Origin: a virus | Strand: one strand, 5' to 3' | IMG/VR virus record: IMGVR_UViG_3300042876_000378 | Location: 1-38,667 of that record | DNA length: 38,667 bases | In this document: positions 1-38,667 of the stretch, piece after piece | How the letters are laid out: every line of letters begins with the position of its first letter | Position numbering within the stretch: the first letter of the stretch is position 1 | Position numbers and translations under genes: made by a program | The notes under the pieces: generated by a model | The model's input: only the letters and a program-made list of their open reading frames with translations | Told to the model about the DNA's origin: nothing | Database searches by the model: none

Positions 1-222
1 GGCAACTCCAAGGGCTGGCGGCGCAACCGCATCCGCACCGCCACCGAGTTCACCGTCGACGCGCTCGGGCTCGACACGGCCGCCCGCGGCGTCAAGCTGG
101 AGGACCAGCGCCCCGACCTGATCATCATCGACGACGTCGACGCCCACGACGACAGCCCCGTCGTCACCGCCCGCAAGATCGACGCGCTCACCAAGAAGCT
201 GCTCCCGGCCGGCTCCGACGAC
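1..222. repeat. Contig-end overlap (left copy)
   Basis: Bases 1-222 repeat bases 38446-38667 in the same orientation. The only difference I see is A at 47 against G at 38492, which changes Glu to Gly in the terminase. The reading frame of the large terminase continues through the join, so this is most simply the overlap of a circular assembly: either a circular replicative form or circularly permuted virion ends. A true short direct terminal repeat is less likely, because the repeat lies inside a gene. Confidence 0.9.
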
Positions 223-1197
223 CTGGCCGTGCTCGGCATCCAGAACCTCGTCCAGCGCGACGGCATCTTCGCTCGCCTCGTCGACGGCAGGGCGCAGTTC
301 CTCGCCCGGCGCACCGTCTCGGGCCCAATCCCGGCAGTGCGCGGGCTGGTCGTTCACCACGAGGTGGGGGCCGATGGCCGCGGGCGTGACGTCGTGGTCG
401 CCGGCGAGCCGACATGGCCCGCCCAGACGCTGGCGAGGGTGCAGGAGAAGATCGACGACTGGGGGCTGGCGTCATTCCTCGCCGAAGCGCAGCACGACAT
501 GGGCAACAACGACGACGCTCTGTGGACGCGCGAGCAGCTCGCCCGGGTGCGCACCGCGCAGGAGGCCGAGTGGGACCGTGTCGTCGTCGGCGTCGACCCC
601 TCGGGTGGCAGCTCGTCGAGCAACGACGCCCAGGGCATCGTCGTCGCCGGCCGCATCGGCGATCTCGGCGTCGTACTCGAGGACGCCACGGTTCGGCTCC
701 CGCCGGCGGGGTGGGGCGACCGGGCGGTCACCGCATGGGACGATTGGGAGGCCGACGCCTTCGTCGTCGAGGTCAACTTCGGCGGCGACATGTGCGCCGA
801 CGTGCTGCGCTCGGCGCTGGAGCGCCGCTACGGCACGGTGCGCCAGGAGCAGACCCGCACCCTCGGCCAGGGGCAGGGCCGTGAGATGACGCTGTGGCTG
901 CCCAACGGGCGCACCGCTGTCATCCGCCTCATCTCGGCCAGCCGGGGCAAGCGCGCCCGCGCCGAGCCCGTCGCCGCCCTCTACGGCCGACCCGACGATC
1001 CGGCCACCTGGTCAACGTCGCGTGTGCACCATCTTGGGCACCTGGCCGAGCTGGAGGACGAGATGACGAGCTGGTCGCCGACAGCGACGTGGAGCCCCAA
1101 CCGCATGGACGCCGCCGTGTGGGCACTCACCGACCTGCTCCTCGACGCCCCACGTCGTGGTCGCCGTCGAGCCATCGTCGGGACGCACGCCGCATGA
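1..1197 (+). CDS. terL: Terminase large subunit, C-terminal part (joins 38011-38667)
   Basis: This is the 3' part of the DNA-packaging motor ATPase/nuclease; the 5' part is at 38011-38667. After circularisation the protein is about 543 residues, a normal length for TerL. This piece holds the Walker B-like LIIIDDVD (full-length residues about 185-192). The RuvC-like nuclease domain follows: VGVDPSGG gives the first acidic residue, DAFVVEVNFGGD the second, and MDAAVWALTDLL the last. The frame is open from base 1; the ATG at 229 is internal and not the start. Its TGA overlaps the portal ATG (ATGA at 1194-1197), so the two are translationally coupled. The single base difference between the two contig ends falls in this gene. 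Confidence 0.93.
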   Translation, partial: GNSKGWRRNRIRTATEFTVDALGLDTAARGVKLEDQRPDLIIIDDVDAHDDSPVVTARKIDALTKKLLPAGSDDLAVLGIQNLVQRDGIFARLVDGRAQFLARRTVSGPIPAVRGLVVHHEVGADGRGRDVVVAGEPTWPAQTLARVQEKIDDWGLASFLAEAQHDMGNNDDALWTREQLARVRTAQEAEWDRVVVGVDPSGGSSSSNDAQGIVVAGRIGDLGVVLEDATVRLPPAGWGDRAVTAWDDWEADAFVVEVNFGGDMCADVLRSALERRYGTVRQEQTRTLGQGQGREMTLWLPNGRTAVIRLISASRGKRARAEPVAALYGRPDDPATWSTSRVHHLGHLAELEDEMTSWSPTATWSPNRMDAAVWALTDLLLDAPRRGRRRAIVGTHAA

Positions 1198-3521
1198 CCG
1201 GCTCGGAGCTGGTGCTGTCATCGGGCGAGGTCGTGCCGGTGCGGGACCGTCGTGGCGAGCGTCGTGACCCGCGAGGGTCGACCAGGGTGCTCGGCTACGT
1301 CGCCCCGGGGCGTGAGCAGATCGACGAGTGGAACGCCGCCCAGGCCTTCCGATTCGGGGTCAACATGAACGTGATCGCCTACCGCTGCGTGCAGCTGCGT
1401 GCACGCGCCGCGGCGACCCCTCCGCTGGTCGCCGGGCGACGCAAGGGCGACGCGACGTCGATCAACCCGAACGCCCGCATCAGCCGGCTGCTCGGCCCGC
1501 CCCCTGGTGGACCGGCGCCGCACCTGTCGGCGGTGAAGCTGCTGCGCTGGACCCACGCCCAGAAGATCGTCACCGGCCGTCGAGCCTGGGAGATCGAGAC
1601 CGACGACAACGGCACACCGACGGCGTTCTGGCCGCTCGCCGCGTCGAGCCTGCGGGCAGTGCCCTCGACGGGCGGCACCGAGTGGTTCTCGTCGTTCCGC
1701 TACGGCAAGCCGTCCGACCCGGTGAAGTTCCGCCCCGACCAGGTGTTCTACGGGTGGGAACCGTCAGGGACCGACTTCCGCCAGGCCGAGAGCGAGCTGC
1801 AGGCGGCCCGCTTCGACCTGTCGCTGGTCACCCTGTGCGACCAGTACGGGCTGTCGTTCCTGCGCAACAACGCCGTGCCCGCGGCGGTCATCACCACCAC
1901 GCAGTTCCCCGACGAGAACGCCCGCCAGCGCTTCCTGCAGTCGTGGCAGGCCGAGTTCGGCGGTGCGGGCAACGCCGGCCGGGTGGCGCTCAACGAGGTC
2001 TCCGAGGACGGCGACGGGCCGGTGGGCGACTCGATCGACGTCAAGGTGCTCGGCCTCTCGGCCCGCGACTCGCGCCTGGTGGAGATGCGCAAGGACCTGG
2101 TGCACGAGATCGCCATCGCCCTCGGCACCCCGTTCAGCAAGCTCGACGCGTCGGGGCGGACCTACGAGAACGCCAGCCAGGAGGACCTCGACTGGTGGGA
2201 GACGACGATCCTGCCGGACCTGGTCGATCTCGAGGACGACATCAACATGCAGCTCGCCCCGCGCCTGGGCGACGAGGTGGTGTGGTTCGACCTGCGCAAC
2301 GTGCGCGCCCTGCAGCGCCGCGTGCAGCCGATCACGCAGACCGTCGGCGCCCCGTCGCTCGTGCAGGCGCAGCTGATGACGATCAACGAGGCGCGCACCG
2401 ACTACGGCCTCGAGCCGGTACCCGGCGGTGACCGGATGATGACCGTCGAGGAGATCCAGGCACTGCGCGGCGGGCAGGCCATGAGCGACACCGCCGCCCG
2501 CGATGCGCTGGCGGCCATCGAGGTCCGCATGGCCGAGCTGGAGACCCGCAGCGCCGAGCCGCCACCTGCCGACCCGCACGAGACCGCTGACGACACCCCT
2601 GTTGGCCCAGAGCAGCGCGAACTGGACCCGGAGGCGATCGAGGCCCGCCGTGCGCGCATCTGGCGCAGCACCGACGCCGCGGCGACCGTGCTGGAGGGGC
2701 GCTGGCAGCGGGCGATGCAGCGCCTGTTCGACCGCCAGCTCGACGCCACCATCGGTCGCCTCACCGGCAAGCGGGGCCGCCAGCTGCTGCGTGACGCCCG
2801 GGCCGCGGACGCCGCCGAGGTCTTCGACCCCGAGTTCTGGCGGGCCGAGACGAGGGCGCTTGCCGAGGACCTCTACGAGCAGGTGGTCGCCGCGTCGACC
2901 GCCGCGTTGGCGTCCCGGTTCGAGGTGGCCTTCGATCTGGCCGCACCGTGGGTCGCCGAGTTCATCGCCGCGCGCTCCAACCAACTCGCCGGCCAGGTCA
3001 CCCAGACCACCTACGAGGCGATCCAGCGCCAGCTCACCGACGGCGTCGGGCTCGGCGAGACGGTCGACGAGCTCGCCGAGCGGATCCGAACCCTGTTCCG
3101 CCAGACCTACGCCCGCCGCGCCGAGACCGTCGCTCGCACCGAGGTGATCTCGGCCTACAACGGCGCCGGCGCAACGGGTGCCGCCACGCTCCCCGCCGAC
3201 GTCGTCGCCGGCCAGGAGTGGATCGCCACACGTGACGCCCGCACTCGTGACGCCCACGCTTCCGCCGACGGCCAGATCGTCGCCGTCGGGGCGGGGTTCG
3301 TCGTCGGAGGGCAGGCGATGGCCTACCCGGGCGACCCGAACGCCGGTTCGGCGAACGTGGTGAACTGCCGCTGCACCGTCGCCTTCCTCACCCCCGACGA
3401 GATGGCCGAGCTGGGTCGTTCCCGCACCGTCGACACCCGCACGGCGCTCGCACTGCTGCGCCTCGTCGACGCCGGCGACTTCGACGAGCACCGTTTCCGC
3501 CGAGCCCTGGAGGCAGCATGA
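1194..3521 (+). CDS. Portal protein fused to MuF-like minor head protein
   Basis: A 775-residue protein. The first 430 or so residues look like an HK97-type portal, the dodecameric ring through which DNA enters the head: GVNMNVIAYRCV near the start, then SGRTYENASQEDLDWW and the helix-rich INEARTDYGLEPVPGGD. After an acidic, proline-rich linker (about residues 445-485) comes a MuF domain with ARTEVISAYN (about 646), WIATRDARTRDAH and the closing VNCRCTV (about 724). Usually these are two neighbouring genes; here they are one frame with no internal stop. The start is the ATG at 1194 overlapping the terminase stop; the open frame extends upstream but is antisense-like noise within terL. Its stop overlaps the protease ATG. 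Confidence 0.9.
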   Translation: MTGSELVLSSGEVVPVRDRRGERRDPRGSTRVLGYVAPGREQIDEWNAAQAFRFGVNMNVIAYRCVQLRARAAATPPLVAGRRKGDATSINPNARISRLLGPPPGGPAPHLSAVKLLRWTHAQKIVTGRRAWEIETDDNGTPTAFWPLAASSLRAVPSTGGTEWFSSFRYGKPSDPVKFRPDQVFYGWEPSGTDFRQAESELQAARFDLSLVTLCDQYGLSFLRNNAVPAAVITTTQFPDENARQRFLQSWQAEFGGAGNAGRVALNEVSEDGDGPVGDSIDVKVLGLSARDSRLVEMRKDLVHEIAIALGTPFSKLDASGRTYENASQEDLDWWETTILPDLVDLEDDINMQLAPRLGDEVVWFDLRNVRALQRRVQPITQTVGAPSLVQAQLMTINEARTDYGLEPVPGGDRMMTVEEIQALRGGQAMSDTAARDALAAIEVRMAELETRSAEPPPADPHETADDTPVGPEQRELDPEAIEARRARIWRSTDAAATVLEGRWQRAMQRLFDRQLDATIGRLTGKRGRQLLRDARAADAAEVFDPEFWRAETRALAEDLYEQVVAASTAALASRFEVAFDLAAPWVAEFIAARSNQLAGQVTQTTYEAIQRQLTDGVGLGETVDELAERIRTLFRQTYARRAETVARTEVISAYNGAGATGAATLPADVVAGQEWIATRDARTRDAHASADGQIVAVGAGFVVGGQAMAYPGDPNAGSANVVNCRCTVAFLTPDEMAELGRSRTVDTRTALALLRLVDAGDFDEHRFRRALEAA

Positions 3522-4306
3522 CCATCGAACGCCGCATCTACCGCGCCGAGTGGCGCGACGTCCCTGGCAGCAACGGCCGCCAGAAGTGGGCCACGGCCGT
3601 CACCTACGGCACCGTCGACGACTACGGCACCCTGTGGCGACCCGGGGTGTTCGACGAGGCGCTCGCCGAGCGCATGCCGACGATCCTCTACGGCCACGAC
3701 TGGTACGACCTGAACCACGTGCTCGGGGCCGGGATCGACTTCCGCCAGACCCCCGCGGAGGTCGGCCCCCCTGGCGTCGACGTGCTGTTCGAGTTCGCCG
3801 ACCCCGACGAGGTGCCCTCGGCCCGGTTGGCGATGCGACTCCTCGACCCGAACGCGACGAGCAAGGGCCCGGTGTTGCGCGACGTCTCGGTCGGCTTCGA
3901 GCGGCGGGAGTGGATGTGCCGCGACGCGCTGACCGCCGAGCAGCTCGCCGCGGGCGCCGAGGAGGAGATGATCAAGGCGGGCATGGACGAGCTGAGCCTG
4001 GTGGTGCGCGGCGCAGTGCCGGGCGCGCAGGTCCGCAGTCGTCGCGGCACGATCGACCTCGACGCGGTGGTCGAGATCGCCAAGCGCAAGGCCGCCGGCG
4101 ACATCACCGACGCCGAAGCCGCCGAGGCCGTGAAGCTGCTCTCCGGAGAGACCCCGCCGCCACCGAAGGCCGACCCCGAGCCCGACGCCGAAGCGGCTGC
4201 CGCGGAGGCCGCCAGGTTGGCCGCCGAAGCCGCCGAGGCCGAGCAGGCGCTCGTCACCGACGTCGACGAGGCGCTCGCCCTGGTGCTCGGCCGCTCCCGC
4301 CGCTGA
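3518..4306 (+). CDS. Prohead protease with C-terminal alanine-rich extension
   Basis: A 262-residue HK97-family prohead protease, which cleaves the capsid precursor and itself during head maturation. His60 in YGHD and Ser124 in RDVSVGF are the likely catalytic pair, in the usual spacing for the family. Residues from about 185 onward are almost all Ala/Glu with a proline patch (TPPPPKADPEPD). This resembles a coiled-coil scaffold tail, and no separate scaffold gene is visible nearby, so the scaffolding role may lie here (inference). ATG overlaps the portal-MuF TGA. Confidence 0.87.
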   Translation: MTIERRIYRAEWRDVPGSNGRQKWATAVTYGTVDDYGTLWRPGVFDEALAERMPTILYGHDWYDLNHVLGAGIDFRQTPAEVGPPGVDVLFEFADPDEVPSARLAMRLLDPNATSKGPVLRDVSVGFERREWMCRDALTAEQLAAGAEEEMIKAGMDELSLVVRGAVPGAQVRSRRGTIDLDAVVEIAKRKAAGDITDAEAAEAVKLLSGETPPPPKADPEPDAEAAAAEAARLAAEAAEAEQALVTDVDEALALVLGRSRR

Positions 4307-4331
4307 CGTTCCCCTACACAAGGAGAAAGCC

Positions 4332-4586
4332 ATGCCCAAACCGACCATCGACCCGATCGTGGCCGCCCTCGACAGCGCGCTCCCGACGGCCGGCGGCCAG
4401 CGGCCCAAGTTGCTGGTCCTGTACGGCGACCGACCCGAAGTGCTCGAGGCCGTCGTTCGTGCCCGCACCAGCCGAGGACTGTCCTACGAGGCGATCGCCA
4501 AGGTGTTGACCAAGAACGCACCCGAGGGTGAGTCCGTGAGCGCGGGAGCGGTGAAGAAATGGCTCGACGCCCAGTCGATCCACTGA
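4332..4586 (+). CDS. Small helix-turn-helix-like protein
   Basis: An 84-residue protein of unknown function, preceded by a good ribosome-binding site (AAGGAGA at 4320-4326). The C-terminal half (RARTSRGLSYEAIAKVLTK...VSAGAVKKWLDAQ) reads like a helix-turn-helix with a recognition helix, so DNA binding is plausible. It ends 28 bases inside the following phosphoesterase gene, a longer overlap than elsewhere in this genome. It begins the cargo inserted between the protease and the capsid gene. Confidence 0.7.
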   Translation: MPKPTIDPIVAALDSALPTAGGQRPKLLVLYGDRPEVLEAVVRARTSRGLSYEAIAKVLTKNAPEGESVSAGAVKKWLDAQSIH

Positions 4587-5587
4587 GCGATCCGCTCGCT
4601 GCGGCGCTCGATGCCGAGACGCCCGAGCTGGCGGCCCTGCGGGAGGCGAACCAGCGGCTCACCCGGCAACTGATCGAGGCGCAGGCACGCACGAACATCC
4701 TCGTCGACACGGTGTATCGCGCCGCCTATGACGCCGCGGTGACCATCGGCCACCCACCCAAGGTGCCCAAGCCGCTCAAGGCTCGCACGACCACCCTCGA
4801 TCCACACCATGCGCTGATCCACACCACCGACTGGCAGGGCGGCAAGCGCACCGTCGACTACGACCTCGAGGTGCTGGAGCGCCGGCTGCGCCAGATGATG
4901 GACAAGGTGGCCACCCTCACCCAGCGCCACGGCCATCCGGTCCCTGAGGCCACGATCCTGTTCGGTGGCGACGACATCGAGGGCGTCAACATCTTCCCGA
5001 CGCAGCCGTTCGAGATCCACGCCGGTCTCTACGAGCAGGTCTTCGCGGTGGTGCGGCTCAAGCGGATGGTGGTCGATCATGCGCTGTCGATCTACGACCG
5101 CGTCACGGTGCGCCGCAAGTGGGGCAACCACGGCCGCATCGGTCGCTTCGGTGAGCTGCCCGACACCGACAACTTGGACCTGATGGCCGACGCGTTCGCC
5201 GCCGAGGCGTATCGGGACGACCCGCGCGTCGAGTGGCACACCGCCAACCTCGACTACGTGCAGCAGTTCCACATCGGCAACTACCACGCCGCACTGCTGC
5301 ACGGCAACGAGTTCTACAAGTCGTTCTCGGCTCAGCGCATCACCCAGAAGGTGACGGCGTGGCAGACGATCTACGGCTTCGGCGACGTGTACATGGGCCA
5401 CTTCCATCGCTCGGACGTCTACGGTCTGCCGAACGGGACGAAGGTGTACATGACCGGCAGCCCCGAGAGCAGCAACAGCTACGCGGCGGACATGCTCGCC
5501 GCCCAGTCGAAGCCCTCGCAGCGACTCCACTTCATCGACCCGCAGGCCGGCCGCGTGCAGTCCGAGCACGTCCTGCAGCTCGACTGA
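4559..5587 (+). CDS. Metallophosphoesterase (calcineurin/Mre11-like fold)
   Basis: A 342-residue protein with the ordered metal-binding motifs of the calcineurin-like phosphoesterase superfamily: TTDWQ (Asp91, Gln93 in place of the usual His), FGGDD (Asp138), GNHGR (Asn190, His191), LLHGN (His248) and MGHFH (His281, His283). The N-terminal 60 residues are helical and may be a coiled coil. The substrate cannot be read from sequence: Mre11-type nucleases and nucleotide or protein phosphatases share these motifs. It stands between head genes and the glycan genes rather than with replication, which makes a DNA-repair role less obvious. The start at 4559 overlaps the previous gene; a slightly later start is possible. 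Confidence 0.82.
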   Translation: MARRPVDPLSDPLAAALDAETPELAALREANQRLTRQLIEAQARTNILVDTVYRAAYDAAVTIGHPPKVPKPLKARTTTLDPHHALIHTTDWQGGKRTVDYDLEVLERRLRQMMDKVATLTQRHGHPVPEATILFGGDDIEGVNIFPTQPFEIHAGLYEQVFAVVRLKRMVVDHALSIYDRVTVRRKWGNHGRIGRFGELPDTDNLDLMADAFAAEAYRDDPRVEWHTANLDYVQQFHIGNYHAALLHGNEFYKSFSAQRITQKVTAWQTIYGFGDVYMGHFHRSDVYGLPNGTKVYMTGSPESSNSYAADMLAAQSKPSQRLHFIDPQAGRVQSEHVLQLD

Positions 5588-5590
5588 CCG

Positions 5591-5758
5591 ATGAGTGAGC
5601 CGATCGTGGTCCTGGCGGCCGAGACGAACCGACGCCTGCGCATCGCCCCGCATGAGGCTCAGGTGCTGGCCGACGTGTTGCGTCGTGTCATCCCCCGATC
5701 CGATGAGGAGCGTGTCGTGCTGCCCGAGCTCGTGCAGCGCCTGGAGCGGATGCGCTGA
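5591..5758 (+). CDS. Small hypothetical protein (55 aa)
   Basis: A 55-residue frame beginning at ATG 5591, three bases after the phosphoesterase stop, and ending at TGA 5756. It is charged and helical (many Arg and Glu; ending VLPELVQRLERMR) with no recognisable motif. Tight packing between two convincing genes and normal codon use support it. I do not recognise a family. Confidence 0.6.
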   Translation: MSEPIVVLAAETNRRLRIAPHEAQVLADVLRRVIPRSDEERVVLPELVQRLERMR

Positions 5759-5786
5759 GGTCAACAGCGACGCCGACGATGGCGTC

Positions 5787-6866
5787 GTGACAGCATCTCC
5801 GACGATCCGCGTCTACCCAGCCGACCTGGGTGGGTGCGGCTTCCACCGCATCATCTGGCCCGCCGAGTCGCTCGCCCGCAGCGGCGCACCCGTGACCGTC
5901 GTGCGCCCCGACGCCCCCGACGACGAGCAGATCCAGGCCACCTGGTGGAACGACGACGACGGCACTCGCCGTCTCGTCGGCGTCGCCCCGGTTGAGGCCG
6001 ACGTCGTCGTGCTGCAACGACCACTGACCGACACCCTCGCCGAGGCCATCCCCCGACTGCAGGCCCAGGGCGTGCGTGTCGTGGTCGAGATCGACGACGA
6101 CTTCGAGGCCATCTCCCGGCGCAACGTGTCGTGGCCGTCGGTCGACCCGATGCGTTCACCGCGCCGCAACCGCACCCACCTGCGTCATGCCTGCGAGCTG
6201 GCCGACCTGGTGGTCTGCTCGACGCCGGCGCTGGCCGAGCGCTACGGCAGCCACGGCAGGGTGCGCGTGGTGCGCAACCGGGTGCCATCGCACTACCTCG
6301 GCCTCGAGGCCGCACGCGACAAGGTGCCGACCGTCGGCTGGTCGGGTTCGATCGAGACCCACCCCGACGACCTCCAGGTGACCGGTGGCGGCGTCGCCCG
6401 GGCGCTGCTGCGCGCCGGGGGGCGCTTCGGCGTGGTCGGCACCGGCAAAGGCGTACAGCGGGCCCTCGGGCTGGCCGTGCCGCCGGTGGCCACCGGCTGG
6501 CTACCGATCGAGGCCTACCCGCGAGCGTTGGCGATGCTCGACGTCGGCATCGTGCCGTTGGAGCTGACGCCGTTCAACGAGGCGAAATCCGCGCTCAAGC
6601 TGATGGAGATGGCTGCGCTCGGCGTGGTCCCGGTGGTGTCACCGACGGCCGAGAACGTGCGGCTCGCCGCCGACGTGGGCGCCATCGTCGCCGAGACCCC
6701 GCGGGCATGGGGGGGTGTGCTCAAGCGCCTCCTGCGTGACGGGGCGTGGCGCCAGGAGCAGGGCGAACGCGTCCGCCAAGGGATGCGCCGGCACACCATC
6801 GAGGGCAACGCGGGGGAGTGGTTCGACGCCTGGGCCTCGGCGGTCAACACCCCCTGCGCAGCATGA
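5787..6866 (+). CDS. Glycosyltransferase, GT-B fold (GT4-like)
   Basis: A protein of about 359 residues that probably transfers a sugar from an activated nucleotide donor. The C-terminal half has the typical GT-B layout: VGWSGS after the linker (about 193), FGVVGTG (about 214-220), ATGWLP, and the donor-site stretch FNEAKSALKLMEMAALGVVPVV (about 263-284), which carries the E-x7-E-like pattern. EIDDDFEAI (about 101) sits in the N-terminal domain. I chose GTG 5787, just before the first folded strand (IRVYPAD); the frame is open further upstream but that would overlap the preceding small gene. It is followed by a second glycosyltransferase, a methyltransferase and an epimerase, so it belongs to a sugar-modification cluster inside the head operon. 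Confidence 0.85.
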   Translation: MTASPTIRVYPADLGGCGFHRIIWPAESLARSGAPVTVVRPDAPDDEQIQATWWNDDDGTRRLVGVAPVEADVVVLQRPLTDTLAEAIPRLQAQGVRVVVEIDDDFEAISRRNVSWPSVDPMRSPRRNRTHLRHACELADLVVCSTPALAERYGSHGRVRVVRNRVPSHYLGLEAARDKVPTVGWSGSIETHPDDLQVTGGGVARALLRAGGRFGVVGTGKGVQRALGLAVPPVATGWLPIEAYPRALAMLDVGIVPLELTPFNEAKSALKLMEMAALGVVPVVSPTAENVRLAADVGAIVAETPRAWGGVLKRLLRDGAWRQEQGERVRQGMRRHTIEGNAGEWFDAWASAVNTPCAA

Positions 6867-6870
6867 CGCC

Positions 6871-7629
6871 GTGACAGCAACCAATGACGCGGAGGCCATT
6901 GAGCCGACCGCCGCCCGCAAGAAGATCGTCGTCGGCACCACGCTGCCGGCGATGGCGATGGGAGACCCCGACGCTTGGTCGTCGTGGCTCAAGCACCACG
7001 ACCGGCAGGCAGCGATGGCCGACGACCTCGGCTACGACCTGAGGCACTTCGCCGCCATCCAGCTCGACGGGCGGGGCCTGGAGCCGTTCCACGAGCTGCA
7101 GCAACAGCTCACCCACGTCGTCGACGGGGAGTGGTGGACGTACAGCCTCGACGACGGCCGCACGGCGATCACGATGACGAACCGCTGGCGCCACATCACC
7201 TTCGGCCAGAACCTCGTCGTCGAGTACTGCCAGAGCGACCCCGACGTCGAGTGGCTGCTGTTCCTGGCCGCCGACTGCGCCGCCCCGAGCGACATCGTGC
7301 CGCGCATGCTGGAGATGGGCCACCCGCTCGTCGCCCCCTACATCGCCACCTACGGCCTGCGCGGCAGCCCGGTGTCGGGCTTCGACTACCCGGTCGAGGA
7401 TGCGATGGCGAGCGCGGCGGCGCTGATGATCCACCGCAGTGTGTTCCGGCGCATCCGCTGGCGCTGGGACCTCGACGACGGCATGAGTGACGACCCGTGC
7501 TACCACCACGACGCGAAGACGCTGCTCGGCGTGCCGACCTACGTGCGGATGGACGTGCAGGCCCGCCATTACCCGGAGGCGGTCGGCGACTACGAGAGCC
7601 GCGGCTACGACACGACGGTGGTGCGGTGA
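6871..7629 (+). CDS. Glycosyltransferase-like protein, GT-A/GT2 type
   Basis: A protein of about 252 residues from GTG 6871. The core DPDVEWLLFLAADCAAPSDIV resembles the strand, DxD-like turn and helix of GT2-type glycosyltransferases. It is followed by HPLVAPYIA and ASAAALMIHRSVF, which match the pattern of phage and bacterial proteins annotated as glycosyltransferases. A true DxD is not clear (ADCAAPSD), so donor specificity and even activity are inferred. It starts four bases after the previous stop and shares GTGA with the methyltransferase downstream. Confidence 0.7.
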   Translation: MTATNDAEAIEPTAARKKIVVGTTLPAMAMGDPDAWSSWLKHHDRQAAMADDLGYDLRHFAAIQLDGRGLEPFHELQQQLTHVVDGEWWTYSLDDGRTAITMTNRWRHITFGQNLVVEYCQSDPDVEWLLFLAADCAAPSDIVPRMLEMGHPLVAPYIATYGLRGSPVSGFDYPVEDAMASAAALMIHRSVFRRIRWRWDLDDGMSDDPCYHHDAKTLLGVPTYVRMDVQARHYPEAVGDYESRGYDTTVVR

Positions 7630-8219
7630 GGCGCGAGCGGCTGCGCCCGATGCCCAGCGCCGAGCAGCTGGCGGCGATGTACCCGTTCCCGCACGATCAC
7701 CGCATCTACGGGCGCGGGCACCACGAGCGGGTCGAGGCGACGATCATGCTGGCCGAGGTGACGATCCCTGCGGACGACCGGCGCATGGTCGCCGACCTGT
7801 CGTGCGGGAACGGGGTGATCGCCCGGCGGATCTGCACGAGCCGTCCCGGCGGGCTGCACCTCGGTGACTTCGCCGGGGCCGAGATCAACAGCGGCGAGTT
7901 CGGCTACCTCGGCGCGGTCGAGGAGACGATCACGCTGCTGCCGCTGGTCGACGTGTTCATCAGCTCCGAGACGATCGAGCACCTCGACGACCCTGGCGCC
8001 GTGCTCGCCCTGGCCCGCACGAAGGCAGAACGCCTCTTGCTGTCGACCCCGCTGGAATGCTGGGGGGACACCAACGGCGAGCACCTGTGGGCCTGGGACC
8101 GCGAAGGCGTCGAGGACCTGTGCGCACGCGCCGGGTGGACCGAGACGCTCACGTTCACCAACGTCGACAGCACTGCCTGGGGCGAGCCGTACAACTACGG
8201 GATCTGGGTGCTGCAATGA
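7626..8219 (+). CDS. SAM-dependent methyltransferase (class I)
   Basis: A 197-residue protein starting at GTG 7626, overlapping the previous stop. Motif I is DLSCGNG (about residues 57-63), the S-adenosylmethionine loop. The acidic residue of motif II lies near [25 protein letters not shown] is the post-motif stretch common in small-molecule and sugar O-methyltransferases, and the fold closes with LLLSTPLE. Given the neighbours, methylation of a sugar or of a glycan end is the best guess; DNA methylation is less likely, because no (D/N)PPY motif is seen. Confidence 0.82.
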
Positions 8220-8677
8220 GAACGGCGCTGGTCACCTGCGCCTGCGGGACGATGTTCCACACAACCGCCAAGCGGCTCGCTGCCGGTCGTGGGAAGTTCT
8301 GCTCGCGAGCATGCCACTACGCCAACGCGCACCGGCCAAGCGGTCTGAAATACAACCTCGTTGCGCCCAACCCGACGCAGTTCCCGTTGATGCATGGCAT
8401 GACGAACACACCGACCTATCGGTCGTGGGTCGCAATGCGAAGGCGATGCCGAATCGAGCCCCGTTACGTCGATCGCGGGATCGAGGTCTGCGATCGGTGG
8501 ATCGACTCGTTCGAGAACTTCTTGGCAGACATGGGCGAGCGGCCAGTCGGACGCACGCTCGATCGCATCGACAACGACGGAAACTACGAGCCGGCCAATT
8601 GCCGATGGGCGACGCCGAGCGAGCAGGCACAGAACCGTCGCAACCCATGGATCGCTCGGAGGGCCAACGCAGCATGA
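8216..8677 (+). CDS. HNH homing endonuclease
   Basis: A 153-residue protein of a free-standing phage HNH type. The N-terminus has a zinc-knuckle-like CxC...CSRAC (residues 8-33). The rest follows the well-known order [49 protein letters not shown], then an NRR-type end. It is wedged between methyltransferase and epimerase, with ATGA overlaps at both ends. Its G+C looks lower than that of its neighbours, suggesting recent arrival. It probably has no role in glycan chemistry and instead promotes its own spread. Confidence 0.88.
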
Positions 8678-9561
8678 GGACCGCCTTGTGTACTGGAAGT
8701 TCAGGCTTCGTCGGCCGCCACATGGCCCGCGCCCTGGAGGCCCAGGGCTACCACGTCGTCGGGTGCGACATCGCCAACGGGTGGGACTGCCGCCAACTGT
8801 TCCGCCTCGACGACCGCCGCTTCGACCTCGTCGTGCACTGCGCGGCGGTCGTCGGTGGCCGCACGATGATCGACGGGGAGCCGCTGCGCCTCGCCGCCGA
8901 GGATCTGTCGATCGACGCCGAGATGTTCCGCTGGGCGCTGCGCACGAGGCCGGGGCGCATCGTCGCCTTCTCCTCGAGCGCGGCCTACCCGGTGTCGTGG
9001 CAGACGAAGGACGCCTGCCAGACGCTCGACGAGGGGGCGATCGACGGCCACATGATCGGCGCACCCGACCAGACCTACGGCTGGGTGAAGCTGACTCTCG
9101 AACGCATGGCCGCCGAGGCCAACGCCGTCGGCATCCGCACGCACGTCTTCCGCCCGTTCTCCGGCTACGGGGCCGACCAGGCGCTCGACTACCCGTTCCC
9201 GGCGATCGTCACGCGGATGCTGGAGAAGCCGGAGCGGGTGTTCCACGTCTGGGGCCACCCTGGCTCGGCGCGCGACTGGGTGCACATCGACGACGTCGTC
9301 GGCTGTGTCCTGGCCGCCATCGACGCGGATGACATCGGGCCGATGAACATCTGCACCGGCACAGCGACCACCTTCGGCGAGCTCGCCCACGCGGTGGCCG
9401 ACGAGCTCGGCCTGAGCATCACCGTGCGCGGCGACATGGACAAGCCGCAGGGCGTGTTCTGGCGGGTCGGCGATCCGACGCGGATGCGCCAGGTCTACGA
9501 ACCGAAGGTGACCGTCGCCGAAGGTGTGCGTCGCGCCGTTGCCGCCCTGAGGTCACGATGA
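8674..9561 (+). CDS. NAD-dependent nucleotide-sugar epimerase/dehydratase (extended SDR)
   Basis: A 295-residue extended short-chain dehydrogenase. The Rossmann glycine motif GSSGFVG is at residues 8-14. The active-site SSSAAYP precedes Tyr135 and Lys139 (YGWVK), and FRPFSGYG with a later RDWVHIDDV are typical of NDP-sugar epimerases and dehydratases. It would supply or interconvert the activated sugar used by the glycosyltransferases upstream. The start ATG 8674 overlaps the HNH stop. Its first five residues (MRTAL) are the same as those of the HNH protein. Confidence 0.88.
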
Positions 9562-9830
9562 GTCGCCGCTCGCCTGAGGGCCGCAAGGGCGTCGAGGCGT
9601 ACTCGTCCGCCGAGCTGCACCGGTTCCTGGTCACCGACGCCGTCAAGCGTCACGCCACCGACCTGCAGTGGGCGATCGCCGCCTACCTGCGCATCGGTCA
9701 GCTGGACCGCACCGACGCCGAGACCGCCTACCAGCGGGTGCTCGACGAGGTCGAGGCGCTGACCGGGCTGCGGCGCATGCCGATCTCCTCGCCGGCGACC
9801 GCCACCGAGATGAAGCGGCTGGGGCTGTGA
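9558..9830 (+). CDS. Hypothetical protein (90 aa)
   Basis: A 90-residue, largely helical protein with start overlapping the epimerase stop. The stretch LQWAIAAYLRIGQLDRTDAETAYQ looks like two amphipathic helices, and the C-terminus is basic. I recognise no family. Overlapping starts at both ends and a conserved position in the operon support it as real. Confidence 0.65.
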   Translation: MSRRSPEGRKGVEAYSSAELHRFLVTDAVKRHATDLQWAIAAYLRIGQLDRTDAETAYQRVLDEVEALTGLRRMPISSPATATEMKRLGL

Positions 9831-10033
9831 TCCGCCGGCTGTGGCGTCGGCTGCGCCCACCGTTCTCGGTCGACTACTGCCGAGTGTGCGATCGTCGGCT
9901 GCGCATCGGTCAGGCCTGGGAGGAGCGCATCCACTTCGACCTGGTGGCCGAGATCTCGGGCATGCCGGGCGGGACGTGGGCGGCGATCTCGTACTGCCGA
10001 CGCCATCGACCGCGCGGCGCGATCAAGGCTTGA
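9827..10033 (+). CDS. Small zinc-finger-like protein
   Basis: A 68-residue basic protein from GTG 9827. YCRVCDRRL gives a CxxC pair near residue 18 and SYCRRH gives a second C-x2-H set near residue 56, together a possible single zinc site. The N-terminus is arginine rich. Function unknown; binding of nucleic acid or protein is possible. Confidence 0.62.
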   Translation: MIRRLWRRLRPPFSVDYCRVCDRRLRIGQAWEERIHFDLVAEISGMPGGTWAAISYCRRHRPRGAIKA

Positions 10034-10054
10034 CGGTGGTCGTAGCGTCCGTGC

Positions 10055-10159
10055 GTGGCCAAGCGCGCCGACGTGATCCGGGAAGCGTTCCGGCGCTACC
10101 ACGCAGGCGAGATCACCTGGGCCGAGCTGCAGCGAGTGCTGGCCGACTGGCGCCGCTGA
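10055..10159 (+). CDS. Very small hypothetical protein (34 aa)
   Basis: GTG 10055 to TGA 10159 encodes 34 residues with a helical, charged composition (VIREAFRRYHAGEITWAELQRVLADW). The composition is protein-like and it fills an otherwise empty gap before the capsid gene, but there is no strong ribosome-binding site and no family resemblance, so the call is tentative. Confidence 0.4.
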   Translation: MAKRADVIREAFRRYHAGEITWAELQRVLADWRR

Positions 10160-10265
10160 GCGCCCCGGTCAACACCCCCCGCAACACTGATCCTCGACGC
10201 CGTGCCTGGCCGATTGCTCACGGGCGGTGGACCCGATTCGTTTCGCGTTCCCAAGGAGCAACGAC
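10160..10265 (+). promoter_or_regulatory. Capsid gene leader
   Basis: A 106-base gap upstream of the major capsid gene. It contains GGTCAAC at 10168-10174 followed by GCAAC, an element that recurs in other gaps, and a strong ribosome-binding site AAGGAG at 10254-10259, six bases before ATG 10266. I see no convincing -35/-10 pair. As the first long gap after the cargo genes it is a reasonable place for a capsid-specific promoter, but that is inference. Confidence 0.35.
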
Positions 10266-11510
10266 ATGCCCGCACTGCCCACCCTGACCAAGGACTCCAC
10301 CATCGAGGACGTCCGCAACGCTGCCCGCGACGCCGCCGGCACCCTGCTCGAGATGCGCTCGGTCCCCAAGGACAAGCGCGCCGACACCCACGAGGTCGAA
10401 GCCCGCGAGGTGATCGACTTCATCCACGACCTCGACATCATCGAGAAGGGCCTCGCCGCCGGCGAGCGCGCCAAGGCGCCCGCAACCGAGGGCCGTGGGG
10501 CCAAGGGTCCGCGCGGCTTCGGTGCCGAGCTGACCGACGACGAGGTGCGCTCGATCGGCGCCCAGGTCGTCGACAGCGACAACTACCGCGACTGGGTCAA
10601 GGACCGCCGCGGCCCGTTCGTCACCGAGGTCCGCAACCTGATCGGCGGCTTCACCGCCGGCGGCTTCCAGTCGGGCGCCAACCTGTTCCAGCCGGTCGGC
10701 TCGCCCGCTCTCGCGCAGGGCTCGATCCAGCGTCGTCGCGCCTTCGTGCGTGACCTGATGTCGGTGCAGAGCACCGGCCTGCGCGTCGTCCCCTACCTGC
10801 GTGAGCAGAACCAGGTGACCAACGAGACCGGCGCCCAGATGACCTCGGAAGGTTCGGCCAAGCCCGAGGTCACGGCGACCTTCGAGCAGTACTCGGCGAT
10901 CATCGAGAAGATCGCCGCCTGGATCCCCGTCACCGACGAGATCATCGCCGACGCACCCACCCTGCAGGGCTACATCGAGACCCGCCTCGACTACATGCTG
11001 ATGATCCGCGAGGAGCAGCAGGTCCTGGCGGGCACCGGCTCGACCCCGCAGATCCAGGGCGTCAAGACGCTCTCGGGCGTTCAGACGCAGGGCGCCGTCG
11101 CCGGCGACTTCGCGGCGACCATCGGCCAGGCGATCGGCAAGGTCGAGAACGTCGACGGCGAGGCCGACGGCGTGGTCTGCAACCCGCTCGACTACTGGAC
11201 GGCAGCCACCAAGCGCTTCGCCAACCAGTTCGACAACGGGTTCGGCGCCGGCGCTCCGGCCAGCGTTCCGCAGATCACCTGGGGAGTGCCCACCGTGCGC
11301 ACCCGCACCGTGGCCACCACGCAGGCATGGGTGGCGTCGTGGGCGCTCGGCTCGACGCTGTTCGATCGCCAGGAGACCACGATCCGGGTCGGCGACCAGC
11401 ACAACGACAACTTCATCCGCAACCTCCTGGTCGTCCTGGCCGAGAAGCGGATCGGGGTCGCGTGGCACCGCGCCAACCTGTTCGTGGACACTACCGTCCC
11501 TAACACCTGA
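10266..11510 (+). CDS. Major capsid protein (HK97 fold)
   Basis: A 414-residue protein with HK97-type major capsid layout. It has a helical, charged N-terminal delta-like region of about 100 residues, which the prohead protease would remove or which acts as scaffold. The shell domain follows, with LMSVQSTGLRVVPYLREQNQ, EGSAKPEVTATFE, IAAWIPVTDEIIADAP, the E-loop to long-helix transition, LAGTGSTPQIQGV, and a C-terminal A-domain ending FVDTTVPNT. ATG 10266 is preceded by AAGGAG. A stable hairpin begins at the base after its stop. Confidence 0.93.
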   Translation: MPALPTLTKDSTIEDVRNAARDAAGTLLEMRSVPKDKRADTHEVEAREVIDFIHDLDIIEKGLAAGERAKAPATEGRGAKGPRGFGAELTDDEVRSIGAQVVDSDNYRDWVKDRRGPFVTEVRNLIGGFTAGGFQSGANLFQPVGSPALAQGSIQRRRAFVRDLMSVQSTGLRVVPYLREQNQVTNETGAQMTSEGSAKPEVTATFEQYSAIIEKIAAWIPVTDEIIADAPTLQGYIETRLDYMLMIREEQQVLAGTGSTPQIQGVKTLSGVQTQGAVAGDFAATIGQAIGKVENVDGEADGVVCNPLDYWTAATKRFANQFDNGFGAGAPASVPQITWGVPTVRTRTVATTQAWVASWALGSTLFDRQETTIRVGDQHNDNFIRNLLVVLAEKRIGVAWHRANLFVDTTVPNT

Positions 11511-11534
11511 TCTCCGAACCCCCAACTTCGGAGA
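11511..11534 (+). terminator. Hairpin directly after capsid stop, covering the next ribosome-binding site
   Basis: TCTCCGAA (11511-11518) pairs perfectly with TTCGGAGA (11527-11534) around an 8-base loop. It starts at the first base after the capsid TGA. The 3' arm contains GGAG (11530-11533), the only good ribosome-binding site for the gene at 11542. It could act as an attenuator, an mRNA 3'-end stabiliser or a translational gate. There is no U-tract, so full intrinsic termination is doubtful. Confidence 0.65.
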
Positions 11535-11541
11535 CCGCTGC

Positions 11542-11793
11542 ATGACCTCGCCTCTGCCCCATCACGCTGTCACAAGCGCGGCGGAGTGCGAGGTCTGCGG
11601 CGGCCCCTGCCGTCAGCCGTTCCACCTCGACGAGGTGCCCGACAACTACCCATTCATGTCCCCCGCGGACATCGCTCGTACCAAGAAGCCGACCACCCCG
11701 CCGTCATCCGTTGCCCGTGGACGACGGCGGGGTGAAGGTCGGATGCGGGAGCTGATGGAGGACCGGATGCGCCACCCGAGCGAGAACCGATGA
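11542..11793 (+). CDS. Small cysteine-containing protein after capsid
   Basis: An 83-residue protein. CEVCGGPC near residue 15 and a following His could bind zinc; the C-terminal half is strongly basic (ARGRRRGEGR). It overlaps the connector gene by ATGA at 11790. Its ribosome-binding site lies in the capsid hairpin, and a second long inverted repeat (11694-11734) lies within its coding sequence, so low expression is likely. Function unknown. Confidence 0.6.
   Translation: MTSPLPHHAVTSAAECEVCGGPCRQPFHLDEVPDNYPFMSPADIARTKKPTTPPSSVARGRRRGEGRMRELMEDRMRHPSENR
11694..11734 (+). terminator. Long GC-rich hairpin downstream of capsid gene
   Basis: CACCCCGCCGTC (11694-11705) and GACGGCGGGGTG (11723-11734) form a perfect 12-bp stem. 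After one A/C mismatch the stem continues for three more pairs (TCC/GGA), leaving a 9-base loop. It lies about 185 bases past the capsid stop, inside a short coding region. It may reduce transcription from the capsid gene into the connector genes. Confidence 0.55.
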
Positions 11794-12371
11794 GCCTGCT
11801 GACGATCACCCGCTATCGAGCCATCACCGGCGACCAGGCCTCCCCGGCGATCCTGGTCAGCGCCCGCATCGAGGACGCCCAGGACCAGCTCACCGAAGCG
11901 CTCGGGCGTGCCGGCGTCGAGCAGGCCAGCTACACCGAACGCCTGCGCCCCGATCGGGCGGGGATGGTGTGGCCGACCGTCACGCCGATCCTGACCGCCC
12001 CTGGCTGGACGATCGACGGCCACGGGCTGCTCGCCGGGCCCGTCGTGCTCGACGACGTCGGCACGATCTCGGTCACCTACACCGGCGGATGGGTCGAGCG
12101 CAGCGCCAACCCGAGCGCCACCAACCGACTCCCGGCCTGCATCGAGGAGGATCTCGCCTGGGCGGTGCGCTCGATGGTGACCTCGACCAACGCGACCGGC
12201 TTCCCGCAGGGCGCTGTCAGCGTCACCCTCGGCGACGCCTCGGTCAACTTCGGGCCGAACGGTGCGCCGGCGCCCGGCGCCCAGCGCGTCACCTGGTCGC
12301 GGCGCACGCTGCGCTACGCCCACCGGGTGGCCAGGGCCACCGCGCTCGGTCCTCGATCGGACGGGTTCTGA
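11790..12371 (+). CDS. Head-tail connector / adaptor protein
   Basis: A 193-residue protein in the position and style of gp6/gp15-type head-completion adaptors, which dock under the portal. LLTITRYRAITGD and ARIEDAQDQLTEAL near the N-terminus form the paired helices of that family, followed by a beta-rich middle (GTISVTYTGGWV) and a helical C-terminus. The identification rests on order (after capsid, before stopper) as well as sequence pattern. Confidence 0.72.
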   Translation: MSLLTITRYRAITGDQASPAILVSARIEDAQDQLTEALGRAGVEQASYTERLRPDRAGMVWPTVTPILTAPGWTIDGHGLLAGPVVLDDVGTISVTYTGGWVERSANPSATNRLPACIEEDLAWAVRSMVTSTNATGFPQGAVSVTLGDASVNFGPNGAPAPGAQRVTWSRRTLRYAHRVARATALGPRSDGF

Positions 12372-12372
12372 G

Positions 12373-12699
12373 GTGCTGTTCACGACGACGGTCGAGATCC
12401 GCCGCAGCGACGGCGCGGTCGATCCGTACGAAACCGCCACGCAGGCCTCCAGTGCCCTCAGCGTCGCCGCCCACATCTCCGACCCGAGCGGCGCCGACGT
12501 GCGTGTCGGTGGGGCCAAGGAGACGATCGACGCCGTCGGCTTCTTCCCGGCCGGTACCGACGTCGCGCGCGCCGACGTCATCGAGGAGCGCGCCCTCGGG
12601 CAGTCCTGGCGCGTGCTGTGGGTGCAGGCCCGCACCGGCCTCGGTCTCGGCCACGTCAAGGCCGGCCTCGTCCGGGTCTCGGGTGGTGCCAGTGGCTGA
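12373..12699 (+). CDS. Head-tail stopper-like protein
   Basis: A 108-residue beta-rich protein from GTG 12373, one base after the adaptor stop. FTTTVEIRRSDGAVDPYE at the start and SWRVLWVQARTG later suggest the small barrel of head-closure (stopper) proteins. The assignment is mainly by synteny: the next gene is a gp10-like neck protein. It overlaps that gene by eight bases. Confidence 0.62.
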   Translation: MLFTTTVEIRRSDGAVDPYETATQASSALSVAAHISDPSGADVRVGGAKETIDAVGFFPAGTDVARADVIEERALGQSWRVLWVQARTGLGLGHVKAGLVRVSGGASG

Positions 12700-12997
12700 C
12701 GTCGTGTGGGACAACGCCGCGCTGCGCCGGCTGCTCGAGAGCGAGGACGGCGAGGTCGCCAAGGAGCTGACGCGGGTCACCATCCGCGTGCACCGTCGCG
12801 CCAAGCAGCTCGCCCCCGTCGACACCGGCCGACTGCGGGCCTCGGTGACCTACGAGGTCGGCCGCGACTCGCAGGGCCTCGTCGCCCTCGTCGGTACCGA
12901 CGTCTCCTACGGCCCCTACGTCGAGCTAGGCACGCGCCGCATGTCGGCCCGCCCGTTCCTGCGCCCGGCGCTCCAGGCGGCCAGGAGCGGGCCGTGA
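12692..12997 (+). CDS. HK97 gp10-like neck / tail-completion protein
   Basis: A 101-residue protein from GTG 12692. It shows the full gp10 family pattern: AKQLAPVDTGRLRASVTYEV (residues about 36-55), then GTDVSYGPYVELGTRRMSARPFLRPAL near the C-terminus. These proteins sit at the junction of head and tail. It overlaps both neighbours. Confidence 0.88.
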   Translation: MADVVWDNAALRRLLESEDGEVAKELTRVTIRVHRRAKQLAPVDTGRLRASVTYEVGRDSQGLVALVGTDVSYGPYVELGTRRMSARPFLRPALQAARSGP

Positions 12998-13425
12998 CGG
13001 CTTTCCCCGACACCGAGGGAGCCGTGCGCGCCTGGCTGCGCAGCGCCCCCGACGTCTCGGCCCTCGTCGGGCAGCGAGTGTTCTTCGGCGTTCCCAAGGG
13101 TGCGACCGAGGCCACGTTCCCGTTGGTGGTCGTCCAGCGCGTCGGTGGCGGCGACGACCCGAGCGAGGCACCCGTCGACATCGCCCTGGTGCAGCTCGAC
13201 TGCTGGGGCGGCATCGACGACTCCGGCAACGGTCGCAAGGCCCAGGCCACCGCGCTGGTCAACGCCGTGCGATCAGCTGCAGCCGATCTCCGCAGCCCCA
13301 TCACCCCCATCCCCAACGTCGTGCTCCACGGCGTGAACGTCGAGTCGGTCGTCTGGCTACCGGACGCCGACAACGACCGCCCCCGCTACGTCGTGACCGC
13401 AGAGGTCACGGCCATCAGTTCCTGA
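12994..13425 (+). CDS. Tail terminator protein
   Basis: A 143-residue alpha/beta protein from GTG 12994. The start (VRAWLRSAPDVSALVGQRVFFGVPKGA), the central PLVVVQRVGG and IALVQLDCWGG, and the final strand DRPRYVVTAEVTAI match the tail-terminator pattern seen between gp10-like and tail-tube genes. It caps the tail tube and joins it to the neck. Confidence 0.8.
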   Translation: MTAFPDTEGAVRAWLRSAPDVSALVGQRVFFGVPKGATEATFPLVVVQRVGGGDDPSEAPVDIALVQLDCWGGIDDSGNGRKAQATALVNAVRSAAADLRSPITPIPNVVLHGVNVESVVWLPDADNDRPRYVVTAEVTAISS

Positions 13426-13443
13426 GGAAAGGACACCCCCAAC

Positions 13444-14001
13444 ATGGCAGCAGGTGGAACCCCCGCCAACGTCGACCTCGGCCCCGGCCGTCTCTACGTC
13501 GCACCGCTCGGCACCGCCGAGCCGATCTCGTGCTCGGCGGCCCTGCCGTCGGCATGGATCCCCGTCGGCTACACCGAGGACGGCTCCGAGTTCACGGTGT
13601 CGATCACCTCCGACCCGATCGAGGTCGCCGAGGAGTACGAGCCGATCCTCTACGAGCAGACCCGGGTGGTCTCCAAGGTCGCCTTCCAGATGGCCGAGTC
13701 GACGCGCCGCAACCTGTCGCTCGCCCTCGGGCTCGGCGTCCAGGCCAACAACTCGGCCGCGCTCATCCCCCCCGCTCCCGGCCAGATCGTGCCGGTGATG
13801 ATGGTGTGGGACTCCGACGAGGTGCCCTCGGCGACCAACCGCCGGCTCCTGATGCGTCGCGCCACGCCGACCGGCGACATCACCATCGCCCGCAAGAAGG
13901 CGCCGGCCAAGACGCTGATCCCGGTCACCTTCGACCTGGCTCGCCCGGACGGCAACACCACCGCCTGGACCTCGTTCCCCAACGCCAGTTCCGGCGTCTG
14001 A
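13444..14001 (+). CDS. Major tail (tube) protein
   Basis: A 185-residue protein with a strong ribosome-binding site (GAGGAAAGG at 13424-13432). The N-terminal LGPGRLYVAPLGTAEP, the following WIPVGYTEDGSEFTV and the C-terminal IPVTFDLARPDG are typical of siphovirus tail-tube subunits. It is placed directly before the frameshifted assembly chaperones, as in most long-tailed phages. Confidence 0.85.
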   Translation: MAAGGTPANVDLGPGRLYVAPLGTAEPISCSAALPSAWIPVGYTEDGSEFTVSITSDPIEVAEEYEPILYEQTRVVSKVAFQMAESTRRNLSLALGLGVQANNSAALIPPAPGQIVPVMMVWDSDEVPSATNRRLLMRRATPTGDITIARKKAPAKTLIPVTFDLARPDGNTTAWTSFPNASSGV

Positions 14002-14004
14002 TCC

Positions 14005-14421
14005 GTGGCGCACCGCTCGTTCGGCACCGTCCGAGCGGCGGAGGCTCGGGAGCCGATCACGTTCGACTTCGGCGTGTTCGGCGAGGAGTCGTTCACGATC
14101 ATCCCGACCCCGTCGCTCGGCGACACCTTCGACCTGTACGACGCGCCCGAACCGACGCCCGAGAACGAGCTGGAGTCGGTGCGCATCCTCGCCCGGTTCA
14201 TCCGTCGGCTGCTCATCGAGGCCGACAAGGAGCGCTTCGACCGGGCGATGTACCGCATCCCCACCGACCACGCCCACATCGTGATCGAGGCGGCCAACTG
14301 GATCGTCGAGCAGATCGCCCCTTTCCCCGTCGCGCCACCACCGAGCTCATCCGGTGGGCGGCGCAGCACTGGGACGAGCTCCAAGAGGCGGCCGGCTGGG
14401 AACGGCCGATCGAAGCAATGA
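14005..14421 (+). CDS. Tail assembly chaperone, short (non-shifted) product
   Basis: A 138-residue protein from GTG 14005. The first 108 residues are acidic and globular. The part after the slippery site (APPPSSSGGRRSTGTSSKRRPAGNG) is low-complexity and unlike a folded domain, as expected when most of the useful sequence lies in the other frame. Together with the shifted product it would coat the tape measure protein during tail assembly. Confidence 0.82.
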   Translation: MAHRSFGTVRAAEAREPITFDFGVFGEESFTIIPTPSLGDTFDLYDAPEPTPENELESVRILARFIRRLLIEADKERFDRAMYRIPTDHAHIVIEAANWIVEQIAPFPVAPPPSSSGGRRSTGTSSKRRPAGNGRSKQ

Positions 14422-14591
14422 GCGCGCAGGCCGGCTTCCGGTGGCTCTACGCCTCGGTCACCCGCAACCTCGACGATCTGCGCCGCCTGCGCGTCGACGT
14501 CGCGCTCGACCTGCCCGGCGCTGCCGAGGCGCTGCGTGCCCACCATCAGGCCGGCCATGACCTGCTGCTGCAGATGGGCGAGATGGCATGA
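14005..14591 (+). CDS. Tail assembly chaperone, long product by -1 frameshift
   Basis: Reading passes from the frame of GTG 14005 into the -1 frame at the slippery site 14322-14328. It continues through RRATTELIRWAAQHWDELQEAAGW and LDDLRRLRVDVALDLPG to TGA 14589-14591, giving about 195 residues. The added 87 residues have a sensible helical protein composition and no start codon of their own near the junction, which is why a shift rather than a separate gene is favoured. Its stop overlaps the tape measure ATG at 14588. Confidence 0.83.
14322..14328 (+). other. Slippery heptamer for -1 programmed frameshift
   Basis: TTTCCCC read as T TTC CCC in the zero frame fits the X XXY YYZ rule. Sliding back one base keeps Phe (TTC to TTT) and Pro (CCC to CCC) pairing. 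It lies about 100 bases before the zero-frame stop, the usual position in siphovirus chaperone genes. Confidence 0.85.
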
Positions 14592-17080
14592 AAATCGCCA
14601 CCGCGTTCGTGTCGATCCGCCCCAAGACCGACACCTTCAAGCGCGAGACCGAGGAGGCGGCGACCTCGTCGGCCAAGTCGGCCGGGGCGGTGTTCGCCCA
14701 GGTGTTCGGCGCTGCCGCATTCGGGGCAGGGCTGAAGCGCTCGATCGACGCGGCGAGCGACCTGAACGAGACGGTCTCCAAGACCAAGCAGATCTTCGAC
14801 GCCTCGGCCAAGCAGATCGAGAGCTGGGCACAGGACGCCGCCAAGAACCTCGGCCTCTCGAGGAAAGCGGCGATGGACGGTGCGGCGACCTTCGCCGTAT
14901 TCGGCCAGGCGGCCGGCCTCGCCGGCCAGGACCTCGTCGGCTTCTCGACGGACCTCGTCGGGCTCGCCTCCGACCTGGCCAGCTTCAACAACACGAGCCC
15001 CGAGCAGGCCATCGAGGCCATCGGCGCAGCACTGCGGGGGGAGTCGGAGCCGATTCGGCAGTACGCGGTGCTGCTGGACGATGCCACCCTGAAGGCTCGC
15101 GCCTTCCAGATGGGCATCTTCGATGGCACCGGGGTGCTCACCCAGCAGCAGCGGGTGCTCGCCGCCCAGGCCGAGATCCTGGCCCAGACGACCACCCAGC
15201 AGGGCGACTTCGCTCGCACCGCCGAGGGTGCCGCCAACAGCCAACGCACCGCCAGGGCCGAGATGGAGGACTCCGCCGCTTCGCTCGGCCAGAACTTCCT
15301 GCCGATCTACACCCGCGTCGTGCAGATCGTCGGCGTGCTGGCCGAAGCGTTCGGATCCTTGCCGGCACCCGTGCAGACGGCGATCGTCGGCCTGATCGGC
15401 GTCACCGTCCTCGCTGGCCCGATGGGCACCCTCGCCGGCGGCATCAAGGCCGTGACGACCGCGGTGGCCTCGCTCGCCCCGCGGATGGCGACGCTGTCGC
15501 TCAGCATGGGCGCGGTGGGTGCCCTCGTCGGCGTCGGTGCGATCGCCTACGGCATCTACTCCGGCAAGAAGCGGGAGGCCGAGGAGCGCACTCGCGGGCT
15601 CAGCGACGCCCTGAAGGGTGAAGCGAGCGCACAGAACGAGGCGCTCCAGGCGCTGGCCGAGAACGACGAGCAGGTGCGCTCGTTCCTCGGGGCCGCCAGT
15701 CGCCTCGGGGTGAGCATGTCGGCCGTGCGGTCCTACATGGACAACGGCACCGGCGCCATCGCTGGGCAGATCGAGACCTGGAAGCGACTCGGCGGGGACA
15801 GCGAACGGGCGACCACTCGCGCCTTCGCTGCCGCGAAGATGCTCGGCGAGCAGTACGTGCAGGGCGCCTACGACGCCTCGACGTTCCAGGTGCGGCTCAA
15901 CACCGGCGACCAGGCGCTGAACCAGATCACCACCAGCACCTCGGACTTCTTCACCGAGCTGGTGCGACTGCGCGAGGAGCAGCAGCGTTCGGCTGCCGTG
16001 CAGGAGCTGGTGAACGACGCGACCGGCAAGACGGCCGACACCACCGACACCGCCGCCGATGCCGCCCAGTCCCAGGCGGATGCCGCCAAGGCCCAGACCG
16101 AGGCGAACGAGCTGCTCGCCCGCTCGCTGGAGCCGGCCCGCACGATGATGGACGAGGCCGCCGAGGCCGCCGATGCGCTCCGTGACGCCATCGACCGGGT
16201 GTTCGGGGCCTCGATGGACATGGAGGGCGCCAGCAGGGCGCTGCAGGCGGCAGCCGACGACCTCACCAAGTCGTTCGAGGACAACGGCAAGACCATCGAC
16301 ATCAACACCGAGAAGGGTCGAGCGAACCGTGAGGCGATCGAGCAGCAGGTGACCTCGATCCTCGACTACGGGGTGGCGATGGTCGGCGCCGGCAAGACCA
16401 CCGACGAAGCCACCGAGGCGGTCGGGTTCCTGACCGAGGGCCTGCGCGGTCAGCTCCGTCAGGCCGGGCTCACCGAGGACCAGATCAACGAGTACCTGAC
16501 CACGCTCGGGCTCACCCCGGAGAACGTGACGACCTCGATCGAGCTGGCCAACGACCAGGTGGCCAAGGAGAAGCTGCAGGCCATCCTCGACGACCTCGGC
16601 GAGATCGACGCCGAGCACGCGGCCGAGATCCAGGCGCTCATCGACGAAGGCAAGTTCGCCGAGGCGCAGAGCCGCCTGCGGGCGATCGAGGCCCGCCGCT
16701 CGGTGCCCGTCGACCTCGTTCCCGGCCGTGGCCTGTCGCTGAACGCCGGTGGATCGGCGGCGAGCCGTGTGTTCCTGTCGGCCAACGGCGGCTACTTCCC
16801 GGCCAAGCCGGGCGGCCACCTCGTCAACCTCGCCGAGGCCGGACAGGGCGAGGCGGTGCTCCCGCTGGAGCGCCCGTCACGGCTGGCCGAGATGCTCGGC
16901 GACCCACGCATCGGCGGTCCGATCGCCGCGGCGATGGGCGCCGGCAGCGCCGGTGGGGCGAGTGGCGGCGGGGGGGTGACGACGGCCGTTCGTCCGGTCG
17001 TCGTGCAGTTGATGATGAACGATCGCGTGGTGCAGGAAGTGATGGTCTCAGCGGAGCGACTCAAGGGTGGTGCGAGATGA
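14588..17080 (+). CDS. Tape measure protein
   Basis: An 830-residue protein, the longest structural product here. It sets tail length; at the usual 1.5 angstroms per residue this predicts a tail of roughly 120 nm (inference). The N-terminal third has the phage-tail tape measure pattern: LNETVSKTKQIFDASAKQIESWAQ, LGLSRKAAMDGAATFA, then SQRTARAEMEDSAASLGQNFLPI. Hydrophobic segments follow near residues 270-330 (VQTAIVGLIGVTVLAG; GAVGALVGVGAIAYGIYSG). The remainder is helical and Ala/Glu rich, and the end is a glycine-rich stretch, then VVVQLMMNDRVVQEVMV. Confidence 0.93.
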   Translation: MKIATAFVSIRPKTDTFKRETEEAATSSAKSAGAVFAQVFGAAAFGAGLKRSIDAASDLNETVSKTKQIFDASAKQIESWAQDAAKNLGLSRKAAMDGAATFAVFGQAAGLAGQDLVGFSTDLVGLASDLASFNNTSPEQAIEAIGAALRGESEPIRQYAVLLDDATLKARAFQMGIFDGTGVLTQQQRVLAAQAEILAQTTTQQGDFARTAEGAANSQRTARAEMEDSAASLGQNFLPIYTRVVQIVGVLAEAFGSLPAPVQTAIVGLIGVTVLAGPMGTLAGGIKAVTTAVASLAPRMATLSLSMGAVGALVGVGAIAYGIYSGKKREAEERTRGLSDALKGEASAQNEALQALAENDEQVRSFLGAASRLGVSMSAVRSYMDNGTGAIAGQIETWKRLGGDSERATTRAFAAAKMLGEQYVQGAYDASTFQVRLNTGDQALNQITTSTSDFFTELVRLREEQQRSAAVQELVNDATGKTADTTDTAADAAQSQADAAKAQTEANELLARSLEPARTMMDEAAEAADALRDAIDRVFGASMDMEGASRALQAAADDLTKSFEDNGKTIDINTEKGRANREAIEQQVTSILDYGVAMVGAGKTTDEATEAVGFLTEGLRGQLRQAGLTEDQINEYLTTLGLTPENVTTSIELANDQVAKEKLQAILDDLGEIDAEHAAEIQALIDEGKFAEAQSRLRAIEARRSVPVDLVPGRGLSLNAGGSAASRVFLSANGGYFPAKPGGHLVNLAEAGQGEAVLPLERPSRLAEMLGDPRIGGPIAAAMGAGSAGGASGGGGVTTAVRPVVVQLMMNDRVVQEVMVSAERLKGGAR

Positions 17081-18312
17081 CGCTGACGATCGGTCGCTGC
17101 TCGGGGCTGCGCCCAGCCAAGATGGGGATCTCGTGGGACGGTGATGACCTGACGATTCGCGGCACGATCGTGACCGCATCGAACAACGAGCTGAGGGCGC
17201 GTCGCCAACAGTTGCTCGGGCTGATCGACAACGACGACGAAGACGTGTTCCCTGTCGTCTACGCCAGCGACTCGGCCCTCGACGGGTACTACCGGGTGCG
17301 TTCGGTGAACGTTTCACCGGTTGGAGTGCTCTCTGGTCGACTGGCCAACTTCGCGGTGGGTCTGCGCCGAGTGGTGGGCTATCGCACCCCGATCGTCGAA
17401 CTGGTGGCCAGCAGTGTCGGAATGACCAATGAGTTCGGGATCACCAACCCGCAGGGCTATTTGGCGTTCCCGCAGGCGGGGCAAGGCGTCGGGGGATACA
17501 ACGGAGAACTGACCCGCTCGAGCGAGACCGGTGGACTGTGGCTCACCGGCGCCAACGCCAACGCATCCTTCGCGGTTCAGTACATGCTTGCCGCGGCCAG
17601 CTACTACTTCGGAGCAGCGACGATCGAGGTCCTGTACGGCGCCACGTGGTATCCGGCGGTGGGCAACCAGATCTCGGCCGACGCGACTTCGGTTCGGCTG
17701 TCGAATGGATGCTTGCGGGTCTCGATCTCGGCGACCGGCGTGTTCACGTTGGAGATCTGGAACGGATCAGCATGGGAAACGGGGGCCGTCACGGTAAGTC
17801 TCCGAGAGAGCACCACGCTGGCGTTGGACACGCTGAGTCAGATTCGAGTGGTGCGCAACTCGCCGGAGGTTTGCACACTGCGTCTGGAGATGTCGCAGTC
17901 GGCAGACGTGGTGTTCGCGAACACGACGGTCGACCTCACGCTACGGCGCGGGATGCATCACGTCGACCTTGCCATGTCTGCCGGGATCGTTCCGCTCACC
18001 AGTCCGACGATCGGGGCCACGACCACGATGGCGAGCACTTCGGTCACGAGCGACGGGTATCTGGTCCAGACCGCCAATGACGCGAGCGGGAACCGGCTCG
18101 TTTTGGGGATGCCGGTGACCGGCCCCACCGGGGCATTCGACCTCGTGAACGGTCGCGTCACCCAGGCTGGCATCGCAGGACTGACCAACCTTTCGGCGAT
18201 GATGGGGTTGGAGCTGAACGGCACGTCATCTGTTGCTCCGAACCGGGCGGCGGACCTCAGGGATCAACACCTGCGTGCCATCGCCGTGCAGCAGCGAGTG
18301 CAGGTCCGATGA
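17077..18312 (+). CDS. Minor tail protein (distal-tail-like)
   Basis: A 411-residue beta-rich protein directly after the tape measure gene, the usual place of the distal tail protein that ends the tube. The N-terminal third (DGDDLTIRGTIVTASNNELRARRQQLLGLID, with YYRVRSVNV after it) resembles Dit-type domains. The remainder is Ser/Thr/Gly rich with many beta strands, perhaps a galectin- or carbohydrate-binding-like insertion. G+C is visibly lower than in the head genes, hinting at separate ancestry of the tail tip. Confidence 0.72.
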   Translation: MTLTIGRCSGLRPAKMGISWDGDDLTIRGTIVTASNNELRARRQQLLGLIDNDDEDVFPVVYASDSALDGYYRVRSVNVSPVGVLSGRLANFAVGLRRVVGYRTPIVELVASSVGMTNEFGITNPQGYLAFPQAGQGVGGYNGELTRSSETGGLWLTGANANASFAVQYMLAAASYYFGAATIEVLYGATWYPAVGNQISADATSVRLSNGCLRVSISATGVFTLEIWNGSAWETGAVTVSLRESTTLALDTLSQIRVVRNSPEVCTLRLEMSQSADVVFANTTVDLTLRRGMHHVDLAMSAGIVPLTSPTIGATTTMASTSVTSDGYLVQTANDASGNRLVLGMPVTGPTGAFDLVNGRVTQAGIAGLTNLSAMMGLELNGTSSVAPNRAADLRDQHLRAIAVQQRVQVR

Positions 18313-19865
18313 CCGTCTCGCAGCGGCTGATGAAGCCGGGATCGTTCCGAGTGCAGCTCAAGCCGGGCGTGCCATTCTCGATCAGCTCTCGCGTCGACGT
18401 GCTCGATCACATCGTGATCACTCCGGCGCGCTTGACGCCCCTCGGCTCGTTTGCCGATGCCGACATCCTCAACGCGGCGATCTACACCGGAGTCGTCATC
18501 GACCGGCCGGGGCGAACGGCAATCGACGGATGCGACCCCTCGTGGTGGCTCGGAACCACGACGGGCCGTGGGGTTATCACCTCACCCACTGCCGTGTCCT
18601 CATCGTCGGCGATCACGCTGTCCGCGTGGTTGGCGCTGGTGCTGCCGTTCAACGGGATCACGGTCGGTACGGTCACGAACACGAGCACCACGAGTCGCGC
18701 TGGGCGCTATCAGTGGATGACTCACCGTGAAGCGCTCGACGGGATCTGTCAGGCTGCGGGGGCGGAGTGGAGGATCAGGCCGAACTTCACCGTGGATGCC
18801 GCAGTGTCGTCAACCCTGTTCGCCACCGCCGACCCGAATGTCGTGGTGACGCGCAGGCGCGGTGGGCGCGAAGGGGGGCGCTACGGCCTCGAGGCGGAAC
18901 TGTTGTCGCAGGGACGCAACGCGACCAACATCGCCACCGGAGCAACGGCCGTGGGATCGTCTGGGTCGAGTACGGCTACGCAGGCGATCGGGTTCGTCAC
19001 CCCAGCAAATGGAACGCCCGATCTCGGGATGCTCGTCGACGCTCGCAGCGAGGACACGAACCTGGCGGCGACGGCGGCGGCGGTGCTCGCTTCGGCCGGC
19101 TCGCTCAAGACGTCGCTCAATGTGTCGGCGAAATCGCACAACATCCCGCTGCGGGTGAAACCAGGCGATGGGTTGTACGTGTTCGACCCGGAAGCCGGCA
19201 TCGTCGACGCGGCGAACCAGATCATCTATCGCGGTGAGCTGATCACTCCGATGAAGCTGCGGGTACAGGCGCTCACCTGGCCGATCGAGGCCGGGATGGG
19301 CGTCTACTTGCGCAAGTCGGGAACGACGCCGACCTACGTCGATCTCACCGACTGGGTGCAATGGGATACCGACGACACTTACTTCGAGGTCGGCTCGGCT
19401 GACGGTTGGGCAGATGAAGCATCGCCGAGCATCGCTCGCCTGGGCGCGAACGCCGACGTCGCGACGATCAACCTCGCCCCTGTCGACTATGCGACCTCGA
19501 TCCTCGTGCGACAACCGGGCACCATCACGGCCACCGTCAACGAAGCCCGCTTCGTGCGCGACGGACGCCAGTGCGAAGCCTGGTTCGACCTCACCGTGAC
19601 CGGTGCCGGCACTGCCCCCAACGTCGTCACCGTGTCGCTGCCGATCGCATCGAGCGGCCACACAAGCGCTGCGATCGTCGGGGTCGGCATTGTCTACGAC
19701 GCGAGCGCAGTAGTTCGCTATGTCTGCGCTCTCGAGCTGGCCGGGAGCGACCGGGTTGCCTTCATCAATGACGCCAGCGGCGCGACGGCCTGGGGTGCTG
19801 CGCCGAACATCGCCCTGGCGAACGGCGATATCCTGCGTGGTCACGTCCGCTTCGTGGTCGCCTGA
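18309..19865 (+). CDS. Minor tail protein (tail-tip / Tal-like)
   Basis: A 518-residue protein with start overlapping the previous stop. The early part (YQWMTHREALDGICQAAGAEWRI) resembles tail-tip hub proteins that bridge tube and baseplate. The C-terminal 170 residues form a separate beta domain (VYLRKSGTTPTYVDLTDWVQW ... ILRGHVRFVVA). Hub or receptor-side role is inferred from position. Lower G+C, as in the gene before it. Confidence 0.7.
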   Translation: MTVSQRLMKPGSFRVQLKPGVPFSISSRVDVLDHIVITPARLTPLGSFADADILNAAIYTGVVIDRPGRTAIDGCDPSWWLGTTTGRGVITSPTAVSSSSAITLSAWLALVLPFNGITVGTVTNTSTTSRAGRYQWMTHREALDGICQAAGAEWRIRPNFTVDAAVSSTLFATADPNVVVTRRRGGREGGRYGLEAELLSQGRNATNIATGATAVGSSGSSTATQAIGFVTPANGTPDLGMLVDARSEDTNLAATAAAVLASAGSLKTSLNVSAKSHNIPLRVKPGDGLYVFDPEAGIVDAANQIIYRGELITPMKLRVQALTWPIEAGMGVYLRKSGTTPTYVDLTDWVQWDTDDTYFEVGSADGWADEASPSIARLGANADVATINLAPVDYATSILVRQPGTITATVNEARFVRDGRQCEAWFDLTVTGAGTAPNVVTVSLPIASSGHTSAAIVGVGIVYDASAVVRYVCALELAGSDRVAFINDASGATAWGAAPNIALANGDILRGHVRFVVA

Positions 19866-20015
19866 TCACCTCTCGGTGATATCGCGCCGGAACTGCTCGA
19901 CGAGGGCGGCATGGATTGACTCCGGATCGCCTACCTCGTCGGCCTCGATGCGTGTTCGTGCTTCCGACATTGCCAGCGTCTCGGCGTCGCGGGGGTCGTC
20001 GGGGATTGGTCCCAC
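19866..20015 (-). CDS. Possible small leftward gene in the tail-lysis gap
   Basis: A leftward frame begins at GTG 20015 (49 residues) or ATG 19970 (34 residues) and stops at 19866-19868, the base after the rightward tail gene ends. The product is acidic and protein-like: ETLAMSEARTRIEADEVGDP, then HAALVEQFRRDITER, an amphipathic helix. No ribosome-binding site is obvious. No rightward gene explains this 200-base gap. Function unknown; it could instead be chance or a small antisense-acting unit. Confidence 0.4.
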   Translation of the reverse strand: MGPIPDDPRDAETLAMSEARTRIEADEVGDPESIHAALVEQFRRDITER

Positions 20016-20065
20016 GCCTGCAGACCGTAGCCCAGGTCAACAGCGACGTGGACCATGTGGTCACC

Positions 20066-20173
20066 ATGCGCACCCTGATCTTGTGCTCGTTCGCGCTCGC
20101 CGCCGGCTGGGTCGCCGGGTTCGTTGCTGCGGCGGTGTGGGCGATGGTGGCCGTCGGCCGGGAGATGTCGTGA
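20066..20173 (+). CDS. Small membrane protein before the endolysin
   Basis: A 35-residue peptide, MRTLILCSFALAAGWVAGFVAAAV onward, with one clear membrane span of about 24 residues and a short charged tail. Its TGA overlaps the amidase ATG (TGATG at 20171-20175). Position in the lysis cassette suggests a holin-assisting or antiholin-like role, but a mere membrane peptide is all the sequence shows. A GTG three codons earlier (20057) is an alternative start. Confidence 0.55.
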   Translation: MRTLILCSFALAAGWVAGFVAAAVWAMVAVGREMS

Positions 20174-21054
20174 TGCGGTTCGATCATCCTCGCTCGAGCT
20201 GGGTGTCGCCTGCGCCGCCAATCACGGGCCCGCGGATCGACTGGTCGCTCGTCGACACGGTGGTGATCCACTACACGGCCGCGGACGATCTGATCGACGG
20301 CGACCCGGGCGAACACGCCGAACAGCTCGACGAGTACCTGCGGGCGATGCAGCGCAGCTACGTGGCCAGCCGCGGCTACTCGGTCGGGTACAACGCGGCG
20401 GTCGACTACCGCTCGCATTCGTGGGAACTCCGTGGCGCCGACATCAAGTGCGCGGCGAATCGTGGCCACAACGACCACACGTTCGCGATCCTCGTCCTCG
20501 TCGACGGCGCGGACCCGGCGAACGCGGCGATGATCGCCAAGATCCGGGGCCTGGTCGCCGAGGCGGAGGAGCTCGCCGGCCGGAAGCTGGCGATCATCGG
20601 GCACGGCCAGCTCGCCGGCGCGGCGACCGCCTGCCCCGGGGCGGGCTTGCGTCAACAGATCGCCCAGGGCGTGTTCGCGCCCTCACTCCCGCCACCCATC
20701 GAGATCCCATCGGAGGACGACATGACCGCACTCTCTGCGCCCGTGACGGTGCACGACACCCGCAAGGACCCGGCCGGGGTGCTGCAGGCGGGGGAGGTGC
20801 GCCGCATCCCGGTGTGGATCACCCCGGTCGAGGCGGCGGTGTTGAAGCTGACCGTGATCGGACCACCGAACGACGGCTACCTCGCCGTCTCGGCCGAGAC
20901 ACCGCCGCCCGACGTCGCCTCGGTCGCGTTCAACGGCGGCCCGCCCGCACGGGTGACCTCGGTCGGGGTGACCACGAAGGTGGTCGACCAGCACGTGTAC
21001 GTCCGCTCGACCCAGCCATGCCATCTCGTGATCGCTGTCGAGGCGGTCAGGTGA
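20173..21054 (+). CDS. Endolysin: N-acetylmuramoyl-L-alanine amidase with C-terminal domain
   Basis: A 293-residue lysis enzyme that cuts the amide bond between the glycan and peptide of peptidoglycan. The N-terminal 175 residues match the amidase_2/PGRP fold: VVIHYTA (His33), GYSVGYNAAVDY, and GHGQLAGAATACPG (His144 and Cys154 as further zinc ligands). After a proline linker (PPPIEIPSEDD), residues 184-293 form a distinct beta-rich domain, probably for wall binding. A strong ribosome-binding site and Met184 mark an internal start (see separate entry). Followed by GTGA overlap with the next gene. Confidence 0.88.
   Translation: MRFDHPRSSWVSPAPPITGPRIDWSLVDTVVIHYTAADDLIDGDPGEHAEQLDEYLRAMQRSYVASRGYSVGYNAAVDYRSHSWELRGADIKCAANRGHNDHTFAILVLVDGADPANAAMIAKIRGLVAEAEELAGRKLAIIGHGQLAGAATACPGAGLRQQIAQGVFAPSLPPPIEIPSEDDMTALSAPVTVHDTRKDPAGVLQAGEVRRIPVWITPVEAAVLKLTVIGPPNDGYLAVSAETPPPDVASVAFNGGPPARVTSVGVTTKVVDQHVYVRSTQPCHLVIAVEAVR
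20712..20724 (+). promoter_or_regulatory. Internal ribosome-binding site and ATG within endolysin gene
   Basis: GGAGG (20712-20716) lies five bases before an in-frame ATG (20722-20724) at codon 184, exactly at the junction of the amidase domain and the C-terminal domain. This is a better site than the one at the gene's own start. It would give a separate 110-residue C-terminal domain. Confidence 0.6.
20722..21054 (+). CDS. Endolysin C-terminal domain made from internal start (predicted)
   Basis: Predicted 110-residue product identical to residues 184-293 of the amidase, starting MTALSAPVTVHDTRKDP. Several endolysins of Gram-positive phages are known to make their wall-binding domain alone this way and assemble hetero-oligomers with the full enzyme. 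Here the support is the GGAGG, spacing and domain boundary; expression is not shown. Confidence 0.5.
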   Translation: MTALSAPVTVHDTRKDPAGVLQAGEVRRIPVWITPVEAAVLKLTVIGPPNDGYLAVSAETPPPDVASVAFNGGPPARVTSVGVTTKVVDQHVYVRSTQPCHLVIAVEAVR

Positions 21055-21395
21055 GTCACGTGTGGGACGCGTACAGCGACGACCTGTTGAAGTTGATCGG
21101 TCTGGTGATCGCTCTCGGTGCGGTGGTCAAGGTGAAGGGCGTGCAGTGGGTGTGGAGCCGGCTGGTGGCTGAGCCGACTGTCCTGTTGGTGCGTCGGGCC
21201 GTGGAGCCGATGATCACCGATCTCGACGCTCGGAACACGGTGCAGCACGAGACGAGCCAGACCCGTCAGGACGAACGCCACACCGCCACGATCGGTCGTA
21301 TCGAAGCTCTCGAGCAGCGCGCCGACGCCCGTTTCGACCGGGTCGAGGAACGCCTCGATGCCGTCGAGTCCGCCATCACCAAGGAGCACACATGA
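21051..21395 (+). CDS. Membrane-anchored coiled-coil protein in lysis cassette
   Basis: A 114-residue protein from GTG 21051. Residues about 11-32 (LLKLIGLVIALGAVVKVKGVQW) form a membrane span. From about residue 58 onward, charged heptads (TIGRIEALEQRADARFDRVEERLDAVESAI) predict a coiled coil. This topology suits a spanin-like or holin-partner role, though no family is recognised. It lies between endolysin and holin with overlapping ends. Confidence 0.7.
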   Translation: MSHVWDAYSDDLLKLIGLVIALGAVVKVKGVQWVWSRLVAEPTVLLVRRAVEPMITDLDARNTVQHETSQTRQDERHTATIGRIEALEQRADARFDRVEERLDAVESAITKEHT

Positions 21396-21577
21396 AGACC
21401 CTTTGGAACCGTGAACCCGCCCTGTTCGTCGCTGTCGTGCAAGCGCTGCTGGCGTTGCTGCTCGCGTTCGGTGTGCAGCTGACCGTCGAGCAGGTCGGCA
21501 CGATCATGGCGTTCACCACCGCGGTGCTCGCCTGGGTGGTCCGCTCCCAGGTCACCCCGACCGGAAAGAAGGGCTGA
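21392..21577 (+). CDS. Holin
   Basis: A 61-residue protein with two hydrophobic spans (about 11-29, ALFVAVVQALLALLLAFGV; and about 36-52, TIMAFTTAVLAWVVRS), a short turn between them and a basic tail. This is the usual form of small holins in actinophages. AAGGAG at 21381-21386 precedes ATG 21392. It would form the membrane lesion that releases the amidase. Confidence 0.85.
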   Translation: MKTLWNREPALFVAVVQALLALLLAFGVQLTVEQVGTIMAFTTAVLAWVVRSQVTPTGKKG

Positions 21578-21580
21578 GCG

Positions 21581-22195
21581 ATGCCGAACACTGTGACTGG
21601 ACAGAACGCCGTCGTCGACGGCCTGCGGGCCGTGGCGACCCATGTGGGTGTGCTGACGGCACTCCCCTCGACGGAGGCGTCGGGCGGGTCGTACGCCCGT
21701 CAGGCGGTGTCGTTCCCTGCGGCAGCGTCGGGTACGTCGTCGAACACCGGAGCGCTCACGGTGCCGATGCCGGTGGGCGCGACGGCGATCGCGGTCGGGC
21801 TCTACACGGCCCTCTCGGCCGGGAGCCTCGTCGCCTACCTGCCGCATGGCGGTGTCGGCCAGGTGCTGCAGGGTGTCGGTGCGGTCGAGGCGATCGCGAC
21901 GGACACGATCCGTTCGAACGGTCACGGCCTCGCCGCCGATGACCGAGTGTTCGTCGCGGCCGTCAACAACGAGACCTTGCCGGCCGGTCTGTCGGCATCG
22001 ACGCTGTACTTCGTTCGGGCGACCGGCCTGACGACGGACACGTTCACGCTGGCCACCACCTCGGGTGGTGCGGCGGTCGACATCACGGCACTCGGGGAGG
22101 TCGCCTGGTTCAAGACGGTGCCGCAGCCGTTCCCGTCGGGTGGAAACCTGACGATCGCTGCGAACGCGCTCACCCTTGACGGCCGGTTCCTGTGA
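21581..22195 (+). CDS. Tail-fibre-associated structural protein
   Basis: A 204-residue Ser/Thr/Gly/Ala-rich protein, beta-strand prone, with a segment (IRSNGHGLAADDRVFVAAVNN) resembling ubiquitous small phage tail domains. It starts three bases after the holin stop. Assigned to the virion by composition and by its tail-fibre neighbours; exact role unknown. Confidence 0.6.
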   Translation: MPNTVTGQNAVVDGLRAVATHVGVLTALPSTEASGGSYARQAVSFPAAASGTSSNTGALTVPMPVGATAIAVGLYTALSAGSLVAYLPHGGVGQVLQGVGAVEAIATDTIRSNGHGLAADDRVFVAAVNNETLPAGLSASTLYFVRATGLTTDTFTLATTSGGAAVDITALGEVAWFKTVPQPFPSGGNLTIAANALTLDGRFL

Positions 22196-22959
22196 TGGCT
22201 GCTCGCACTGTGGTGACCAACGACGCCGGACACACGCTCGTCGTCGACCCGACCGCCCTGGGGTTCGATGTGCGGTTCGTCGGTGGTGCCGAGGTGGGTG
22301 CTCCCGTCGAGCAGCGCACGTTCGCCGTGACCGCACCGACCGCGCCACCACCACCACCGCCGCCGCCCCGGCAGGTGTTCACGGCCCCGGTGGTCGCCAA
22401 GAGCGGCGACCGGTTCCTGAACTGCGACTTCCGTGCCGGGCTGCGCGTGGTCGCCAACGATGTGTGGATCGAGAACTGCACCGTCGAGCGTCCGCAAGAC
22501 GGGCAGCCTGCGCTGTACCTGCGTGGCAACCGGATCACTGCGTTCAACGTGATCGTGCGGAACTGCCACGAAGGCGTCCGGCTCGAGGGCGGCGATGCCA
22601 TCACCCTGCGTGCCGTGGTGGTAAGCGGCCTCAAGTACCTGTCGCCCACCCATCACGCCGACGCGATTCAGGTGTACTTGCAGCAGCCGCTCACCAACCT
22701 GCTCATTGAGGATTGCGACTTCGACGGCACCGTCGCGGGCGACACCGACCAGTTGACGGCGAACGGGTCGCAGTTCGATGGCCGCAACAACGGTGGCGGC
22801 GGTGGCATCTCTGGCATCATCCGGCGCACCGCGTTCAAGGGTGGCCGGTACTACTCAAACCGCTACTACAACATCGTCGGGCCGCTCCGGTTGGAGCAGG
22901 TCACCCACGTCAGGCCGTACGTGACCAACAGCGCCGGTGATCTGGTGCTCGTCCCATGA
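22195..22959 (+). CDS. Tail fibre/spike with right-handed beta-helix-like domain
   Basis: A 254-residue protein (ATG 22195; GTG 22192 directly before is an alternative). An N-terminal 40-residue domain is followed by a run of eight prolines, then a beta-helix-like region with repeating rungs: FLNCDFRAGLRVVANDVWIENCTV, VIVRNCHEGVRLEGGDAITLRAV, LLIEDCDFDG. This pattern is shared by pectate-lyase-like phage spikes that bind or cut surface polysaccharides. Whether it is an active depolymerase cannot be judged. Confidence 0.75.
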   Translation: MAARTVVTNDAGHTLVVDPTALGFDVRFVGGAEVGAPVEQRTFAVTAPTAPPPPPPPPRQVFTAPVVAKSGDRFLNCDFRAGLRVVANDVWIENCTVERPQDGQPALYLRGNRITAFNVIVRNCHEGVRLEGGDAITLRAVVVSGLKYLSPTHHADAIQVYLQQPLTNLLIEDCDFDGTVAGDTDQLTANGSQFDGRNNGGGGGISGIIRRTAFKGGRYYSNRYYNIVGPLRLEQVTHVRPYVTNSAGDLVLVP

Positions 22960-23801
22960 TCGTCCTGTCGACCACGTCGGACACCATCGAGGTCATCCTC
23001 GGGGCGGCGCACACCACCAGCGCGCTGCAATGCGTGACCTCGTGGCGCGACATCCAGACCTCGAGCTACACGCCCGGTCGGTCGCTCGCCTCGACGAACG
23101 GCACCACGGCCGTCACCCTCGTCGGGTCGCCTGCCGCCTCGACCTCGCGTGTCGTCGACCTCGTGTCGATCGTCAACACCGACACCGTGTCGCACACGGC
23201 CACGTTCCGCCAGTTCGACGGCACGGACCGGTTCCGCCTGTTCCAGGCCACGATCTTGCCGGGTGAGCAGATCATCTACCAGGACGGCCAGGGGTGGACC
23301 GCCTACACGGCAGCTGGGGCTGCCAAGACGGCCAACGTCGCCAACGTCGTCCAGTCGACGTCGGACACGGTCGTGGTCATTCCGGCAGCGGTGACGAACA
23401 GCAACGCCACCGCCAACACGCTCGCCGACGTGACCGGCCTGTCGTTCCCGGTGGTGGCCGGCACCACCTATTGGTTCACCTTCTTGGTGCGCTACACGGC
23501 CGCCGTCACGACGACCGGCTCGCGGTGGACGATCAACGGGCCCGCTTCGCCGACGCTCCTCACCTACCGCTCGTACTACTCGCTGACCACCACGTCGGAG
23601 ACGCTCGGCCAGATCGCCACCGCCTACCAGCAGCCTGCCGCAGCGAACGCCACGTCGATCGTCGCCGGCAACCTGGCCGAAGTGACCGGCATCATTCGAC
23701 CGTCTGTCAACGGCACGGTCCAGTTGCAGTTCGCGAGCGAGGTGTCATCGTCGGCGATCACGGCCGAGCTCGGTTCGTACTGTCGCTACCGAGCGTTGTG
23801 A
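22956..23801 (+). CDS. Tail fibre-like protein
   Basis: A 281-residue Thr/Ser/Ala-rich, beta-strand-rich protein. SIVNTDTVSHTATFRQFDG and ATILPGEQIIYQDGQGW resemble modules common in tail-fibre proteins. The C-terminal half (WFTFLVRYTAAVTTTGSRWTINGP) looks like a trimeric fibre head. Start overlaps the spike stop. Confidence 0.68.
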   Translation: MIVLSTTSDTIEVILGAAHTTSALQCVTSWRDIQTSSYTPGRSLASTNGTTAVTLVGSPAASTSRVVDLVSIVNTDTVSHTATFRQFDGTDRFRLFQATILPGEQIIYQDGQGWTAYTAAGAAKTANVANVVQSTSDTVVVIPAAVTNSNATANTLADVTGLSFPVVAGTTYWFTFLVRYTAAVTTTGSRWTINGPASPTLLTYRSYYSLTTTSETLGQIATAYQQPAAANATSIVAGNLAEVTGIIRPSVNGTVQLQFASEVSSSAITAELGSYCRYRAL

Positions 23802-23809
23802 GGTAGCCC

Positions 23810-24703
23810 ATGCAGTCCGGCTTCATCGAGCTGGATCGTGCGGGCATCACGATCACCGAACGTGGCGAGCCCGCATGGGTCGAAGGCACCTGGCCGGCCT
23901 CGAGTGGTGATCGCGCCGTCGTCGCGCTGCTCGCCGCCGGGAGCAACGCGGCCCCGCTCGTGGCCGGCGACCGCGCCGTCCTGCCGCGCTCGGACCTGAC
24001 GGCCACCAGCCTTCCTGCTGTTGCCGGCACGCGCACCGTTGTGCTCGACGCCGACCTCGCTGCCTCGAGCCTTCCTGCTGTCGCCGCGTCGCTGCCGACC
24101 ACAGCAACGGCGAGCGCCGTCGCTGCCGGCCTGGCCATCATCACCGTCGCCGGAGACCTCGCCGTCGTCGGCGCCCTGACAGCGGCAGCCTTCGCCACGC
24201 CAACGGTGAGCGCCGCGCGGGCCGTGCTCGTCGACGGCAGGCTTGCTGCGAGCACGGCAGCACAGATCGGCGCCGCGCGAAGCGTGGCCGCCGACGCCGA
24301 GCTCGGGGCAACCACCATCGCGCTGATCGCCGGCTCACGTCCGGTGGCCGCCGACGGCAGGCTCGCCGGCGCGGCGTCGGTCGCCGTCGCCCGCACCGGC
24401 ATCGTGACTGCTGCTCACACCTCGAGCGCGGCCGGAGCCGCGACGGTGGCGCGCCTGGTGGCGATCACTGGCGTGCTGTCGACCGGCGCCGCGTTCGTCG
24501 CCTACGTGCAGGCCGGTGGCATCGCCGAGCCCGGCGTCGCGTGTGGCGTGCTGATCTCGGCCGGAGCTGTCGGCGTGCTGACCGCAGCCTCGGCGAGCGC
24601 TCTGCTCGCTGCTGCAGACGCAGCCGGCCAGCTCACGAGGGCAACAGCGGATGGGACACTCTCGGCAGCATCGGCCACCGGCACACTCTCGAAGGACTGC
24701 TGA
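23810..24703 (+). CDS. Alanine-rich 20-residue-repeat protein (fibre shaft?)
   Basis: A 297-residue protein. After a 32-residue N-terminal segment, residues about 33-194 can be laid out as eight units of nearly constant 20 residues, each starting like GDRAV or AARAV and continuing through a DxxLAA-like middle to a PAVA/ALIA-like end. The regular period and alternating small/hydrophobic residues suggest a beta-solenoid or elongated shaft. About one third of residues are alanine. It lies among tail-fibre genes, so a virion role is inferred. No family recognised. Confidence 0.65.
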   Translation: MQSGFIELDRAGITITERGEPAWVEGTWPASSGDRAVVALLAAGSNAAPLVAGDRAVLPRSDLTATSLPAVAGTRTVVLDADLAASSLPAVAASLPTTATASAVAAGLAIITVAGDLAVVGALTAAAFATPTVSAARAVLVDGRLAASTAAQIGAARSVAADAELGATTIALIAGSRPVAADGRLAGAASVAVARTGIVTAAHTSSAAGAATVARLVAITGVLSTGAAFVAYVQAGGIAEPGVACGVLISAGAVGVLTAASASALLAAADAAGQLTRATADGTLSAASATGTLSKDC

Positions 24704-24705
24704 CC

Positions 24706-25014
24706 ATGGACACCCCCGAGATTCTCGGCCCCTACGACATCGGCGACCGAGTCACCCACACGGTCACCTTCACCAACATCGCCGGCGCACCGACCAACCC
24801 GACCACCGTGACGGCCTTCGCCGTAAAGCCCGACGGCACCGTGGTCACCCTCTCTGCGGGCTCCACGGTCACGGGCGTGTGGAGCGCGACGAGCCCCCGG
24901 CTCGACCAGGCCGGGGTGTGGTCGATCCGCATGAACGGCACGGGCGCCGCCGAGGCCGCCGACGAGATCTGGTTCCTCGTCGAGCCGACCGCCTTCCCGA
25001 ACCCGCTGGCGTGA
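24706..25014 (+). CDS. Small minor tail protein
   Basis: A 102-residue protein with an immunoglobulin-like beta composition (YDIGDRVTHTVTFTNIAG ... GVWSIRMNGTGAAEAADEIWFLVE). Similar small domains are common as the last gene of tail modules. ATG 24706 lies two bases after the preceding stop, with GAAGGA upstream. It is the last late gene before attP. Confidence 0.65.
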   Translation: MDTPEILGPYDIGDRVTHTVTFTNIAGAPTNPTTVTAFAVKPDGTVVTLSAGSTVTGVWSATSPRLDQAGVWSIRMNGTGAAEAADEIWFLVEPTAFPNPLA

Positions 25015-25114
25015 CCATCACGTGACCAGTCGATAGCGCAACCTGCGCTCTTCGGCCGAGAATCCCCAGGTCGCCGTCGCCCTCGCGCACCACAGACACC
25101 GCCATCACCGCGAT

Positions 25115-25157
25115 GACACGGTGGAGGTCTCGGGTTCGAATCCCGCCACGCCCACCA
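25115..25157 (+). other. 3' half of a tRNA gene (att core), probably tRNA-Val(GAC)
   Basis: The segment runs from GACAC (anticodon-like) through GGTGG and the variable loop AGGTC. The T-arm follows (TCGGG, loop TTCGAAT, CCCGC), then an acceptor strand CACGCCC, discriminator A and encoded CCA. Five-prime features (acceptor partner GGGCGTG, D-arm) are absent, so it is not a working tRNA. It would restore the 3' end of the host gene upon integration. The outermost T-stem pair is a T-C mismatch, so the identity with the host gene may not be perfect. The Val assignment rests only on the GAC in the anticodon position. Confidence 0.72.
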
Positions 25158-25158
25158 C

Positions 25159-25195
25159 GAACCCCCTGCTCACGGCCACCGTGGGTGGGGGGTTC
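25159..25195 (+). terminator. Terminator-like hairpin after the att core
   Basis: GAACCCCC (25159-25166) pairs with GGGGGTTC (25188-25195), and an inner CACGG/CCGTG stem (25171-25175 and 25179-25183) fits inside. It follows the tRNA CCA end by one base, as a host tRNA terminator would. In the phage it may also stop late transcription before the integrase gene. Confidence 0.6.
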
Positions 25196-25264
25196 TTCGC
25201 GTTGTCGGGCCGGGCGTGACCATTCGTGACCATCGGCTGCGCAGTGGTGCCACGATGTGCACCG

Positions 25265-26356
25265 ATGAAGGGCACCCTCGATCGACTCCCGTCGGGCCGC
25301 TGGCGGCTGCGCGTGCAGGTCGCCGGCCACCGCCACCAGCGCACCGTCAGCGCCCGCACCAAGCGTGACGCCCAGCTCGCCCTCGCCGAGTTCGTCGCCG
25401 AGATCGGCGCGGTCCCCGACGACGGCCACGGCATCACCGTCGCCCAGCTGCTCGCCCACCACCAGCGCCAGGCGCAGTGGCAGGCCACCACCAGGGCCCG
25501 GCGCGTCGAGCTGTTCGAGCGGTTGCCGGCCTGGTTCGTCGCCCTCGAGGTGGCGGCCGTCCGCCCGGCGACGCTGCAGCGCCTGTGGGCCGACGTCGAC
25601 GCCACCGCCCACGGCAAGGCGACGTTGCACTCGGCGCTCGCAGCGGCCTGGAAACGGGCCGTGGCACTCGGCTGGATCGCCGCCAGCCCGTTCACCGCGG
25701 TCCGACCCCCGACGCCCCGCAGAGCGCAAATCAGCCCGCCCTCGCCGGAGATGGTGCGCCGCGCCGTCGCCGCCTCCGCTGCGGCAGCACCGTGGCAGCC
25801 GGTCGCGTTCACGATCGCCGCCACCACCGGGATGCGTCGCGGCGAGCTGTGCGGGCTGCAGTGGGGCGACGTCGACCTGCAGGCCGGGCAGCTCACCGTC
25901 GCACGCTCCGTCGCCTACACGCCACGCGCCGGGGTGGTGGTGAAGTCGACCAAGACCGGCACGGTGCGCACCATCGCCCTCGACGACACCACGCTCGGCC
26001 TGCTCGCCGAGCATCGAGCCCAGGCCGAGACGCTCGCCGGGCTGCTCGGGCTTTCAGAAGTTGAAAGCGGCCACTTCGTGTTCCCGGCCGCCGGCGACCC
26101 GCGCCGTCCGTGCCGCCCCGACAACCTCACCCAGGCATGGGAGCGCGCCTGCGCCCGCGCCGGAGTCACCGGGGTGCGCCTCCACGACCTGCGCCACTTC
26201 ACCGCCACCCAGCTGCTCGGCGCCGGCGTCGACGTGCGCACCGTCGCCGGCCGTCTCGGCCACGCCCGCACCTCCACCACCCTCGACCGCTACGGGGCGT
26301 TCATGCCTGCCCGCGACCGCGACGCCGCCGAGCTGCTCGGCCGACTGGTGGGCTAG
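25265..26356 (+). CDS. int: Tyrosine integrase
   Basis: A 363-residue site-specific recombinase. The N-terminal LPSGRWRLRVQVAGHRHQRTVSARTKRDAQ is an arm-binding domain, followed by a core-binding helical domain (about 57-150). The catalytic residues are Arg191 (TGMRRGEL), a lysine near 227-230, His307 and Arg310 (LHDLRHFTATQLL), His333 (GRLGHARTSTT) and Tyr343 (LDRYGAF). I prefer ATG 25265 to the GTG at 25226, because the latter lies within the right-hand arm box and adds residues unlike the family. Its TAG (26354-26356) overlaps the stop of the converging lipoprotein gene. Confidence 0.93.
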   Translation: MKGTLDRLPSGRWRLRVQVAGHRHQRTVSARTKRDAQLALAEFVAEIGAVPDDGHGITVAQLLAHHQRQAQWQATTRARRVELFERLPAWFVALEVAAVRPATLQRLWADVDATAHGKATLHSALAAAWKRAVALGWIAASPFTAVRPPTPRRAQISPPSPEMVRRAVAASAAAAPWQPVAFTIAATTGMRRGELCGLQWGDVDLQAGQLTVARSVAYTPRAGVVVKSTKTGTVRTIALDDTTLGLLAEHRAQAETLAGLLGLSEVESGHFVFPAAGDPRRPCRPDNLTQAWERACARAGVTGVRLHDLRHFTATQLLGAGVDVRTVAGRLGHARTSTTLDRYGAFMPARDRDAAELLGRLVG

Positions 26357-26628
26357 GAATAGCAGCCAGCGGAGCGCATGGCTTGATCGATGTAGCTCAT
26401 CAGCTGTGCGTTGCTGCTGCCCGTGCGCGCCCTCTGGGCTGCGTTGTTGGCGTCGGCGATGTCGAATTGACGCTGCATCTCAGCGCAATCCTTTGCTTGG
26501 CTGAGGGCGTCGATTCGGACTTGAAGACCCGGAGCGTAATCACTCCATCTGACTCCAGTGTCGGGTGAATCGCCGCCACAGCCGGCCAGCGCGGCACCTG
26601 CAATCAGGACAAGAATGACTCGGTTCAC
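26353..26628 (-). CDS. Small lipoprotein, probable lysogenic-conversion gene
   Basis: A 91-residue protein from GTG 26628, with AAGGGG about eight bases upstream. The N-terminus is a lipoprotein signal: a basic Asn-Arg, the hydrophobic core VILVLIAGAA and lipobox LAGC with Cys17. The mature part is about 75 residues, helical, with two more cysteines (KDCAEM and AGCYS) that may form a disulfide. The frame is open upstream but those residues do not look coding. It lies leftward between integrase and repressor, so it is likely transcribed in the lysogen. Phage lipoproteins in such positions can block superinfection or alter the host surface; that role is inference. Its stop overlaps the integrase stop on the other strand. 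Confidence 0.78.
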   Translation of the reverse strand: MNRVILVLIAGAALAGCGGDSPDTGVRWSDYAPGLQVRIDALSQAKDCAEMQRQFDIADANNAAQRARTGSSNAQLMSYIDQAMRSAGCYS

Positions 26629-26714
26629 GGTGTCACACCCCTTCGTTACCCTTGATTTCATGGGCGGCAAGGCTGGCGACGAGTGGCGTGAGATCGATCG
26701 CGGGCTGGAACGCA
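26629..26714 (-). promoter_or_regulatory. Gap with possible lipoprotein promoter
   Basis: Leftward reading gives TTGCCG, a 16-17 base spacer, then TAACGA shortly before the GTG, a weak but plausible promoter. The gap also contains a short rightward frame from ATG 26660 that I do not accept as a gene. Separate transcription of the lipoprotein from the repressor is therefore possible but unproved. Confidence 0.35.
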
Positions 26715-27122
26715 TCAACCTGATCCTTGCCGGAATCGCCGCTGCAGCTGGGCCAAAGTGTCGGCCTGCTCGCTCACTCGTGCGGCCAGTTCAGCCACTT
26801 GATCAACCAGCACTTCCAGCCGCTGACGTAATTCAACTGCGTCGTCGGCGAAGCGAAGCGGCGAGCTGATCACTCCAGCCGCAATGAGTAGCTCTGCTAC
26901 GTCGACCCCGAGCGCAGCAGCCACACGCCCGAGAGTCTCGGCTCTCGGGATTGGCCGCGAGGCGTTTTCGAGGTCGGTCCAGGTTGTTCGGGACATCCCT
27001 GCCCGCTGAGCGGCGGCCATCACAGTGAGCCCCGATCGCACACGGTGAAGGAGCACCGCATCCGCCAACCGCTTTGCTGCCATCGCCTGATCATCCATGG
27101 GTGTTTGTGGACAGTCAAGCAC
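26715..27122 (-). CDS. Phage repressor (XRE-type helix-turn-helix)
   Basis: A protein of 135 residues from GTG 27122, or 127 from ATG 27098. The Cro/CI-type helix-turn-helix is LTVMAAAQRAGMSRTTWTDLENASRPIP (about 32-60), followed by LGRVAAALGVDVAELL. The C-terminal 45 residues are a heptad coiled coil (ELRQRLEVLVDQVAELAARVSEQADTLAQL), so dimerisation is likely through it rather than through a peptidase domain. It is divergent from the Cro-like gene, with GACAG/CTGTC boxes between. No autocleavage domain is present, so induction would need another route than RecA-stimulated self-cleavage. Confidence 0.85.
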   Translation of the reverse strand: MLDCPQTPMDDQAMAAKRLADAVLLHRVRSGLTVMAAAQRAGMSRTTWTDLENASRPIPRAETLGRVAAALGVDVAELLIAAGVISSPLRFADDAVELRQRLEVLVDQVAELAARVSEQADTLAQLQRRFRQGSG

Positions 27123-27144
27123 CGCTCAACTTGCCACAACTGGA

Positions 27145-27172
27145 CAGTTACACCGATGTAGTTCCACGTAAA
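27145..27172 (-). promoter_or_regulatory. Leftward repressor promoter (candidate)
   Basis: On the minus strand TTTACG (27172-27167), a 16-base spacer and TAACTG (27150-27145) give a weak sigma-70-like promoter. Its -10 overlaps the dyad box 27139-27148, which would allow autoregulation of the repressor. Confidence 0.42.
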
Positions 27173-27214
27173 GGCTGCTCAGACAGTTTTTTGTCCATCA
27201 AAGTTGGAAAGTGA

Positions 27215-27244
27215 TTGACAGTGACCAGAACTGTCCAGTAATGT
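27215..27244 (+). promoter_or_regulatory. Rightward early promoter
   Basis: TTGACA (27215-27220), an 18-base spacer and TAATGT (27239-27244) are close to consensus and stand out in this GC-rich genome. The predicted transcription start (about 27250-27252) coincides with the GTG of the first early gene. A dyad operator box lies between -35 and -10. Confidence 0.7.
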
Positions 27245-27251
27245 CGGTCAC

Positions 27252-27473
27252 GTGACAGCCATCGATCCCCGAGAGGTCCGCAGGGCGCTCTCGAACTCCG
27301 GCAAGACACCCACCCAGGTGGCGAACGAGTTGGGTATTTCGCTCTCTTACTTCGTGCGCATCACCCGGGGCCACCGCCGCCTCAAGCGCAACCCCGTGCT
27401 TCGTCGGCGAATTGCTGACGCACTGAACACGCCGGTGCGAGCGATAGAGGTGCCGCAGGACGAGGCCGCATGA
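27252..27473 (+). CDS. Cro-like XRE-family regulator
   Basis: A 73-residue protein consisting of one helix-turn-helix domain: RRALSNSGKTPTQVANELGISLSYFVRITRG (about 9-39), then RRIADALNTPVRAIEV. Divergent from the repressor and first in the early operon, it fits the Cro role of shutting off lysogenic transcription. The start is GTG 27252; no ribosome-binding site is seen and the -10 box ends eight bases earlier, so the mRNA is probably leaderless. Confidence 0.8.
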   Translation: MTAIDPREVRRALSNSGKTPTQVANELGISLSYFVRITRGHRRLKRNPVLRRRIADALNTPVRAIEVPQDEAA

Positions 27474-27814
27474 GCCCGGCAGCACCTTCCCTCGACGACG
27501 TGCGCATGGCCTGGCAGATCGCCCTCGACGAGACGATCGCCTACCTGCGGGGGCTGAGCCAGGTCACCGCCCCGCTCGCCGTCGACGTCGACGAAGCCGC
27601 CCGCCTCATCGGGTGCAGCTCGTCGCACGTGCGGCGCCTCGTCGCCGCCGGCGTGCTCCCCAAGGTCCCCGACATGGGCGACCGGGTGCTCGTCCCCGTC
27701 GTGGCCATCGCCGCCCACGTGAACGCCGGCACACCCGGCACGCCGTCGCTCAACCATCCCTCCGCGCAGGCCCCCTCCGGGCTGCGCCTCGTCACCCAAG
27801 GAGACCCAGCATGA
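27470..27814 (+). CDS. Excisionase-like DNA-binding protein
   Basis: A 114-residue protein with a winged helix-turn-helix of the MerR/excisionase type: VDVDEAARLIGCSSSHVRRLVAAGVLPKVPDMGDRVLVPVVAIAAHV (about 38-84). The N-terminal 35 residues are helical. As the second early gene and with this domain it is the best candidate for the directionality factor of the integrase. An early regulator is an alternative. ATGA overlap with the Cro-like gene. Confidence 0.72.
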   Translation: MSPAAPSLDDVRMAWQIALDETIAYLRGLSQVTAPLAVDVDEAARLIGCSSSHVRRLVAAGVLPKVPDMGDRVLVPVVAIAAHVNAGTPGTPSLNHPSAQAPSGLRLVTQGDPA

Positions 27815-28017
27815 TCAGCACACGGTTCCGGCCCGGCGACATCGTCGCCTGCGGCCACGACAAGGTGCGAGCCACGGTGCTCGCCGTCGGCGAACGGCAC
27901 ACGTTCGTGCGCCACGACGACGGCAGCGAGGCCTCGTGGCCGCACGTCCACGTCACCTACCTCGGCCACCCCGACCCCGTGTCGCTGGCCCGTCGCAGCT
28001 CGGTGTGGCCGCTGTGA
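27811..28017 (+). CDS. Small hypothetical protein (68 aa)
   Basis: A 68-residue protein beginning at ATG 27811 with AAGGAG at 27798-27803. The pattern RFRPGDIVACGHDKVRATVLAVGERHTFVRHDDG resembles a small SH3/KOW-like beta barrel. Function unknown. Confidence 0.65.
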   Translation: MISTRFRPGDIVACGHDKVRATVLAVGERHTFVRHDDGSEASWPHVHVTYLGHPDPVSLARRSSVWPL

Positions 28018-28256
28018 TCCGGCCCTACAACGTGTCGCCGCTGTGGGAGCACCTCGAGCGCAACGGCAAGGCCGGCGCACGCCGGTTCTACCGTCAGGAG
28101 CGCACACGAGGCCGCACGCGCAGCGAGGCGCGCGAGTACGCCGATCACTACATCGCCGGATGGCTGTCGGGGCAGCTGCGCTCCGACGGCTACGTGCCCG
28201 AGGCTCGCCGCACCCGTGAGGCCGAGATCGAGGCCATGTGGGTGGGTGTGCTGTGA
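28014..28256 (+). CDS. Small hypothetical protein (80 aa)
   Basis: GTG 28014 overlaps the preceding TGA. The 80-residue product is basic and helical (RRFYRQERTRGRTRSEAREYADHYIAGWL). No family recognised. Overlapping starts at both ends support it. Confidence 0.6.
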   Translation: MIRPYNVSPLWEHLERNGKAGARRFYRQERTRGRTRSEAREYADHYIAGWLSGQLRSDGYVPEARRTREAEIEAMWVGVL

Positions 28257-28453
28257 GCCTCGACGCCTACCTGGAGAGTCCCTACTGCGACGCAGCGGCC
28301 GACGAGGCGATCCACGAAGCCTTCATCGAGTCCGACGCCTACGACGCCGCGCTGTGCGAGTGGGCGCTCGACGACGACACGACGTTGCAGCGCTTCGAGG
28401 CCTCGAACGCCTACCAGCGCGCCTTCGAGGCGTGGGTGGAGGCGCAGTCATGA
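28253..28453 (+). CDS. Small acidic hypothetical protein (66 aa)
   Basis: GTG 28253 overlaps the previous stop; the 66-residue product is acidic (about twenty Asp/Glu) with repeated [15 protein letters not shown] motifs and aromatic residues, a composition shared by DNA-mimic and adaptor proteins, but nothing specific can be claimed. Function unknown. Confidence 0.58.
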
Positions 28454-29079
28454 GCACATTCGATTTCGGTAAAGGCCCGGTGCCCGCCCATCAGCATCCG
28501 AACGGTGGCGGATGGGTAGCCGACACCGCCCAGGTGGCCGACAGGGTGTACGTCGGTCCAATGGCGCGGGTGGCAGGCGGCACCATCCGGGGCGGCACCA
28601 TCCGGGGCGGCACCATCTGGGGCGGCACCATCTGGGGCGGCACCATCTGGGGCGGCACCATCTGGGGCGGCACCATCGAGGGCGGCACCATCCGGGGCGG
28701 CACCATCTGGGGCGGCACCATCTGGGGCGGCACCATCGAGGGCGGCACCATCTGGGGCGGCACCATCTGGGGCGGCACCATCGAGGGCGGCACCATCCGG
28801 GGCGGCACCATCTGGGGCGGCACCATCGAGGGCGGCACCATCCGGGGCGGCCGCGATCTGTTGGTGATCGGTCCGGTTGGCAGCGAGAACCAGCAAGTAA
28901 CCCTCGTCCGCAACGACGACAGCCACCTTCTCGGTGTCGGCTGTTGGCACGGCCACACCGTCGACGAGCTAGCCGCCGAGGTGCAGCGCCGTTGCGGCGG
29001 CCGGCCCGAACTGGTGGCTGAGTACGCAGCCGTCGAGGCGGTGCTGCGGGTTCGGCTCGCCGAATGGGGGCAGTCGTGA
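28450..29079 (+). CDS. GGTIx pentapeptide-repeat protein
   Basis: A 209-residue protein in three parts. Residues 1-42 ([26 protein letters not shown]) and the C-terminal 75 residues ([21 protein letters not shown] ... [21 protein letters not shown]) belong to a phage family I recognise by pattern, in which the middle is usually VYGNARV-like rungs of a beta-helix. Here the middle is 18 copies of GGTIx, with x being Arg, Trp or Glu. A left-handed or square beta-solenoid with stacked Trp/Arg/Glu on one face is likely. Function of the family is not known to me. ATG overlaps the previous stop. Confidence 0.8.
28576..28845 (+). repeat. 18 tandem copies of a 15-bp unit within coding sequence
   Basis: The unit is GGCGGCACCATC followed by CGG, TGG or GAG; the first 12 bases are identical in all 18 copies. 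The order of the variable residue is R R W W W W E R W W E W W E R W E R. The 15-bp period keeps the frame whatever the copy number. Copy number may vary between virions or have been misassembled. Confidence 0.97.
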
Positions 29080-29171
29080 GCGAGCGCGACCGTTGGATCG
29101 GCCTCGCCTGGGGCGTCGCCGTGGGCATGCTCGTGCCGCTGTACCTCGCACTCGTCTGGTGGGTGCAGTGA
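29076..29171 (+). CDS. 31-residue membrane peptide
   Basis: GTG 29076 to TGA 29171, overlapping both neighbours (GTGA before, TGATG after). After a charged SERDRW start there is one membrane span of about 22 residues (IGLAWGVAVGMLVPLYLALV). Function unknown; small early membrane peptides often act on host membrane processes. Confidence 0.62.
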   Translation: MSERDRWIGLAWGVAVGMLVPLYLALVWWVQ

Positions 29172-29464
29172 TGGGTTGGCGCAACGAGCTTGAGCGAGCG
29201 CAGGCAGACGGCCGTCGTGACGCTGCCGAAGGTCGAGCGCTGTCGCCGTTCTTGAAGGGTTCGCCCTACCAGCGCGAAGTCGCCATCGACGGCGTCTATC
29301 GCGCTGCATTCATGGCGGAACGCGAGCGCATCGACCGGGTGACCCTCGACGTCATCCAGCGTCGCAGGGTGCTCGATGGGTTGCACGTTGCCATCGACCG
29401 ACTCAGCGACCGCATCGACCGCCTTGAGCAGCAAATGGCGCTTCAACACCAGGACGACGACTGA
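29171..29464 (+). CDS. Hypothetical protein with C-terminal coiled coil (97 aa)
   Basis: A 97-residue charged protein starting at ATG 29171. RDAAEGRALSPFLKGSPYQREVAIDGVYRAAF in the middle and a heptad C-terminus (LHVAIDRLSDRIDRLEQQMAL). Unknown function; the stop overlaps the nuclease ATG at 29464, so co-translation with the recombination genes is likely. Confidence 0.62.
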   Translation: MGWRNELERAQADGRRDAAEGRALSPFLKGSPYQREVAIDGVYRAAFMAERERIDRVTLDVIQRRRVLDGLHVAIDRLSDRIDRLEQQMALQHQDDD

Positions 29465-31026
29465 TGGCCATCGCATCCGACGACGGCCGCCAGGGCGGCC
29501 TGCAGCGCGGGCGTGGTGGGTTTCTGCGCCGCAGCGACGACACCCCCTACGTCACCCACCCGACCAAGGTGACCAAGGCCGGCAAACCCGCCAACGTGCC
29601 CTACGCCAGCCCCAGCGGCCTCGCCAAGCTCATCGAGAACGAGGCCGCGCTCGTCAAGTGGCAGCAGCGCAAGGCGATGCTCGGCCTCGCCCTCGACCCG
29701 GCGCTCGTGGCCGAGCTGGCCCGCCTCGTCGACATGGACGAGGGCAGCGACGAGTACAACGCGCTGGCCGACTCGATCGTGGCCCGGGCCAAGGACGTCG
29801 CCGAGATCTCGATCGCCGCCGACCGTGGCACGCACGCCCACCAGCTCACCGAGGACTCCGACGACGGACGCTCGTGGGAGCAACGGGCCGAGGCGGGCGA
29901 GCTGCTCGGCATCGACGCCGTCGTGCAGCGCCAGCTCGTCGAGTCGTGGCGGACGATGCTCGCCACCTACGGGCTCGAAGTGCTCGCCGTCGAGGCCAGC
30001 GTCGTCGACGACGTGTGGCGCACCGCCGGCACCCTCGATCGCATCGTGCGCACCACCCGCGAGCTGCGCTTCGTCCGCGCCGCCACCGGCGAGGTGGTCA
30101 TCGTGCCCGCCGGCACCGTGCTCGTGCTCGACGTCAAGACCTCGAAGCTGAACGACAAGGGCAACGACCCGTTCACCTACTGGCGCGGCTACACGATCCA
30201 GATCGCCACCTACGCCCAGGCACGGCCCTACGACACCGAGACCGGCGAGCGCGGCGAGTGGCCGTGGCCGATCGACCAGGACCACGGCCTCATCGCCCGC
30301 CCCAACCTCACCGAAGTGCTCGACGGGCGCGCCGAGCGCATCGAGTGGACGCTCATCCACGCCGACCTCGTCGCCGGCCGGGAGCACGGCGGTGCCTGCG
30401 TGCAGCACGCCAAGGCGTGGGGCAAGCGCACCGACCTGTTCGCCACCCTGCTCGTCGACGACGAGCCCGAGATCGCTGCCCCGGCCGCCTCCCCCAGCGT
30501 GGTCGAGCAGCCGTCACCGGAGACCGAGGCGGCGCCCGAACCCGCCTCGGCTCCGGTGGCACCCACGCCTCGCGAGCAGGTGCTCGCTGTCGGGACGACA
30601 CCGCCCGACGAGGGTGGGGCGATCGACGACGCCACCTTCGAGGCGCTCAAGGCCACCTACCTGGCGCTCCCCGAGGCGGTGCGGGGCGGCGACTACAAGC
30701 GCCTCGCCGAACAGGCCCAGCAGCACGGCGTCGAGTTCTACGTCAACAAGGCGCGCACCGTGCGTCGCTTCGAGATCATCCGCGGGCTGTGCGTGCTCGG
30801 CCGGCACGACTCCCTCGACGACGAGACCTTGCGCGCCCTGCTCTACGCGGATGACCTCCACGGCGAGGCGGCGATGTTCCCGGCCGTCACCGTCGGCCAC
30901 CTCGTCGGCGCCCTAAACGCCACCCGTGCAGCGATCTTCGCCGAGCGCTGCCACGCACTCATCGACCGCCGCCTCGTCGCCTTCATCGACGACAACGGCC
31001 AGCTCTCGCTGCAACCCGCAGCGTGA
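29464..31026 (+). CDS. PD-(D/E)XK nuclease, Cas4/RecB-like
   Basis: A 520-residue protein. The nuclease core lies at about 110-260: a helical THAHQLTED, Asp192 in GTLDRI, Asp223 and Lys225 in VLDVKTSK, and the Q-x3-Y motif (Gln246, Tyr250) in IQIATYAQA, which marks RecB/Cas4-type exonucleases. A proline/alanine/glutamate-rich linker (about 335-380) leads to a helical C-terminal domain of unknown role. Next to an SSB-like gene it probably takes part in phage recombination or end processing. Start ATG 29464; the first residues MAIASD are shared with the SSB-like protein. Confidence 0.83.
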   Translation: MAIASDDGRQGGLQRGRGGFLRRSDDTPYVTHPTKVTKAGKPANVPYASPSGLAKLIENEAALVKWQQRKAMLGLALDPALVAELARLVDMDEGSDEYNALADSIVARAKDVAEISIAADRGTHAHQLTEDSDDGRSWEQRAEAGELLGIDAVVQRQLVESWRTMLATYGLEVLAVEASVVDDVWRTAGTLDRIVRTTRELRFVRAATGEVVIVPAGTVLVLDVKTSKLNDKGNDPFTYWRGYTIQIATYAQARPYDTETGERGEWPWPIDQDHGLIARPNLTEVLDGRAERIEWTLIHADLVAGREHGGACVQHAKAWGKRTDLFATLLVDDEPEIAAPAASPSVVEQPSPETEAAPEPASAPVAPTPREQVLAVGTTPPDEGGAIDDATFEALKATYLALPEAVRGGDYKRLAEQAQQHGVEFYVNKARTVRRFEIIRGLCVLGRHDSLDDETLRALLYADDLHGEAAMFPAVTVGHLVGALNATRAAIFAERCHALIDRRLVAFIDDNGQLSLQPAA

Positions 31027-31063
31027 ACCCACGCCCCCAGGGGCACGACACAAGGAGCCACAC

Positions 31064-31762
31064 ATGGCAATCGCATCCGACTCCGGCGGCGGGACACCGT
31101 TCGCCAAGCTCATCAACCTCGGCGACACCATCGTCGGGGCTCACGCCTCTCGGCCACGGGACTGCGTGCGCGAGAAGCGCAAGTACGGCACCGACGAGGT
31201 GCTGTTGAAGGCCAATGGTCAGCCGGCCAAGGAGGAGATCCTCTGGCTCGTCGCCATGCCCGGCACGACTGCCGTCACCGGCAACGTCGAGAAGGGCGAC
31301 CTCACCCCGATCGAGCCGATGGATCTGATCCGGTTCTCCGTCGACGGCTACAAGTGGGGCCAGGTCATCCAGGCCCGCCAGGAGCTGCCGGCGGCCAACG
31401 GGTTCAAGGTCGGCCAGACCGCATCGGGCGACGTGTACACGATCACCCTCATCGGTTGGTCGGCCGAGACCGACAACGCCAAAGCCGCCGAGGCGGCGGG
31501 ATTCACCGTCGTCGACGGGCGGATCGTGCTGCGCTCGCAGGAGGACAAGGACCGCTACGTCCTGGCCAAGAGCCGTCAGGGTGGCAACACCAACCCGGCC
31601 CGCGACCTCGAGGTGAGTATCCGCCGTCCCGGACCCGCCGACAAGGCCTACGAGCAGGAGGCCGACCGCATCTTCCTCGACGAGCCGTGGAAGCGCAGCC
31701 TCGCCACCGTCGGCGGCGGCGCTGCGGCCGAGAACACGCCCGACGACGACGAGCCGTTCTGA
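31064..31762 (+). CDS. Single-stranded-DNA-binding protein-like
   Basis: A 232-residue protein with AAGGAG (31052-31057) before ATG 31064. The end DDDEPF is the acidic tip by which SSB proteins recruit partners. The body is a beta-rich domain (EEILWLVAMPGTTAVTGNV ... DVYTITLIGWSAET) consistent with an OB fold, though longer than bacterial SSB. Position between the Cas4-like nuclease and the primase-helicase genes fits a replication/recombination role. Confidence 0.75.
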   Translation: MAIASDSGGGTPFAKLINLGDTIVGAHASRPRDCVREKRKYGTDEVLLKANGQPAKEEILWLVAMPGTTAVTGNVEKGDLTPIEPMDLIRFSVDGYKWGQVIQARQELPAANGFKVGQTASGDVYTITLIGWSAETDNAKAAEAAGFTVVDGRIVLRSQEDKDRYVLAKSRQGGNTNPARDLEVSIRRPGPADKAYEQEADRIFLDEPWKRSLATVGGGAAAENTPDDDEPF

Positions 31763-31802
31763 CTCTCCCGACAGGGCGCCCGCCGTCAGCGACATGACGG
31801 CA

Positions 31803-31868
31803 CCCCACGATCAGGCGATGGCACGCACGGCAGCGCTGCCCCCGGTTCGACACCGGGCGTGGGGGCCA
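31803..31868 (+). ncRNA. tRNA-like structure of 66 nt with reduced anticodon arm
   Basis: A complete seven-pair acceptor stem (CCCCACG 31803-31809 with CGTGGGG 31858-31864) is followed by discriminator G and encoded CCA (31866-31868). The T-arm is perfect: CCCGG, loop TTCGACA, CCGGG (31841-31857). The D-arm is GCG, loop ATGGCA, CGC (31815-31826), keeping the GG that pairs with the T-loop. In place of the 17-nt anticodon arm and variable loop is GGCA-GCGC-TGCC (31829-31840), a four-pair stem with a four-base loop and no anticodon. It lies in the 131-base gap between the SSB-like gene and the next, 25 bases before ATG 31894. It may be a decayed tRNA, a tRNA mimic or an RNase P processing signal. 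Confidence 0.6.
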
Positions 31869-31893
31869 CCGAACACCAGCAAGGAGCAACGCC

Positions 31894-32475
31894 ATGAACC
31901 AGACACCGGGGGAGATCGCCATCGACCTCCTCAACGCCATCGACGCCAAGCACGCAGCCCAGCGCCAGGCGCTCGTCGACCTGCTCGTCGAGCAGGGGCT
32001 GATCGCGTACGAGGAGGAGGACGACGCCGAAAACGACGACGTCGAGGGAACCGACCAGGCGGCGATCGAGGCGGCGCAGGCTTTCGTGGCCACCCAGCTC
32101 GCCCGCAACGAAGCCGAGCTCGCCGCCCGGCACGCCGCGACCAGCAACCCGGTGCGCGTCATCGATGCCGACGTGCTCGACGAGACCGAGGTGCAGGTCA
32201 TCCGCGATTCGATCACCCCGAGGACGCAGCGCACCAACGCCCGCTACAACGAGACCGACATCGTTCGGGTCGCACGCCACGCCCACAGCGAAGGGCGCAG
32301 TATCGGCGGGGCGATCCGCGACGAGCTGGGCATGTCCAACGCCTCGGCGTACGCATGGGCGAAGCGGCTCAAGATGGAGGGCCGCCTCGATGTCGCACCG
32401 ACCGCCGCCGCAACACCCGACACCCCGCGGTTCGGGGTCGAGGACGCCATGCGCGAGATCGACGGTGCGGCGTGA
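31894..32475 (+). CDS. Hypothetical protein with helix-turn-helix-like C-terminus
   Basis: A 193-residue protein with AAGGAG at 31881-31886. The N-terminal half is acidic and helical (YEEEDDAENDDVEGTDQAAIEAAQ). The C-terminal part, IVRVARHAHSEGRSIGGAIRDELGMSNASAYAWAKRLKMEG, looks like a helix-turn-helix of the type found in resolvase or regulator tails. It is translated from just after the tRNA-like element. Function unknown. Confidence 0.68.
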   Translation: MNQTPGEIAIDLLNAIDAKHAAQRQALVDLLVEQGLIAYEEEDDAENDDVEGTDQAAIEAAQAFVATQLARNEAELAARHAATSNPVRVIDADVLDETEVQVIRDSITPRTQRTNARYNETDIVRVARHAHSEGRSIGGAIRDELGMSNASAYAWAKRLKMEGRLDVAPTAAATPDTPRFGVEDAMREIDGAA

Positions 32476-32669
32476 CCTGGCCACCGCCGAACGGACGGCG
32501 CGTTGGCGTGACGTGGTATCGGCTTCCCGTCATTCGCGATGCGGGCGGTCGGCGCGTGATGAGGTCTGTGCGCGTCAGGATCGGTGCGCCCGGTGAGCCG
32601 AACCTCATCACTCACGGACTGTTGACGTACCTCGATGAGCCGACAATGGCCGCTGGGGGCGAGCAGTGA
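32472..32669 (+). CDS. Small hypothetical protein (65 aa)
   Basis: GTG 32472 overlaps the preceding TGA. A 65-residue beta-rich, basic protein (GVTWYRLPVIRDAGGRRVMRSVRVRIGAPGEPNLI). Unknown function. Its stop overlaps the first WhiB-like gene. Confidence 0.58.
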   Translation: MTWPPPNGRRVGVTWYRLPVIRDAGGRRVMRSVRVRIGAPGEPNLITHGLLTYLDEPTMAAGGEQ

Positions 32670-33061
32670 ACCTGCGCGACCTGATGGAGCGGCCCGAGTG
32701 GATGGCCCTCGCCGAGTGCCGCGGCATGGACCCCGAGCTGTTCCACCCCGGGTGGGGCGAATCGGTCAGCGAGGCCCGAGAGGTCTGCCGGCGCTGCGAG
32801 GTGCAGGCCGAATGCCTCGCCTACGCGGTCAACAACGCCGAGCGCTTCGGGGTGTGGGGCGGCAAGAGCGAACGCGAGCGGCGGAGCATCCGGCGCCGGC
32901 TCGCGGGCAAGCCACCCAGGCCCACCATCGAGCACGGCACCGCTCGCGGCTACTGGCAGCACCGCAACGACGGCGACATGCCGGCGTGTGGGCCGTGCGT
33001 CGAGGCATATCGCGAGTACGACCGTCAGCGCCGCGCCGGCCTGGCTTCATCGGCGTCATGA
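32666..33061 (+). CDS. WhiB-like iron-sulfur regulator with extra C-terminal Cys motif
   Basis: A 131-residue WhiB-family protein. Cys18, Cys41, Cys44 and Cys50 (AECRGMD, CRRCEVQAEC) would bind a [4Fe-4S] cluster; GVWGG and the following ERERRSIRRR form the turn and basic tail that contact sigma factor and DNA. Beyond the usual domain, residues about 90-125 add HGTARGYWQHRNDGDMPACGPCVEAYREY, a module seen in actinobacterial and actinophage proteins, possibly a second metal site. It is paired with another WhiB-like gene at once downstream. Confidence 0.9.
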   Translation: MNLRDLMERPEWMALAECRGMDPELFHPGWGESVSEAREVCRRCEVQAECLAYAVNNAERFGVWGGKSERERRSIRRRLAGKPPRPTIEHGTARGYWQHRNDGDMPACGPCVEAYREYDRQRRAGLASSAS

Positions 33062-33315
33062 CCCTGGCGGCGATCATCGCCCGCGCCCGGCCCGCCTGGT
33101 TCGACCAGGCCGCATGCCGGGGCGTCGCCCTGGCCGTGTTCTTCCCCGGCCAGGGGCGCTCGGCGATGCCCGCCCGCAACATCTGCCAGCACTGCCCGGT
33201 CAGCACCCCATGCCTTGACTACGCCCTCGCCGACCCCGCGCTCGTCGGCGTGTTCGGCGGCACCACCGAATCCGAACGCGACCACATCCGCACACGAAGG
33301 AGCAACCACCCATGA
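33058..33315 (+). CDS. Second WhiB-like iron-sulfur regulator
   Basis: An 85-residue WhiB-like protein. Cys20, Cys43, Cys46 and Cys52 (AACRGV, CQHCPVSTPC) form the cluster site. GVFGGTTESERDHIR is the glycine turn and tail, with Phe in place of the usual Trp. ATG 33058 overlaps the stop of the first WhiB-like gene. Phage WhiB proteins may compete with host WhiB proteins for the primary sigma factor and so redirect transcription or block superinfection. Confidence 0.9.
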   Translation: MTLAAIIARARPAWFDQAACRGVALAVFFPGQGRSAMPARNICQHCPVSTPCLDYALADPALVGVFGGTTESERDHIRTRRSNHP

Positions 33316-33794
33316 TGATCATCGGCATCGACCCGGGCAAGAGCGGCGCGCTCGCTGCCCTCACCGACAACGGCCACCTGATCGAGGTGTTCGACATGCC
33401 CGTCGTCGGCACCACCATCTCGGGCGCGCTGCTCGACGAGTGGATCCACAACTGGGTCGACCCGCTCGCCCCGACCAACGTCGTCGCCGTCATCGAGGAC
33501 GTCCACGCGATGCCCAAGCAGGGCGTGTCGACGATGTTCGCCTTCGGGCGCGCCCTTGGCCTCGTCGAGGGCGTCGTCCAGGGCAACGGCATCCCGCTGC
33601 ACTACGTCAGCCCCGCCCGCTGGAAGCGCGACATGCGCCTCGGCCGCGACAAGGGTGCGAGCCGCCAGCGCGCCATCGAGCTGTGGCCGTCCAGCGCACC
33701 GGCGTTCCGGCGGGTCAAGGACGACGGGCGCGCCGAGGCCGCCCTCATCGCCGAATGGTGGCGCACCTTCGGGGCCGGGGCGGTGGCGGCGTGA
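33312..33794 (+). CDS. RuvC-like Holliday junction resolvase
   Basis: A 160-residue protein with RNase H-like nuclease fold. IGIDPGKSGALA gives Asp7, VIEDVHAMPKQG gives Glu62 with the adjoining Asp63, and KDDGRAEAALIAEW provides the final acidic pair (Asp137/138, Glu142). The KQG and following GRALGLVEG match phage RuvC-like resolvases that clear branched DNA before packaging. The ATG overlaps the WhiB stop; ATG 33315 is an equal alternative start. Confidence 0.88.
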   Translation: MMIIGIDPGKSGALAALTDNGHLIEVFDMPVVGTTISGALLDEWIHNWVDPLAPTNVVAVIEDVHAMPKQGVSTMFAFGRALGLVEGVVQGNGIPLHYVSPARWKRDMRLGRDKGASRQRAIELWPSSAPAFRRVKDDGRAEAALIAEWWRTFGAGAVAA

Positions 33795-34030
33795 GCGGGC
33801 GCGTTCTGAGCTGCCGGTCCTGTTCGGCGCCGATCTTCTTCGCCCACACCGTCGATGGCAAGCGCATGCCCATCGACGCCACCGCGGCCGTGGGTGGCAA
33901 CGTGCGCCTCGACGAGCGTGGTGTCGCCCATGTGGTCGGCGCGACGATCGACCTGTTCGACCCGACCGACGACGGCGAACGGTGGATGCCCCACTTCGCC
34001 ACCTATCCCTATGCCGGGGAGTGGACGTGA
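33791..34030 (+). CDS. Small CxxC zinc-ribbon-like protein
   Basis: A 79-residue protein from GTG 33791. CRSCSAPIFFAHTVDGKRMPIDA and the closing HFATYP follow a pattern common among small actinophage proteins found near resolvase and primase genes. The usual last Cys (HFATCP) is Tyr here. Function unknown. Confidence 0.68.
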   Translation: MSGRVLSCRSCSAPIFFAHTVDGKRMPIDATAAVGGNVRLDERGVAHVVGATIDLFDPTDDGERWMPHFATYPYAGEWT

Positions 34031-34290
34031 CGCCGCGCCGCACCACACAGGCCGACCTCGAACTGTGGGGCGACCGTTATGTCGGCGTCGGCGTCTACAC
34101 CGCCCCCGGCGAGGCCGAGCGCGGCATCGAACCGTGCGAAGCGGTCAACCTCGACCACGCCGAGATCGCCGTGCCGTGGACGCTCGACGAGATCGAGCTG
34201 GCCCACCTCGCTCGCGGCGGGACGCTGTGGCTGATCTGTGAAGGTTTCCTGCCGGTGCACTCCCTCGTCGTCACGGAGCGGCCATCGTGA
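34027..34290 (+). CDS. Small hypothetical protein (87 aa)
   Basis: GTG 34027 overlaps the preceding TGA. The 87-residue product contains ELAHLARGGTLWLICEGFLPVHSLVV, a pattern I have seen in small actinophage proteins without known function. Coupled to neighbours on both sides. Confidence 0.62.
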   Translation: MTPRRTTQADLELWGDRYVGVGVYTAPGEAERGIEPCEAVNLDHAEIAVPWTLDEIELAHLARGGTLWLICEGFLPVHSLVVTERPS

Positions 34291-34490
34291 CGCCCGACCC
34301 CGACCGCTACGTCGCCGCCGCCGAGCGGCAGTGCTTCGGCAAGCGCCACTTCACCACCAAGCGCGACGCCAAGACGGCCAGGAAGCGCTACGAGCGCAAC
34401 CACGGCGAACGCCTCGACATCTACCGCTGCCCGCACTGCGCCACGTGGCACCTCGGGCACCGCCTCGCACCACGCCGGAGCCTGCTGTGA
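34287..34490 (+). CDS. Small zinc-ribbon-like basic protein
   Basis: A 67-residue protein. RQCFGKRHFTTKRDAKTARKRY followed by YRCPHCATWHLGH: a C-x2-C with His could bind zinc, and the basic body suggests nucleic-acid contact. This form is common beside phage primases. Function unknown. Confidence 0.66.
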   Translation: MTPDPDRYVAAAERQCFGKRHFTTKRDAKTARKRYERNHGERLDIYRCPHCATWHLGHRLAPRRSLL

Positions 34491-34666
34491 AGACGATCAC
34501 CGACACCCAGCGCCTCGACGGACGGTTCGCCATCCTGCGCGAGCCGACCGTCGTCATCGTCGACGGCATCGTGTTCGCGGTGTGCGCCAACCAGCTCGCC
34601 GCCGACCGCATCGCCGCGCTGCTCGCCGAGCACGGCATCGCCGACGTGCCGGACGCCCCCGCGTGA
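34487..34666 (+). CDS. Small hypothetical protein (59 aa)
   Basis: GTG 34487 to TGA 34666, overlapping both neighbours. Alternating hydrophobic strands (FAILREPTVVIVDGIVFAVC) then a helix (ADRIAALLAEHG) give a small alpha/beta composition. Function unknown. Confidence 0.58.
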   Translation: MKTITDTQRLDGRFAILREPTVVIVDGIVFAVCANQLAADRIAALLAEHGIADVPDAPA

Positions 34667-37224
34667 CCCCCCTCGACCACGCTCTCGCCTACGCGCGCCT
34701 CGGGTGGCGGGTCATCCCCATCCCGCCCGGCCACAAGTACCCGCACGGCATCGACGACTGGCAGACCAAGGCCACCACCGACGAGGCCCGCATCCGGCGC
34801 TACTGGACGCTCAACCCCGACCACGGCATCGGCATCGCCACCGGCCCCGGCTCGGGTGTGTTCGCCATCGACATCGACTCCTACGCCGGCGGCGCCGAAG
34901 GGTGGGCCGAGCTCGAAGCCGCCTACGGGCCGGCTCCCGAGACCGTCGAGGCGATCACCGGCGGGGGAGGGCGGCACCTACTGTTCCGCCACCCCACCGA
35001 CGGCGGCCCGATCATCACCAACGCCGCCCACGCCCTCCCGCCCGGCATCGACGTGCGCGGCGACGGCGGCCAGATCGTCGTCGCCCCCACCATCCACCCG
35101 ACCACCGGCCACGCCTACTGCTGGGAAGTCGCCCACGACCCCCTCGACGGCTTCGTGGTGGCCGAAGCGCCCGGATGGCTGCTGCACCTGCTGCGAACGC
35201 CTGCACCGTCACAGGCGGCCCGCAGGGACACCGTGCCCTACACCGGGAACGACTCGGTGATCGAGCTGTTCGCTGCGAACCGCACCTGGCCCGAGCTGCT
35301 CGAAGGTGACGGCTGGACGCTGCACTCCGTGCGCATCACCGGCGAGCTGTGGACGCGCCCCGGCAAGGACGTCCGCGGCGGGGCATCGGCATCGCTGTAC
35401 TACGGCGGCTCCGACGTGCTCAAGGTGTTCAGCTCGTCGGCCGCCCCGCTCGAGCAGAACGCCACCTATACCCGGTTCGGATACTGGGCAGCTACCCGCT
35501 TCGACGGCGACCACCGCGCCGCTGCCTCAGCGTTCCGCAAGGCATGGAACGCCGAGCACCCCGAGCAGCGAAAGGCGGTCGCCGTGGCGGTCGACAACCC
35601 GGCGCGTTCGACAGTCGACGACGGGGGGGTGGGGGACGAGCCATCACACCTCGACCAGCAACCACACACCGACCTCGGCAACGCCCGCCGCCTCGTCGCC
35701 GAACACGGCCACGATCTCCACCACGCCCCCCAGCTCGGGCGCTGGCTGTCCTGGGACGGCCTGCGCTGGCTCGGCGACGAGACCGGCGAAGTGCACCGGC
35801 GGGCCAAGGCCGTCGTCGACGGCATGCTCACCCAGATGGCCACCCTCGCCGACTCCGAGGACCGCAAGAAGCTCTTCGGCCACTGGATGCGGTCGCAGTC
35901 GGCGCCACGGCTGTCGGCGATGGTCGACGTCGCCCGCACCGAGCCCGGGATCCCCGTCCTGGTCCACCAGCTCGACGCCGACCCGTGGGCGCTGAACACC
36001 AACGCCGGCGTCATCGACCTGCGCAACCGCACCGTGACCAAGGCCGACCGGCGGGCGCTGGTCACCAAGCTCGCACCCGTCACCCCTGACGCCACCGCCG
36101 GCTGCCCGACGTGGCTCGAGTTCGTCTACTGGGCGATGCAGGGCGACGACGAGCTCGTCGGCTTCCTGCAGCGCGCCGTCGGCTACAGCCTCACCGGGCG
36201 GGTCGACGAGCAGGTGCTGTTCTTCCTCCACGGTCACGGCGAGAACGGCAAGAGCACCTTCCTGAACGTCCTGCAGGCGATGATGGGCGACTACGCCATC
36301 GCCGCCGAGCCCGACCTGCTGATCGCCTCCCAGGGCGACAAGCACACCACCGGCATCGCCGATCTCGTCGGCCGACGTCTCGTCGTCGTCCAGGAGACCG
36401 AGGAGGGCCGGCGCTTCGCCGAGGCCACCGTCAAGCAGCTCACCGGCGGCGACGTCGTGCGGGCCCGGCGGATGCGCCAGGACTTCTTCGAGTTCCGCCC
36501 CACCCACAAGCTGTGGATGGCGGCCAACCACAAGCCCAACGTGCGCGGCACCGACCATGCGATCTGGCGCCGCATCAGGCTCATCCCCTTCGCCGCCGCA
36601 CTGGCTCCCGGCCAGAAGGACGAACGCCTCCTCGACAAGCTTCTCGGCGAGCTGCCCGGCATCATGGCCTGGGCGCTCGACGGCTGCATCGCCTGGCAGC
36701 GCGACGGCCTTCGACCGCCGTCGGTCGTCATCGAAGCGACACGTGAGTACCGCACCGAGCAGGACCACGTCGGGCGATTCATCGACGACGTGTGCCTCCT
36801 CGACGCCGACCAGTGCGTCGCCGCCCGGGATCTCCGCCGGGCCTACGAGGCATGGTGCGAGGAGAACGGCGAGCGCCCGTGGAGCGCCAAGGCGATGGCC
36901 CCGCAGCTCGTCGAGCGGGGGTGTGAACGGGTCAAGGCGGGACGGGAGAACGTGTCGACGTGGATCGGTCTCACGCTTGCCGACAGCCCGCGACCCATTG
37001 ACGTATCGGTAGCAATGGGTCGCGTCGGACGTCGCACCGGCCCCACCGCGACCCTTGCGACCCATTCCGAATGGGTCGCGGGCGAAAGTCCAGGACCAGG
37101 TGTTCTTCAAACCGCGACCCATCGCGACCCATTGCCACGTTCCCCGCATAGCGAGGGTGAAAAACCCAGGGGAACGAGTGAATGGGTCGCAAGGGTCGCG
37201 GGCGATCCACTGGAGGGGTTCTGA
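34663..37224 (+). CDS. Primase-polymerase fused to SF3 helicase (D5/P4-like)
   Basis: An 853-residue replication protein. The N-terminal prim-pol domain shows FAIDIDS (Asp70, Asp72), GGGGRHLLF (His105) and GIDVRGDGGQIVVAP (Asp130), which together make the polymerase/primase site. A D5_N-like linker domain follows (about 340-510). The SF3 helicase has Walker A GHGENGKST (about 524-532), Walker B LVVVQETEE (about 573-581) and the sensor stretch HKLWMAANHKPN (about 605-616), with RRIRLIPF after it. A C-terminal winged-helix-like domain (about 700-765) may bind the origin. The last 85 residues are low-complexity and encoded by the repeat-rich origin candidate. Confidence 0.92.
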   Translation: MTPLDHALAYARLGWRVIPIPPGHKYPHGIDDWQTKATTDEARIRRYWTLNPDHGIGIATGPGSGVFAIDIDSYAGGAEGWAELEAAYGPAPETVEAITGGGGRHLLFRHPTDGGPIITNAAHALPPGIDVRGDGGQIVVAPTIHPTTGHAYCWEVAHDPLDGFVVAEAPGWLLHLLRTPAPSQAARRDTVPYTGNDSVIELFAANRTWPELLEGDGWTLHSVRITGELWTRPGKDVRGGASASLYYGGSDVLKVFSSSAAPLEQNATYTRFGYWAATRFDGDHRAAASAFRKAWNAEHPEQRKAVAVAVDNPARSTVDDGGVGDEPSHLDQQPHTDLGNARRLVAEHGHDLHHAPQLGRWLSWDGLRWLGDETGEVHRRAKAVVDGMLTQMATLADSEDRKKLFGHWMRSQSAPRLSAMVDVARTEPGIPVLVHQLDADPWALNTNAGVIDLRNRTVTKADRRALVTKLAPVTPDATAGCPTWLEFVYWAMQGDDELVGFLQRAVGYSLTGRVDEQVLFFLHGHGENGKSTFLNVLQAMMGDYAIAAEPDLLIASQGDKHTTGIADLVGRRLVVVQETEEGRRFAEATVKQLTGGDVVRARRMRQDFFEFRPTHKLWMAANHKPNVRGTDHAIWRRIRLIPFAAALAPGQKDERLLDKLLGELPGIMAWALDGCIAWQRDGLRPPSVVIEATREYRTEQDHVGRFIDDVCLLDADQCVAARDLRRAYEAWCEENGERPWSAKAMAPQLVERGCERVKAGRENVSTWIGLTLADSPRPIDVSVAMGRVGRRTGPTATLATHSEWVAGESPGPGVLQTATHRDPLPRSPHSEGEKPRGTSEWVARVAGDPLEGF
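36990..37201. other. Iteron cluster, candidate replication origin
   Basis: GCGACCCATT or its complement occurs exactly at 36990, 37014(-), 37057, 37070(-), 37124 and 37181(-). Near copies occur at 37048, 37114 and 37191(-), so there are nine boxes in 212 bases. The pair 37057/37070 forms a 10-bp palindrome with a 3-base centre. The segment 37046-37067 is repeated as a perfect 22-bp inverted repeat at 37180-37201. Arms 37124-37145 and 37169-37190 match at 19 of 22 positions and could extrude a cruciform, with an A-rich GGGTGAAAAACCC at its tip. Iterons next to or within the gene of their own primase-helicase are known for P4-type replicons. Confidence 0.75.
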
Positions 37225-37430
37225 CCCTCGACCCAGCCCCGCTCGTGGCCGCCGCCGGAGGCACGCTCCGCTCGGTCGCCCGACGCCTCGAGGTCGACCC
37301 GGCGATGCTCTGCCGGCCGATCCCCGTCGACCGCGCCGACCGCTACGCCACCCGTCTCGGCCTTCACCCCGCCGAGGTGTGGGGCGCCGACTGGTGGCTC
37401 GCCTGCCGCCGCCAGCGGCGCCGGCGCTGA
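37182..37430 (+). CDS. Small DNA-binding-like protein (up to 82 aa)
   Basis: The frame starts at ATG 37182 inside an origin box and overlaps the helicase gene. The likely folded part is LVAAAGGTLRSVARRLEVDPAMLCRPIPVDRADRYATRLGLHPAEVWG, a helix-turn-helix-like domain with WG..WW at the end. The GGAGG at 37212-37216 lies shortly before a CTG (37221), so translation might start there instead, giving about 69 residues. Function unknown; a late or replication regulator is possible. Confidence 0.62.
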   Translation: MGRKGRGRSTGGVLTLDPAPLVAAAGGTLRSVARRLEVDPAMLCRPIPVDRADRYATRLGLHPAEVWGADWWLACRRQRRRR

Positions 37431-37462
37431 GCGGTCAACGCTGCAACCGAAGATGCAGCCAG
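37431..37462 (+). promoter_or_regulatory. Short gap before the packaging genes
   Basis: The gap begins GCGGTCAACGCTGCAACCG and then has two near copies of GATGCA(G/A)C. GGTCAAC followed by GCAAC is also found before the capsid gene. It may be a terminase recognition element or a promoter part; no -35/-10 pair is evident. Confidence 0.3.
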
Positions 37463-38014
37463 ATGCAACGGATGAAGTGGACTCCCAGCCAGCGCCACGC
37501 GGCCCTGCGGCTCCTGGCCGAGGTGGGCAAGGCCGAGGCGTCCCGGCGCACCGGCATCCCGGCCGGCACGATCGCCTCGTGGGGTGCCCGCAGCGGTGTG
37601 AGCGCACCATCGGCCGAAGCACAGCGGCCGGCGTTGGCGGCCAAGGCGATCACCGTCGCCGAGCGGGCGATCACCGTCGCCGAACGCAAGGCCGACCTGG
37701 CCGAACGGATGCTCACCGAGGCCGAGGCGATGTTGCGCCAGCTCCACAACCCGACGATCGAGCGCAAGCCGATGACGGTCAGCGACGGGCGGGACCTGGG
37801 CAGCCACATCGAGATCGCCGAGGTCCACTACGACCAGCCACCCACCGCCGACCAGAAGCGCATCGTCGAGGCCGTGGCCATCCTCGTCGACAGGGTGCAG
37901 CTGCTCACCGGGGACGCCACCAGCCGCATCGAGGCCGCTGTGGCCAACGCCACCCCGCAGCGCGAGCGGCTCCTGGCCACCGTCGAGCAGCTCGCCGAGC
38001 GCCGCAGCGCGTGA
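37463..38014 (+). CDS. terS: Probable terminase small subunit
   Basis: A 183-residue protein (ATG 37463; ATG 37472 is also possible). The N-terminal helix-turn-helix is WTPSQRHAALRLLAEVGKAEASRRTGIPAGTIASWGAR, followed by a long coiled coil (AITVAERAITVAERKADLAERMLTEAEAML), as in small terminase subunits that recognise packaging DNA and oligomerise. Its TGA overlaps the GTG of the large subunit (GTGA at 38011-38014), the strongest evidence for the role. Confidence 0.78.
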   Translation: MQRMKWTPSQRHAALRLLAEVGKAEASRRTGIPAGTIASWGARSGVSAPSAEAQRPALAAKAITVAERAITVAERKADLAERMLTEAEAMLRQLHNPTIERKPMTVSDGRDLGSHIEIAEVHYDQPPTADQKRIVEAVAILVDRVQLLTGDATSRIEAAVANATPQRERLLATVEQLAERRSA

Positions 38015-38667
38015 GCATCGACGAACTGACCGACCACGACCTCGCAGAGGCGGCTGTGCGGGCCGCAGAGGCGTGGCACCCCGAGACGTGGCTCACCCGC
38101 ACCCTGCCCGCCTACGTGGGCGCCAGGGGCGACGAGACGCCTGCCGAAGCCGAGGCGCTGTTCGCCCCGCACCACCGCGACTTCTGGGCGTGGGTGTGGG
38201 GCGTCGACGACGGGGCGCGGCCGGAGAGCTTCATCGGCGTGTGGGGCCGCGGCGAGGCCAAGTCGACGAGCGCCGAGATGGCCTGCGTGGCCCTCGGCGC
38301 ACGCCGCCGGCGGCGCTACGTGCTCTACGTGTCCGGCACCCAGGACCAGGCCGACGACCATGTCGGCAACGTCGCCGCCATGCTGGAGTCGACCGAGCTC
38401 GGCCGCTGGTACCCGGAGATGGCCGACCGCCTGCTCGGCAAGTTCGGCAACTCCAAGGGCTGGCGGCGCAACCGCATCCGCACCGCCACCGGGTTCACCG
38501 TCGACGCGCTCGGGCTCGACACGGCCGCCCGCGGCGTCAAGCTGGAGGACCAGCGCCCCGACCTGATCATCATCGACGACGTCGACGCCCACGACGACAG
38601 CCCCGTCGTCACCGCCCGCAAGATCGACGCGCTCACCAAGAAGCTGCTCCCGGCCGGCTCCGACGAC
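38011..38667 (+). CDS. terL: Terminase large subunit, N-terminal part (continues at 1)
   Basis: The 5' 657 bases of terL, from GTG 38011 to the contig end. The Walker A-like GRGEAKST lies at residues 79-86, preceded by FIGVWG. LYVSGTQDQADDHVGNV follows as the next conserved strand and helix. Bases 38446-38667 are the same as 1-222, so the protein is read on to the stop at 1197. The glycine codon containing base 38492 is a glutamate codon in the left copy. Confidence 0.93.
   Translation, partial: MSIDELTDHDLAEAAVRAAEAWHPETWLTRTLPAYVGARGDETPAEAEALFAPHHRDFWAWVWGVDDGARPESFIGVWGRGEAKSTSAEMACVALGARRRRRYVLYVSGTQDQADDHVGNVAAMLESTELGRWYPEMADRLLGKFGNSKGWRRNRIRTATGFTVDALGLDTAARGVKLEDQRPDLIIIDDVDAHDDSPVVTARKIDALTKKLLPAGSDD
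38446..38667. repeat. Contig-end overlap (right copy)
   Basis: Right-hand copy of bases 1-222, with G at 38492 where the left copy has A at 47. It lies within the large terminase gene and shows that the contig is circularly closed. Confidence 0.9.

Follow-up and report, generated by a model that had tools for sequence, protein, structure and literature searches.

The locus, in a temperate actinobacterial phage, raises the question of what a tRNA-like element with a much altered decoding end is doing in the gap between two early genes. The phage is represented by the window, the whole stretch of 38,667 nt which was analysed, and the element occupies positions 31803-31868 of its plus strand. 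With 66 nt, it is ten nucleotides shorter than the 76 nt of a tRNA. The position, the seven of seven acceptor pairs, the perfect T-arm and the ten-base shortfall had been described in a sequence-only reading of the locus, and all of them were found to be exact.

Composition and fold of the element

The element consists of the 5' strand of the acceptor stem, CCCCACG (31803-31809), a D-like hairpin ATC-AGGC-GAT (31810-31819), a middle arm at the place of the anticodon arm (31820-31840), the T-arm CCCGG-TTCGACA-CCGGG (31841-31857), the 3' strand of the acceptor stem, CGTGGGG (31858-31864), which forms Watson-Crick pairs with all seven bases of the 5' strand, and the discriminator G31865 followed by the encoded CCA (31866-31868). 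The element is real and lies far above chance. A strict pattern, which demanded seven acceptor pairs and five T-stem pairs of Watson-Crick type together with the loop motif TTC[AG]A, occurred once in the window, whereas 0.0013 occurrences per window were expected from dinucleotide-matched random windows, and none of the 1500 simulated windows contained the pattern together with CCA. The strictness of the pattern matters, since 0.12 occurrences per window are expected when G-U pairs are allowed. Apart from genuine tRNAs, a G-U-tolerant scan of 597 kb of other phage loci hit nothing but the homologous element described below. The folding energy was only mildly unusual in comparison with shuffled sequences (z of -1.4 for the element alone and -2.4 with its flanks), and the case for the element is therefore made by the pattern and its conservation rather than by energy.

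RNAfold assigned pairing probabilities of 0.97-1.0 to the acceptor and T-stems, and the 7-bp acceptor stem, the 5-bp T-arm and the TTCRA loop of a tRNA are thus all present. The D hairpin is reduced to three pairs and four loop bases, and the linker of positions 8-9 is missing. The GG which the sequence-only reading assigned to the D-arm does lie in the loop of this hairpin, and the D-loop GG, the TTCGA T-loop and the stack of 5+7 bp are all kept in the related phage as well. Non-tRNA substrates of RNase P are characterized by a T/acceptor stack of about 12 bp with an elbow (PMC4919913, PMC10731613), and the corresponding 5+7 bp, GG loop and TTCGA loop are found both in the sequence and in the predicted fold. 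The minimum-energy form of the middle arm has 7 bp, one bulge and the loop ACGGCA (GGCA-CGC-ACGGCA-GCG-C-TGCC). The 4-bp stem with a GCGC loop proposed earlier (GGCA-GCGC-TGCC) is a possible alternative, which can also form in the relative with one G-U pair, but it is not the minimum-energy structure. The inner fold is ambiguous: the bulged arm is favoured by RNAfold, the 4-bp stem is the alternative, and two sequences cannot decide between them.

Genomic setting and a homologue in a related phage

The gene upstream of the element (31064-31762, plus strand) encodes an SSB-like protein of 232 aa, whose relatives are 43-71% identical and which has no match in Pfam or PHROG. Its acidic tip DDDEPF resembles the C-termini of SSB proteins. 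According to RNAfold, the stop codon is followed by a small hairpin CCC-GACA-GGG (31767-31776) and by a hairpin of 7 bp with a 6-nt loop, GCCGTCA-GCGACA-TGACGGC (31782-31801), which lies immediately 5' of the element. The ribosome-binding site AAGGAG (31881-31886) 3' of the element belongs to the downstream gene (31894-32475, plus strand), which encodes a protein of 193 aa with a weak resemblance to HTH_Tnp_1. An N-terminal coding extension of this gene into the element was rejected, as there is no in-frame ATG, GTG or TTG from the stop at 31795 to the ATG at 31894. Scanning with sigma-70-type and T-run patterns revealed neither a promoter nor a T-run terminator around the element.

When IMG/VR was scanned for the pattern, most of the hits were ordinary tRNAs with CCCCACG as their acceptor strand, and one was locus L010 in the 37.6-kb phage G005, which carries a 68-nt version of the element. 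The two phages share the gene order exonuclease, SSB-like protein, element, variable small gene, WhiB, RuvC and primase-polymerase (PHROGs and Pfam), and their SSB-like proteins are about 56% identical. The element lies at the same place in gaps of 131 nt (window) and 129 nt (G005) with the same layout: the stop codon is followed by 40 or 41 nt that hold two hairpins, then by the element, and finally by 20-29 nt which contain the ribosome-binding site and lead up to the start codon. The first hairpin has a counterpart in G005 (ATCCCT..AGGGAT), the second one is replaced at the equivalent place by a hairpin of another sequence (GCTCG-GAAAGA-CGAGC, RNAfold), and the variable small genes of the two phages have no detectable homology.

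Nucleotide identity between the two phages was 85% in the element, 73% in the SSB-like gene and 54-66% in the flanks. The four differences in the acceptor, D and T stems represent two compensated pairs, and no pair is broken: an A-U pair of the D hairpin is replaced by G-C (GTC-GGGT-GAC in G005) and the first T-stem pair, C-G, by A-U (ACCGG-TTCGACT-CCGGT). When four substitutions were placed at random, 0.04% of trials preserved Watson-Crick pairing throughout the fifteen pairs, a figure which is supportive rather than decisive since only two sequences were compared and the stems were picked after inspecting both. Nine bases of the middle arm, CGCACGGCA, are identical in both phages. The covariance-model scores of 96.5 and 83.4 bits, with the next best match at 32.9, were obtained by the two elements from which the model had been built and which thus match by construction. 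The presence of the element in the same gap of a relative with matching base-pair changes makes a functional RNA shape probable; compensated pairs of the kind that the sequence-only reading had suggested looking for in such a gap were there, and the normal-length tRNA which it had named as contrary evidence was found in no relative examined. The discriminator and CCA are encoded as that reading described, but G005 has ACTC at their place, and the argument drawn from the CCA fails because it is not conserved.

The element was found in these two phages only. Among the relatives carrying the SSB-like gene, L002, L003 and L023-L025 have no such element; three of these (L002, L003 and L023) are distinct relatives, and the element is therefore dispensable. 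In L021, the SSB-like gene is followed by a strongly structured gap of 234 nt (3724-3957) with the hairpin CCGG-GTTCACGA-CCGG and no recognisable tRNA-like element. The contig of the closest relative, L026 (71%), ends 65 nt past the stop codon, where only a strong hairpin was seen. The RuvC-bearing phages (80 loci) yielded no further copy, with none near 78 further RuvC genes, nor did 297 genomes belonging to one actinobacterial class contain a credible one; two matches in actinobacterial genomes (L111 and L112) gave no tRNA call, did not look tRNA-like and were ascribed to chance. The pattern CGCACGGCARGCG..CCGGTTCGA occurred beyond L010 only in L020, without the acceptor/T-arm pattern, and was likewise judged from its sequence to be a chance match. 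The named phage collection contained no relative of the SSB-like protein, and its DNA matches to the element were short and at chance level. As a separate observation, 12 of the RuvC-bearing loci (L036, L037, L039, L040, L043, L044, L047-L050, L065 and L069) carry a tRNA-His(GTG) gene, which is encoded on the other strand and located about 1-1.5 kb downstream of RuvC.

A candidate RNase P substrate and competing readings

Of the three functions guessed in the sequence-only reading (a tRNA mimic, a decoy for tRNA-cutting defences and an RNase P processing mark), the last suits the position and anatomy of the element best. We give about an even chance to the proposal that the element is a miniature tRNA-like substrate for RNase P and 3' processing, which cuts the polycistronic early replication-operon mRNA of temperate actinophages. 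The acceptor and T-arm would form a 12-bp stack and the D-loop GG would form the elbow with the T-loop, both features being measured by RNase P, for which the elbow is the point from which the T-stem/acceptor stack is read (PMC4919913). RNase P would cut at 31802/31803, the cut past the acceptor would be made by an activity that processes tRNA 3' ends, and the SSB-like message would thus be separated from the downstream one. The new 3' end of the former would be capped by the adjoining hairpin, the latter would keep a short leader with its own ribosome-binding site, and the released body of 62-66 nt may last as a stable CCA-ended mini-tRNA-like RNA.

Natural non-tRNA substrates of RNase P include phage phi80 M3 RNA, the hisCD operon mRNA and pre-4.5S RNA, in which, as proposed here, a helix of a phage or operon RNA is recognised in place of the acceptor/T stack of a pre-tRNA (PMC10731613, PMC11143913). 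Compared with substrates of the M3 type, the window element has a full acceptor stem, a T-arm, the D-loop GG and an intergenic place in an operon; M3 RNA is likened to it by description, not by sequence. In MALAT1, a tRNA-like element is removed by RNase P and an upstream structure protects the new 3' end (PMC10869381), which is the arrangement proposed for the phage element and one that its adjoining 5' hairpin would permit. The likeness to MALAT1/mascRNA (RF01684) is a functional analogy only, as MALAT1 is a nuclear lncRNA of animals that contains a triple helix and the window element has no Rfam match. The acceptor stem and T-arm pattern of the element is the same as in phage tRNA-Arg genes with the acceptor strand CCCCACG, which differ from it in their length of 71-73 nt and their normal D and anticodon arms; such an ordinary phage tRNA-Arg is a plausible ancestor. 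We file the element among the known tRNA-like elements of RNase P type as a variant and not as a separate kind.

The identity of CGCACGGCA in both phages counts against an RNase P site as the sole function, because recognition by RNase P alone needs no such identity in the middle arm. The conserved middle arm would be better explained if the processed RNA acted in trans as a tRNA mimic which binds or occupies tRNA-handling enzymes, either as a defence decoy or as a Y-RNA-like partner, and cleavage in cis only served to make it. The retention of the elbow and acceptor with loss of the decoding parts agrees with this rather unlikely reading, and a precedent is the tRNA-like domain of YrlA, a non-coding RNA (RF02553; Y RNA, RF01053), which was proposed to inhibit an anticodon nuclease by competition (PMC7790460). 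A decoy for such a nuclease would, however, be expected to have retained an anticodon loop, and the scan for promoters of sigma-70 type gave the element none of its own. YrlA and Y RNAs are reportedly encoded close to Ro60 in bacteria and phages (described by Chen et al. in 2014), whereas neither phage record, which may be incomplete, contains a Ro60/TROVE gene, and the element has neither a match to YrlA nor a recognised Ro60-binding stem. Its identity as a YrlA or Y RNA was rejected on the first two of these grounds.

It is improbable that the element is a decaying pseudogene of an earlier full-length phage tRNA. The missing ten nucleotides, the lack of the element in several relatives and the occurrence of its acceptor strand in ordinary tRNA-Arg genes would fit decay, but the element is better conserved than the adjoining gene, shows two compensatory changes and has a perfect acceptor stem in both phages, and, as stated above, no relative examined has a normal-length tRNA at its place. 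We also see little probability in a tRNA likeness that arose by accident in a hairpin complex for mRNA stabilisation, translation control or termination. Large hairpins which are not tRNA-like do follow the equivalent gene in L021 and L026, but the conserved TTCGA loop, the 5+7 bp stack and the GG loop exceed what a generic hairpin would need, and no T-run follows the element.

That the element is an unusual tRNA which still decodes, e.g. one with a short D-arm and an anticodon resembling GGC or ACG, is quite doubtful. A phage tRNA with a shortened D-arm and a clear anticodon loop CTACGAA (L009:9579-9645) was missed by ARAGORN, and the G005 version can be drawn with the 7-nt loop ACGGCAA on four pairs. 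On the other hand, U33 is absent in both phages, no arm of 5 bp with a 7-nt loop can be drawn in 31820-31840 of the window, and at the element ARAGORN called no tRNA and the Rfam tRNA model (RF00005) found no match at its gathering threshold. The G005 element scored 20.4 with the tRNA-Sec model and was not accepted as a member, the threshold being 47. A tmRNA, with a tRNA-like domain and an mRNA-like part with a tag frame, was found by neither ARAGORN nor Rfam. The lack of U33 and of a canonical anticodon arm, together with the syntenic homologue, the compensatory changes and the intact acceptor, T-arm and GG, supports the earlier suggestion that tRNA-likeness and not decoding has been selected.

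Integrase-associated tRNA fragments and other short elements

By a six-frame search, both phages were shown to encode a tyrosine integrase (window, 25226-26356 with the domain match at 25769-26293; G005, match at 5476-5994), and attP sites of tRNA type carry the T-arm and the 3' half of the acceptor. That the element is an attachment site (attP) with the 3' end of a host tRNA is nevertheless very unlikely, because tRNA 3' fragments from other tRNAs adjoin both integrases. The fragment at 25124-25157 of the window (GAGGTCTCGGGTTCGAATCCCGCCACGCCCACCA) lies upstream of the integrase and is probably attP; in G005, a 3' half resembling tRNA-Val(TAC) at about 4824-4877 (L126, 525-578), which precedes the integrase domain by about 600 nt, is probably an attP for integration into tRNA-Val. 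These fragments are about 5 kb or more away from the element, which carries its own matching 5' acceptor strand. The 3' half of the element had no exact match in the 297 genomes of one actinobacterial class, which may not be that of the host, and of the few matches with one or two mismatches, the two inspected were not tRNAs. Among 198 genomes of an actinobacterial class, none matched the window fragment at 25124-25157 with up to one mismatch, and the host of the window phage may therefore lie elsewhere.

The open-access literature searched contained no report of a mini-tRNA that lacks an anticodon and lies between phage genes. If the proposed functions are true, phages cut operons or make tRNA-mimic RNAs by means of minimal tRNA look-alikes which tRNA finders miss, and the element would be a concrete, testable object for studying how phage mRNA is processed by RNase P and how tRNAs are mimicked in phage-host conflict. 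It would also supply a search model of acceptor, T-arm and a short D hairpin, for which current annotation has no equivalent. An unrelated phage has a cloverleaf-like element of 62 nt (L016:5232-5293) between two small genes, which starts 4 nt past a stop codon, lies ahead of the ribosome-binding site of the second gene and ends 36 nt before its start, and whose T-stem is not favoured by RNAfold. The short tRNA-like form at L006:351-419 scores below the tRNA threshold (22.1 vs 29). The resemblance of both in the acceptor and T-arm results from their selection, since the search pattern fixes these parts. It is possible, though we hold it unlikely, that anticodon-less mini-tRNAs such as those of the window, G005 and L016 form a recurrent class of phage RNAs, which would serve as trans-acting mimics against tRNA-targeting host enzymes and as operon punctuation.

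Some minor observations concern these and similar loci. The L016 element has a possible 8-nt loop ATGATAGC and a sub-threshold score with the Deinococcus Y RNA model (14.7 bits vs 80). In L006 (317-341, 351-419 and 460-483), the short element is directly preceded by a promoter-like TTGACA..TATAAT and followed by an inverted copy which is complementary to its D and anticodon arms and with which an alternative structure could form. L015, a contig of a phage with many tRNAs, has several Arg-like tRNAs (3169-3247, 4040-4117 and 4323-4401) in which the D-arm is nearly lost and the long variable region has a D-arm-like stretch, e.g. GTAGCTGGAGC.
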